Part shown: piece by piece, positions 1 through 40,223 of the stretch
How positions within the stretch are numbered: position 1 is the first letter of the stretch
Layout of the letters: the number at the start of each line of letters is the position of its first letter
IMG/VR virus record: IMGVR_UViG_3300031877_000338
Location: 1-40,223 of that record
DNA from: a virus
DNA length: 40,223 bases
Direction: 5' to 3' (one strand)
Position numbers and translations under genes: made by a program
Notes under the pieces: model-generated
What the model saw: the letters and a program-made list of their open reading frames with translations, nothing else
The model's database searches: none
Told to the model about the DNA's origin: nothing

Positions 1-19
1 TCAAGCCATGACTTGACTC

Positions 20-37
20 CCCCCGCGTATGCGGGGG
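20..37. repeat. Short palindrome CCCCCGC-N4-GCGGGGG
   Basis: Perfect 7-bp inverted repeat with a 4-nt loop. It sits immediately after the conserved FYHAV motif of the transposase remnant, where similarity ends. It shares the C-clamp/G-clamp design with the palindromes at 229 and 538 but not their loop. Confidence 0.6.
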
Positions 38-228
38 TTCTGCACTGCATGGTAGAAATCCAGAATCCCAATGGCATAAAATGCGAAGCAAGCAGTATAG
101 AGAGTCCAAAAGCCAGCCCCACCGTCACTCAACCAGACGACCTGTGGTGCAGTCAGAACGCCCTGGCGCAAGGCTTCAAGCCATAGTCTGGGACGAAGCG
201 CATCAATCTTACCCAATACAGCCACCAA

Positions 229-251
229 CCCCTGACAGTAACAATCAGGGG
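229..251. repeat. Hairpin copy 1, CCCCTGA/TCAGGGG, conserved 9-nt loop
   Basis: Perfect 7-bp stem around the loop CAGTAACAA (plus strand). The loop is identical to that of the hairpin at 538-560, while the stems differ by a paired T-A to A-T exchange. It lies next to the frame break of the transposase remnant, so it may be a small inserted palindromic element. Confidence 0.7.
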
Positions 252-537
252 CTCTGATGTAGTTGCGGCGCATTGCTGTTGCTTCGTCGTCCCAGCCGAG
301 CCAGAACTGCCACCTTCACTTCCTGCCACACTGTGCGACCTTTTCCACTCTCAGGTCGAAAGGGAACCATAACACCATCTGCGCCCATAAGCAAAGGCAA
401 CATACCAATTGCTTCATCCAGTAACTCCACCTGTGGGAGTTGACCTGCTGCTAACTCCGCCAACTGGACCCAGCCTTTTGAACCCAATGCCACACCGCAG
501 TCGGACTGACTTGCACTGAGATAAGCCCCAGATTGTA

Positions 538-560
538 CCCCAGACAGTAACAATCTGGGG
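538..560. repeat. Hairpin copy 2, CCCCAGA/TCTGGGG, same loop
   Basis: Perfect 7-bp stem around CAGTAACAA. A second CCCCAGATTGT at 526-536 can also pair with 550-560, giving an alternative 11-bp stem. Copy 1 lies exactly 309 bp away. The compensatory difference in the stem suggests selection for the fold or independent members of one repeat family. Confidence 0.7.
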
Positions 561-600
561 CTGGGGAATACTGCCACCGTTTCAGTTCCCTTTTTTTTTC

Positions 601-629
601 TTGACAGCATTTTCTGTATCAGGTATAAT
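601..629 (+). promoter_or_regulatory. Consensus sigma-70 promoter for the late operon
   Basis: TTGACA (601-606), 17-bp spacer, TATAAT (624-629): a perfect match to the primary sigma consensus. It points towards the terminase genes, and the -35 box overlaps the start of the transposase remnant on the other strand, so the late operon may be read from a promoter at or within the IS edge. Transcription should begin near 636. The leader that follows is T-rich with two ACTACATTTT copies. Confidence 0.85.
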
Positions 630-711
630 TTTGGTAGACTACATTTTTTACTTTTTTACTACATTTTGTATATTTCTTTTTGTATAAGGTGGGAAAGGCG
701 GGAGAAGAATC

Positions 712-1302
712 ATGCCAAACTCCAGAGTCAAAAGGGAGAGACGCCAGCATAAGGAAGCCTACGAGCTATGGGCGAAAATGACTGGTGGGCGAGCCACAGA
801 AGCTGCCTTCGCCGCAGTGGGGAAGGAATTAGGCTTCAGGGGCAGGACTATCCAGAACTGGTATGTTTCTTTCAACTGGCGGGGCAGATTTGAGAGCCAA
901 TTGATATACACTCCCCCCAAGAGTCTGGACGAGATCACCGCGCTGGATGACTCACCTCTCTCCCTTGACGACTATCGAAAGATAATCGCCAGGATGGTGA
1001 GGAAATTTGAGAGCCTCGTTGAGAAGGGCTTTCTAACACCCACCATCAATGACTTTGTTAAACTATGCGGTCTTGACCTCTCCATTCTTGGAGTGCGAAC
1101 TAGAGGACAGGGAGGAGTCACAGTCAATGTCATCTCTGCCGTCCCAAGGCCGGGAGAAGTAGAGAACAAGCCACCATTCACCCCATCGGTATCGGTCGGA
1201 CTAACGAAGGTAAAGATTGGCTCCACCACAGCTACCGCTTCTACACCAGCTATTATAGACATCATCCCCCTGGATGCTGGTGAGGAGGATGATAACATCT
1301 AA
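712..1302 (+). CDS. Putative terminase small subunit (HTH protein)
   Basis: 196 residues. The N-terminal ~65 residues are basic and contain a helix-turn-helix-like stretch (AFAAVGKELGFRGRTIQNWY, residues ~32-51) of the kind used by small terminases to bind pac or cos DNA. A helical middle follows, then a low-complexity Ser/Thr/Pro-rich region and an acidic C-terminal end. It is the first gene of the late operon and lies upstream of TerL, the usual place for TerS. The start is ATG 712 with GGGAG about 8 nt upstream. Family-level similarity is weak and position carries much of the call; a general DNA-binding regulator is the alternative. Confidence 0.55.
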   Translation: MPNSRVKRERRQHKEAYELWAKMTGGRATEAAFAAVGKELGFRGRTIQNWYVSFNWRGRFESQLIYTPPKSLDEITALDDSPLSLDDYRKIIARMVRKFESLVEKGFLTPTINDFVKLCGLDLSILGVRTRGQGGVTVNVISAVPRPGEVENKPPFTPSVSVGLTKVKIGSTTATASTPAIIDIIPLDAGEEDDNI

Positions 1303-1632
1303 GCTATTAAGCTATCGCCACAAATGAACTCTTCGCTGCAAGAAAAGGTGCATAATTTTATGGACACACAACTTGCTTCTTCTATCGAGACGGTCAATGC
1401 TACATCCCCCTCCAAAACTTATTGATAGGCAAGACAGTTTTCTTCTGCTTATCGAAGCTAACAGAACTACGTACAGATTCATTTTCCAAAAAAAAAGGAA
1501 ATCCCCGAAAATAGTTTCGCTGGCTTTCTTAAAGCAGAACTTTCAGAATCAGTGTGCCTTCACTTAAAGTAGGGCTTTAATGATTTATCAATCAATAAGA
1601 AAAGTAAAACTTTAAGGCTTGAGGAGTTAAGT
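1303..1632. other. 330-bp AT-rich gap between TerS candidate and TerL
   Basis: No convincing gene. A 21-codon ORF starts at ATG 1360 without a good ribosome site, and a longer frame at 1373-1567 begins at a weak codon and is low in complexity. Near 1581 TGATTTATCAATCAATAA partly resembles the ATTGATTTA operator family of the switch region. A GAGGAG site at 1620-1626 serves terL. It could hold a packaging site or late control site, but nothing in the sequence proves that. Confidence 0.5.
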
Positions 1633-3060
1633 ATGACTAGATTAGCTCTCTTGTCCGATGTAGAGAGAGACGTTGCTGCACCCATAGTAAACCTGGCTTC
1701 CAGATATATACCCACCAGAAAGCAGGTTGAGGCTCATCAAGCGTTTGAACGATTCATTCTATTTGGCGGCGCCATGGGGGGAGGGAAGTCGGCGTGGCTG
1801 TGCAATGAGGGCATACAGCTCTCATTAGATTACCCGGGCAACAGGGGTGGCGTCTTCAGGTGGGAGAACAAGACCTTCAGAAACACTACTCTCCACACCC
1901 TGGGCGAGTTTCTTCCTTCCGGGATCGTTGCCAGACACCATCTCTCAGACCAGTATTTCGACTTGATAAATGGCTCAAGGATTTATTATGGCGGCCTGAA
2001 GCCGGCAGGTAAGACTGCTCCTATTGATAACATCAAATCAATGGAGTTGGGATGGTTCGCTATTGACGAGGCTTCGCAGGTACCGGAGGAGATGTTCCTT
2101 ATACTGGCATCGCGTTTGAGGTTGAGTATCGAGGGCATCCGCTATCGTGGGTTACTTGCATCCAATCCAGAGCACAGTTGGGTCAGAAGGCGGTTTATCG
2201 ATCAGAAGTTGCGTGATCACAGGTTCGTACCGGCTCTACCGAAGGATAACCCGCATCTGCCACCTGATTACGAGGCCAGATTGAGAGAGCTTTTTCCGGC
2301 AGACTGGATCAAGCGGTACATTGATGGCGATTGGGACGTATCATTAGAGGGGCTGTATGTCTTCCCCTATATGTGGGTCAAGGCCGCCGTCGAGCGCGAT
2401 CTGGAGCCAGAAGAAACCTGCGAGATCGGGATAGATATAGGTGCAGGTGGAGATAAGACCGTAGCTGCTGGCAGGTGGGGGCCGGTGGTAAGAATTCTCC
2501 ACACCTCGCAGTTTTCTAATACCATGCAGACCACCGGCATCCTCGCATCGGTCCTGGACGAGCATAAACCCAGAAGAACCAGGATGGATGTGGTCGGCGT
2601 CGGAAAGGGGCCTTATGATAGGCTTATCGAGCAGGGGTATGATGTCCAGCCCTACATCGCTGGCGGTGAGCCGACAGATAAATCCCGATTCCTAAATCGC
2701 CGGGCTGAAGATCATTGGCATCTGAGGGACCTACTGGAGGAGGGCGATATCGATCTCCCTGATGATCCAGTTCTCACTTCTCAAATGTGTAGCATCAAAT
2801 ACGAGATCCAGTCCGATAAGAGGATCAAAATCGAGGGAAAAGAGGAGATGAAGGCGCAGGGAAAACCATCTCCGGATACAGCGGAGGCGGTAGTCATAGC
2901 GTGCTCTGAAAACGAACCAGCGCGAAAGGGAAGAGTCCTTGTCCTGGGCGCGCCGAAAAGAAAAGAAAACCAAATAACTGGAGAGCCAGAGAGCCAGAAG
3001 AGAAGATTAGAGCGAAGGACTGCCGGAAGCAGGATAAGAGGGAGGGTTAAGGTGGTATGA
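1633..3060 (+). CDS. terL: Terminase large subunit
   Basis: 475 residues, a normal length. TerL is the packaging motor and nuclease that cuts concatemeric DNA and pumps it through the portal. Walker A reads GGAMGGGKS with the lysine at residue 52. Walker B reads WFAIDEAS with the catalytic acids at residues 145-146. A coupling-like LLASNPE follows. The C-terminal RNase-H-type nuclease starts near residue 267 with EIGIDIGAGGDKT, which supplies the first metal-binding aspartate. A GAGGAG site precedes ATG 1633. The stop overlaps the portal start (ATGA), so the two are translationally coupled. Confidence 0.95.
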   Translation: MTRLALLSDVERDVAAPIVNLASRYIPTRKQVEAHQAFERFILFGGAMGGGKSAWLCNEGIQLSLDYPGNRGGVFRWENKTFRNTTLHTLGEFLPSGIVARHHLSDQYFDLINGSRIYYGGLKPAGKTAPIDNIKSMELGWFAIDEASQVPEEMFLILASRLRLSIEGIRYRGLLASNPEHSWVRRRFIDQKLRDHRFVPALPKDNPHLPPDYEARLRELFPADWIKRYIDGDWDVSLEGLYVFPYMWVKAAVERDLEPEETCEIGIDIGAGGDKTVAAGRWGPVVRILHTSQFSNTMQTTGILASVLDEHKPRRTRMDVVGVGKGPYDRLIEQGYDVQPYIAGGEPTDKSRFLNRRAEDHWHLRDLLEEGDIDLPDDPVLTSQMCSIKYEIQSDKRIKIEGKEEMKAQGKPSPDTAEAVVIACSENEPARKGRVLVLGAPKRKENQITGEPESQKRRLERRTAGSRIRGRVKVV

Positions 3061-4517
3061 TACCTAAGTCATTAGCAGAAGCGTCAAGTGTACTCCGTCA
3101 ACGTCTGGCAAGCAGGATATGGACTCCTCCGCCCGTACCTGAAGTGAAGGCTCCGGCACCCGAAAAGAAGAGGGGTAGAGTGTTCATCTACACCGATAGG
3201 GGCAAGATTATCCCTTATTCAGAGCTTGAGAAGTTCGATATCAGGAAATCTTCGGGGCAGATAGAGGAGGAGGCCGCATGGGGTGAGGGAAAGGGGCTGG
3301 CCTCCAGACCATGCGATCCAACTACACTGCTTTTAGTCTGGGAGACTGACCCCATACTTTTCCGCATAATCGATCAGATCGCCATTGATACGGTCGGACA
3401 GGGCTGGATACTTACGCCAAGAGACGGAGAGAAGGGGAATCAGTCAGAGAAAGATCAGATTGAGGAGCTGCTAAACGGACCAAACCCTGAGCAGTCATTA
3501 GAAGATATACTCTCCAGCATGATCATAGACCTGGAGGGTATAGGTTACTGCTCAATGGAGTGCGTGCGCAATAACGGCGGGAAACTGGCGGAGCTTTATG
3601 ATCTGCCGGCACACACTCTTTGGGTACATAAGGGCGAGCCCGGACGGCGAAGATATAAATTCTGTCAGAAGCGGGGCCTGCAGGAGGTATGGTTCAAGCG
3701 ATTCGGGATAGTGGAGAATTTCTCCGCCGCTACTGGCGATGAGGGCGAATTCACTGGCGAGGCTGCCGCACATGAGCTTATTTACTTGAAACTACACTAC
3801 AGGCTGAACGATTATTATGGCATCCCACCTCTCTTGCCTGCCTTAGCCTCAGTTTTAGGGCTGATCGGTATAAGGTCATATAACAGGTCATTCTTCGATA
3901 ACTATGGTATACCTGCCTACATGGTCACACTTACTGGAGAATGGGAAGAAGGGTCGGACGACGACATTGCCCGGTTCCTGAGTACCGAAGTCAAAGGAAG
4001 CGAGAACGCGCACAGGACGATCGTCCTTCAATTGCCGGAGGGCGGAGAGATTAAACTGGCTCCGGTATCAGTTACGGAGAGGGAAGGCTCTTTCAGGATA
4101 TTCAATCAGATATGGCGTGAGGATGTTCTGGCAGCTTACGCTATGCCACCGTACAGGATCGGAATCATGCCGGCAACTGGCAGGCTTGGCTCTGGCAAAG
4201 AAGCTCAGGAACTTACGGAGGTATATATACACAGTACAGTCGAGCCGCTACAGAGAAGATTTGAGAATATGATGACACAAAGGATAATCCAGCAGGGACT
4301 CAAATTCAATTCCTGGAGCTTCAAACTGAATGACCTTGACATTAGGAACGTGGCAGCGGAGGTGGAGATGTATAACAGTCTGGTAGCACACGGCGCGATG
4401 ACACCTAACGAAGAAAGAGCGAAGCTGGCAATTGGCGACCCTTATCCAGGGGGTGCTAAATTCTACATGAGCACATCGCTGAAAGAAATAGCAGGGGCAG
4501 GAGGAGGCAAGAAGTGA
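3057..4517 (+). CDS. Portal protein
   Basis: 486 residues. It forms the dodecameric ring at the capsid vertex through which DNA passes. Family hallmarks are the N-terminal LVWETDPILFRIIDQIA, the DLPAHTLWVH strand, YYGIPPLLPALASVLG, and the C-terminal REDVLAAYAMPPYRIG with the helix after it (HSTVEPLQRRFENMM), as in PBSX/HK97-like portals. It overlaps terL by 4 nt at its start and the next gene by 4 nt at its end. The proline-rich stretch at residues ~23-40 is variable in the family. Confidence 0.92.
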   Translation: MIPKSLAEASSVLRQRLASRIWTPPPVPEVKAPAPEKKRGRVFIYTDRGKIIPYSELEKFDIRKSSGQIEEEAAWGEGKGLASRPCDPTTLLLVWETDPILFRIIDQIAIDTVGQGWILTPRDGEKGNQSEKDQIEELLNGPNPEQSLEDILSSMIIDLEGIGYCSMECVRNNGGKLAELYDLPAHTLWVHKGEPGRRRYKFCQKRGLQEVWFKRFGIVENFSAATGDEGEFTGEAAAHELIYLKLHYRLNDYYGIPPLLPALASVLGLIGIRSYNRSFFDNYGIPAYMVTLTGEWEEGSDDDIARFLSTEVKGSENAHRTIVLQLPEGGEIKLAPVSVTEREGSFRIFNQIWREDVLAAYAMPPYRIGIMPATGRLGSGKEAQELTEVYIHSTVEPLQRRFENMMTQRIIQQGLKFNSWSFKLNDLDIRNVAAEVEMYNSLVAHGAMTPNEERAKLAIGDPYPGGAKFYMSTSLKEIAGAGGGKK

Positions 4518-7500
4518 GGATAGAGAATATAACGGAAGAAAACTTGAGGCAAGCTACCGATAATGAGCTTTACTCTCTCCGCCTGCGGTTCATGCAACTT
4601 CCTGGCTGGTTCGCTAAGAACCCTCTTATAACACCAGATTGGGGTGCGGTATTCGCCAAAGCCTCTCTTTTAGCGGATGAAATAAAGAATCGTCCATCTA
4701 TATCTATCGATCCCGATGAATGGTTGTCAACTTATAAGCAAAGGGACAGTCAAGAATTTTATATAAGGGCTATTGGTGCCATGGCTCAAACTCGCTCAAA
4801 GCAAGGGAAGCACTTCTGTCTTTTAATTCACCATAAGGACTCCGATATACTTGTCGATCCCGCTGTGCCAGCGCGTGAGATTGAAGCTTCTCCCACTGTT
4901 ATTATTATCACCCAGGCGGATCGCGATCACTGGACGCACTTAGGCGACTTTGCTACTGTGCCCCTGTACTCGACCGGCTCCATCCTGGATCAGATCGATT
5001 CTTCCTTCGCTACAGGAAAAAGACATCCCTTCCTGAAGCCTATCTCCTTCGATGGTTTAGTCATACGCCCGATCAGAACCATCCACAGAGTAGGTTCTCC
5101 ATCTATAGGTATCAGAGTTGAGCGAGGACGACACAAGGTCTCTATCCTTCCCGAATTCCTTCGACTTGGCGAAGCGGAGCGCGAACTGATCGCTGGCACG
5201 GCCTGGATCGCAGGTTGTGGAGACTACGAGGATGATGATGAAGAGGCTGGCAAACTATCATTCAAATCGCTAATGGATTTAGCAGATGAACTAAAACCGA
5301 GGGCAGTTTTCTTAACCAATTTGAGGACGGCGCTGTTAAAGCACAGGAATGCTGTCAGGCTTGCGCTTTCTAACTTCGATGGCCAGATATTGATGGATGG
5401 GGATACCGTCCAGTCAGAAGAGCTTGAAAAATCCGATACGCCGGGCATATACCTCGTACCACCTCACGGACAATGGATTTGGGAGGGAAAGAAAAAGCTG
5501 ATAATTAAGGCTAAGGAATTCCCAAACATGGTGAACGTACCATTGGTACTGGTATCAGGGAAGAAAGCATATGGAGTTATCCGTCTGCATAAGCCTAACA
5601 AGATTGACTTAAACGGATTCGACCTGACCAGAATGGGCCACTTAATCTCTGATAAAGAGCGAGTTGACTGGTGGGGTGGGTGGCGAAAAGAGTTTTATGC
5701 CTATGATTTTGACATAATCGAGAAGTATCAAAAGCCACGGTCTGTGATTGCTCCACGTGGAGCACAGACATTCATTGAGGATGTCAAATTCGAGGATGCT
5801 GTAAGGAAGGCATCCGCCTGGGGCCTGGCGAAGCCATCATACAGGATTTTTTCTCTCGAGGACCTGAAAAACACGCCCGGATTTGATAAGGGGCGGGCTG
5901 TCATTGAATCAAAATTTGACGGGGTCCGCGCTAGGGTAGAGCGAGGTGATAACGGCGAAGTCAGGATAATGACCGACCCGGAAGAGACAGCTACCCCCAT
6001 AAAGACCAAGCGGCTACCCTGGCAGGCTAAGGAATTAGAGAAGCTGCCCGGGGGCGGCTTTTCGCTGGATGCAGAGATCGTGATGGTAAAAGATGGTGAG
6101 TGCCTGCACAGAACATCAGTAAACGCTTTAATAAACGGCAAATTCGACCCGACCGAAGCATCGAAATTAGCTCACATCTATGTCTTTGATATTCTTGAAT
6201 TTGAGGGAAAATCACTCAAAAACGCTCCGCTAGAAGAGCGAAAAGAGGAGTTAGCGAGGTTCTCAGATTCGGAGCACATACACTTCATTCGCCCGACCAT
6301 ATCGTTAGATAAACCTTCATTATCATACGTCGTGGACCTGGAGCGGGCCGCTGATGTACAAAAAGCTCTTTCCCATTTGTTAAGTTACGCTCACAAAGGC
6401 GGCCCGTTCCCAAAGAAAATATCCGAGGGATGCATGATAAAGAAGCTGGACTCACCATACACTGGCAAGACGTGGGTTAAGTTCAAGGAGGAGTACGAGG
6501 TAGATTGCCTCGTGGTGGGGAAGCATGAGATCATCAGAGAAGGGAAGAAAACCGGAAACTGGAACTATGACCTCGCTGTCGGCGCCATTTCGCGTCCGTG
6601 GGCGGAGGCCATATCACGGAGTAATAAAAAGGCTGTCATTGAATTTGAGGGAAAATTCTACAATATCACAGGCAAGAGCGACAACACCGGGCAAGATGTC
6701 AGAGTCGGGTCTATTCTTAGAGTCGCTGCGGAGGACGTTAACCGATTTGAGACAGATAACCCGGAGTATCCGTACTACAAGACATACGTCGCCAGAGTGA
6801 AGCAGCCAGTACCGGAACGACATAACCCTGACAGTATGTTTGTCCTCCAGAGATTATCTGAGATGACTCCCAGACGCGAAACATTCGTCAAGGCAGGCAT
6901 CCAGGACGATATGAAGGTGTCTATAGAAGCGGGGAAGATACCGAGAGAGATATATAACAAGTATGCGGGCGAAGGCGACCCGTTACCAGCGGAGTTTTAT
7001 ACTGACTACCGGAAAGGCACGGCATGGCTGCAGAGCCACTTGCGCGGGATCAAGCAAGAGGATAGAGAAGCCTATGAGAAGAAGGAAGTATCCTTCGCGG
7101 ATACAATAAAGGGGCACTCAATTCATCTAGATTTAAGGCTTAGCATTGAAGGTCTACCAAAGCTAGTTCAGTACGTTATAACCGAATCGGATGTGCCATC
7201 TTACTTCAGGATGCTGAGGGGCGAAAAGCGGGAGACTGCCGGTGGAGTGGAGAACGTCCAACATTCGTTTATAGTTATCAAACCTTCGGCGCTTCAAGAA
7301 CCAGAGGTAAAGAAAGCGGAGGAGGAACTAATAATAGATGAGTCCGGCTCGAAACTGATAGCAGATTATCAGATATTTGGAAAGAGCTATTGGATACCGC
7401 CCGGAGAGGTGGGGTCTTCGGCTTATAAATACGCCTGGATGGGGTTACTATGGACAGGAACAGTTCGCGGCGGAATAATGCGCCGTGATTATAAAGAGCT

Positions 7501-7747
7501 ATTCTTCTATCCAGATCGTGATTTACCTAAAAAGAATAAGGAGCTTCTGGATGGGAAATTTATAATCAAATGTCTGAAGCGGCCGGAGGGTACAGCACGA
7601 TGGGAAATCTGGAGGGCCACGAAGGATCCATGGCCGCAGGACCCGATTGAGCACAAAGATTCTGGAGATTGGTATCCTGTTAAAGCAGAGGATGTGAAAT
7701 CTTTTGGTAGAGAGCACTACACTTACGGAAGAAAAGAGCCAGAGTAA
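4514..7747 (+). CDS. Multidomain ATP-dependent DNA ligase fusion with phosphoesterase-like C-terminus
   Basis: 1077 residues. From N to C: a degenerate metallo-beta-lactamase-like region (~80-290; TQADRDHW at 133-140 keeps only the D-H part of the HxHxDH motif), an ASCH- or PUA-like region (~315-430), and an ATP-dependent ligase core (~450-800). The ligase motifs are complete: I ESKFDG with adenylated Lys467, YVFDIL as motif III, SEGCMIKK as motif IV (Lys643), and WVKFK as motif V (Lys656). The last ~230 residues contain GHSIHLDLRL (His868, His871, Asp873, Arg875), which recalls the phosphoesterase domain of bacterial LigD. It is translationally coupled to portal. A ligase inside a head operon suggests an end-repair role before or during packaging, which is inference. 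The start is GTG 4514 overlapping the portal stop. Confidence 0.8.
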   Translation: MRIENITEENLRQATDNELYSLRLRFMQLPGWFAKNPLITPDWGAVFAKASLLADEIKNRPSISIDPDEWLSTYKQRDSQEFYIRAIGAMAQTRSKQGKHFCLLIHHKDSDILVDPAVPAREIEASPTVIIITQADRDHWTHLGDFATVPLYSTGSILDQIDSSFATGKRHPFLKPISFDGLVIRPIRTIHRVGSPSIGIRVERGRHKVSILPEFLRLGEAERELIAGTAWIAGCGDYEDDDEEAGKLSFKSLMDLADELKPRAVFLTNLRTALLKHRNAVRLALSNFDGQILMDGDTVQSEELEKSDTPGIYLVPPHGQWIWEGKKKLIIKAKEFPNMVNVPLVLVSGKKAYGVIRLHKPNKIDLNGFDLTRMGHLISDKERVDWWGGWRKEFYAYDFDIIEKYQKPRSVIAPRGAQTFIEDVKFEDAVRKASAWGLAKPSYRIFSLEDLKNTPGFDKGRAVIESKFDGVRARVERGDNGEVRIMTDPEETATPIKTKRLPWQAKELEKLPGGGFSLDAEIVMVKDGECLHRTSVNALINGKFDPTEASKLAHIYVFDILEFEGKSLKNAPLEERKEELARFSDSEHIHFIRPTISLDKPSLSYVVDLERAADVQKALSHLLSYAHKGGPFPKKISEGCMIKKLDSPYTGKTWVKFKEEYEVDCLVVGKHEIIREGKKTGNWNYDLAVGAISRPWAEAISRSNKKAVIEFEGKFYNITGKSDNTGQDVRVGSILRVAAEDVNRFETDNPEYPYYKTYVARVKQPVPERHNPDSMFVLQRLSEMTPRRETFVKAGIQDDMKVSIEAGKIPREIYNKYAGEGDPLPAEFYTDYRKGTAWLQSHLRGIKQEDREAYEKKEVSFADTIKGHSIHLDLRLSIEGLPKLVQYVITESDVPSYFRMLRGEKRETAGGVENVQHSFIVIKPSALQEPEVKKAEEELIIDESGSKLIADYQIFGKSYWIPPGEVGSSAYKYAWMGLLWTGTVRGGIMRRDYKELFFYPDRDLPKKNKELLDGKFIIKCLKRPEGTARWEIWRATKDPWPQDPIEHKDSGDWYPVKAEDVKSFGREHYTYGRKEPE

Positions 7748-8144
7748 TTTAGCGCGGGTTGAAATAATCAAAGCCGACAGCGACCATTACGGGCCTTTCG
7801 TCAAGATTCGCGTACATAACAACGGCAATATTGGCGGCTGGTTTTATGCACGACTGGACACAGGAGCGGATATTAGCATCATGCCTGAATCCTTCCTGGG
7901 AGTTGGTAGGCCGAACCTGTATAGAGGACCACTTGATCTCTACTCCGCTATGGGAGATATAATAGCGAAGAAGGTTACGCCAATGAGCTGTGAGATAGAG
8001 ATAATTGGCATAACAGAAATTTTCAAGCCGGTAAATGGTGTGTTGGCTTCCGATAAGAGGAGCACAGGTTTGATCGGCATGGATATATTGACAGAGTGTA
8101 TTGTATATCTTTATAATGGTGGAGGTGTGATTTGTCGAAGGTGA
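7704..8144 (+). CDS. Retropepsin-like aspartic protease
   Basis: 146 residues with the single-lobe aspartic protease pattern: ARLDTGADISIMP (catalytic DTGA near residue 53), a strand-flap-strand region, then TGLIGMDIL near residue 121, matching the conserved hydrophobic-Gly-x-Asp end of retropepsins such as DDI1, SASP and bacterial PerP-like proteins. Such enzymes act as homodimers. It overlaps the ligase-fusion gene by 44 nt. TTG 7704 is the most likely start, with GAGG about 12 nt upstream; no ATG or GTG is available before the conserved part. Because a serine-type XkdF protease is also present, this one may cut a specific virion or host protein. Confidence 0.72.
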   Translation: MVESTTLTEEKSQSNLARVEIIKADSDHYGPFVKIRVHNNGNIGGWFYARLDTGADISIMPESFLGVGRPNLYRGPLDLYSAMGDIIAKKVTPMSCEIEIIGITEIFKPVNGVLASDKRSTGLIGMDILTECIVYLYNGGGVICRR

Positions 8145-8461
8145 GAGACATCGGGGAGAGCCGAGTAGCACATGGACAATATGTTTCGCAGAGGCGTTAC
8201 TTAGAAGTTATGAAAGCTAACGACGGCCGTGTCTTTCAAATCTCTACGGGAGCTGTGGAGGTAGGATTGCTGCACGCTGCGCTTCGGCTAGCTTTACTTC
8301 ACCCCAGAGTCAAGGAAATGTCACCGTCGTTCCATATAGTCGCGGAGAATCTAAAGCAAAGCTGTCTTGAACTCATGGGCAAGATGGGATTTTCAGAAAA
8401 GGAGCTAGAGTATCTTGACAGCGATTTTGAGGGGAAGGAGTACTTGATTGACAGCACTTAA
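8132..8461 (+). CDS. Hypothetical protein, 109 aa
   Basis: No family recognised. The TTG start is supported by GGAGGTG 6 nt upstream, inside the end of the protease gene. The protein is mixed alpha/beta and ends in an acidic helix (EKELEYLDSDFEGKEYL). It forms part of a tightly overlapping cassette between the ligase fusion and the nucleotidyltransferase. Confidence 0.65.
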   Translation: MSKVRDIGESRVAHGQYVSQRRYLEVMKANDGRVFQISTGAVEVGLLHAALRLALLHPRVKEMSPSFHIVAENLKQSCLELMGKMGFSEKELEYLDSDFEGKEYLIDST

Positions 8462-8540
8462 AGTTGTGTTCACAGTGGTGGTCTGTATAGGAGCTATGGC
8501 CTTCTGGGGCTGGTTCTGGGAGAAGCGAAGGAGAGGATGA
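8448..8540 (+). CDS. 30-residue single-pass membrane protein
   Basis: TTG 8448 has AAGGAG 7 nt upstream and opens a frame that overlaps the last codons of the upstream gene by 14 nt. The product has a hydrophobic segment rich in Val, Ala, Phe and Trp (LKVVFTVVVCIGAMAFWGWF) followed by a positive tail (EKRRRG), the pattern of an N-out, C-in micro-membrane protein. Its TGA overlaps the next gene's ATG (ATGA). It is too short for normal ORF calling. It could be a small holin/pinholin or a spanin-like factor, but its place in the head region does not favour a lysis role. Confidence 0.6.
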   Translation: MTALKVVFTVVVCIGAMAFWGWFWEKRRRG

Positions 8541-8767
8541 TGGGGGAACGAAATATTCAGGTATGGCAGACCTTACGGAGGGCGTATTTGGATCTCTTCT
8601 TCGAGACAGGCGATACGAATAGCGCACCTTGCCAGAGACTAGCCAGAGTCATAATCGCGGCGGGTTACGGCTATTGGTTTCACTACCTCATAAGAGAAAT
8701 CAATACTGCTGAGAAAGAGGCCATAGGATTTTTGATTGAGAAGGATGGGGGTTTGCTTCCTTATTGA
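8537..8767 (+). CDS. Hypothetical helical protein, 76 aa
   Basis: No family recognised. There are two possible ATG starts, 8537 and 8540; the second is better spaced (6 nt) from AAGGAG. The protein is amphipathic, with aromatic-rich YLDLFFETGDTNS and GYGYWFHYLIREI. It is translationally coupled to the micro-membrane protein. About 80 bp without a convincing gene separate it from the nucleotidyltransferase. Confidence 0.55.
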   Translation: MMGERNIQVWQTLRRAYLDLFFETGDTNSAPCQRLARVIIAAGYGYWFHYLIREINTAEKEAIGFLIEKDGGLLPY

Positions 8768-8846
8768 TAGTGCAGTGGTTACAGATGCCATATACACGCC
8801 ATAGTCATGCCTTAGCGGTGGTTTCCCTGAGTTGTGAGGTGATGCC

Positions 8847-9761
8847 ATGTCTTTTGAGCTTGCAAAGATACAGGAGTTAACACGAACAGGCGAAGTGGAC
8901 TTAGAAAAATCAGGAGAGCGTATCATCAGGAACGCGCCTCAATTTGTCTGGATAGAAGGATTCCTGTGCGCCGCTGGATCGTACTTTTACGAGCGTGAGG
9001 ATGATCGAGAACCCAACGATATTGACGTGATCGTCCGCGCGGATGAGGACGATCATGGATTCAAGGTAGCCCTTGGCGCCGATTTGCGGTTAAAAGTAGA
9101 TAGGATTCTCGAAGCCAGAACCGGTCTGAAGTCAAGCCATTGGCACGCTGAACCGCACGGCCCGGACTGGAGGTATCAGCCGCTCTACGATCTGGTCTTA
9201 GCGCCACACAAACCGGAAGAAGTCAGAGAGGTAAACGAGCCTGAGTTTGCCAGCGAATTTTATAAAACTTACGCGAGAGATAAATGTATGGAGTGCGGAG
9301 AGCCACCTGAATTTGAAATCCTTTGGGCGGAGGGGATGGCGCACGCGTGGTTTTGTTCAAAACATACTGGCGAATTTATAAGACAGCGTAGCGAAGATAT
9401 AGACTACATAAAAGCTGTGGACGAAACGGCCTCAATAAAATTCCAGAACAACAGGGGTCCCAATATCAAAGATAAACTGATTGCAGAATTCCTAAAACTG
9501 GATTTACCATCATTCCGCCAGGAAGGAATAGACGATGACCTGAAAGACCCGAAGGCTAATTGGAAGGAATTACTTGCTGATCATCGCTATCTGCACATTG
9601 GTTACTATAGGTTAAAATCAGGAAAGAAGTGGGGAGATTGGACTGAGGGCGATGTGGTGAGCTATCACGCGGCGGTGATATCAGCATTAAGAAAGCTATT
9701 TTTTCCCATGATACCCATGAGGCTTGGAGAAAAAGAATGCGGGATCACTACTACCATCTGA
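8847..9761 (+). CDS. Pol-beta-superfamily nucleotidyltransferase with zinc motif
   Basis: 304 residues. The nucleotidyltransferase signature is readable: Gly44-Ser45, then Asp58-Ile-Asp60 (NDIDVIV), and a third acidic position at Asp115 in the strand LYDLVLAP. A putative zinc site follows with C147-x2-C150 and the downstream FCSKH. The C-terminal third is helical (DLPSFRQEGIDDDLKDPK). Such enzymes transfer nucleotides to nucleic acids, proteins or small molecules. Together with the ligase fusion this may form an end-processing set (inference). Start is ATG 8847 with GAGGTG 6 nt before it. Confidence 0.65.
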   Translation: MSFELAKIQELTRTGEVDLEKSGERIIRNAPQFVWIEGFLCAAGSYFYEREDDREPNDIDVIVRADEDDHGFKVALGADLRLKVDRILEARTGLKSSHWHAEPHGPDWRYQPLYDLVLAPHKPEEVREVNEPEFASEFYKTYARDKCMECGEPPEFEILWAEGMAHAWFCSKHTGEFIRQRSEDIDYIKAVDETASIKFQNNRGPNIKDKLIAEFLKLDLPSFRQEGIDDDLKDPKANWKELLADHRYLHIGYYRLKSGKKWGDWTEGDVVSYHAAVISALRKLFFPMIPMRLGEKECGITTTI

Positions 9762-9795
9762 GACATAATCCTTGATTTGAAGGAGGTGGCCTGAG

Positions 9796-10302
9796 GTGGG
9801 TAAAGCACAGTGGGCTATAGAATTGGATTTCCGCTCCGCGAGACAGGAGACGATAAAGCCACCCTCAGAGTCAGAGGTCAAAGAGTGGGACGAAAAACGA
9901 GGGCAGCTTCTAAAGGAAATCTCCAAGTTCGTCTCCATAATCCAGAAGAAGGAGGACGAGCGGATCGTCTGTGGAGTGGTGTACGAGCCGGACATAGTAG
10001 ATGCACAAGGCGATAGGGCGTCGGAAACGGAGATAAAGAAGGCCTGCTACAAGTTCATGGAGAACGTACAGAGGTTCGGAGAGAACCACGTCAGGGACTC
10101 CATCAGATGGGCATTTGGGGCGAAGCCGATCGCAAAGGTGCTGGAGAACTACATCGCGCCTGTGGATTTCATGATAGAGAGTCAGCTTGTAAGGAGAGGC
10201 AGTTGGGTTCTGATAACCAGGGTGATGGATGAGGAAATCTGGGCGAAGATAAAGTCCGGTGAGATAACTGGCTACTCCATGGCTGGAAGGTCAAAGCATT
10301 AG
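9796..10302 (+). CDS. XkdF-type prohead protease, N-terminal catalytic part
   Basis: 168 residues matching the XkdF putative serine protease domain: CGVVYEPDIVDAQGD near residues 54-68, a conserved histidine in FGENHVRDS, the VDFMIES strand, WVLITRVMDEEIWAKIKSGE, and the ending TGYSMAG near residues 159-165, where a catalytic serine is expected. In related proteins the chain continues into a region of the type LxDLDLDEISxVxxPAN, which here begins the next ORF 460 bp downstream. GTG 9796 is preceded by AGGAGG. It probably matures the prohead by cleaving scaffold and capsid. Confidence 0.85.
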   Translation: MGKAQWAIELDFRSARQETIKPPSESEVKEWDEKRGQLLKEISKFVSIIQKKEDERIVCGVVYEPDIVDAQGDRASETEIKKACYKFMENVQRFGENHVRDSIRWAFGAKPIAKVLENYIAPVDFMIESQLVRRGSWVLITRVMDEEIWAKIKSGEITGYSMAGRSKH

Positions 10303-10313
10303 GCAGTTTTCAG

Positions 10314-10343
10314 TTGACTTTTAAGATAGCTTTGTGGTATGAT
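10314..10343 (+). promoter_or_regulatory. Extended -10 promoter of the structured RNA
   Basis: TTGACT (10314-10319), 18-bp spacer, TATGAT (10338-10343) with a TGG extension directly upstream. It starts 11 bp after the stop of the protease gene, so the RNA downstream has a promoter independent of the late operon. The predicted start site is near 10350. Confidence 0.75.
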
Positions 10344-10349
10344 CGATAC

Positions 10350-10699
10350 CGGAGCCGGAAACCTCCAAAAACCAAAAGAGAAATCTCTGGCGGAGAAATC
10401 TCTGCCAGAGACCTATTAACCTTGATCATTTCCGCGAGAAGCGGTTAATGATGTGACCTTGCCGGGCTGGTCACGTAAATAATCCCGCCCGGCCGTCGCA
10501 CACTGCCATCGATAACGCAGTGAAAGGGAAGCGGGCGACTCCTCGTAAGCTACTGAGCTAGACTTACGGAAAGCCCGTACAATAGGTCAGTAAGTCTTTC
10601 GCCCTACTGGATAGGGTCGGTCAGGATCAAGATAAGCACAAAGTGGATGCCTGAGCTTGTGAAGGATTACCAACAGGCTTGCGCATCCACTTTTTTTTT
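10350..10699 (+). ncRNA. Structured RNA of ~350 nt with two pseudoknots, unknown class
   Basis: The RNA lies between a promoter and an intrinsic terminator. Helices seen: TCTCTGGC/GCCAGAGA (10384-10391 with 10404-10411) continued by GAG/CTC under an AAAT loop; ATCATT plus CCGC with GCGG plus AATGAT (10425-10452); GTGACC/GGTCAC (10453-10458 with 10469-10474) whose loop GCCGGGC pairs with GCCCGGC at 10487-10493, a GC-only pseudoknot; CACTGC/GCAGTG (10501-10522); GCGGGC/GCCCGT enclosing CGTAAG/CTTACG, whose loop TACTGA pairs with TCAGTA at 10587-10592, a second pseudoknot; CCCTA/TAGGG (10602-10616). GACTTAC (10561-10567) can instead pair with GTAAGTC (10590-10596), giving an alternative fold. 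It lacks a tmRNA T-arm/CCA end, RNase P landmarks and a complete group I core. It may be a phage structured RNA, a packaging-type RNA, or an intervening sequence. Confidence 0.8.
10641..10699 (+). terminator. Intrinsic terminator of the structured RNA
   Basis: AAGTGGATGC (10641-10650) pairs perfectly with GCATCCACTT (10683-10692). An inner stem AGCTTGT/ACAGGCT and a run of nine T follow the usual layout. Full read-through of the late operon would have to pass this site, so expression of downstream capsid genes may depend on antitermination or an unseen promoter. Confidence 0.9.
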
Positions 10700-10761
10700 G
10701 CCGGCCGGCGATGGGGGGTGCTCAAGCGTAGGGTGGAGAGGAACGAGGGAGGCGATAGCAG

Positions 10762-11730
10762 ATGCAGGGGAATTTAGAGAAAAGGGATCTCAAAGACATA
10801 GACTTAGACGAGATCTCATTTGTTAAGACTCCAGCCAACAAGAGGACATTTCTTTTCTATAAGGGGCTGGAGAAAGCAGGCGACTACGTATGCCCTGAGT
10901 GTGGATACAAGAAAACGTTTGACAAACCTGTCCGTAATCCAAAGTGTCCGAAGTGTGGGACGATAATGGAGTGCGCGTCGGGGAAGTCGGAGGACGGATC
11001 AATGGAGCTTAAGAAAGATCAGAAGCTAGAGGAGTTTGTAAAGAGTTTTGAGGGCGATGGCTTCACCTGGGGTAGCATCGATCTGGCGAAAGAGTACAAA
11101 GAATTTCTGGGTGAGGAGATGGAGAGCGAGCAGGTTGAGAAGCAGAAGAAGCTACCTGAGAAGGTGTATAACGCCATCAAAGGGGCTTTCAATATCTTAA
11201 ACAAGTATAAGGACGACCTGCCATCGGACTTGAGGTCGGCTGTCGAGTCCTTAGCGAAGTACGCCGCTGGCAAGTATCCATACCCTAAGCCCTATAAGAA
11301 AGGCGAGGAGGAGGAGGGCGAGGATGTGGAGAAATCAGGCAAGAAGCTCTCGAAGGACACCATCGGAAAATTGATGGCGATCAGGAAGATCCTGGACGAA
11401 CTTCTACCAGAAGATGTGAAGAAGGCCCTCGAGGAAGAGGCGAAAGAGCCTGACCCTATCGCTATACTGAAGAGTATATCCGACAGTTTGACAGCCTTTG
11501 GCAAGCGGCTTGAGAAGCTGGAGAAGGGCGAAGGCGGGAAGGAAGAGTCCGGCGATGGCAAGGGTGAGGACGAAGGGCCAGCCGACGAAGTAACGAAGCA
11601 GCTAGAGGCCATTGCGGATCGGCTTGATACACTGGAGAAGCAGAAGCCGGCGAAGAAGGGCCTCGAGGGGGATGGCAAGGAAGAACTGGCAAAGTCAGAC
11701 GAGGATCTCTGGCCTAGTGTGAAGGTCTGA
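10762..11730 (+). CDS. XkdF C-terminal region fused to zinc ribbon and scaffold-like tail
   Basis: 322 residues. It opens with LKDIDLDEISFVKTPANK, which normally follows the XkdF protease domain in one chain. Next is a zinc ribbon (CPECG near residue 44, CPKCG near residue 63). The rest is very rich in Lys and Glu, with helices such as LTAFGKRLEKLEK and ADRLDTLEKQK, as expected for a scaffold or delta-type domain. An in-frame stop at 10756-10758 and GGGAGG 9 nt before ATG 10762 show it is translated separately. Thus the protease and scaffold halves are split by the RNA gene. The product probably guides prohead assembly and is removed by the protease. Confidence 0.75.
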   Translation: MQGNLEKRDLKDIDLDEISFVKTPANKRTFLFYKGLEKAGDYVCPECGYKKTFDKPVRNPKCPKCGTIMECASGKSEDGSMELKKDQKLEEFVKSFEGDGFTWGSIDLAKEYKEFLGEEMESEQVEKQKKLPEKVYNAIKGAFNILNKYKDDLPSDLRSAVESLAKYAAGKYPYPKPYKKGEEEEGEDVEKSGKKLSKDTIGKLMAIRKILDELLPEDVKKALEEEAKEPDPIAILKSISDSLTAFGKRLEKLEKGEGGKEESGDGKGEDEGPADEVTKQLEAIADRLDTLEKQKPAKKGLEGDGKEELAKSDEDLWPSVKV

Positions 11731-11735
11731 GGAGA

Positions 11736-11830
11736 GTAATCAGTAATCAGAAATCAGAAATCAGTAAACAGTAGACAGTAGACAGTAGACAGTAATCTGA
11801 TAACTGTTCGCTGATAACTGATTACTAATA
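11736..11830. repeat. Heptad inverted-repeat tract 1
   Basis: Left arm of 7-bp units of the type GTAATCA and GTAGACA, right arm of units of the type CTGATAA and CTGATTA. The arms are complementary (GTAATCAG with CTGATTAC), so the tract can fold into a long imperfect hairpin. It separates the scaffold-like gene from the capsid gene. Confidence 0.85.
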
Positions 11831-11847
11831 TAAAGAGGTGAACAATA

Positions 11848-12966
11848 ATGCTTACTAACAGGCGACTACTTAACATGCAGGAGAAGGTGGACTTGATACA
11901 GAAGATGGTATCGCTGCCCGCCATTACGTTATCAGCGGAGGAGGCGGATAGGTTCATAGAGTGCGTCTGGGATCGGAGCGTGATGAAGAACCACGCGAGA
12001 TTGGTGAAGATGGATCACCAGACAAAGAACGTGAGGGCAATAGGTCTGGGCACATCCCGGATTCTGAAGCCGGCAGCCACCTTCACGCAGTCCGACTATG
12101 TAAAGGAATTTGAGGAGAACAGGATCCAGCTTTCGTCTAAGGAGCTTCGCGCCTGTGTTGTGATATACGACAAGGATCTAGAGGACATAAACGTTGGGAC
12201 GCCACAGGCGTTCAAGAACACGGTTATGTCCATGGTTCAGAAGAAGATGGCGGAGGAGCTAGACGAGATCTACTGGATAGCTGATAATCATAGTCTATCG
12301 GGATTCGCCAACACGGATGCCAGGAGCGTCATGGACGGTTGGCGATACCAGTTGGATCACAGCCAGTCAGGGGAGGATTATGAGAACGATGTGGTTGGTA
12401 GTTGCGTCCTTCTGGACGCGTCAAACACGATCGGGGCGAGGGCAGGCAGCTTCTCACTTACCACCAGTCAGGCTATAGCCGAGCAGAACGCAAGCGCGCC
12501 CTACAACTGGGAGTTTAAGTGGGTAGACATGCTGAAGTATCTACCTTCACAGTACAAGCTCGGGGGCTTGAAGAAGCTCAGGTTCTTCTTAAACGATCAG
12601 GTCCTGGACAACTACATAGAGGCATTGATGGATCGCTCCACTCCTTTAGGCGATAGCGTACTAACTGGAAAAGAGATGCTCCATTTCGGCATGGTTCCTG
12701 TAGTTCCGTGCCCGCTGATGCCGACGACTATGAAGATAGACACGGTGGACGCCCAGAAGGAAGCTCTGAAGTCGGATGGCACACTAACTGACTGTCTATT
12801 AACACACGAGGAAAACTTGATCATAGGTGTGCAGAAGGATATACAGATGGAGGGCGAGCGGTCGGCTGCTGATAGAGCCAACTACTTCTTCTTCACAATA
12901 CGAGCTGACGTGGCGATAGAAGATGTCCACGCGTGTGTACTGTTGAAGAGGTTGAAGGTAGTATGA
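11848..12966 (+). CDS. Major capsid protein, HK97-like fold
   Basis: 372 residues, typical length. It builds the icosahedral shell. Features are an N-terminal helical segment, an E-loop-like region with a conserved aromatic and charged pattern (AATFTQSDYVKEFEENRIQLSSKELRA at ~75-101), a long spine helix (AFKNTVMSMVQKKMAEELDEIYWI), the P-domain MLKYLPSQYK, and the C-terminal TIRADVAIEDVHACVLLK, a common ending of HK97-fold shells. Start is ATG 11848 with GAGGTG upstream. It is flanked by heptad tracts on both sides. Confidence 0.88.
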   Translation: MLTNRRLLNMQEKVDLIQKMVSLPAITLSAEEADRFIECVWDRSVMKNHARLVKMDHQTKNVRAIGLGTSRILKPAATFTQSDYVKEFEENRIQLSSKELRACVVIYDKDLEDINVGTPQAFKNTVMSMVQKKMAEELDEIYWIADNHSLSGFANTDARSVMDGWRYQLDHSQSGEDYENDVVGSCVLLDASNTIGARAGSFSLTTSQAIAEQNASAPYNWEFKWVDMLKYLPSQYKLGGLKKLRFFLNDQVLDNYIEALMDRSTPLGDSVLTGKEMLHFGMVPVVPCPLMPTTMKIDTVDAQKEALKSDGTLTDCLLTHEENLIIGVQKDIQMEGERSAADRANYFFFTIRADVAIEDVHACVLLKRLKVV

Positions 12967-13030
12967 TACAGTTTACAGTTTACAGTTTACAGTTTACCGA
13001 TCACTGATCACTGATCACTGATAACTGATC
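12967..13030. repeat. Heptad inverted-repeat tract 2
   Basis: GTTTACA repeated about four times, then CACTGAT repeated about three times and one CTGATAA unit. It has the same arm order (CAGT-type units first, ACTG-type units second) as the other tracts and lies directly after the capsid stop. Confidence 0.85.
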
Positions 13031-13051
13031 ATCTGCGAACGGAGTGAGTTT

Positions 13052-13345
13052 ATGCCTGAAAGGTGGGAAGTAACGAACTTTGGTAATAGGGGCACGCTCT
13101 CACACGAGGGCAAACAGGTATTCATAGCTGTAGGAAGGACCATCGAGGTAAAGGACAAATCTCTAGCGGAGGCACTCAGCAAGTTTCCGAGAATAGGTGT
13201 GAAATTAAATTTAAGGGCTATGCTGAGGTCTGAACTGATGGCGCTTGCCAAGAAGCGAGGTGTTAAGCTGAGCTTCCCTGCCAACTATACCAAAGAAGCG
13301 ATACTAGAGTTGCTTGAGAGGGAGGAGAGGAAAAATGGGATTTAG
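13052..13345 (+). CDS. Small head-region protein with SAP/HeH-like C-terminus
   Basis: 97 residues. The N-terminal half is beta-rich (GRTIEVKDKSLAEALSKFP). The C-terminal ~35 residues (RSELMALAKKRGVKLSFPAN, then KEAILELLE) resemble the helix-extended-helix SAP/Rho-N fold that binds nucleic acid or proteins. Head operons often carry such small proteins after the capsid gene. It overlaps the start of the next gene by 11 nt. ATG 13052 follows GGAG. Confidence 0.55.
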   Translation: MPERWEVTNFGNRGTLSHEGKQVFIAVGRTIEVKDKSLAEALSKFPRIGVKLNLRAMLRSELMALAKKRGVKLSFPANYTKEAILELLEREERKNGI

Positions 13346-14171
13346 ACGAGATTTAAGCGGGCTTGATACAGACATAAATCAAGCGCTTGGCAGGGTAATC
13401 CAGCAAGCCTTCAAATATGGTATAGATTGCGATATCATACATGGTGGTTTGCTAGAGGGTTGCGTAGAGCAAGGCATATATGAGCAGAGTGCGACACAAA
13501 AATATGTGATCGGCTCTAAGCGAAGGTTACCTGATGGCCGAGAGTTCATATATGCCAAAGCTGGTGGAGTAGCGCTTGGAAAGGCTCTCATGTGTGAGGG
13601 ACCTGTGGGTATATCAAACTACAGAGAGCAGGTTCAGACTGGTTACGGTTGGGCTGCAGGAGCGAAGTCAGGGACTATCCTGATCACCACTGGCGCGACG
13701 CCGGCCGTAGACGCGTGGAAGGACGGCTATATGGTCGTCAATAAGGGAACCGGTCTGGGTCAGCTCCACAAAATCAAGAGCAACACTTCACACGCGACAA
13801 TTCCTACTGTCACACTCTACGACGCGATAGTCGCTGCTTTTGCTGCGACCGCAGAGGTGACCATCATAGCGAATCCTTTTAACGGGACTATAGTATGCCC
13901 GGTGACGACTCTGACTTCGCCGCCGGCTGGTATCCCACTGATTGCCGTGGACATAGGATACTATTACTGGTCTCAGGTGAAAGGACCTGCTCCTATAACC
14001 GTAGATACAGGCGACACGCTGGTCATAGGCGAGCCGTGCGCCTCCGCTGGAACGAACGCTGTGGCTGGCGCGGCTGGCCCCGCAGTGACGCTGGAGGGCC
14101 ATTACGGAAAAGTTCTGTACATTGGCACAGCCGATGAGATCGCCATTGTCCAGTTGGACCTGGGTTGGTAA
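13335..14171 (+). CDS. Structural protein, probable capsid decoration or head appendage
   Basis: 278 residues from ATG 13335, chosen because GGAGGAGAGG lies directly upstream; an upstream in-frame codon at 13314 is weaker. It is rich in Gly, Ala, Thr and Val with beta-strand patterns (GTILITTGATPAVDAW, TVTLYDAIVAAFAAT, and the end KVLYIGTADEIAIVQLDLGW). The sequence has the look of virion decoration or head-fibre proteins coded next to the capsid gene. No catalytic motif is visible. Confidence 0.55.
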   Translation: MGFRRDLSGLDTDINQALGRVIQQAFKYGIDCDIIHGGLLEGCVEQGIYEQSATQKYVIGSKRRLPDGREFIYAKAGGVALGKALMCEGPVGISNYREQVQTGYGWAAGAKSGTILITTGATPAVDAWKDGYMVVNKGTGLGQLHKIKSNTSHATIPTVTLYDAIVAAFAATAEVTIIANPFNGTIVCPVTTLTSPPAGIPLIAVDIGYYYWSQVKGPAPITVDTGDTLVIGEPCASAGTNAVAGAAGPAVTLEGHYGKVLYIGTADEIAIVQLDLGW

Positions 14172-14182
14172 ATCAGGAGGGT

Positions 14183-14280
14183 AATCAGTAAACAGTTTAC
14201 AGTTTACAGTTTACAGTTTTCAGTTTACTAACCACTGATAACTGATAACTGACAACTGATAACTGATAACTGACAACTCA
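14183..14280. repeat. Heptad inverted-repeat tract 3
   Basis: GTTTACA units, then CTGATAA and CTGACAA units (plus strand) with a short central join TACTAACCA. CAGT-type units precede ACTG-type units. The tract sits between the decoration gene and the XhlA-like gene. Confidence 0.85.
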
Positions 14281-14307
14281 TTTAACGCTGCAAGAGAGGT
14301 GTCTGAA

Positions 14308-14568
14308 TTGGAGACTATCGAGATAAGGGCAAGTCCGCCCACAAGCCGCCTCTATGAGAGGAGATTCGAGTTGGATGACGAAGAAATCCTCAAGCTGTGG
14401 CGTGAGATGCCTCAGCTTACTGAGCGAATAGCCGGGTTGGAGAAGCAGGTCTCGGAGAGCGGAGATAGGATAAAGCGTCTGGAGACTTGGCTTGTAACAA
14501 GCCTGATAATGCTGGTTGTTAATCTATCAACGACCTTAGTTGGCATATTGCTAAGAATGGGGAAGTGA
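14308..14568 (+). CDS. Coiled-coil membrane protein, XhlA-like
   Basis: 86 residues from TTG 14308; GTG 14299 in the same frame is the alternative. TTG is preferred because AGAGG is spaced 8 nt from it and abuts the GTG. The middle is a coiled coil (ERIAGLEKQVSESGDRIKRL) and the C-terminus one membrane helix (SLIMLVVNLSTTLVGILL). The layout matches haemolysin XhlA-type phage proteins that sit at the membrane and assist holins. Its location in the head region rather than with the endolysin is unusual, so an injection or membrane-anchoring role is possible. Confidence 0.5.
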   Translation: METIEIRASPPTSRLYERRFELDDEEILKLWREMPQLTERIAGLEKQVSESGDRIKRLETWLVTSLIMLVVNLSTTLVGILLRMGK

Positions 14569-16148
14569 TTGTGGCGCACGATACCAAGACAAGCCTGGCC
14601 GCCAGAGATGGAAGCTATGTACTAGAAGAAGCCGCTGGCGAAGCAGAGGTTGGCAGGACGCGGTTCGCGAAAAAATTTAAGGTAGGGCCTGGGCGATTCC
14701 GAGTAGGTAGCTCGATCGGCCCGATACACTATAGGCTCAACCCATTCGATGATACCGAGCCGTTCAAAGAGATAGACCTGACGGTAAGAGGAACACCGGA
14801 TGAGCCGTGGGGTGCCGCCTGCCTCACTAACGGGTACCAGGTGAAGTTCTGGCAGAGAAGAGATGTATCTGGAAGGGTTGTCAGGTACGTCGCCAGGTAC
14901 GAGCGCGCTGGCAGGTGGCTTGACATCGCGCCTGTAGTTCTACTTTGGGAGAACGACCTGGGCCAGCGTCAACTTATCTCAAGGGTCTTAGCAGCCGGCG
15001 CCCCGACGATAGACAATCAACTTAATCAGGTGTCGTGGTCAGGCGCGTTCGGGCCTGGAGTAGACTACGGGTATAATCTCCGGCCGGACGAGTTTTTCAA
15101 GACTCTTATCATTAACGATAGGTCGAGTTTACCTGCGCCAACGATAAGTTCTACTGGTCTAAGGCTCACTTTCATAGTAGCTCTATCGTGGGGTGAATTG
15201 TCGAGAGCATCCAACTACTTCGCTTCCAGGATCACACCGCTGGAGCTATCATCTGGTGATGAGGGATTGGAGCGCGGGGATGAGGAGTACATCCAGCCTG
15301 AGACCTTTTCTTTTCAGGATGAGCACCGCCGTGATGTATGGTGGATGCGTCGGCCACTGGCGTGGGGTAGCTCTGAGGAGCTTGTGGTCCTACCTGTCCA
15401 GTGGCGTCTCAGAAGAAGAGGCAATTTCGTGTTTGCTCTAGTCAGTGTCTCAGCCAGAGACTTGATGGATCCTGGATTAGTCTATCCTGTCTACATTGAC
15501 ACATCTATCCCTGAAGAGCAGGTAGGGGCAAGCGCGGATGATTGTGAGCGAGCCTACGGCACTACTGGCGGGTTCTGGTTGACCTCGATTTGTCAGGCAG
15601 GGTGGTACTCCGCTACTTATGCACAATGGAGTTCTGGATTCAGGTTTCAGACGGTCCCGATCCCGCAGGGAGCGACGATAGACTCAGCGAAGATAAATAT
15701 GTGTTCCTACGCTAACCTCAGCACGACGGTAGTAAGGACAAAGTTACGCTGTGAGGATGTAGATAACGCGCCTGCGTTCTCCGATATAACGAACTGGGAT
15801 GCTAGATTTCCTTCCGGTGTGACCACTGAATATGTAGCGTGGGATGGCATACCTGCATGGACGAAAGATGTATGGTACGAGAGTCCCTCCTTCGCCCTTG
15901 CCGTTCAGGAAGTAGTTGGAAGAGCGGGTTGGGTCTCCAATAACAACTTAGTCGTGTTCTGGGATGATTACGACGACCGTTCCGACCATAACAGCAACTG
16001 CCGTCGTCAGTGTTATGGGTATGATATAGATACCTCAAAGGCGACGAAGTTTAATGCAAGCTACGAAGAAGCAGCGGCGGGTCAGCCAACCATGCGAAGA
16101 TGGGGCGGTGTGCCGGGGATGCAAATGACAGGACGAAGGAGTTGGTAA
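14565..16148 (+). CDS. Virion appendage protein with C-terminal beta-sandwich
   Basis: 527 residues. The N-terminal half has many Arg, Trp and Phe strands without a recognised family. The C-terminal ~170 residues contain GFRFQTVPIPQGATIDSAKI, then NWDAR, PAWTKDVWYESPS and NLVVFWDDYDDRSDH, a pattern I associate with DNRLRE-like or carbohydrate-binding beta-sandwiches seen in surface and virion proteins. It probably mediates adsorption or decorates the head or neck. GTG 14565 overlaps the upstream stop. Confidence 0.5.
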   Translation: MIVAHDTKTSLAARDGSYVLEEAAGEAEVGRTRFAKKFKVGPGRFRVGSSIGPIHYRLNPFDDTEPFKEIDLTVRGTPDEPWGAACLTNGYQVKFWQRRDVSGRVVRYVARYERAGRWLDIAPVVLLWENDLGQRQLISRVLAAGAPTIDNQLNQVSWSGAFGPGVDYGYNLRPDEFFKTLIINDRSSLPAPTISSTGLRLTFIVALSWGELSRASNYFASRITPLELSSGDEGLERGDEEYIQPETFSFQDEHRRDVWWMRRPLAWGSSEELVVLPVQWRLRRRGNFVFALVSVSARDLMDPGLVYPVYIDTSIPEEQVGASADDCERAYGTTGGFWLTSICQAGWYSATYAQWSSGFRFQTVPIPQGATIDSAKINMCSYANLSTTVVRTKLRCEDVDNAPAFSDITNWDARFPSGVTTEYVAWDGIPAWTKDVWYESPSFALAVQEVVGRAGWVSNNNLVVFWDDYDDRSDHNSNCRRQCYGYDIDTSKATKFNASYEEAAAGQPTMRRWGGVPGMQMTGRRSW

Positions 16149-16151
16149 GTA

Positions 16152-17483
16152 ATGGCAGCCAGTGACGCGAAGCCTTATCCAATAAAGGGACAAGCGTACC
16201 GGGTGACCTTCCCGATACTGGATAACGACGGTGATCTAGTTACTGGTGCAGCGGGTTTGGACTCTGAAATCTCGAAGGACGCGGGGACATTCTCCGACTG
16301 CACTAACGAAGCAACGGAAGTAGCCACCAATTCAGGTATGTACTACCTCGACCTGACCGCTACGGAAATGAACGCGGACACGGTGGCGATCATTGTCAAG
16401 ACGAGCACCGCCAACGCAAAGACAACACCTATCGTTCTGTATCCAGTGGAGGACAGTGATATTCGAGTCAACACTGTTCAGATAGAAAGTGCGGACGCTA
16501 CCGACCAGATAAAAACCGCCGCTGCGGGAGCGCTTGCAGACGTCCATCTGGATCACCTAGCCGTAAGGAGTGGAGCCGCTCAGGGTGGTGGGAGTAACAC
16601 AATAACTCTGGACGCTGGAGCATCGTCAGTAGATGACTTCTACAAGTGCGAGGTGATCTGCCTGGTGGGTGGCATGGGAGCTGGACAGACCGGTGGGGTT
16701 CTAAGCTACGTCGGCGCGACGAAAGTGCTCACTGTTGATAGGAACTGGGCTACCAACCCGGACGCAACTACTGTCTTTGTGATATTTTCTACCTACGCCG
16801 TTGCGGTTCAGGCGTTGTGCGAAGCCGCTCTAGCTGCCAAGCGGCTTCATGAGATATTAGCTGCCCAGCTTAGCGCGCCACCAGCTTCGGGATCTCTGGT
16901 GGATGACCTCACAGAAGACGACGCGGGCGTACAGCGGTTTAACGCGAATGCTCTAGAAGAAGCCCCCACTGGCGGCACGAACCCGAATGTCTTACTATCC
17001 ACGACCGTAGCGACTGTAGTTTCACAGACGGAACTTACTCTCGCGGCGGGGTCGAATGATGATGGCGCATACTACGATCAGGGTGTCGTCCTTTACGACG
17101 GAAGCGAGGGCGACAACCCATCAGTAAGACGCGTCAGAGTCTACACAGCGGCGACTAAGACGATAAAGATAGACAAGGCACCTGACTTCACTGTCGCAAC
17201 TGGAGATGGAGTCAAGATATTCGTCACCACGGTGCCCTTACCCGCGGGCGCTGGGGCCATAGAGTGGACGTACGCACTGACAGAAGAAGGGACAGGCAAC
17301 CCCATTGCTGATGCTGACATTTGGGTAACTTCAGACGCGGCGGGGACTGATATACTGGCTTCTGGCAGGACAGACCAGAATGGAGAGGTAGTGTTCATGT
17401 TGGATGAGGGACAAGTCTACATTTGGCGGCAAAAGACGGGCTGGAATTTTACAAACCCGGACATAGAAACAGTATCGGAGTGA
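16152..17483 (+). CDS. Neck or appendage structural protein with BppU-like start and Ig-like end
   Basis: 443 residues. Residues ~10-105 (VTFPILDNDGDLVTGAAGLD and later GMYYLDLTATEMNADTVAII) have the form of the BppU-like N-terminal virion-binding domain. A beta-rich middle with repeated Thr and Ala follows. The last ~75 residues (EEGTGNPIADADIWVTSDA and DQNGEVVFMLDEG) look like a carboxypeptidase-regulatory-like or Big-type sandwich. It is a likely receptor-binding or collar component. The N- and C-terminal halves are probably separate domains. Confidence 0.5.
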   Translation: MAASDAKPYPIKGQAYRVTFPILDNDGDLVTGAAGLDSEISKDAGTFSDCTNEATEVATNSGMYYLDLTATEMNADTVAIIVKTSTANAKTTPIVLYPVEDSDIRVNTVQIESADATDQIKTAAAGALADVHLDHLAVRSGAAQGGGSNTITLDAGASSVDDFYKCEVICLVGGMGAGQTGGVLSYVGATKVLTVDRNWATNPDATTVFVIFSTYAVAVQALCEAALAAKRLHEILAAQLSAPPASGSLVDDLTEDDAGVQRFNANALEEAPTGGTNPNVLLSTTVATVVSQTELTLAAGSNDDGAYYDQGVVLYDGSEGDNPSVRRVRVYTAATKTIKIDKAPDFTVATGDGVKIFVTTVPLPAGAGAIEWTYALTEEGTGNPIADADIWVTSDAAGTDILASGRTDQNGEVVFMLDEGQVYIWRQKTGWNFTNPDIETVSE

Positions 17484-17486
17484 GGT

Positions 17487-17678
17487 ATGGCTGGATTCAA
17501 TAAAGCGAAGTCCATCAAGGTACTGAAGGGCGCGCTAATAGCAGGCGGCGGTGTTATTGCAACCTACCTTTTGGAAGCTGCGTCGAAGATGGACTTTGGC
17601 GAATGGACACCAGTAATAGCCGGGCTGTGTGCAATATCAATCAATTTCATTCGCCAGGTGATAAGGAAGGAAGGGTGA
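17487..17678 (+). CDS. Small two-helix membrane protein, holin candidate
   Basis: 63 residues. Two hydrophobic segments (LKGALIAGGGVIATYLLEAA and WTPVIAGLCAISINFI) join through a short acidic loop, and the tail is positive (RQVIRKEG). Size and topology fit class II holins that permeabilise the inner membrane for endolysin release, but the endolysin lies 6.8 kb downstream. Start is ATG 17487 with GGAGTGAGGT upstream. Confidence 0.5.
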   Translation: MAGFNKAKSIKVLKGALIAGGGVIATYLLEAASKMDFGEWTPVIAGLCAISINFIRQVIRKEG

Positions 17679-17681
17679 AAC

Positions 17682-18320
17682 ATGGGCGCAGGAACCGGGA
17701 CTAAGGCAGGCGCGCTTACTGGTAACTACATCTCCGCTTCGGACATAGACAACTGGCCCGCGGGATATAGCGATCTGGATAAGCAGGAAGTCATCAGACA
17801 AGTGGAGGACCTGGTGGAGAAGATAACAGGCGACTTATTTTACGAAGAGGATTTTGACATATGTATGGATGGAGGTGGGAAAGATAGATTATTCCTGCCT
17901 TTCAAAGAGGATATCCTCTCAGTGACCACCATAGAGATAAGCGGGGTAGATTTGTCGTCTGACTACTGGACTTACGATAAAAGGTGCGTCCACCGCGATC
18001 CGGAGGCTGTGACGGAGCCGGAGCTCCGCTGGCTACAAAAGCAATATAGGACATCCGGACTCTTCCCTGTAGGCGAAGGAAACATACACATAGTGGGCAC
18101 TTATGGATGGTTGGTGACACCACAAGCTATTATAGATGCCTGTGTGATCCTGTGCCGCGACAACAACGACAAAACCATCTACACACACTACATAAAGGGA
18201 ATTCAACAAATAGGGGACTACCAGTATAGATATGACGGAAAAGTTCTAACAGGTGTCTGGGAGGCTGATGTGCTTCTGGAAAAGTACATCAGAAGAAGAG
18301 CATTGATGAGGGCAGTGTAG
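17682..18320 (+). CDS. Head-tail connector (adaptor) protein
   Basis: 212 residues. YISASDIDNWPAGYSDLDKQ and the helix VIRQVEDLVEKITGDLFYEE match the opening of gp6/gp15-like adaptor proteins that form a ring below the portal. A beta segment DRLFLPFKEDILSVTTIEI and GTYGWLVTPQAIIDACVILC are also typical. It is followed by a head-closure candidate, the normal order in long-tailed phages. ATG 17682 has AAGGAAGGG upstream. Confidence 0.7.
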   Translation: MGAGTGTKAGALTGNYISASDIDNWPAGYSDLDKQEVIRQVEDLVEKITGDLFYEEDFDICMDGGGKDRLFLPFKEDILSVTTIEISGVDLSSDYWTYDKRCVHRDPEAVTEPELRWLQKQYRTSGLFPVGEGNIHIVGTYGWLVTPQAIIDACVILCRDNNDKTIYTHYIKGIQQIGDYQYRYDGKVLTGVWEADVLLEKYIRRRALMRAV

Positions 18321-18323
18321 AAA

Positions 18324-18363
18324 CCAGTTATCAGACCACTGATAACTGATAACTGATAACTGT
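18324..18363. repeat. Heptad inverted-repeat tract 4 with perfect 10-bp hairpin
   Basis: CAGTTATCAG (18325-18334), loop ACCA, CTGATAACTG (18339-18348), then further ATAACTG units and a T-run leading into the next start codon. This short member shows the design of the family most clearly. It could act as a partial terminator upstream of the head-closure gene. Confidence 0.85.
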
Positions 18364-18369
18364 TTTTTT

Positions 18370-18714
18370 ATGATTAAATATCTATTCAACTCAAAATGCA
18401 CGATAAGCTACTACGCGGAGGGTGCAAGGGACGATCTGGGCCAACCTTCTCGGACGCTCACCGAGCGCGCTTCTGGAGTACCATGCAGGCTGGAGCTAAG
18501 GTCCAAGAGCCTGAGATATGAGCGGCCTGAACGCTTACGACTTATGGAGAGGCAAGGCACGGTGGAGGTTACGACACATTTTTTGTATATAACGGCTGGA
18601 CAGTTAATATTAGTGAACGATATAATCACAGATGAGGATGGTAGTACTTATACAGTAGGTCTTATCGCAAGGCGCGGAAATTCGCACAAAGAGGCGTTAT
18701 TAACTAGAGTATAG
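18370..18714 (+). CDS. Head-closure or head-tail joining protein
   Basis: 114 residues. CTISYYAEGARDDLGQPSRT followed by a beta-barrel pattern (PCRLELRSKS, TTHFLYITAGQLILVNDIIT and EDGSTYTVGLIARR) matches SPP1 gp16-like or HK97 gp7-like stoppers that seal the connector and receive the tail. The position directly after the adaptor supports this. The ATG lies right after the T-run of the heptad tract, so no good ribosome site is visible. Confidence 0.65.
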   Translation: MIKYLFNSKCTISYYAEGARDDLGQPSRTLTERASGVPCRLELRSKSLRYERPERLRLMERQGTVEVTTHFLYITAGQLILVNDIITDEDGSTYTVGLIARRGNSHKEALLTRV

Positions 18715-18717
18715 ACG

Positions 18718-19632
18718 ATGGATGCACTTATAAAAGCTGTACGAACTGTCTTAACTTCCGACCCCACTCTCACAGATTTAGTACCTGCCGATGATATAAC
18801 TTCCTCCTACAATGCTGAGTCAGCAAACTATCCATGTGTTGTCTTAAGTATAACATCGGGCGGTTCGTTCACGGAGATCCCAGGTGTGACCAGAGCGACG
18901 CTAGTTGTAGACATATACGTTAGTACAGATAAGTTGGATGCCTGGGAGATATATGACAGAATTAAGGCGCTGCTTCACAACCAGGGCAGGTCAATATCAG
19001 ACGCGTCAACCTTAGTACACATAATCTACGAGACCAGGGTGGATGATAGCCGATACGACGCAACAAGCGATGTATGGCAGATAACCGTGCGATTCGAGAT
19101 AATATTCTCAACAACTTCGGTCCTCGCGATGGCGATTGAAGATGGAGGGATATACGCACACGATACAGATGTGCAGGCAGAGGATGGAGGGAAGGTAGGC
19201 GACTTCAACGGTATCTTATCGCTTGATGTAGCTTTTCTCCGCCGTGAGAAAACAGAGAGTAAGCGGTTCACAAAGTCGCTATACTTCCACAGAGGTATCG
19301 CATTTATTGACATAGAGTCAGTGGCGTTCAGGCCCGAAACGCTGGAGCTTCTGTTTTCAGTAACTTACGATGGAAGCGACTATCTCAGGGACGATACTAC
19401 TGAGGCGACTTCGTACACTATTACGCAAGACACCACACCTTCATTCCTGCAATTTCTTTTTCAGGGCGTAAAAACGGTAGATGGGAAGAAGATTGAGATA
19501 CTCGCACTTAACGCGGCAGTGGAGTCGTTACAAATACCTTTCTCCACATCGGAGTTAAGCAGGCATAGATGTAGGTGGACGTGTTTGGGTGATGCAAGCG
19601 GAAACGTAGTTAAGGTATCGCTGGAGACATGA
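18718..19632 (+). CDS. Tail-terminator-like domain fused to tail-tube-like domain
   Basis: 304 residues. The first ~135 residues (ALIKAVRTVLTSDPTLTDLV, PCVVLSITSGGSFTE and DAWEIYDRIKALLHNQ) look like a DUF3168-type tail-completion protein. The remaining ~165 residues (SLDVAFLRREKTESKRFTKS, VAFRPETLELLFSVTYDGSD and the end ASGNVVKVSLET) resemble a tail-tube protein. These are usually two adjacent genes. There is no stop or frame change between the parts. It would be a fusion, or a long tail-terminator variant. Confidence 0.5.
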   Translation: MDALIKAVRTVLTSDPTLTDLVPADDITSSYNAESANYPCVVLSITSGGSFTEIPGVTRATLVVDIYVSTDKLDAWEIYDRIKALLHNQGRSISDASTLVHIIYETRVDDSRYDATSDVWQITVRFEIIFSTTSVLAMAIEDGGIYAHDTDVQAEDGGKVGDFNGILSLDVAFLRREKTESKRFTKSLYFHRGIAFIDIESVAFRPETLELLFSVTYDGSDYLRDDTTEATSYTITQDTTPSFLQFLFQGVKTVDGKKIEILALNAAVESLQIPFSTSELSRHRCRWTCLGDASGNVVKVSLET

Positions 19633-20153
19633 GTTCAGACTACAACAGGCAGCGGCAAGCTAAGAATGCATACTACGCGTATCAACAGGGATACACACAC
19701 GCTGTCAGGAGTTGCGCCTTTGCACCCACGAGCTGCGCGGCCTGCCGAGCCGCACATGGAGAAGTGGTAGCGATTGAGTCTGTCATGCACGGCGCGGCAG
19801 ATCACAGTAACGGGCGGTGCTCATTTACATTCATCAGGCAGGCTCAACCTGCACCTCCGGCGCCTGAGCCAACGCCGACACCAAAGCCAACGCCTCCTCC
19901 GCCGACGGTTGACGTGTGCAGAGGTATAAGGGATGAGATCGTCGCTCTCCAGCAGGACAGACAGCAGTATCAGTACCTGGCGACGCAGTTAGCAAAGATG
20001 CTGCAGGTAGCGGGGCCGGACACGCCACGAGAGACGATAATGGATTTGACAACCAGGATGTTTGACGCAATGAAAAGAGTATCTATGATAGACAACACTA
20101 TCGCCAGACTACGGGGCGAGCTTGCGATCTGCGAAGCTGGAGGACATATATGA
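19629..20153 (+). CDS. Cysteine/proline-rich protein with MuF-like zinc motif
   Basis: 174 residues. Residues ~33-66 hold a C-x2-C motif (CAAC), RAAHGEVV, and then H-SNGRCSF, a layout like the C-terminal region of Mu F-type minor head proteins. A proline-rich hinge (PAPPAPEPTPTPKPTPPPP) follows, then a coiled coil (IVALQQDRQQYQYLATQLAK). It overlaps the upstream and downstream genes by 4 nt each. Placement after the tube-like gene, where a tail chaperone or tape measure would lie, is odd. Confidence 0.45.
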   Translation: MSSDYNRQRQAKNAYYAYQQGYTHAVRSCAFAPTSCAACRAAHGEVVAIESVMHGAADHSNGRCSFTFIRQAQPAPPAPEPTPTPKPTPPPPTVDVCRGIRDEIVALQQDRQQYQYLATQLAKMLQVAGPDTPRETIMDLTTRMFDAMKRVSMIDNTIARLRGELAICEAGGHI

Positions 20154-20563
20154 GAGAGACACCAGAGATAAAACAGGTAACCTACCCTAAGCTCTCAGAG
20201 CGGTTGTATGGTGCCGCGGGAACCGAATCCGATGAGGCTTCGCTAATGCGGCGAATGGAGGAGTTAGCGGAGGGCGAGGGCTTGAGGGAGGGCATGAGGG
20301 AAAAGATACCTCTTCAAGTGAGGTCTCAGTTGGATAGTAAGGCTGAGGAGGAGCATACATTCAAAGGAGATGGCGAGAGGACGCTGGAGGGGAAGTTTCA
20401 AGTGCAGGAATTATCAGCCGATCCTGCAGATCCGCCAGAGGGTCATTGGGTGACGTGGATGTCGGATGGTGCCGGCTCTGGTGATGATGGAGATATAATG
20501 GTGAAGATAAAGGCGGGCGGTGTGGTGAAGACAACCACGCTGGTAGACTTTTCTGCCATTTAG
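20150..20563 (+). CDS. Hypothetical virion protein, 137 aa
   Basis: No family recognised. The N-terminal half is charged and helical (RMEELAEGEGLREGMREK). The C-terminal half (GHWVTWMSDGAGSGDDGDIM and VKTTTLVDFSAI) has the form of a short fibre tip or appendage domain seen at the ends of tail-fibre-like proteins. It overlaps the upstream gene (ATGA). Confidence 0.45.
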   Translation: MRETPEIKQVTYPKLSERLYGAAGTESDEASLMRRMEELAEGEGLREGMREKIPLQVRSQLDSKAEEEHTFKGDGERTLEGKFQVQELSADPADPPEGHWVTWMSDGAGSGDDGDIMVKIKAGGVVKTTTLVDFSAI

Positions 20564-20572
20564 TATGGGACG

Positions 20573-22165
20573 ATGAGCGATTTCCTACTAACACTCATAG
20601 CACCCGACCGATATGGAGTTGAGACGTTCGATAGCGACCCGGACGTATGGACAGCGACGGACGCCGCAAGAACGACTGTATCCAGAAATACCGGTGAGTC
20701 CTACCCGCGAGACTCAGTCATGAGCATACAGGGCGTATGTTGGGATTTAGGTGATGGGGTGGATTTAGGAGACGGGTACTATCTGGGTGACTCACCCATA
20801 GGGAAGGGTGAAGGTGCGTATAAGGACTTCTCCGTTGAGGAGGGCGTTATCTACAACCTATCTTGTCTTTTTAAGGTAGTGACTGGCTACCTCACGATAA
20901 GGCTCTACGATCAGACCAACGCTACAGAAATAAAGGCTCTTAATAAAGGTATATCCGATTGGTTAGCAGAGGAGATAAGTGTAGAAGTACCGTCTGGCTG
21001 CAGCACCTTAAGAGTACAGTTCTTTCAGAAGAGCGATAACCAGAGGCCCGGCCCTTTCTATATTGACAATGTTTCCCTGAACGGAAATTTACTTATCTCC
21101 GATCCTGACAGATATGAGCGGATACCAGAGCGCGTCGGATCATTTCATCAGACTTTATCAGGTGGGAGGGTATATGACTATCGCTGCATCCACTATAGAC
21201 TGCACCTGGGTTGGGACTCATGCAGCAAGGATCAGTATGAGAACCTGAGAGAAGCATACTACTCAAGTGAACTGCTATACTTTGACGATGGCGCGGTGCC
21301 ACCGATGACTGAAGAGGAAACCATATACGATAACCCGACTTTCAACTACGTGGGAATAACCCTCCCATCCAGCACACACAAGGCGTACTATGATAGCTCA
21401 ACTTCACTGCCAGGCGGGAAGAATGATTTCGAAAGTAACGAATTCTCGACGGCAGATTACCAGGCCATAGATGAGGATGATGATAACTACAAAGAAACGT
21501 CAAACCCCACAGCGGATAACTATCTATACCACAAGTTCCTCCTTTTGAGTTCATTAGACAGCGCCGATGTTCAAAGAATCAGGATAAAAGTCGTTATGTC
21601 AGGTAACGATTCTTCACCGCAGGATATTGATGGAGGAGTCCTCTATGCTTGGAACGGAACCAACTGGGTCGAGCTTGCAAGAGTAACAAGTTCAGCAAAA
21701 TCAGAGATGACCTACAGTGTGTTGGACCACGAGTACGCAAGCCAACTTATAGACACATCAGATAACTACATAAGGCTACTTTTGCGTTCAAGAAACAGGC
21801 GAAACGGTTCGAGTGGTCTGAACTTAAGGACATATTATGTAGAGTGTGAGTTAAACGAGGGTCTAAACCTGGAGGTGGAGCTGTCCCATAAGGCCATCCT
21901 AGATGGGGATGGAGATATGATCTGGGTAAAAAACATCACACAGGGGACAACTCTCACCCTTAACACAGACTACACGATTTCAGATGACAGGCGGTCAGTG
22001 ATGGTAACAGGACAGAATCAGGGCGATCTGATACAGGTCAGATATAATCGTCATTTTGAGGTGTCCTTCTCAAGTATCCCGGAAGAATGGTTGCCTGGTG
22101 GCTCTCCTGGAGAGAAAGAGCGAAGAGTAGAAGTGACCCTACAGACGTTATCTGAAAGCAAGTGA
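20573..22165 (+). CDS. Tail or baseplate structural protein, 530 aa
   Basis: It begins with a carbohydrate-binding-like beta region (residues ~100-175: SVEEGVIYNLSCLFKV, FYIDNVSLNG), a common sandwich in phage adhesins. A middle strand-rich part (NDFESNEFSTADYQAIDEDD) and a closing region (LNTDYTISDDRRSVMVTGQN) follow, then an acidic end. Distal tail proteins of siphoviruses are often of this size. It probably forms the tail tip together with the next gene. No enzymatic motif is seen. Confidence 0.5.
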   Translation: MSDFLLTLIAPDRYGVETFDSDPDVWTATDAARTTVSRNTGESYPRDSVMSIQGVCWDLGDGVDLGDGYYLGDSPIGKGEGAYKDFSVEEGVIYNLSCLFKVVTGYLTIRLYDQTNATEIKALNKGISDWLAEEISVEVPSGCSTLRVQFFQKSDNQRPGPFYIDNVSLNGNLLISDPDRYERIPERVGSFHQTLSGGRVYDYRCIHYRLHLGWDSCSKDQYENLREAYYSSELLYFDDGAVPPMTEEETIYDNPTFNYVGITLPSSTHKAYYDSSTSLPGGKNDFESNEFSTADYQAIDEDDDNYKETSNPTADNYLYHKFLLLSSLDSADVQRIRIKVVMSGNDSSPQDIDGGVLYAWNGTNWVELARVTSSAKSEMTYSVLDHEYASQLIDTSDNYIRLLLRSRNRRNGSSGLNLRTYYVECELNEGLNLEVELSHKAILDGDGDMIWVKNITQGTTLTLNTDYTISDDRRSVMVTGQNQGDLIQVRYNRHFEVSFSSIPEEWLPGGSPGEKERRVEVTLQTLSESK

Positions 22166-23667
22166 GCGACATGCAGTTCGGAGATTTAACAAATACGGAG
22201 ATAGAAGAGCTCAAGTTGGCTTGCGCTGGCAAGATGCGGCAGCCAAGTTTCGCGGTCTGGATAGAGGGCCTTGGAGGTGTGTCGGACTACGTAGTGAGCA
22301 TAGACAGTGAAGTGGCATTGGAATCAGCAAAGGGAAGGGGTAAGATAAACATAGGTTCAGCGACGGTGGAGTTAGAAAATGTGGGGGGCTACTTTTACTA
22401 TGATGGTGAGAGCCGTATAAACAGAAATGAGAAGATACAAGTCTGGTGCGGGTTTTCAGGGTTGAATATCCCCATATTTGCGGGGGTCGTGTACTCAGTG
22501 AAACCGCGGGGGGATACAGGAGTGGTAGACTTAGCCTGCAAAGACTACATGGGTGTACTGAGCGAGATGTGGTTGAGCGGAAGTCAGGACCCGAATAATA
22601 CTATTAAGCTCCTTTGTGGAATGATATGCGAAGATGCTTCTCTCCTTGAGCCTGATATAGAGTCAACGGATGAAACAACAGCACCTCTAACCGATCCGAC
22701 ATTTGATGAGAGAACCTACCTTAGAGCGTTAGAAGAGATATGCTCAAGCATATTCTACGCAGGGTACTTTAATGAAGAGGGTGTATTGATGCTCCGCGAA
22801 CGTGAGCACTCCAATCAGGTAGATTTCGTATTCAAAGACAGAAATACGTCCGACTGCTTTGCCCTCGAGGACACAGAAATAATCAACGACCTAACAATAG
22901 AATACAGGGAGAATTTCTATACCAAGAGTACAGACCAGACAAGTATAGACACATATAGGAGCCGGATGCGGGTAGATCGGAATCTTTTAACAAACGAAAG
23001 TCTGGTATCCTCAAAGTACATTGGCTCCACAACTGAGGAGCTAGATTATGACCTGGAGGGCTTCAAGTTTCAGGCTGGTGAGGATTCCGGGGTTATTGAC
23101 TGCCTGCACATAAAGATGAAGCAGGACGGCGCGCATGGATACATATACGCCAAAATCTACAGCGATAGTGGAGGGAATCCCAATACCCTTCTTGGCACAA
23201 GCCAGCAAAAAGCAAGCGCAAACCTATCGGAGAGCTTCGCCTGGGAAATATTCTACTTTGTGGCGCCGGTGGATATAACTCCATCAGGTTATTACTGGAT
23301 AATAATTGACATCACTAGCGTGGATACAGGATCGGTTTACGTTCAGATAAGCGCGGCTGTTGCGACAGCAAAGCATACGCATTATGATAGCGGATGGGTG
23401 GCAGAGGACAACAAACAGGTGCTACATGAAATCCGTGGAAGCGTGCCTGGGCAGAGGACAGCGGGGGATGTAGTAAGGTTCTACAAAGAGCCTCATGAGC
23501 GGATCAGGATAATAGCTCCAGCCGTACCGCAGTTACAGCTTATGGATGAGGTTCTGGTGGACGTTCGGCTGAGAGGCATAAAAGGGCGGTACATCATAGA
23601 AGGCAGGCGTCATATGATGAAGCCTGACTCATACACAACTATAGACACGTTGAGGAAGGTGAGGTAA
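22162..23667 (+). CDS. Tail hub / Tal-like baseplate protein
   Basis: 501 residues. The N-terminal part has hub-like beta barrels (IGSATVELENVGGYFYYDGE and IPIFAGVVYSVKPRGDTG, then LACKDYMGVLSEM), as in siphovirus tail-hub proteins. An inserted sandwich (residues ~290-420, with IKMKQDGAHGYIYAKIYSD) looks like a carbohydrate-binding domain. The C-terminal part resumes the hub (DEVLVDVRLRGIKGRYIIEG). Start is GTG 22162 overlapping the upstream stop; ATG 22171 is an alternative. Confidence 0.6.
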   Translation: MSDMQFGDLTNTEIEELKLACAGKMRQPSFAVWIEGLGGVSDYVVSIDSEVALESAKGRGKINIGSATVELENVGGYFYYDGESRINRNEKIQVWCGFSGLNIPIFAGVVYSVKPRGDTGVVDLACKDYMGVLSEMWLSGSQDPNNTIKLLCGMICEDASLLEPDIESTDETTAPLTDPTFDERTYLRALEEICSSIFYAGYFNEEGVLMLREREHSNQVDFVFKDRNTSDCFALEDTEIINDLTIEYRENFYTKSTDQTSIDTYRSRMRVDRNLLTNESLVSSKYIGSTTEELDYDLEGFKFQAGEDSGVIDCLHIKMKQDGAHGYIYAKIYSDSGGNPNTLLGTSQQKASANLSESFAWEIFYFVAPVDITPSGYYWIIIDITSVDTGSVYVQISAAVATAKHTHYDSGWVAEDNKQVLHEIRGSVPGQRTAGDVVRFYKEPHERIRIIAPAVPQLQLMDEVLVDVRLRGIKGRYIIEGRRHMMKPDSYTTIDTLRKVR

Positions 23668-23670
23668 GAG

Positions 23671-24495
23671 ATGGGAACGTACCCGGCCAATCCGGCTTTA
23701 CCACAGGGTGATGCTGACACACTTGTAAACCCCACTAATTGGAATACACTGGTGGATAATATAAACGCCATAGGCGCTGACCTTGTAGACGGACGAGGCG
23801 ATGGGCAAGCGTTTCCGGGGACGGATCATACAGCAAATCAGTCTACAGACATAGACGACGCTCTACAAGCAATAAGGCACATGCTGGTTCATCTTCTGGG
23901 GGAAACAAACTGGTACGATGCGCCTGCTGGCAGTCTGAAAGTGCACGACCATTCGTCAGGGAAGGGCGGCGCGGTCCCGTGGAGTAGCATAGCAGCGAAC
24001 GTGAGGTTTAGAGAGATCCATCCGCACTATCCAGGTGAGATGGAGACTTTATCACTTCGCGGAGCGGCAGCAAGTGGACAGAACACAGGGACGAGAAGTC
24101 AGGGGATTGATGTAGTATCATACGTTGAGCGGCACTACCATCAATTTGAATCCTCAGAGACAGGCCTGCAAGACGTATATGTGGCGGTTAGATTCACGCT
24201 ACCGGAGGATTTTACGGCTTGGGCTACATCCAACGCCATTCAGATTGAGTATAGGACGGAAAGCGGGACGTCCGTTAACTGCCATGTGGATTCCTACATA
24301 TACAAGTCAGGTGCCGCTTCGCTTGTCGCCAGCAGCGAAAACAATGCCAACACAAGTTGGTCAACTATTGTTATAGATGATTCTGTTTTGGGTTCTTGGT
24401 CGGCTGGTGATATTATGGAGATCTACCTGAAGCTGGAGACCAGAACCGATTATTATGCACGCGTTGGGAAGATACGGTTTAATTATACAAGTTAG
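23671..24495 (+). CDS. Tail fibre or appendage protein
   Basis: 274 residues. DALQAIRHMLVHLLGETNWY and VHDHSSGKGGAVPWSSI resemble the HDHSSG-type segment often found in fibre shafts. The rest is beta-rich with a jelly-roll-like end (SLVASSENNANTSWSTIVID and IYLKLETRTDYYARVGKIRF). A likely host-binding protein, directly upstream of the endolysin. Confidence 0.6.
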   Translation: MGTYPANPALPQGDADTLVNPTNWNTLVDNINAIGADLVDGRGDGQAFPGTDHTANQSTDIDDALQAIRHMLVHLLGETNWYDAPAGSLKVHDHSSGKGGAVPWSSIAANVRFREIHPHYPGEMETLSLRGAAASGQNTGTRSQGIDVVSYVERHYHQFESSETGLQDVYVAVRFTLPEDFTAWATSNAIQIEYRTESGTSVNCHVDSYIYKSGAASLVASSENNANTSWSTIVIDDSVLGSWSAGDIMEIYLKLETRTDYYARVGKIRFNYTS

Positions 24496-24506
24496 GAAAA
24501 AAAGGT

Positions 24507-24911
24507 ATGGATTGGCCTGGAGTGGTTAACTTCACAAGGCAGGAGGTGGCGTGTAGGCATTGTGGGCGGGGGAGTATGGCAGCCTCCACCATGCAAAAAT
24601 TTCAGCGAGCCAGGGACTACTTAAATAAACCTGTTTACGGTTCGTCATGGTGTAGATGTATCGAGTGGAATAGACAGTCGGGCGGCGTGTCCGATAGCGC
24701 GCATGTATTCACAGAAAACAGGCAAGCTCACGCCGGAGACGTGACACTAACACCGCCACCGCAGCGCCGCCCTATGACTGGAAATGAGCGGTACTTACTT
24801 CTTAAAGCACTTCTGGAGGCCGGTTTTGACCGGATCGGAATCCATCCGATGTATCTACATGCAGACGATGATCCCGACAAACCAGCGGACGTGATCTGGT
24901 TATACACTTAG
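24507..24911 (+). CDS. Endolysin, peptidase M15-like (VanY/Ply type)
   Basis: 134 residues. This zinc peptidase family cleaves peptidoglycan stem peptides. SDSAHVF gives the first ligand of the SxHxxGxAxD motif, AHAGDV the aspartate, and IHPMYLHAD the distal His region; the spacing between His and Asp is a little longer than usual. An N-terminal CRHCG and a CRC motif may bind zinc or form a clip. There is no signal peptide, so a holin would be needed for release. It is the last plus-strand gene before the convergent early region. Confidence 0.7.
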   Translation: MDWPGVVNFTRQEVACRHCGRGSMAASTMQKFQRARDYLNKPVYGSSWCRCIEWNRQSGGVSDSAHVFTENRQAHAGDVTLTPPPQRRPMTGNERYLLLKALLEAGFDRIGIHPMYLHADDDPDKPADVIWLYT

Positions 24912-24928
24912 TTGCTTTACGTGGTAAC

Positions 24929-24961
24929 AAAAAAAAAGAGAAAAATTGCCATGAAAGGCAA
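24929..24961 (-). terminator. Minus-strand intrinsic terminator ending the early operon
   Basis: On the minus strand TTGCC (24961-24957), loop TTTCAT and GGCAA (24950-24946) are followed by T5 and further T-rich sequence. It lies in the 141-bp convergent gap between endolysin and radical-SAM gene. A near copy (AAAAATTGCCAT then GGCAAC) occurs at 33907-33928. Confidence 0.7.
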
Positions 24962-25052
24962 CGGGAAACTACCTGCCTGAAAAAATCCTTCCGTAATTGC
25001 CCTGTATTGAAAGAAAATAGCTTTAAGGTAAAAGGGGATCAAAAGCGAATTT

Positions 25053-25886
25053 TCATTTCAAGGAAGGGGCGTTTCTGTCAATCGTCGATGCCGAATAAGA
25101 CCTGGGGAGGGCAAGAATATCCGCATAGGTCTCATCATCCAGCAACCTTTTCAGGTTCGGCTTTATGATGATAGATTTTATGTGTTTTATCCTGCCCAAC
25201 TGGCAAACAAGCTCCTTGACGTCCTCTGGCGAGGGCTCTGGCAGAGGACAGACTCTCCAAAAGCTGTTAGCACCTATCACAACAATGCTAGCCTCAGTAT
25301 ATCCTACAAGACCTGCCAGGTTGACAGGATTATTCTTGATAATCGGCTCCACGGTCACCATTTTCTTTAGATTGGGCATACATTGGATACTACGGAGGCT
25401 CTCAGCCCGATCTACCGGTGCTTGTGGTGATTGGCAGTGAGTGATTTCTCTATACACCTTGCCATCCATATCAGTCTCGATGGTGGTGGCAAGTATAATT
25501 TTAAGGAAATCCCGAAACCAGTTAAAATTTCCAGCAAAAATGCTTCCAAATCTGTATGGTGACTTTGACTGGAGCAGATAAGTATTCTCCGGGAAAGCGA
25601 GGCAGTGAAGGAGGACACGCTGGATCCACCCTCTAGGAACCCAGTTGCCGAACATATCCGCCGCGCTCCCAACAAAGATCGTACCTTGACCGCACTCAAG
25701 AAGGTAGTCCTTCAGGTAGCTATCACGGAGTCGAGGCTTCATGTCAGAATGGAGTCTGCCATTTTTGATGTAGCAGTAGGAGCAATCATGCTCACAGCCG
25801 CAGATAGGGTTCCAGGTAGCAACCACAGGAGGGACTGTCGGGCCAATATATCCATACATATTTCCGACGCTTTTGTTCAAGCTCAT
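25053..25886 (-). CDS. Phage radical-SAM protein, DUF5131 / Gp37-Gp68 type
   Basis: 277 residues. The radical-SAM cluster motif is CGCEHDCSYC with cysteines at 31, 35 and 38 (C-x3-C-x2-C). The start TWNPICGC is characteristic of the DUF5131 family, which phages often carry and which is related to spore photoproduct lyase-like enzymes. Later motifs are GTIFVGSAADMFG and KKMVTVEPIIKNN. The reaction is unknown; DNA modification or repair is plausible. Minus-strand gene, ATG overlapping the upstream stop by 3 nt. Confidence 0.85.
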   Translation of the reverse strand: MSLNKSVGNMYGYIGPTVPPVVATWNPICGCEHDCSYCYIKNGRLHSDMKPRLRDSYLKDYLLECGQGTIFVGSAADMFGNWVPRGWIQRVLLHCLAFPENTYLLQSKSPYRFGSIFAGNFNWFRDFLKIILATTIETDMDGKVYREITHCQSPQAPVDRAESLRSIQCMPNLKKMVTVEPIIKNNPVNLAGLVGYTEASIVVIGANSFWRVCPLPEPSPEDVKELVCQLGRIKHIKSIIIKPNLKRLLDDETYADILALPRSYSASTIDRNAPSLK

Positions 25887-26092
25887 TCTTCTTTTCCTCC
25901 TCTAAAGCCAATATCGAGGTTATCCTCAAGGAAACACTCGATATAGATTTTTGAATTTTCGTCAATACTAGAATCCTCTACCAGGAAAAACAGGTAATCT
26001 ACATCAGAATGGAGTACATCCCCTACTCGTTCTCCTTCGTGCTTACCTCTATTAAAGACTCCATTCTCGAGGTCTAAGAACGGTTGTTTCAT
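25883..26092 (-). CDS. Small acidic protein, DUF3820/ExoX-C-like
   Basis: 69 residues from ATG 26092, chosen because AAAGGAG precedes it; a longer in-frame form could start upstream near 26150 behind AAAGGAG and TTG. VFNRGKHEGERVGDVLHSDV and YLFFLVEDSS follow the GKHKG-x-DYLxWL pattern of DUF3820 and exonuclease X C-terminal domains. Those bind DNA or sit in nuclease complexes. Its stop overlaps the next gene start. Confidence 0.55.
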   Translation of the reverse strand: MKQPFLDLENGVFNRGKHEGERVGDVLHSDVDYLFFLVEDSSIDENSKIYIECFLEDNLDIGFRGGKEE

Positions 26093-26124
26093 AGTCAAGC
26101 TCCTTTTTTTTTCAAAAGAAGAGA

Positions 26125-26188
26125 GCGCGCTTGTTATCATTAGCATCCTCAAACCAGATCTCCTTTCTGTAAAGAATAACAAGCGCGC
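26125..26188 (-). promoter_or_regulatory. 13-bp inverted repeat enclosing ribosome site
   Basis: GCGCGCTTGTTAT (26125-26137) and ATAACAAGCGCGC (26176-26188) are perfectly complementary with 38 nt between. On the minus strand the loop contains an AAAGGAG site for the longer form of the downstream gene, so folding may choose between two starts. A related sequence (AACAAGCGCGCC) recurs at 30869. Confidence 0.6.
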
Positions 26189-26205
26189 CGTCCCTCCGGA
26201 TTTAA

Positions 26206-26616
26206 CTATTCGTTGACTATCCTGAGAAGGAATAATCCAACCTTGCCCTCGGAATGGTCCGCCCTCAGAAGCTGATAAATTTCATCCTTCTCCAGGGTTA
26301 CAGTGCCCTTAATAATGTGGCCTGTATACTGATCCCCATCGGACGACGCTAGGGAAAGGGGCTGCGTTTCGCCCGATAGTCGCCATCTGAAAAACTCCAA
26401 CTCTACATTAGCCTTAATTCCCGGGCTTGCCATAAGGTCAAACCTCCTCATGAAAAATAAACAACTCTCGGTGAGCCTGACTTTCTTTCCAGTTAGATCA
26501 CAGGGATGCCTCCGGCGGCGGAGTTTTAGTCTCTGTCCCTCCTCCTCTTGCCGCCATATTATGCGCCTCCATCCCTCGACCCTGCCGCGCCTGACGCAAT
26601 TCTCACACTGTCTCAT
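26206..26616 (-). CDS. Hypothetical protein with CxxC start, possible internal start
   Basis: 136 residues if started at ATG 26616. An N-terminal CENC motif and later HPC and ESC suggest metal binding. A second start at ATG 26433 has a much stronger ribosome site (AGGAGG, 9 nt) and would yield a 75-residue protein with GIKANVELEFFRWRLSGE and LLRADHSEGKVGLFLLRI, a beta-barrel-like fold. Both products may be made, or the upstream part may be a separate gene fused in frame. No family recognised. It overlaps the upstream gene by 14 nt. Confidence 0.5.
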   Translation of the reverse strand: MRQCENCVRRGRVEGWRRIIWRQEEEGQRLKLRRRRHPCDLTGKKVRLTESCLFFMRRFDLMASPGIKANVELEFFRWRLSGETQPLSLASSDGDQYTGHIIKGTVTLEKDEIYQLLRADHSEGKVGLFLLRIVNE

Positions 26617-26956
26617 GTGGTTTCTTTCCTTTACCACCAAACAGGCTAGAATCAGCCAGGAGATGACGGCCCTCCTCCAGAAACCACTCTTCGGCCTCCC
26701 AGCGCTGCGCATCAAACTCGCCATCAATAGCGCGATCCGCAAGTTCTGGATAACCCTTCTCTCTAAGGTCGCTTACTAAATCCATTATAGGAGTGGGCGA
26801 GGGCGATTTATAGTCGTCATACTTCCCTTCCCTCGCCCACTGGATCATCTGTTTAAGGTCAGGGTCATTTTGCTTTTCTAGCACCCTGGCCAGTTTCTCA
26901 GAAGTTGAAGTCCTATCCGATCGAGTAGGGATTCTCTTCTTCCTGCTCTCCTTCAA
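26603..26956 (-). CDS. Hypothetical charged helical protein, 117 aa
   Basis: The start is set at TTG 26956 because GGAGG lies 8 nt upstream; longer frames run into the preceding gene. The sequence is basic at first (KESRKKRIPTRSD) and then acidic-helical (LVSDLREKGYPELADRAIDG). It overlaps the genes on both sides, as is usual in this early operon. No family recognised. Confidence 0.55.
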   Translation of the reverse strand: MKESRKKRIPTRSDRTSTSEKLARVLEKQNDPDLKQMIQWAREGKYDDYKSPSPTPIMDLVSDLREKGYPELADRAIDGEFDAQRWEAEEWFLEEGRHLLADSSLFGGKGKKPHETV

Positions 26957-27212
26957 TATCACCACCTCCCGACAACACCTCGTCCTCCTCAATTGTGCCC
27001 TCGATAACGTATGACCAGTCGTCGTGAAATTCAATACTACATACCCCTGATGCTACCCTATCTTTAGATCTCCAGACGAACAGAAGCTCCGTCAGAAGCT
27101 CTAACTGTAGGTCCGAAACCTCAAAGAGAAGGGGGACGCCGCCGGGTGGCGGAGTATCTACGCTTATGCTGACTATACCGGGCTTCTCGGTTCTTGAAAT
27201 TGAGACTGCCAA
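26913..27212 (-). CDS. Hypothetical acidic protein, 99 aa
   Basis: TTG 27212 is supported by AAGGAGG 9 nt upstream. Strand-rich N-terminal part (KPGIVSISVDTPPPGGVPLL) followed by a helix and an acidic Gly/Glu-rich tail (GGGDIEGEQEEENP). The acidic tail may bind a DNA-binding partner or mimic DNA, but nothing specific is recognised. Confidence 0.55.
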   Translation of the reverse strand: MAVSISRTEKPGIVSISVDTPPPGGVPLLFEVSDLQLELLTELLFVWRSKDRVASGVCSIEFHDDWSYVIEGTIEEDEVLSGGGDIEGEQEEENPYSIG

Positions 27213-27218
27213 ATAAAA

Positions 27219-27650
27219 TCACCTCCTTGTCTGTGGGATGTTAGAAGCGATGTCCACCCTCTCCTTCACTTTTTTTTCGGAGATGAGTGATAAGTGAAAT
27301 GCAAGCCACACAACGGCGCCACGGATCTCACGGAAATTGGGGGAGAGGTACTCAGCATCATCAGCGAAGTCTTTGGAGATATAGGCACACCACGGCAGGT
27401 CGAAAGTCTCAGAAGCTCGTCCGTAGGGTTCGAACTCGCAGGACCTGTGGATACCATAGAGCATCTTATCCTGCACGCTTGGGCCGCATCTCCATCGGGA
27501 TACACGGCTGATCATAGCGAACAATTCGTCAAGCGACCTTGTTTTTACGCTTTCTACAAACTGTCTATACCTCTCAGGGCACGTACAATTGAAGGACAGA
27601 GAGACAAACCTGGTTGGGTGAAGTTTTTCACACGGCCTCATTTTCTCCAT
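27219..27650 (-). CDS. Hypothetical protein, 143 aa
   Basis: ATG 27650 overlaps the upstream gene by 13 nt. It contains five cysteines (CEKLH, CTCPERY, RWRCGPS and others) and the helix RQFVESVKTRSLDELFAMI. The end is basic. No family recognised. The reverse strand over this region also has long open frames, but only the minus strand shows the ribosome sites and overlaps of the operon. Confidence 0.5.
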   Translation of the reverse strand: MEKMRPCEKLHPTRFVSLSFNCTCPERYRQFVESVKTRSLDELFAMISRVSRWRCGPSVQDKMLYGIHRSCEFEPYGRASETFDLPWCAYISKDFADDAEYLSPNFREIRGAVVWLAFHLSLISEKKVKERVDIASNIPQTRR

Positions 27651-27844
27651 CTTTCTGCATCCTCCTTACTTTCGCGAATTCTTGTCTTGATGTGATCATC
27701 CAGCCTAAAAGGGCCGATGTACTTGTCAACATCGGACTCTATTAGGTCAGTTGGCACATCCCAGAGAAGATTATCAATCGCCTCTTCTAACTCCTCATCA
27801 AAATCCTCAAACCGCTTTTTAATATCCTCCTCGTCCCTGTCCAT
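27638..27844 (-). CDS. Small acidic helical protein, 68 aa
   Basis: ATG 27844 with GAGGTG upstream. Very acidic first half (MDRDEEDIKKRFEDFDEELE), then a mixed second half (DKYIGPFRLDDHIKTRIRES). No family recognised. Small acidic proteins of early phage operons are often inhibitors of host enzymes; that is only a possibility here. Confidence 0.55.
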   Translation of the reverse strand: MDRDEEDIKKRFEDFDEELEEAIDNLLWDVPTDLIESDVDKYIGPFRLDDHIKTRIRESKEDAERWRK

Positions 27845-27850
27845 TATTCA

Positions 27851-28015
27851 TCACCTCACTTTCAGATCATGATGTTGACGTTTGAGCATCGTGGACAAAA
27901 AGATTCGTCCATGTCCCTTATGTCTGCCTTCCTTGATACGTGCATCTACCAGTTTACCTCCGCAGTCAGGGCACACGGATGCCCGGCAGGTCTGGATACG
28001 TGAATATTTGCAATA
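27851..28015 (-). pseudogene. Zinc-ribbon gene split over two frames
   Basis: On the minus strand one frame encodes VCPDCGGKLVDARIKEGRHK without a proper start, and an overlapping frame (ATG 27945 to stop 27862, 27 codons) encodes DESFCPRCSNVNI. Joined, they give a C-x2-C, ~25 residues, C-x2-C zinc ribbon. A single-base slip between 27900 and 27945 would restore one chain. It is either a decayed gene, a sequencing error, or a frameshift product. Confidence 0.5.
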
Positions 28016-28018
28016 TTA

Positions 28019-28378
28019 TCACTCTTCTTTCGTGAGCCGATAAGCTGGCGATAGACCAAACTTCTCTATCCTGCGATCTAGCATACGCAGGATAGTCTTT
28101 CTCCTGCTTGAAAGTATTATTGTCTGTGCGTCTCTGATGGCTTCTTCCTCAGAGAACCCGGTGCCGATTGCCACGCCACTTATAGCCTCGACTACGAAAT
28201 ACACATCATGAGGGCCATCAATTCCAGAAGCGTCCTCGTCTGTATCACACCAGATGAATGTGTCCAACCACTGGACGATATCAACTTTCTTGCCATCAAC
28301 CTTAACAAACTGAGCGACCTTCTTACCAGATGGGTCAATAGTCTCAACTAAACTCCATGCCTCTCTAATTTTTATCAC
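28019..28378 (-). CDS. Hypothetical protein, 119 aa
   Basis: Beta-rich start (SGKKVAQFVKVDGKKVDIVQ) then an acidic loop and a helix (GFSEEEAIRDAQTIILSSRR). GTG 28378 directly abuts GAGGAGG, so ribosomes may instead start at ATT 28369, which is better spaced. No family recognised. Confidence 0.5.
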   Translation of the reverse strand: MIKIREAWSLVETIDPSGKKVAQFVKVDGKKVDIVQWLDTFIWCDTDEDASGIDGPHDVYFVVEAISGVAIGTGFSEEEAIRDAQTIILSSRRKTILRMLDRRIEKFGLSPAYRLTKEE

Positions 28379-28417
28379 CTCCTCAAGCGCGGCAGCCCTA
28401 TCCTTAGCTGAAAATCT

Positions 28418-28879
28418 CTATAAAGTGCGGAAGGCTCCCCAGAACCGGATGGGGTACCAACTCTCAAGCAAAAAGGGCGACCTATCACAGAGGAAATCAG
28501 AAAAACTTTTCTTCCTGCACACACCGGAAGAATGATTGAGGTACATTTCATATAGAGAACTCTCATCAGCGGTGTACCTGTTTTTATAGACCGAATCCGG
28601 GCTTAGAGACCATCCCAGAGCTTGGAAAATCTCTCTGTACCGTCTCTGAATCTCCCAGATCACATCGAATCGAGAGTATGATTCTCCAGAGTTGTCAGAA
28701 TGACCCATGCGTATCAGTTGAAAAAATCTCGTGGGTGACTCAAGTGAGATCAACAAATCTGTCATAAAATCAAGCTGCTCGGGATTGATCATCTTATATG
28801 TCCGCCCTCCGCCGTATATAATTCGATGATTTGTGAGCACCTCTATCCTTTTTTTTTCCTTTTTTTTGACACCAGACAA
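28418..28879 (-). CDS. Hypothetical protein, up to 153 aa
   Basis: TTG 28879 opens the frame but is followed by runs of eight and nine A; starts at GTG 28840 or ATG 28792 are alternatives. Contains NPEQLDFMTDLLISLESPTR and WEIQRRYREIFQALGWSL. It lies downstream of the palindrome array. No family recognised. Confidence 0.45.
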   Translation of the reverse strand: MSGVKKKEKKRIEVLTNHRIIYGGGRTYKMINPEQLDFMTDLLISLESPTRFFQLIRMGHSDNSGESYSRFDVIWEIQRRYREIFQALGWSLSPDSVYKNRYTADESSLYEMYLNHSSGVCRKKSFSDFLCDRSPFLLESWYPIRFWGAFRTL

Positions 28880-28894
28880 TTTTTTTAGATCGTC

Positions 28895-29020
28895 GCTTTA
28901 GGTAGTTTAAAGCAGTCTGCTTTAAACTACCTAAAGCAGATACCCCCAGAAAATTAAAAATCTGCTTTACCTTATCTAAAGCAGATTTTAAAAACATCGC
29001 TTTACCTTATCTAAAGCGAT
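28895..29020. repeat. Array of four GCTTTA-N7-TAAAGC palindromes
   Basis: Units at 28895-28913, 28917-28939, 28960-28986 and 28996-29020. Units 1 and 2 are reverse complements of each other and together form a 21-bp perfect inverted repeat around T28916. Units 3 and 4 share the 7-nt core CCTTATC but have different flanks that stay complementary (ATCT/AGAT against ATC/GAT). The spacers between units are AT-rich. It is placed between the gene for a winged-helix protein and the rest of the early operon, so it could be a replication origin, an operator cluster or both. Confidence 0.85.
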
Positions 29021-29056
29021 CTAAAGATCTTGCCATGGGGGGGGAGGAAAAGATTT

Positions 29057-29422
29057 TCAATTCAATATACCCATATAGGAGATGTTAAGAATATAGAGGT
29101 TTGCTTTTTTAAAAGGCCCTCCATGAAAGTTTATCTTAATCGCTCCGATATCTAATAGAACCTTCATGTACTTTGATATAGTTGCCGATGACCAGCCCAA
29201 TTGGGAATTCAGGAGGCTGTAGGGGCATTTAAAAGGTTTATCTGGGGCGTAATAGTCCCAGTTGCCCAAAATAAGCATGTAGAGCAGAAGCAATAGAGTC
29301 TTTCCTCTCTTGAAATCATCAGGTATATCTCTCCTGAAATGTACCAAAGCATCTTTTGTAATACCAAAGAACTTACCATTGTATTTCTTGAACCTCACCT
29401 TCTTTTTATTTTTTCTTGCCAT
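29057..29422 (-). CDS. Winged-helix protein, replication-initiator-like
   Basis: 121 residues. A basic start (MARKNKKKVRFKK), then a helical region (FKRGKTLLLLLYMLI) and a winged-helix motif (LLNSQLGWSSATISKYMKVL followed by LDIGAIKI). This layout resembles the N-terminal DNA-binding domain of RepA/DnaD-type initiators and phage replication proteins. The four-palindrome array starts 37 bp beyond its 3' end and could be its binding site. Confidence 0.6.
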   Translation of the reverse strand: MARKNKKKVRFKKYNGKFFGITKDALVHFRRDIPDDFKRGKTLLLLLYMLILGNWDYYAPDKPFKCPYSLLNSQLGWSSATISKYMKVLLDIGAIKINFHGGPFKKANLYILNISYMGILN

Positions 29423-29546
29423 AGATCACTCCTAAATCCTCTGAGGATCAGGAATGGAGACGCCGGGTTTCGGAGGATAGCTCTAGCTCATAAGGCTGAG
29501 CCAACCCGGCGTCTCCGTAGTTGCGTTGATCGGAGGCAACTAAAGA
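29423..29546 (-). other. Structured intergenic region with 14-bp perfect hairpin
   Basis: GGAGACGCCGGGTT (29456-29469) pairs with AACCCGGCGTCTCC (29503-29516). On the minus strand the interior holds GCTCA-GCCTTA-TGAGC. A second stem AGTTGC/GCAACT is at 29519-29541. There is no T-tract, so it is not an ordinary terminator. It lies right after the HNH gene, which fits either an mRNA-stabilising hairpin or a remnant of the homing element. Confidence 0.7.
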
Positions 29547-29999
29547 CTACAGATGCTTCCAGGTCTCCCTCCTGAGAATTCGGGAGATCGTGGCTCTAGT
29601 GACCGGAAACATGGAGGCTAGTTGGATAGGTGAAAACTTAGTCGAGAGTGAGCGTATAAGGATAACGTCGGCTCTGGAGAGCTTGCATCCGTTGTGACGC
29701 TCGCCCCCTCTTGCGCTCCTGCCTTTATTCACCATGTCCCTCATATTATCCTCATGAGTGCCCAGAAACAGGTGAGATGGGTTCACACAGCGAGGGTTAT
29801 CACACTTGTGGAGTACCTGCATACCCTCCGGGATTTCCCCAAAGAGCGACTGAAAGCAGTACCGGTGAGCCAGACAGTCTCTTCCATCTAATCTGAAGTG
29901 CCCATATCCACTGGAGGTAAGAGCACCTGTCCATATCCAACAATCTATAAGACTGGGAATATCTACCTTAGTCCAGAAAGGTTTTGAGTGGCGAGCCAT
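29547..29999 (-). CDS. HNH homing endonuclease
   Basis: 150 residues. The HNH core is LHKCDNPRCVNPSHLFLGTH with His64, Asn73, His76 and zinc-type cysteines C66 and C71. The preceding CWIWTGALTSSGYG is standard for HNH_3 enzymes of phages. The C-terminal LSRADVILIRSLSTKFSPIQ plus VTRATISRILRR is a helix-turn-helix that binds the target. Such genes spread by cutting alleles that lack them. ATG 29999 with GGAGG 13 nt upstream. Confidence 0.9.
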   Translation of the reverse strand: MARHSKPFWTKVDIPSLIDCWIWTGALTSSGYGHFRLDGRDCLAHRYCFQSLFGEIPEGMQVLHKCDNPRCVNPSHLFLGTHEDNMRDMVNKGRSARGGERHNGCKLSRADVILIRSLSTKFSPIQLASMFPVTRATISRILRRETWKHL

Positions 30000-30009
30000 A
30001 GCTTATGCT

Positions 30010-30468
30010 TCACCTCCTGACGTACTCAGGCTCTAGCTTGAAAAGTTCCTGAAATTCAGAAGGGTCGATCTGGTCTGCGATGGGCTGGAGGATGTCAAGG
30101 GTGGGCAGGGCTAGACCTGGAGATTGATGACGAAAATACAGATCATTGATGTGATCTGTTATTGGTGACAGATCCACCGGCTCCCAGTGTATGAGTCTGA
30201 CGTGAAACAGAGAAAACAGAGCCTCGGCGGATCTGTATCCTGCTCCCCCCTCTCCGCCGTTATCCGTCCGGAATCCGTTGCCAGTAAAAGTGGCGGAGGA
30301 ATCGTCCTCGTCAAGTATAAGGAATCCACAGCATAGCTCATCTGTAGGAACCTCGATGACACATATCTTGTGTGTGTATCTGTGAGCGAGTTCGTCTCTG
30401 AGGACTCTCAGGGATCGCTGTGTAGTCCCCATGGCGTGCTCCTCAAAGAATACCTTTTTGATTTTCAT
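30010..30468 (-). CDS. Hypothetical protein, 152 aa
   Basis: ATG 30468 follows AAAGGAG. Basic start, a strand CVIEVPTDELCCGFLILDED, a Gly-rich turn and an end rich in Asp, Pro and Leu. No family recognised. It lies between the Xre-type regulator and the HNH gene. Confidence 0.5.
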   Translation of the reverse strand: MKIKKVFFEEHAMGTTQRSLRVLRDELAHRYTHKICVIEVPTDELCCGFLILDEDDSSATFTGNGFRTDNGGEGGAGYRSAEALFSLFHVRLIHWEPVDLSPITDHINDLYFRHQSPGLALPTLDILQPIADQIDPSEFQELFKLEPEYVRR

Positions 30469-30480
30469 TTGACTCTCCTT

Positions 30481-30918
30481 TCAGAAATGTAGAGCGCTTG
30501 CCCCAGAGCCTTCTGGATAGAATGCCGGCTTGTCCAGTATTCTTGACGCGTAATCTACTAACTGATCCGGGATGGGTGAGCCAACTGGCGTGGCGTTGCT
30601 AAGGAAGACTGATAACTTGTCTCTGATAAAGGAAAGGCACTTGCGTTCTGGTGACTCCAGACCTGCCGATTGGAGAAGCTGATTGTAGGTCATGGGAAAT
30701 CGCTCGGGCTTGCCCTCTGAATCGGATAGGACGTAAGCTAATCTGGCCAGAACATATTGTGTGGGGATCACACCCTCGTTTTCTATCCTTACGAGGTATG
30801 ATGGCGAGATGTCCGCTCTGGATGCCAGAGCGTACCTTGAAAGTTTGCGGGCGAGGCGCGCCTGTCTAACAAGCGCGCCAAGAAGTTTCTTTTCATTTTG
30901 GTCAATGAGCATAATCAT
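30481..30918 (-). CDS. Xre-family regulator with C-terminal extension
   Basis: 145 residues. The HTH is LGALVRQARLARKLSRYALA with SPSYLVRIENEGVIPTQYVL (residues ~12-60), a classical lambda-repressor-like domain. The C-terminal half (CLSFIRDKLSVFLSN) is unassigned and could dimerise. GGAGG lies 7 nt before ATG 30918. It may act on early or late genes, separately from the switch pair near 34 kb. Confidence 0.8.
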   Translation of the reverse strand: MIMLIDQNEKKLLGALVRQARLARKLSRYALASRADISPSYLVRIENEGVIPTQYVLARLAYVLSDSEGKPERFPMTYNQLLQSAGLESPERKCLSFIRDKLSVFLSNATPVGSPIPDQLVDYASRILDKPAFYPEGSGASALHF

Positions 30919-31035
30919 TCATACTCCTCCATTTTTTATCTCGAACCACTCAAGCTCCATGAACCCTCCCTTGCCTCCTGGACTTGGCTTCTCTGAGATC
31001 ACCTTAGCGACTGGTCTTGGCTCAAGGCCCCTCAT
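30919..31035 (-). CDS. Small ORF, 38 aa
   Basis: ATG 31035 to TGA 30919-30921, directly upstream of the Xre gene start. Product includes RPVAKVISEKPSPGGKGG and MELEWFEIKN. It fills the gap between two genes in operon style, but no clear ribosome site is seen, so it is only a candidate. Confidence 0.4.
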   Translation of the reverse strand: MRGLEPRPVAKVISEKPSPGGKGGFMELEWFEIKNGGV

Positions 31036-31049
31036 TGTTGTATCTAGAA

Positions 31050-31628
31050 TCAGTGAATGTAGGGTGGCATAGACTCAAATAAATCCTGCATAAGCTGGTT
31101 AAGCTCTTCGGGATTTTCTTTGAGTCTGTGCCTTATGTTTTCGTTGACCTTATCAAAATCAGGCTTGACAGGTTGTGAGGGACGTGGTAAACTTTGATCC
31201 GGAGATTCAGACCTTTCTTGCAGCGAAAAAGAAGAATCTTTAGAAGCCGCCTTTCGGTTGAGACGCAGGGCGGCTTCTCTTTTAAAAGTGCCACTCCTCT
31301 CCTTAGCGTGAAGCCTCTCCCTGACGGCCTCTGATGATAAGTTAGCGTCAATCTCCTCTCTGGTAAGCCTGCGCCTGGTGTAGGGTTCACACCAGTCTGG
31401 AACCACGCCGCAAGAAACATTGTCGTTTGATCCCCATGCGCGACAGCAGTAGGTCACTGGCTTAATAGGGAAATCCTGGTGGTAGAAAGCGCAGGAGACA
31501 TATCTGCCGTCCAGTTCAGGGTTGTAGGGCGGGCAAGCCCAACCACAGTTACCGCAGCAAGCCTCGCCGGGTTTAATCACGCCACGCTCACAGGCGAAGT
31601 TCTCGCCTTCGGTTCTTGGTTTGTCCAT
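31050..31628 (-). CDS. Cysteine-rich protein, 192 aa
   Basis: Start at ATG 31628; an in-frame GTG 31640 abuts the GGAGG. The first ~75 residues carry ten cysteines (CERG, CCGNCGWACPP, CAFY, CCRAW, CGVVPDWC), a probable metal-binding or disulfide domain. The rest is basic then helical (FDKVNENIRHRLKENPEELN). No family recognised. It is adjacent to the recT-like gene. Confidence 0.55.
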   Translation of the reverse strand: MDKPRTEGENFACERGVIKPGEACCGNCGWACPPYNPELDGRYVSCAFYHQDFPIKPVTYCCRAWGSNDNVSCGVVPDWCEPYTRRRLTREEIDANLSSEAVRERLHAKERSGTFKREAALRLNRKAASKDSSFSLQERSESPDQSLPRPSQPVKPDFDKVNENIRHRLKENPEELNQLMQDLFESMPPYIH

Positions 31629-31659
31629 CTGCTTAGTCACCTCCTTTCGCAGTAAAAAA

Positions 31660-31759
31660 CAGTAATCAGTTATCAGTGATCAGTAATCAGTTATCAGTGA
31701 TCAGTGAACTGAAAACTGTTTACTGATCACTGATTACTATTTACTGATCACTGATCACT
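31660..31759. repeat. Heptad inverted-repeat tract 5
   Basis: Units GTAATCA, GTTATCA and GTGATCA on the left, then a centre GTGAACTGAAAACTG, then CTGATCA, CTGATTA units. Arms are complementary, so the tract forms a hairpin in either strand. On the minus strand it lies between recT and the cysteine-rich gene. Confidence 0.85.
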
Positions 31760-31764
31760 CTCCG

Positions 31765-33447
31765 TTAGAATGGCGTATCGTCAATAGCTTCTGGCTCTCC
31801 GGCTATCTGGCTTTCCGGTTCCTTTTCTCCTATCGGTGGAGTAAACTGGATAGGAGATCCCGACTCAGCAACGGCGGACGCAAACTCAATCTGCCAGGTC
31901 TCCCAATGGTCGGGTTTAATATCAGCTAAACGGTAGAGGCCGCCAACTGGCTTGACCTCCATCCTCTTAAAGAATCCATCCATGACTTTCACGCCGATAT
32001 TCGGGTCGTCAAGCTGGATAAGAAATTCGTAGACGGTGGAGATGAAGCTCTCCACCTCTTCTACGCCGCCCACCCACTCAGCCCACTCGATGTGCATCTT
32101 GACCGCTTCCCTCAGCCTCGTGAGCACCTTGTTGTCGCCGATAGCTCTCGCCAAAAGAGTACGTATGTCGTCGCTCGCTCCCGCAAACGGCGCAGTGTAT
32201 CGGCACTTCAGGTAAAAGACGAGGTTATCCAGAGAGCCTGTCCTGGACGCGACATCACGGATAGCTTGAAATACAGGCTTTATCTTTTTAAGCTCCTCCA
32301 GCAACGCGATCTGTTGGTCAGTGGACAAATCTTTGACCTCTGATACCTGCTGGCCGGTGGCGACCGGTAAACCATCGCCGTTAGTAGTGCAGGACTGGTA
32401 GTGGGTTCTCAGGTAGAGAGCGAAGGAGTCCGGAGTGAAGCCTGACTCGCCTGCAAGAGTAAGAATCTGATCTGGCAGGCCCACATCCTTCCTGGATAAT
32501 TCATCCTCAAGCGAAGGAAGCGCACCTATGGCTTTTGTGAAATACTCCTCAGAATCCCAATCTGTCAGGGATGGTCTATCAGGGAATAGCTCAGCTTGCC
32601 AGTTGTGCCTGTTCCCTTCATCCTGGAAGAAAGTGCGGACATGAGGGAATTTTATCTCTCCTGTCTTTTTGTCAGGGGCGAAGCTGGCGAAGTACCTGGC
32701 GCGCCAGTAGTCATAATCGAAGGCTGGTGGTTCCGGCTTCTGGCCTTTCTCCGGTTCGCCGGCTATCGGGCCTTCTGGCTTTCCTGTTTTTTGAGAGAAT
32801 CTAGCATCGCCGTTGGCTGCCGCTTCGGAGGTAAGATTCTCAGTCTGTGGAAGCTCCTCCGGGATGTATGGAAGGCTGCCACACTCACTAGGAAACAAAA
32901 GGCGGCTTCCTTGAGATATGGCGCACTTTTTGAGTTGGAAGGATGGCTGTGAACGGTGCATGGCTCTCTCCTTCATTCCGTCGCGAGACTGAACGAAGGC
33001 GACCTCTTTCCGAAGGACCGTCCATCTGAACTCCCTGGACCAGTCCCTTCGTTTGCAGATGTATGTGGCTCTGGTGGGGTTGTCATCGTCATCACAGACT
33101 GCATCCCAATACTCCACCAGTCCTGTCCTCTCCGCTCGGTCAAGGTACGAGCGGTAGCCGGTTATAGTAACAGCGTTACCGCCGGGCTTCGCCAGGTATA
33201 TCTCATTCTTCCAGGGGTCAAGGTGGCAGGCTTGACAGATAAGAATGAACGCCCTCACCTCGTCGTCTGTGCAGTTTGGGGGTGCGATAAACTGGCGGAC
33301 ATCTGAGAACTCCAATCTGATATCCGGTAGTGGCGGCGGCTGGTAGATAACAGGGTAGGGATGTGCCGCCTGTGGGTAGCGAATCTCTTCGGGAAATTCA
33401 CTCTCTTTGTCGGTTTCTGCCATCGTGAGAAGCTCTTTCTGTGACAT
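31765..33447 (-). CDS. recT: RecT-family annealing protein with long C-terminal extension and SSB-like tip
   Basis: 560 residues, about twice the size of RecT. The first ~200 residues fit RecT/Redbeta-type proteins: FIAPPNCTDDEVRAFILICQ, HLDPWKNEIYLAKPGG and VTITGYRSYLDRAERTG. They promote strand annealing in phage recombination. The remaining ~360 residues are mostly helical and unassigned. The chain ends in EAIDDTPF, which matches the DDxPF acidic tip of bacterial SSB that recruits repair proteins. GGAGGTG precedes ATG 33447. An ATTGATTTA operator half-site lies in its leader. Confidence 0.8.
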   Translation of the reverse strand: MSQKELLTMAETDKESEFPEEIRYPQAAHPYPVIYQPPPLPDIRLEFSDVRQFIAPPNCTDDEVRAFILICQACHLDPWKNEIYLAKPGGNAVTITGYRSYLDRAERTGLVEYWDAVCDDDDNPTRATYICKRRDWSREFRWTVLRKEVAFVQSRDGMKERAMHRSQPSFQLKKCAISQGSRLLFPSECGSLPYIPEELPQTENLTSEAAANGDARFSQKTGKPEGPIAGEPEKGQKPEPPAFDYDYWRARYFASFAPDKKTGEIKFPHVRTFFQDEGNRHNWQAELFPDRPSLTDWDSEEYFTKAIGALPSLEDELSRKDVGLPDQILTLAGESGFTPDSFALYLRTHYQSCTTNGDGLPVATGQQVSEVKDLSTDQQIALLEELKKIKPVFQAIRDVASRTGSLDNLVFYLKCRYTAPFAGASDDIRTLLARAIGDNKVLTRLREAVKMHIEWAEWVGGVEEVESFISTVYEFLIQLDDPNIGVKVMDGFFKRMEVKPVGGLYRLADIKPDHWETWQIEFASAVAESGSPIQFTPPIGEKEPESQIAGEPEAIDDTPF

Positions 33448-33466
33448 AAGTGGACACCTCCATTTG

Positions 33467-33475
33467 ATTGATTTA
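33467..33475. promoter_or_regulatory. ATTGATTTA operator half-site upstream of recT
   Basis: Exact 9-bp copy of the arm of the palindrome at 33836-33857, placed about 20 bp upstream of the recT start. It could let the switch repressor control recT as well. Confidence 0.5.
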
Positions 33476-33478
33476 ACA

Positions 33479-33565
33479 ATCAGTAAAGAAAATAGTCAGT
33501 AGTCAGTAGTCAGTAGTCAGTGGTGATCAGTAAACTGAAAACTGATTACTGATTACTGATTACTG
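33479..33565. repeat. Heptad inverted-repeat tract 6
   Basis: GTAGTCA units, then GTGATCAGTAAACTGAAAA at the centre, then CTGATTA units. It ends at the stop of the small Xre gene, so it lies between that gene and recT. Confidence 0.85.
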
Positions 33566-33567
33566 TT

Positions 33568-33798
33568 TTAGAGAACAAGGTCGTCAAGGGATATGAGGGA
33601 TTTAGAGAGCGCTGACAAGCGACGATTGAGGGCATCCCTGATCTTGATCAGGTTATCAAGTTCGGGACGGTTCTTTTTCGTCCGCCACCTTGCGATCATC
33701 GATCTTGTGACGTTGGCAGCCTTAGCAAGCTCTAAATAGGTAGGGAAGCCAGCGTCCTTCATAGCCTTCTCCAGAGACTTAGCGTTCAATTCTGCCAT
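33568..33798 (-). CDS. Xre-type repressor (switch protein 1)
   Basis: 76 residues from ATG 33798, set by GGAGG 9 nt upstream. HTH: YLELAKAANVTRSMIARWRT followed by NRPELDNLIKIRDAL. Its own promoter (33865-33893) and a perfect operator palindrome just downstream of that promoter suggest autorepression. It is divergent from a second Xre gene. No oligomerisation domain is seen. Confidence 0.8.
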   Translation of the reverse strand: MAELNAKSLEKAMKDAGFPTYLELAKAANVTRSMIARWRTKKNRPELDNLIKIRDALNRRLSALSKSLISLDDLVL

Positions 33799-33835
33799 CG
33801 GGAAAGACCTCCTTTTTTTCAAGGGCGGGAAGATT

Positions 33836-33857
33836 ATTGATTTACTAATAAATCAAT
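33836..33857. promoter_or_regulatory. Operator palindrome ATTGATTTA-CTAA-TAAATCAAT
   Basis: A perfect 9-bp inverted repeat with a 4-bp centre. It overlaps the early transcribed region of the minus-strand promoter. The same arm occurs at 33467-33475 and 33986-33994. Confidence 0.8.
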
Positions 33858-33864
33858 CGTGGAG

Positions 33865-33893
33865 AGTATAGCACGGATTGCCATACAAGTCAA
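33865..33893 (-). promoter_or_regulatory. Minus-strand switch promoter
   Basis: On the minus strand TTGACT (33893-33888), 17-bp spacer, TATACT (33870-33865). It drives the small Xre gene and possibly recT and the early operon. The operator palindrome lies immediately downstream. Confidence 0.8.
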
Positions 33894-33903
33894 CAGAAAA
33901 ATG

Positions 33904-33927
33904 AATAAAAATTGCCATAGACGGCAA
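33904..33927 (-). terminator. Minus-strand terminator in the switch region
   Basis: TTGCC-N6-GGCAA followed on the minus strand by T5, ATTCA and T5. It would stop transcripts that run antisense through the plus-strand Xre gene from the RHH promoter. Its sequence is nearly repeated at 24946-24961. Confidence 0.6.
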
Positions 33928-33945
33928 CAAAAAAGTGATTTCCAG

Positions 33946-33974
33946 TTGACGTATAAAGCAATCGGTGATATAAT
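33946..33974 (+). promoter_or_regulatory. Plus-strand switch promoter
   Basis: TTGACG (33946-33951), 17-bp spacer, TATAAT (33969-33974). It drives the second Xre gene. The half-site TAAATCAAT at 33986-33994 lies about 12 bp downstream, in a position to block initiation or clearance. Confidence 0.85.
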
Positions 33975-33985
33975 TTAGTTAGGAG

Positions 33986-33994
33986 TAAATCAAT
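33986..33994. promoter_or_regulatory. TAAATCAAT operator half-site
   Basis: Exact copy of one arm of the 33836-33857 palindrome, just after the plus-strand promoter. It suggests that one regulator binds both sides of the divergent switch. Confidence 0.6.
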
Positions 33995-34036
33995 TGTAAA
34001 GAAGTCAGGCGGCTTCCCAGGTGGGAGGCGATTTAG

Positions 34037-34342
34037 ATGCGAAGATCTAAAGCGATAGAGACCATCAAGGCGACTATGTTTTCTAAGGAGATAAGCCAGA
34101 AGGAGCTGGCGGGGCTGGCGGGTATATCAGAGCCTACGGTATCGCGTTGTCTATCTGGTGAACTGCTGATCTCCAAAGAAGTTGCGGAGGCAATAGCTCC
34201 GGCGTTAGGGATAGACAGAGCTACGCTGGTGGAGTTGGCGTTCCTTGACCGTCTGGAGCGTCTGAAGCCGGAGTACGAAGGGTACAGCCGGGTTCAGTTG
34301 AGGTTGGACATAGCTGTAGACGGTCTACAGTTTGGAGAGTAG
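34037..34342 (+). CDS. Xre/Cro-type regulator (switch protein 2)
   Basis: 101 residues. HTH: MFSKEISQKELAGLAGISEP with TVSRCLSGELLISKEVAEAI. GGGAGG precedes ATG 34037 by 8 nt. Codons 3-7 contain AGATCTAAAGCGAT, which matches a unit of the palindrome array at 29009-29020, so this gene may carry a site for its own or a related regulator. It is the divergent partner of the 76-residue repressor. Confidence 0.8.
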   Translation: MRRSKAIETIKATMFSKEISQKELAGLAGISEPTVSRCLSGELLISKEVAEAIAPALGIDRATLVELAFLDRLERLKPEYEGYSRVQLRLDIAVDGLQFGE

Positions 34343-34345
34343 AAA

Positions 34346-34516
34346 TTACTGGATACCGAGATCATTTCTGATCAGGTTGCGTATATAGTCAGAAAAGTTC
34401 TTGAAATCGAGTGCCTTCATACGCTCCTGCGCCTTATCGTACATCTCCATAGACATATCGATCCAGAACCTTTTTCTCTTCTCTCCAGGGGCGTCTGAAC
34501 GCTTTTTCTTTGCCAA
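34346..34516 (-). CDS. Ribbon-helix-helix regulator (CopG-like)
   Basis: 56 residues from TTG 34516, which has GGAGG 10 nt upstream. Strand KRKRFWIDMS, then helices MYDKAQERMKALDF and NFSDYIRNLIRND, the standard RHH_1 fold that binds DNA as dimers. Its promoter is at 34658-34687 and a heptad tract occupies its leader. It is convergent with the plus-strand Xre gene, 4 bp apart. Confidence 0.7.
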   Translation of the reverse strand: MAKKKRSDAPGEKRKRFWIDMSMEMYDKAQERMKALDFKNFSDYIRNLIRNDLGIQ

Positions 34517-34552
34517 AAGATACACACCTCCTCTCAATTCTAGTAAAAAAAA

Positions 34553-34650
34553 AGTCAATAGTCAACAGTCAGTAGTCAATAGTCAACAGGGAACAGTGAT
34601 CAGGAAACTATCGACTATCCGACTATCGACTATCGACTATCCGACTACTA
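34553..34650. repeat. Heptad inverted-repeat tract 7, GTCAATA/ GACTATC variant
   Basis: Left part of units like GTCAATA, GTCAACA and GTAGTCA; right part of CGACTAT and CCGACTAT units. This copy has diverged from the others in unit sequence but keeps the left/right inverted layout. It lies between the RHH promoter and gene, so it is transcribed as leader. Confidence 0.8.
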
Positions 34651-34657
34651 CACTAAT

Positions 34658-34687
34658 ATAATACCAAAAAAAACCTAAGTACGTCAA
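34658..34687 (-). promoter_or_regulatory. Promoter of the RHH gene
   Basis: Minus strand TTGACG (34687-34682), 18-bp spacer containing eight T, TATTAT (34663-34658) preceded by TGG. It is divergent from the promoter at 34728. Confidence 0.65.
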
Positions 34688-34727
34688 CAAAAAAAACTAG
34701 AATAAGCCAAAACTGGTATGTAAACTA

Positions 34728-34757
34728 TTGACACATCGGAGTAAGAAATGATATAGA
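34728..34757 (+). promoter_or_regulatory. Promoter of the PAPS-reductase-like gene
   Basis: TTGACA (34728-34733), 18-bp spacer, TATAGA (34752-34757). The start codon at 34797 lies 40 bp downstream of the -10 box. Confidence 0.6.
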
Positions 34758-34796
34758 ATGGCATAAAGACAAAGGTAACGATTGGAGGTGAAACGA

Positions 34797-35552
34797 TTGT
34801 CCTGGACACACATATATCTGGCTTCTGGTGGTGCTCATTCTACGTGCATGATACTCAAGGCGTTAGAGGATGGGTATCCTATAGACCAGGCGGTATTTTA
34901 CGATCACGGATACCACAGGGAAGAGGTTTACAAAGTGATTGAAAAACTAGATCGCGATATACCAAAAAAACTGGTAACGTTATATCCCAGAGGACTAGAT
35001 GGTGATCAAAAGACGTTGGAGTATTTTCTGACTGAAGCCAGGTTAAGGAAAAAATCCGGAGAGTTGAAAACAGGTTACGGGTGGCCTACTCCGAAGAACG
35101 CATGGTGCTGCCGGATGGGGAATAAAACTATCAAAGGATATCTGAGAAGTCTTGGAGGTGAGGTAGTTTCCTACATAGGAGTTTGCTATCTGGAGAAGGC
35201 AAAGAAGCCTGTAGACACAAAGCTAATAAAGACACGGTATCCGCTGAAGTGGATGCGGATCACGAGGCGGCTGGCTGTAAACTTCTGCCGGGAGCGCGGA
35301 TACGATTGGGATGGGCTGTATGAAAGAGTACCACGCTGTCGGTGCTGGTGCTGTCCACTGGAGCGGATTTCAGAACTGCGGCGGACGTGGGCACTGTACC
35401 CGGAAGTCTGGCGGCGGCTGGAGCGACTGGACGAAAAAACTCCCGGTCGGTTCAGGCTGGACGTGGAGTCAGTCAGAGATTTGAGCGCGAGGTTCGCGGC
35501 TGAGGCGCGGGGTCACACAGGGACTGCGGGCGCCAGGTGGGTGCGTAGGTAA
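34797..35552 (+). CDS. PAPS reductase-like PP-loop protein
   Basis: 251 residues from TTG 34797, which has GGAGG 8 nt upstream; TTG 34782 in the same frame is less well placed. The PP-loop ASGGAHSTCMI (usual SGGKDST) binds ATP-type substrates. Cysteine motifs WCCRMGNK and PRCRCWCC may bind an iron-sulfur cluster or zinc. Related phage proteins are annotated as phosphoadenosine phosphosulfate reductases and resemble DndC. Possible roles are sulfur transfer to DNA or nucleotides. It has its own promoter and stands outside the early operon. The C-terminus is Ala/Arg-rich. Confidence 0.75.
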   Translation: MSWTHIYLASGGAHSTCMILKALEDGYPIDQAVFYDHGYHREEVYKVIEKLDRDIPKKLVTLYPRGLDGDQKTLEYFLTEARLRKKSGELKTGYGWPTPKNAWCCRMGNKTIKGYLRSLGGEVVSYIGVCYLEKAKKPVDTKLIKTRYPLKWMRITRRLAVNFCRERGYDWDGLYERVPRCRCWCCPLERISELRRTWALYPEVWRRLERLDEKTPGRFRLDVESVRDLSARFAAEARGHTGTAGARWVRR

Positions 35553-35908
35553 ACCGGCGAGGCTTGAAGTGCGCGGCCAGATTTTCGAGTCGCGCGAAAA
35601 AAAATTCGGGCCCCAGGGGGAAGAACAAAAAGTTGACAGGTCGGTGCGATAGTGGAGAGAGAAATGAAGAAAAAGTCCAGAGGTGGTAGATTGTGGTATC
35701 GTCTCAATCGTCAAAAAAAAGTCACTCCTAGAATTATCCCCAAGTTTAGGAGGGTTTTCTTTTTTCTCCGGCACCGGGCGGCGCGAAGCAGATCCGACGC
35801 TTCCCGACTGATGGTGGTGCATCATGCGTCATCGGTCGAGTTGTTTTTTGGGCAGGAGGGAGGGATGCGGAGCCGGTGGGGTGCCGGCTCCGGTTGAAGT
35901 GACTGTTC
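35553..35908. other. 356-bp gap with a possible small basic ORF
   Basis: The plus strand holds a 77-codon frame from ATG 35664 (GGAG 6 nt upstream) to 35897. It encodes a very basic peptide (KKKSRGGRLWYRLNRQKK, later IIPKFRRVFFFLRHRAARSR). I cannot tell whether it is expressed. No promoter with a proper spacer is seen. The hairpin at its end separates the two convergent regions. Confidence 0.4.
35868..35892. terminator. GC-rich hairpin at a convergent gene junction
   Basis: CGGAGCCGG (35868-35876), loop TGGGGTG, CCGGCTCCG (35884-35892): a perfect 9-bp stem without a T-tract on either strand. It sits between the plus-strand region and the end of the minus-strand accessory operon. Confidence 0.5.
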
Positions 35909-36526
35909 TCAGTTGGAGGCTGGTGTGGCGTTAGGGTAGAGTTCCTTGACGGTTTTAGGGTTGGGGTACTCTCCCGGATACATCAGGAACAGCACCCATG
36001 CGTACTGCTTGGCAGAGAACGGCGAGGCAAACACCTTTTCGTCTCTGGGTGTGTCCAACCATTTGATGAGTTGTGCTCTCATACTCTGGACAAAGTTGGA
36101 CGTGTTCCTGGTCTCCAGAAGTTTAGTAAGCGGGGGTTTCATGTCCTCCTCGAGGCCTGCGGTTGCCAGCTTAGCGATGTAGACCTTTATCTTCTCGTCA
36201 CCAAAGGGCTCGCGGTCAATCTGTTTAGGTGATTGCAAGGCGGGCTTGTCGGTGAGAGAATGGGTAAGGGGTTTAGTGGTGGCGTTGACTGCGTGTGTGA
36301 TATCCCAGAGCAAGTCAGACAGTATCTGTACCTGCTTCTGGAGGTCTGCAATCTGAGCTTGCAGGGACTCGATTGTCTGAGCTAGCTCCGCAACTTCTGT
36401 GCGAGTTACCTCAGGAACCGCGCCATGTGAAAGTGAGATCATCACGAAGAGCATCAGCGTGATGATGGAGATGAAGATGATGGATAGGTCAGCGAACCTG
36501 TGAACGTGAGAGTGACGCGTAGTCAT
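35909..36526 (-). CDS. Membrane-anchored coiled-coil protein, 205 aa
   Basis: One N-terminal membrane helix (LSIIFISIITLMLFVMISLS, residues ~14-33), then a coiled coil (VAELAQTIESLQAQIADLQK) and a soluble helical domain (DEKIKVYIAKLATAGLEEDM, QYAWVLFLMYPGEYP). A good ribosome site (AAGGAGG) precedes ATG 36526. It is the last gene of the accessory operon and follows RNA motif copy A. It probably faces the periplasm or outside. No family recognised. Confidence 0.6.
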   Translation of the reverse strand: MTTRHSHVHRFADLSIIFISIITLMLFVMISLSHGAVPEVTRTEVAELAQTIESLQAQIADLQKQVQILSDLLWDITHAVNATTKPLTHSLTDKPALQSPKQIDREPFGDEKIKVYIAKLATAGLEEDMKPPLTKLLETRNTSNFVQSMRAQLIKWLDTPRDEKVFASPFSAKQYAWVLFLMYPGEYPNPKTVKELYPNATPASN

Positions 36527-36560
36527 TTGACTACCTCCTTAGAAAGTGAGCCGCTTGTCT

Positions 36561-36622
36561 GGCTGCTCGTCAGGTTATGACAGCCGTGTCATAACAACCG
36601 GGATTGCTCCCGGTTTCGCTTC
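36561..36622 (-). ncRNA. Structured RNA motif, copy A
   Basis: On the minus strand: GAAGCGAA, then ACCGGGA-GCAA-TCCCGGT (GNRA tetraloop), then GTTATGAC-ACGGCT-GTCATAAC, then 7 nt and GCAGCC. It begins 2 nt after the stop of the 93-residue gene. A second copy at 38198-38260 keeps the same order, loop lengths and flanks, but the second stem differs in four paired positions. The GNRA loop exists only on this strand, which is the coding strand of the operon. Confidence 0.8.
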
Positions 36623-36624
36623 GA

Positions 36625-36906
36625 TTACAGAAGTGAGTTGTGGACAAGCTGAAGGTGCTCATTAAAGGCGAGGTCGAGGTCGAAAGCTGACTGAGATAGC
36701 CTGTCAACGAATGACTGAAAGTGTGGCAGGTCTGAGAAGAAGAGATTGACGGTAGAGATGCCTACGCGGCCAAACTCTGAGCCTTTGTCTCTGGAAGAGA
36801 CGTGGAGCGAGAGGCAGAGCATTTCAGAGTAAGCTCCGTCAGTCTCGCGGGTTGTGATCGCTGTGATGTAGTGCTCTCTTGCAAGGTGAATGTCTACTCC
36901 TATCAT
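36625..36906 (-). CDS. Hypothetical protein, 93 aa
   Basis: ATG 36906 with GGAGG upstream. Strand-rich first half (GVDIHLAREHYITAITTRET, LCLSLHVSSRD), then a helix (LPHFQSFVDRLSQSAFDLDL). No family recognised. RNA motif copy A follows its stop. Confidence 0.55.
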   Translation of the reverse strand: MIGVDIHLAREHYITAITTRETDGAYSEMLCLSLHVSSRDKGSEFGRVGISTVNLFFSDLPHFQSFVDRLSQSAFDLDLAFNEHLQLVHNSLL

Positions 36907-36935
36907 AGTATGCTCCTCCTTGTTGATAGATGTGG

Positions 36936-36969
36936 TTGATAGTGCAGGGGGCTAGCCCGGCACTATCAA
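36936..36969 (-). other. Perfect 10-bp hairpin between ArdC-like and 93-aa genes
   Basis: TTGATAGTGC (36936-36945) pairs with GCACTATCAA (36960-36969); inside is GGGC-TA-GCCC. There is no T-tract. It may be an RNA processing or stabilising hairpin, as it lies directly after the ArdC-like stop. Confidence 0.6.
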
Positions 36970-36977
36970 TCGTCAGT

Positions 36978-37352
36978 TTAGTAAGTGGATTTCTCTTCGG
37001 TCTGGCTAATATCGAACACAGTACCGATATAGAAGTTAAGATCGGCCTCCTCATCGTTAGAGATGTCGGCATCAGATTTATCCTTCTTGGATGGGTAGTA
37101 GATCATGAATCCATGCTGGCCTTTCATGACCTGTCTGTTGGCTTTCTGCCATTGCCGATAGCCGCCGACTATGGTTGGTGAGTTGCCATTGGCTTGGAGT
37201 AAAATAAAGAGGATGTTGTGGTGAGATAATGTCCTACCGTCAACTGTGCGGACACCACCGCACTTGGTGATGAGGTCAAGTTTCTGGTCCTCTGTTAGTG
37301 ATGCAAGTCGCTTGCGTAGCTGTGACAGTTTCTCTTTCCTTTCTGGCGATAT
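36978..37352 (-). CDS. ArdC-like N-terminal ssDNA-binding protein with non-standard start
   Basis: 124 residues. The frame encodes IVGGYRQWQKANRQVMKGQH, GFMIYYPSKKD and YIGTVFDISQTEE, matching the ArdC N-terminal domain that binds single-stranded DNA in plasmid and phage anti-restriction proteins. No ATG, GTG or TTG starts the frame after the upstream stop; ATA 37352 has GGAGG 7 nt upstream and is the best start (CTG 37326 is an alternative). It lies 11 bp after the lipoprotein gene. It is short compared with ArdC, so it carries only the binding domain. Confidence 0.7.
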   Translation of the reverse strand: MSPERKEKLSQLRKRLASLTEDQKLDLITKCGGVRTVDGRTLSHHNILFILLQANGNSPTIVGGYRQWQKANRQVMKGQHGFMIYYPSKKDKSDADISNDEEADLNFYIGTVFDISQTEEKSTY

Positions 37353-37363
37353 TTGTGGGCCTC

Positions 37364-37870
37364 CTATGAGTTTTTGGCAGCCTCGACTGCTCCGTAGTGG
37401 TAAGGAGTGAACCGTGAGTAATCAAACTCGGTTGCCAGGGTGATGGTGGCTGGCGACTCAGAGTTCATCTCGCTATCTGTGACTGGTTGACCGGCCTTCT
37501 GGCCTTGCCATCTGCTCCACTTCAGGGGGATTGAGAAGGTCTTAAAGAATAGGAGAATCGAGCCATCGCCGCCAAAGGGATAGCCGAACCTGGACTCGAA
37601 GGTTGACAGGAAGATTGTGGCTTCCTCGAATCCCTTGTCGAATCCTGAGTAGTCGGCTGGTGCTTCAGGACCGACTTCCTCGCCCAGAATCTTAAAGACG
37701 ACAACAAGGCTTCTTGAGATGCGAGTGCCGTCGTCAAGTGACGCATCAATCCAGAGCCTGTATTCGCCCGGCTCTGTGATGGGTTGTGGGGCTGTCACGG
37801 TGACGGTCTCGATGTCAGTGCATCCGGTGATAGCGATTAAGATAAGGGTTGCTGTGATGTAGAGTCTCAT
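37364..37870 (-). CDS. Lipoprotein, 168 aa
   Basis: Signal peptide MRLYITATLILIAITGC with lipobox ITGC and Cys17 as the lipidated residue. The mature part is beta-rich (ETVTVTAPQPITEPGEYRLW) with FDKGFEEATIFLSTFESRFG and a C-terminal TLATEFDYSRF. Phage lipoproteins often act in superinfection exclusion or lysogenic conversion. GGAGG precedes ATG 37870 by 6 nt. The second RNA motif and a structured leader lie upstream. Confidence 0.75.
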   Translation of the reverse strand: MRLYITATLILIAITGCTDIETVTVTAPQPITEPGEYRLWIDASLDDGTRISRSLVVVFKILGEEVGPEAPADYSGFDKGFEEATIFLSTFESRFGYPFGGDGSILLFFKTFSIPLKWSRWQGQKAGQPVTDSEMNSESPATITLATEFDYSRFTPYHYGAVEAAKNS

Positions 37871-38197
37871 TGTAATCCTCCTCTGCCTGCTTCCTGCACC
37901 TGGTTATCAAGTGCTTAACCCGACTCCACCAGAAGCAGGGCGATTGTCGGGATTGGGCTTTATCCGTCGTCAAACATTGTAGCGTCCTCTGGGTCACGGC
38001 TTCGCTTGTCTCTCCCCGGAGACCAGACTCTACGCTGCCAGAGGATGTGGAGAACCAACTCCAGTATTGACTATGGCTCGATGAGGGCCTGCATCTTTGC
38101 CGCCTGAGGTGGGTGTCCATTGCAGCTTGCGTCTGCTTGTTGCTTGGCTCTTGCTGCGGGGCCGCCACAAGGGGCTTAGGGTGTCGAGTCACCCTTC
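37871..38197 (-). other. Non-coding structured interval downstream of RNA motif B
   Basis: About 330 bp without a convincing gene; the overlapping frame 37815-38192 shows no ribosome site or family pattern. Stems include CCTCTGG (37986-37992) with CCAGAGG (38038-38044), AGCGT (37981-37985) with ACGCT (38032-38036) crossing the former, GTCTCT with GGAGAC around 38008-38023, and GGGTG/CACCC just below motif B. It may be a long leader for the lipoprotein gene. Confidence 0.5.
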
Positions 38198-38260
38198 GGC
38201 TGCTTATTCAAGCTCCGACAACCACGTCGGAGCGACCGGGATTACTCCCGGTTTCGCTTC
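38198..38260 (-). ncRNA. Structured RNA motif, copy B
   Basis: Same layout as copy A on the minus strand: GAAGCGAA, ACCGGGA-GTAA-TCCCGGT, then GCTCCGAC-GTGGTT-GTCGGAGC, 8 nt and GCAGCC. The tetraloop is GUAA instead of GCAA, both GNRA. It overlaps the stop codon of the 170-residue membrane gene by two nucleotides. Paired changes in the second stem support a conserved RNA fold. Confidence 0.8.
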
Positions 38261-38771
38261 AAGGGATATAGACAACAGCGATGGGGCGAGGATCAGGAAT
38301 ATCAAGCTCTTGCTGGACTGGCTCTTCATCCTTCACCCACTCAATAATCTCTCCTGCCTTCGTATGGACTACAAAAGGCTCATCATGACAAGGTGGTGGC
38401 TGATTCTCATTTGCAGGGAAAGAGAGCACCTCACCGGTGAGGGTATTGACAAGGACACCATATCTCCACGCGAGGACGAAGGACTCATCATCCTCATCCT
38501 CAAATGCGGATGGCTCATTATAAAACTCGATCTCAGACATAGGGTCAAGTGGAGCCACAGGGGGAACGGAAACAGCAGGCATATTATTCATCTCTTTAGC
38601 ATTGTCCCTGGCGATGGACACGGATGCCCAACCGACAAGGGAGAGCAAAAAAACGGCGAACAAAAGGAAAACAGGAAGCGGGGCGAGGGCGCCGGCGATA
38701 ATGACGAAGGGGATGGCGGCCAGAAAGAAAAGACCAAGATTCTTGAGAAGATGGGTAAAGAAGCGAGCCAT
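38259..38771 (-). CDS. Two-helix membrane protein, 170 aa
   Basis: ATG 38771, chosen because GGAGGTG lies 7 nt upstream; the frame is open further upstream but there overlaps another gene. Two membrane helices (LGLFFLAAIPFVIIAGALA and VFLLFAVFLLSLVGWASVSI), then a Pro/acidic soluble domain (EIEFYNEPSAFEDEDDESFV, TLTGEVLSFPANENQ). The C-terminal part is cytoplasmic or periplasmic depending on topology. A likely membrane effector or exclusion protein (inference). Confidence 0.6.
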   Translation of the reverse strand: MARFFTHLLKNLGLFFLAAIPFVIIAGALAPLPVFLLFAVFLLSLVGWASVSIARDNAKEMNNMPAVSVPPVAPLDPMSEIEFYNEPSAFEDEDDESFVLAWRYGVLVNTLTGEVLSFPANENQPPPCHDEPFVVHTKAGEIIEWVKDEEPVQQELDIPDPRPIAVVYIP

Positions 38772-38799
38772 AGCAGAACACCTCCAAAGAAACAGGATG

Positions 38800-38991
38800 T
38801 CAAGAAACCAACGACACCAGCAACGAGAAGAAGCGGCAGACAGAGAGAGAAGAAACTGGGCGACACAGGAAAAGACAACAGGATGACCGGTGGTGGAAGA
38901 AGCGGCAGAAGCCACAGCGAGCCACCACAGGAGAGGAGCCGGGAACATGGACAACATTAGAAGGAGAAGAAACAGGGAAACAAGAGACCAC
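38800..38991 (-). CDS. Cysteine/serine-rich small protein, 63 aa
   Basis: GTG 38991 is 8 nt from GGGAGG, and GGGAG-GTG-CTCCC forms a hairpin that could hide this site. Product is rich in Ser, Cys, Phe and Val (VARCGFCRFFHHRSSCCLFL). Codons are pyrimidine-rich like the neighbouring genes. It may be real or a low-complexity frame. Confidence 0.4.
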   Translation of the reverse strand: MVSCFPVSSPSNVVHVPGSSPVVARCGFCRFFHHRSSCCLFLCRPVSSLSVCRFFSLLVSLVS

Positions 38992-39013
38992 AGGGAGCAC
39001 CTCCCAAAACTAA

Positions 39014-39439
39014 CTAACTGCGGACAGACAAACTAAGCAAATCCAACTGAGAACTATCGGCAGAGGGACTGTCAACAAAGTACCGCACAGGGACGCCAGC
39101 GCGAGAAGCACAGCCAACACAATGACAAGTGCCGGAGCAGGGCGAACCAGTAACAAAGAACGCAACACAAAGGTCAACACCGGAATCAATCATTTGTTGA
39201 TTACGAACCAGACCGGCGCGGCGACCGAACCGAGACCAATCAGGAGAGAAAACACGGACGGGGATACCAAGATCGGCACACACAGAACCAGCCAGAGAAT
39301 CAGCACCCGCCGCGCCACCATGAATCACAGACAAGGAAGGATGTTCACAAAGAAGTCCAGACAAGACAGAGAACATGAGGGGACGGTTCTCAAATTCACG
39401 AGAGCCAGAGACAAGAACTACGAAGCCCACAGGACACAC
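39014..39439 (-). CDS. SLOG-family protein (YpsA/DUF2493-like)
   Basis: 141 residues. VVLVSGSREFENRPLMFSVL, VIHGGAAGADSLAGSVCADL, IPVRVFSPDWSRFGRRAGLV and RNQQMID are the core motifs of the SLOG Rossmann-like fold that senses or processes nucleotides such as NAD- or ADP-ribose derivatives. The C-terminal CVAFFVTGSPCSGTCHCVG completes the fold. The start is GTG 39439 or GTG 39430, the latter 8 nt from GGGGG. SLOG proteins accompany membrane or nuclease effectors in several conflict systems. Confidence 0.85.
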   Translation of the reverse strand: MCPVGFVVLVSGSREFENRPLMFSVLSGLLCEHPSLSVIHGGAAGADSLAGSVCADLGIPVRVFSPDWSRFGRRAGLVRNQQMIDSGVDLCVAFFVTGSPCSGTCHCVGCASRAGVPVRYFVDSPSADSSQLDLLSLSVRS

Positions 39440-39442
39440 CCC

Positions 39443-39664
39443 CTAACGATCCCGATGGGGATAGTAGACAGAACGATTACCACGAGTAACGATAGTATAA
39501 CCACGCTCAGGGCAAACACGGACAACAGGCGGAGGTTCAAGAGGGGACACAGGAGGACGAGAGGCAAGAGAAAGCGCAACACACTTCTCCGCAAAAAGTT
39601 GATCACGAGACTTCGGGGAACGAGCTGTAGGAAGAGAGGAGAACAGAGAAAGTTGAGAAGCCAT
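39443..39664 (-). CDS. First gene of the accessory operon, 73 aa
   Basis: ATG 39664 with GGAGGTG 6 nt upstream. No family recognised: SQLSLFSSLPTARSPKSRDQ, then a proline-rich part (RPPVSPLEPPPVVRVC) and ERGYTIVTRGNRSVYYP. Overlapping frames on the same strand are shadows. It ends 4 bp from the SLOG gene. Confidence 0.55.
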   Translation of the reverse strand: MASQLSLFSSLPTARSPKSRDQLFAEKCVALSLASRPPVSPLEPPPVVRVCPERGYTIVTRGNRSVYYPHRDR

Positions 39665-39725
39665 TGAAAACACCTCCAGAAGAAGAACCAAAAGAGAACC
39701 AAAGATTAACCTCAAATCTACCTAA

Positions 39726-39754
39726 ATTATACCACGAAAAATAACAGGCGTCAA
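39726..39754 (-). promoter_or_regulatory. Strong promoter of the accessory operon
   Basis: Minus strand TTGACG (39754-39749), 17-bp spacer, TATAAT (39731-39726) with TGG directly upstream. It is the only good promoter seen for the 39.7-35.9 kb minus-strand genes. Confidence 0.85.
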
Positions 39755-39955
39755 GCTTTTTTTTACACACAGCGCGCATTCGACCAGAGCGCAAACCCAC
39801 ACCACAGGCCATTCTACAGCACCGCCAAAAAAAATAGAGAACACCGCCACAAAAAGCCGGAGAAAACCAACAATCAAAAATCGAAAATCGAAAATAGAGA
39901 AGCAAGCACCAAAAGACATGCAGAGCAAGAAATCCACACACCCACACACCCACTA
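39755..39955. other. Purine-rich spacer without genes
   Basis: A/G/C-rich on the plus strand, with AATCGAAAATCGAAAAT-like repeats and a poly-T run. No ribosome site or family pattern. It separates the accessory operon promoter from the last heptad tract. Confidence 0.5.
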
Positions 39956-39998
39956 TTGACTACTGATTACTGATTACTGATTACTGATTACTGACTAT
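39956..39998. repeat. Heptad tract 8, one arm only
   Basis: Only ACTGATT units (about five) on the plus strand, without the opposite arm. It may be a truncated tract, since the sequence changes abruptly to a GC-richer coding segment right after it. Confidence 0.75.
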
Positions 39999-40223
39999 GT
40001 GGTGGGCCGTACTGGCGCGCTGGATGGCGTGCGGTTCGCAAGCCAGTTGGACAGAACGATACTGACTGAGGACACGTATCGTGGGCGACATACGGAGTTC
40101 TCTATCGGCGACCATCTGACGATCAAGGACAGCACGCTATTTCCGATGGCGTACATCATGCGGAAGACGGAGTTTGACGGGTTCAGGTGGGATCTTAGTT
40201 TTCAGGAGCAGAAGCACCTGTTC
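39999..40223 (+). CDS. Unfinished coding frame at the window end
   Basis: Open frame of 75 codons to the edge. The readable product includes ILTEDTYRGRHTEFSIGDHL and FDGFRWDLSFQEQKHLF. GTG 39999 is a possible start; the frame is open to 39981 in the heptad tract. No ribosome site precedes it, so the true gene start may have been cut off by the tract. Family unknown; it may belong to the neighbouring genome. Confidence 0.4.
   Translation, partial: MVGRTGALDGVRFASQLDRTILTEDTYRGRHTEFSIGDHLTIKDSTLFPMAYIMRKTEFDGFRWDLSFQEQKHLF

Follow-up and report, generated by a model that had tools for sequence, protein, structure and literature searches.

The window analysed here, the whole 40,223-nucleotide stretch of the virus record IMGVR_UViG_3300031877_000338, carries within its head-gene module a single chain in which the nucleotidyltransferase core of an ATP-dependent ligase and a LigD-type 3'-phosphoesterase (PE) are joined to a metallo-β-lactamase (MBL) fold, an ASCH domain, a helical N-terminal segment (HEL) and a presumed OB-like region. 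The fusion of the same tools, in relatives, to the protease that matures the head shell suggests that a repair kit may travel inside the particle. It seems somewhat probable that this chain is a polyvalent-type enzyme for the healing and sealing of DNA ends, which would enter the prohead and be injected with the genome.

Features of the window and of four related contigs, with positions in the respective sequence
Feature	Position	Strand	Remarks
Terminase large subunit	1633..3060	+	profile match
Portal protein	3057..4517	+	Pfam Phage_portal 2.9e-31
HEL-MBL-ASCH-ligase-OB-PE fusion, whole gene	4514..7747	+	1077 aa, GTG start
HEL, helical N-terminal segment	4514..4693	+	residues 1-60
Metallo-β-lactamase fold, PhnP/YhfI/RNase Z type	4748..5428	+	residues 79-305, degraded motif TQADRDH
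ASCH domain, TTHA0113-like	5429..5773	+	residues 306-420
ATP-dependent ligase nucleotidyltransferase core	5840..6493	+	residues 443-660
Lys467 codon, motif I nucleophile (KFDG)	5912..5914	+	sequence motif
OB-like region, presumed	6494..6838	+	residues 661-775, named for its place behind the ligase core
LigD-type 3'-phosphoesterase	6974..7693	+	residues 821-1060; putative Mn ligands His842, His871, Asp873, plus Arg875
Retropepsin-like aspartyl protease ORF, weak	7704..8144	+	RVP 2.8e-4; TTG start
NTase-like protein	8847..9761	+	domain shared with the NT module inside relatives' ligase polyproteins
XkdF (Peptidase_S78_2) head maturation protease	9796..10302	+	profile match
Scaffold-like protein	10762..11730	+	profile match
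Major capsid protein candidate	11848..12966	+	phrog_1623 virion structural
ASCH-portal fusions	L010:38-1690, L018:4836-6452, L076:6369-8690, L077:2997-5309		C-terminal ASCH

The fusion gene runs for 1077 codons free of internal stops, its 5' end overlapping the stop of the portal gene, and a Shine-Dalgarno-like GGAGGAGG lies upstream with 6 bases between its end and the GTG. A chance reading frame was ruled out by this length, by the kept motifs and by a homologue with 57% identity. The terminase, portal, fusion, retropepsin-like, NTase-like, XkdF, scaffold-like and capsid-candidate genes follow one another in this order, all on the plus strand. The position between portal and protease, claimed in an earlier note made from the letters alone, was thus found to be correct, with the portal gene directly upstream and both the retropepsin-like ORF and XkdF downstream. 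The retropepsin-like ORF overlaps the ligase gene and has TTG as its sole start; two ORFs related to it were seen on contig L067. The NTase-like protein and the XkdF protease are separate nearby genes of the window, unfused to the ligase; the two form one ORF on L001, L005, L006, L067, L070, L071 and L072. An assembly frameshift as the cause of their separation in the window was rejected, XkdF having its own AAGGAGG before the GTG at 9796 and the NTase frame containing three stops. The NTase label was given because of a G/DxD pattern and weak Pfam matches (NTP_transf_2 in 5/29, DUF6932 in 7/29), the best relevant match of the NTase profile in the PDB being a minimal NTase at E 0.9. Elsewhere in the window, a DUF5131 protein is encoded at 25053-25886, a gp37/gp68-annotated gene being present also in the ANMV-1 virus, and a RecT-family protein at 31765-33447 on the minus strand.

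The ligase core is matched by Pfam DNA_ligase_A_M over residues 459-658 (E 3.7e-16). Motif I with Lys467 (KFDG) is conserved in 65 of 66 family ligase domains, so that the loss of this lysine in homologues, which the earlier note had named as an argument against itself, did not occur; the motif IV and motif V lysines, Lys643 and Lys656, are present in 60/66 and 59/66 respectively, the remainder being gaps. The family profile finds its nearest matches in archaeal-type DNA ligases (3gde, E 4.1e-34) and in ligase I, and the LigD ligase domain 1vs0 trails far behind at 6.3e-15. The region that follows (OB) is conserved in the family, and the PDB profile matches stop before most of it.

The resemblance of the C-terminal GHSIHLDLRL to the LigD phosphoesterase, pointed out in the earlier note, is now supported by a predicted fold. 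In a model of residues 782-1077 (pLDDT 74.7) six LigD-PE entries of the PDB ranked on top with Z scores of 11.3, 10.9, 9.3, 9.1, 8.6 and 7.5, the next entry scoring 4.4, and the rmsd to these six was 2.4-4.6 Å over 112-122 residues; Foldseek alone gave the archaeal PE 3p43 at 8.3e-4. A profile of 28 PE domains retrieved six PDB chains at E values of 10 or below; LigD-PE chains made up the top five, individually weak (E 0.036-0.23) and named as PE from the entry titles. Pfam LigD_N was matched by 9 of the 28 members (best 1.2e-4), the window protein itself being unmatched. GHSIHLDLRL accordingly contains two putative ligands of the PE metal site, the second His and the Asp; the first His, His842, lies 29 residues further towards the N-terminus, the window clade carrying an insertion at this place. 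His842, His871 and Asp873 were equated with His42, His48 and Asp50 of LigD in a sequence alignment, and in Pseudomonas aeruginosa LigD these three residues are essential, the alanine mutants being dead (PMC8656161, in part). Among 81 PE copies, His871 and Asp873 are each conserved in 71, His842 in 62 and Arg875 in 74; the His equivalent to His871 is missing from 10/81 copies, and the Asp likewise from 10/81. The predicted fold and the kept catalytic residues suggest a putative activity in the healing of 3' ends, against which the copies without the His or the Asp speak.

For the N-terminal part, the AlphaFold model of residues 1-440 (pLDDT 87.4) placed the MBL domain next to PhnP (Z 25.6, 2.1 Å over 213 residues) and YhfI (Foldseek 8.5e-14); an alignment of 10 family MBL domains retrieved solved MBL proteins at 1.1e-16, and the window protein itself matched Pfam Lactamase_B_3 at 5.9e-4, under the curated cut-off. 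The MBL and PE folds, whose absence from predicted structures would have spoken against the earlier note, were thus both found. The HxHxDH motif reads TQADRDH in the window protein, and of the canonical metal ligands, those of HxHxDH and the downstream His/Asp/His, most are lost in its clade. The pattern TQ[AT][DE]xDH was seen in 7/7 members of the window MBL clade; of the family's 14 members with an MBL, four that lie outside this clade keep an intact THxHxDH. Since the metal motif is degraded, the domain is probably not catalytic and more probably serves for binding or as a structural element; it is thus probably not one of four active domains, as had been implied previously. An Artemis-like β-CASP nuclease was considered for this domain and rejected, since in fold it is nearest to PhnP, YhfI and RNase Z, and it no longer has the metal motif. 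A profile of 14 ASCH-region domains matched Thermus TTHA0113, presumably an ASCH protein, at E 2.6e-5 over profile positions 2-108 of 114. The HEL segment showed no clear relative in the PDB, the best match (E 0.091) being a coiled-coil chain and judged to be due to chance. All four domain readings of the earlier note (MBL, ASCH, ligase and PE) are consequently supported by profiles or predicted structures, and its count of four is raised to six modules by HEL (1-60) and OB (661-775).

The family comprises 72 distinct virus contigs, including the window and ANMV-1, with 33 ligase clusters at 60% identity. It was gathered by four viral-contig scans and one tblastn search with removal of repeats, by means of peptide patterns from the ligase region and with no selection for gene position; the exceptions are L001 and L002, found with patterns of the whole window protein, ANMV-1, found by tblastn, and the window. 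The repeat contigs L007, L014, L059, L068 and L069 were left out, as were L003, which is the window itself, and L013, the one weak, MBL-only match of a scan of genome contigs, which does not enter the contig counts; the near-identical pairs L040/L041 and L042/L043 remain among the 72. The labels NT, OB, HEL, scaf and MCP refer to local profiles iterated from one or two seeds.

Within the 33 clusters 30 different architectures were recognised, the domain order being shuffled and the ligase core with the OB-like region retained in nearly all members. The ligase ORF contains HEL on 48 of the 72 contigs and PE on 55 (64 if PE anywhere on the locus is counted); the other common modules are an NTase-like domain (55), a methyltransferase (32), and MBL and ASCH (14 each). 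D12 DNA adenine methyltransferase domains occur in the same chain as the ligase in relatives. The homologue of the window protein on L001, with the 57% identity mentioned above, is devoid of the ASCH domain. In the ORF L009:283-4293 the NTase-like domain is seemingly split by an intein-like insert at residues ~560-880 (LAGLIDADG_3 2.2e-5). The architecture had been called unusual, which is true against named phages, where the whole window protein, searched at E 1e-5, matched ANMV-1 alone and along one third of the chain; the PE domain alone had no match among named phages and the MBL domain alone one weak match. The protein is not unique, since its family is present on 72 virus contigs.

The association with head genes extends through the family. 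A portal gene was recognised on 48 of the 72 contigs and lies upstream of the ligase in 48/48, a scaffold or capsid gene was recognised on 36 and lies downstream in 36/36, and the ligase, portal, protease, scaffold and capsid genes, where recognised, share one strand on 72/72 contigs. XkdF is part of the ligase ORF on 24 contigs (11/33 clusters), is a downstream ORF on 24, including the window, and was not found on 24, of which 16 have at least 4 kb beyond the ligase; with at least 4 kb of flank, the portal is present upstream on 38/49 contigs and XkdF downstream on 32/48. In the fused ORFs examined with curated Pfam models, the ligase and Peptidase_S78_2 were located in a single chain in 5/5 cases. 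Moreover, the ASCH domain of the ligase-fusion family forms the C-terminal part of the portal protein on four contigs, these ASCH-bearing portals giving PHROGs portal matches of 2.5e-22 to 1.3e-13. As a control, two SPbeta-type phage ligases (one group) were inspected; their neighbours are an SOS-associated peptidase and genes that are for the most part hypothetical, and they lie outside a head module. With ligase and XkdF in one chain, at least the uncut form should be brought to where heads are assembled. That such proteins are packaged or act on DNA ends, as the earlier note proposed, is made plausible by the protease fusions and the ASCH-portal fusions.

According to the favoured reading, the fusion protein would be produced together with the head proteins of the virus and would enter the prohead beside the XkdF protease, as in the window, or fused to it, as in the relatives; it would then remain with the packaged DNA and be co-injected. 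Where ends are damaged or have been processed, the PE would remove a 3'-phosphate or 3'-ribonucleotide to leave a 3'-OH, and the ligase core, adenylated at Lys467, would seal the nick or join the ends, DNA rather than RNA being the presumed substrate. Binding of nucleic acid, or keeping the parts assembled, would probably fall to the ASCH domain and to the MBL with its degraded catalytic motif. The incoming genome could thus be repaired or circularised in the new cell ahead of viral gene expression. The best precedent for such loading is DdrB of phage P1, which has a C-terminal peptidase by which it is probably processed ahead of packaging into the head (PMC5512222, in part).

The protein could instead be a late cytosolic enzyme, which would seal nicks and clean ends in replicated DNA prior to packaging or while it proceeds and would not be borne by the particle; late expression alone would then explain why its gene lies in the head module. 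This is rather unlikely. It agrees with the protease being a separate downstream gene in the window and on 23 other contigs, and with phage Corndog, where four enzymes whose genes lie between those for the portal and the protease were undetected in twice-banded virions (PMC4351075, in part), so that gene position alone is no proof of packaging; it does not account for the ligase and the head maturation protease forming one chain on 24 contigs from 11 clusters, nor for the same ASCH family being joined to portals. The latter fusions, on four contigs, and the direct overlap of the fusion gene with the portal gene would fit the alternative raised in the earlier note, an accessory of the packaging motor, which would work jointly with the terminase and the portal at the ends that packaging cuts in the genome and would not be injected. 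Such a role is very improbable, for the scaffold, capsid and protease genes come after the ligase where recognised, and a fusion to an internal head protease would not be expected of it.

It is likewise improbable that the protein is a machine for the repair of RNA, for example tRNA, that counters host RNases, with the ASCH domain and the RNase Z-like fold holding the RNA, the NTase-like domain adding nucleotides, the PE trimming 3' ends and the ligase sealing the RNA. ASCH domains are PUA-like, the MBL is nearest to PhnP, YhfI and RNase Z, and RNA_ligase (5e-5) and mRNA_cap_enzyme (5.7e-5) were matched in one member each, both below the cut-off. The ligase profile, however, is overwhelmingly closest to DNA ligases, the PE is of the LigD type, D12 DNA adenine methyltransferase domains are part of the relatives' chains, and the catalytic motif of the MBL is lost in the window clade.

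The best precedent for a need of such an enzyme is phage Corndog, which has a Ku gene of its own and seems to close its genome into a circle via end joining (PMC4351075, in part). Ku was found in 0/31 virus records searched, which may be fragments and leave host Ku outside the view; end joining like bacterial NHEJ is thus unsupported, and any end joining would run without phage Ku or with that of the host. Against this background it is tempting to speculate on a Ku-less, virion-delivered end-joining kit, made as a head-maturation polyprotein by many uncultured tailed-virus lineages, carried by XkdF, cut in the prohead and injected. The kit would contain the NTase, the methyltransferase, the DNA ligase and the LigD-type PE, which might heal, methylate and close the incoming genome, and the window would represent a kit divided into separate genes. 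This extended proposal is tentative and, on the present data, doubtful. As for the hosts, TBP and PCNA were each found in 0/29 and MCM above the cut-off in 1/29, and archaeal hosts are therefore not shown.

Virion-carried enzymes have so far been described mostly as modifying host proteins, starting transcription or blocking restriction (PMC5512222, in part). If the favoured reading of an injected end-healing enzyme is true, tailed viruses would gain a kit for genome repair or circularisation that is active ahead of all viral transcription, and a general loading route would exist in the joining of cargo to the prohead protease, from which capsid cargo in uncultured viruses could be predicted by sequence. 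A clean test of packaging is offered by the fused forms, whose path should lead through the prohead.

The comparison with bacterial LigD showed that both proteins contain a ligase and a 3'-phosphoesterase of the same fold in one chain; the window protein has in addition MBL, ASCH and HEL, and its ligase is nearer to archaeal-type ligases and ligase I. No POL domain was detected in it, a Pfam search at E 0.1 over the 1077 aa giving the ligase and a weak MBL only. It was not classed as a LigD homologue because of the missing POL match, the absence of phage Ku from the records searched and the affinity of the ligase core to other ligases, POL being a weak criterion, as LigD has "up to three" domains and many lack POL in some species (PMC8656161, in part).

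The polyvalent proteins (Iyer et al. 2017, PMC5512222, in part) are likewise multi-domain chains encoded with portal and terminase genes; they include Pol-β-superfamily NTase domains, C-terminal peptidases such as that of P1 DdrB and effectors fused to portal or MuF, and are predicted to be packaged and injected. The window protein has several enzymatic domains per chain in the same portal-terminase setting and is grouped with them as an incomplete member, for which we infer packaging. Its family differs in having a core of ligase and LigD-type PE and, in relatives, XkdF as the fused protease. In the text of PMC5512222 the term "ligase" occurs 3 times, with two uses that concern RNA ligases in the 2H section, and "DNA ligase", "asch", "lactamase" and "xkdf" each occur 0 times.

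The ANMV-1 ligase AJP62006 (KP703175) has the arrangement ligase-OB-PE with an NTase-like N-terminus and is encoded directly behind a portal gene; its identity with the window protein is 26% over residues 443-799, and MBL, ASCH and HEL were not found in it. The product of that portal gene, AJP62005 (L004:1913-3193), is annotated as a MutT-like phage hydrolase, yet it matches Phage_portal_3 at 3.2e-22. The neighbouring AJP62007 (L004:5868-9368) is a very cysteine-rich protein of 1166 aa, the C-terminus of which resembles, by eye, a MuF-type motif. The word ligase is absent from the main text of the ANMV-1 paper. Besides ANMV-1, no ligase-PE polyprotein of a named phage was present among the matches listed (30 of 473 and 30 of 53), and the open-licence literature searched, partly in broad terms, yielded no account of a head maturation protease joined to a DNA ligase, which is weak evidence of absence. 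XkdF joined to a nucleic-acid enzyme does occur in reference phages, with a D12 methyltransferase in phrog_13242 and in phrog_14859, named RNA ligase, as deduced from separate matched profile regions and the family names.

Follow-up and report, generated by a model that had tools for sequence, protein, structure and literature searches.

The question raised by this locus is whether a structured RNA lying between two head genes of a phage acts on its own or forms part of the messenger of the genes that follow. The window, that is the whole stretch of DNA analysed here, is a 40.2-kb virus record (40,223 nt; IMG/VR IMGVR_UViG_3300031877_000338). One co-oriented block in it encodes a terminase, a portal, a ligase-containing protein, an XkdF-type prohead protease, a zinc-ribbon/scaffold-like protein and the major capsid protein, and the RNA occupies the 459-nt gap from the protease stop (10302) to the ATG of the scaffold-like gene (10762). 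The latter product, in which Pfam recognises only a weak zinc ribbon, is termed scaffold-like as a putative assignment from its position and its acidic, coiled-coil-like sequence. Within the same block, the ligase-containing product (4514-7747) is 1077 aa long and has an ATP-dependent DNA ligase domain as well as a weak metallo-beta-lactamase-like match at its N-terminus. A search of bacterial genomes for the host by means of the capsid protein returned no match.

The presence of a structured RNA, as proposed in an initial annotation of this DNA, was confirmed: promoter, helices and terminator were all located, and the region 10345-10700 folds at -140 kcal/mol, with a z of -7.0 against shuffles. 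The extended -10 promoter that it described is present. A comparably good site occurred in one of 200 shuffles of the 90 nt following the protease stop; over 3.2 kb such sites are not rare, with one found against 2.7 expected. Likewise, the strong intrinsic terminator was recovered at 10640-10699 as a long hairpin followed by T9, having been overlooked by a simple terminator scanner since its loop exceeds 8 nt. The coordinates of all features are collected in Table 1.

Table 1. Positions of the genes, signals and RNA elements around the protease/scaffold junction of the window.
Feature	Position	Strand	Evidence or remark
XkdF-type prohead protease gene	9796..10302	+	Pfam PF14550, E 8e-32; upstream neighbour of the RNA
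Sigma-70 promoter TTGACT-18-TATGAT, extended -10	10314..10343	+	Promoter scan, shuffles; relatives with TTGACA at the same place
Structured 5' domain specific to this phage	10350..10615	+	z -6.2; homologue searches empty
Hairpin CTCTGGC..GCCAGAG	10385..10410	+	Sequence, folding
Hairpin ATCATT..CCGC/GCGG..AATGAT	10425..10452	+	Sequence, folding
H-type pseudoknot, S1 10453-10458/10469-10474, S2 10461-10467/10487-10493	10453..10493	+	Shuffles
Helix GTCGC/GCGAC around hairpin CACTGC/GCAGTG	10495..10539	+	Sequence; inner hairpin in MFE
Hairpin CGTAAG/CTTACG with candidate second pseudoknot TACTGA/TCAGTA; alternative GACTTAC/GTAAGTC	10544..10596	+	Sequence
Segment X (GGTCAGGATC), 5' arm of hairpin 1	10619..10628	+	Pairs with A, two bulged G's; kept in relatives
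Segment A (AAAGTGGATGCCTGAGCTTG), 3' arm of hairpin 1 and 5' arm of terminator	10640..10659	+	Pairing analyses
Segment B, 3' arm of terminator and 5' arm of hairpin 2	10672..10693	+	Folding, model alignment
T9 tract of intrinsic terminator	10691..10699	+	Sequence
Segment A' (GGGGGGTGCTCAAGCG), degenerate copy of A	10713..10728	+	Pairs with B (hairpin 2); aligned by model R1
Ribosome binding site GGGAGG and ATG of scaffold-like gene	10747..10764	+	Sequence
Zinc-ribbon/scaffold-like gene	10762..11730	+	Directly 3' of the RNA; homologues follow the RNA in relatives
Major capsid protein gene	11848..12966	+	Matches annotated capsid proteins

The statement that the RNA resembles no known class also held. 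The covariance models of Rfam 15, which include GOLLD, ROOL, OLE, RNase P, tmRNA, 6S, group I/II introns and riboswitches, gave no family at gathering level for the RNA when run over the window. With relaxed thresholds (E <= 5) over 10280-10760 the best match reached only E 2.8, and the RNAs of 12 relatives were not matched either. A tRNA/tmRNA scan of the window found none, and blastn against annotated phages found no phage with a sequence similar to the RNA. GOLLD and ROOL, with which it shares phage association, high structure, pseudoknots and lack of a known function, lie near tRNA islands, and GOLLD is often longer than 800 nt (PMC12286853). The RNA studied here differs from both in that it is unmatched by their models, measures about 350 nt, and is situated in a head operon of a window free of tRNA by the scan.

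Searches of IMG/VR with the protease and capsid proteins provided about 150 loci, although many of these overlap one another on shared contigs. Many relatives have no gap: the genes adjoin and the scaffold motif follows the protease stop after 40-50 nt, whereas others carry some 130-500 nt at the same site, with a TTGACA promoter and a structured RNA. The order protease, promoter plus RNA, scaffold, capsid recurs in about 20 distinct IMG/VR phages. Sequence similarity among their RNAs is low, and it was by side-by-side reading that four conserved segments, X-A-B-A', were recognised, spanning 10619-10728 in the window. In the relatives the TTGACA often overlaps the stop codon of the protease gene, and in nearly all of them 13-41 nt separate it from X, compared with about 270 nt of structured RNA between promoter and X in the window. 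X and A form hairpin 1, which contains two single bulged G's. A and B form the terminator hairpin, or an equivalent helix, after which a U-tract stands in many members. A' lies downstream of the U-tract, within the 5' UTR of the next gene, and pairs with B as hairpin 2. An extent of 10314-10699 had been assigned to the RNA in the initial annotation; the elements are indeed found there, but the conserved unit runs on to about 10728.

The pairings are maintained in spite of the low similarity. Of 11 members tested for hairpin 1 with its bulge pattern, 10 had it equalled at most once when the upstream 80 nt were shuffled 500 times; the window is the weakest, its modest X:A being matched by 13 of 500. 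Compensatory exchange is seen at pairing positions, for example U-A, A-U and G-C at one position. In a 14-sequence alignment, 92.9% of the X:A cells are paired and two-sided changes occur in 9 of the 14 pairs; a slide by one column reduces the pairing to 51-56%. For A:B, the alignment of subgroup A gives 91.7% paired cells with two-sided changes in five pairs, while hairpins 1 and 2 together are 92.2% paired in the six-sequence subgroup nearest the window. The subgroups were aligned separately because MAFFT misaligned X when applied to all of them. In both, RNAalifold picked hairpins 1 and 2 unprompted, bulges included.

Covariance models of the core were also used for searching. The best four matches of model R2 (subgroup A) in 298 kb are all at the junction, with E-values of 2e-5 (L063), 0.003 (L017), 0.017 (L024) and 0.027 (L021), and none of the four belongs to its training set. 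R2 gave no match in the window. Model R1, built from the nearer subgroup with the window excluded, matched best, over the whole window, at 10603-10732 and on the correct strand, albeit weakly (13.7 bits; E 0.089 in 3 kb and 1.2 over 40 kb). Because R1 is weak and R2 misses the window, membership of the window in the family rests jointly on position, promoter, terminator sequence, the two bulged G's, A' and the weak model match. Single-sequence searches with the whole RNA (blastn, nhmmer) missed relatives even where structure comparison works. At the same junction in L026, L060, L075/L042, L056, L083 and L076, a promoter and/or terminator-like hairpins were observed that could not be matched to the X-A-B-A' core; these RNAs are possibly further divergent members.

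It should be noted that X:A and A:B are mutually exclusive, as both use segment A, and that each shows compensatory changes in its conservation. For a transcript of the window ending at 10657, the computed probability of X:A is about 0.9; once B has been transcribed, X:A is gone. The A:B fold amounts to -27.4 kcal/mol, compared with -30.1 kcal/mol for X:A plus B:A', of which B:A' provides -19.6 kcal/mol. Among four relatives computed, the two states either lie within 1 kcal/mol (L070) or the tandem hairpins are favoured. Such calculated energies and probabilities would fit the expectation for a co-transcriptional switch.

Whether the element works in cis or in trans is reflected in what it travels with. 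Cargo separates the RNA from the protease gene, not from the scaffold gene (L010, L018, L066, L071, L072). A Vsr/DUF559-type endonuclease lies upstream of the RNA's promoter in L009/L010, where RNA and scaffold gene stay together; a similar zinc-finger endonuclease-like ORF takes this place in L072 and a multi-gene insertion in L018. The pairings are also kept where the U-tract is missing (L016, L018, L066 and the group L049/L050/L054/L057/L058). Because the RNA tracks the scaffold gene, A' lies past the terminator and the pairings persist without a U-tract, the conserved element is, as judged from these comparisons, part of the capsid mRNA leader. The independent gene of the initial annotation, an RNA "moron" whose promoter and terminator would delimit a trans-acting RNA of about 350 nt that has its own structural or regulatory function, is rather unlikely. 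It would account for the RNA having its own promoter, a strong terminator and a strongly folded, pseudoknotted 5' domain, and a small ORF occupies the same slot in L021, as with autonomous inserted units. However, conservation continues past the terminator to A' in the 5' UTR, a terminator is missing from several homologues, the scaffold gene is the constant companion, and the 5' domain is without homologues, so that independence found no support.

What is best supported is a new family of leader RNAs in front of phage scaffold-capsid genes, whose core is bistable and coupled to a terminator; here an unusually large 5' domain is joined to it. Specifically, the RNA is probably a cis-acting, promoter-proximal bistable leader, or attenuator, of the scaffold-capsid genes, and we infer that it controls termination ahead of the capsid genes. 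RNA polymerase would start from the promoter and hairpin 1, with its bulged G's, would form first. By default, B would displace X, the A:B terminator would form and a short RNA, about 350 nt here, would be released. If hairpin 1 or the tandem hairpins were stabilised by a phage or host antitermination factor, by the polymerase itself or, here, by the 5' domain, A:B would not form; A' would hold B, and the polymerase would continue into the genes for scaffold and capsid. Where relatives lack a U-tract, the switch could operate post-transcriptionally, for instance on translation or mRNA stability. Several relatives are of this kind, so termination is not the general function of the element, which speaks against this reading, as does the fact that the many relatives without the RNA presumably express their capsid all the same. 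How much capsid and scaffold a tailed phage makes is mostly attributed to late promoters and regulatory proteins. An RNA switch that is conserved and covarying, lies before the scaffold-capsid genes of a broad phage group and is absent from Rfam would add a new family to the regulatory RNAs, and the pairings of X, A, B and A' make it precisely testable.

Known systems resemble this leader in part. In lambda, the pR' leader yields the "6S" RNA, ending at the tR' terminator, and antitermination is brought about by Q, which acts via DNA and the paused polymerase. The likeness consists of a promoter and a short, structured, terminated leader before late structural genes, where antitermination would open the operon; no conserved bistable X-A-B-A' RNA is known in the pR' leader. 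As in attenuators and riboswitch expression platforms, an antiterminator hairpin (X:A) excludes a terminator hairpin (A:B) in a 5' leader, both being conserved, and the same scaffold-like gene follows the RNA in the members, with cargo only upstream. Unlike those systems, the present leader matches no Rfam class, bears two regularly placed bulged G's and a third helix, B:A', past the U-tract, and occurs in phage capsid operons with an upstream domain that varies among phages. Literature searches for a capsid-leader RNA of X-A-B-A' design found none.

A parallel for the hairpins themselves is the put RNA of HK022, two tandem bulged hairpins close to the promoter (PMC9378689). The put RNA binds the beta' zinc-binding domain of RNA polymerase and causes processive antitermination. 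Hairpins 1 and 2 of the window are likewise tandem and bulged. They could bind elongating polymerase so that terminators are ignored, A:B being a competing inactive fold, although we regard this as improbable. The tandem hairpins stand close behind the promoter with no obvious protein partner, and in all five members computed they are at least as stable as the terminator fold or about equal to it; putL is just downstream of PL and putR about 270 nt past the PR start (PMC9378689). However, the hairpins showed no match to put in sequence, the genes served by put in its lambdoid phage are early and not structural ones, and the first terminator here overlaps the hairpins themselves, an A:B-type fold that is not described for put.

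It is similarly improbable that the region is a promoter with an ordinary terminator and incidental pairing, the capsid genes having their own promoter and the hairpin only blunting read-through. Strong TTGACA promoters and U-tract terminators in many members agree with this, and in the copies with a U-tract the hairpin could be a plain terminator that insulates the capsid genes. A plain terminator, however, would have no need of the compensatory changes in X:A and B:A', and A:B is retained without a U-tract in L016, L018 and L066. A pRNA-like packaging or head-assembly RNA made in late expression, a role floated in the initial annotation, is highly improbable and gained no support: it would suit an RNA located among the head genes, with protease on one side and scaffold on the other, but the conserved part has switch geometry and sits in the leader of the downstream scaffold and capsid genes, many relatives are without the RNA, and comparison with known models, as for a phi29-type packaging RNA, gave no Rfam match. 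A group I/II intron, or an xkdF gene interrupted in some other way, was ruled out: the relatives have two separate genes, with a ribosome binding site there and a gap of about 10 nt, and no intron model matches.

The 5' domain is a feature of this phage. Alone (266 nt, 10350-10615) it folds with a z of -6.2. Two pseudoknots had been proposed in it. The H-type pseudoknot GTGACC/GGTCAC plus GCCGGGC/GCCCGGC, with loops of 2, 1 and 12 nt, was matched by 0 of 300 shuffles and stands; the other (TACTGA 10551-10556/TCAGTA 10587-10592) is no more than a candidate, seen in the sequence but competing with GACTTAC/GTAAGTC. An alternative pairing, of CTTGATC from the hairpin at 10425-10452 with GATCAAG near 10625, can likewise be read from the sequence. 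Homologues in metagenomic phages, the search for which had been suggested at the outset, were found for the core in about 20 phages, but not for this domain: none was obtained by blastn against annotated phages, by matching exact patterns to viral contigs and genomes, or by comparison among all loci, and the whole records of eight relatives contained just one 23-nt match. Because no homologue was found, its stems are supported by energy, plus shuffles for the first pseudoknot. L021, nearest by protease identity, has a 66-aa ORF of no known family in the corresponding slot. The domain may be a sensor, a passenger or cargo, or serve a separate function. That it senses a phage head protein, a host factor or a metabolite and drives the conserved X-A-B-A' platform, as a riboswitch-like timer of capsid synthesis with input modules interchangeable among phages, is an unlikely scenario.

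Several further observations were made. In L016, L061, L063, L066 and L070, the Shine-Dalgarno sequence of the scaffold gene lies, by eye, apparently inside its own small hairpin, which suggests a translational layer. Homing-endonuclease-like genes, DUF559/Vsr-like with zinc fingers or HNH, are inserted at the protease/scaffold junction or next to it (L009/L010, L072, L043), which looks like an insertion hot spot. Elsewhere in the window, weak protein matches were obtained for 34782-35552 (PAPS-reductase-like), 39014-39439 on the minus strand (YspA/SLOG-family) and 31765-33447 on the minus strand (RecT-family). Two hammerhead ribozymes of type II (36557-36621 and 38194-38259, minus strand) lie at the phage's right end, scoring 43 and 45.5 bits and exceeding the Rfam gathering score; that at 36557-36621 sits just upstream of a minus-strand ORF.
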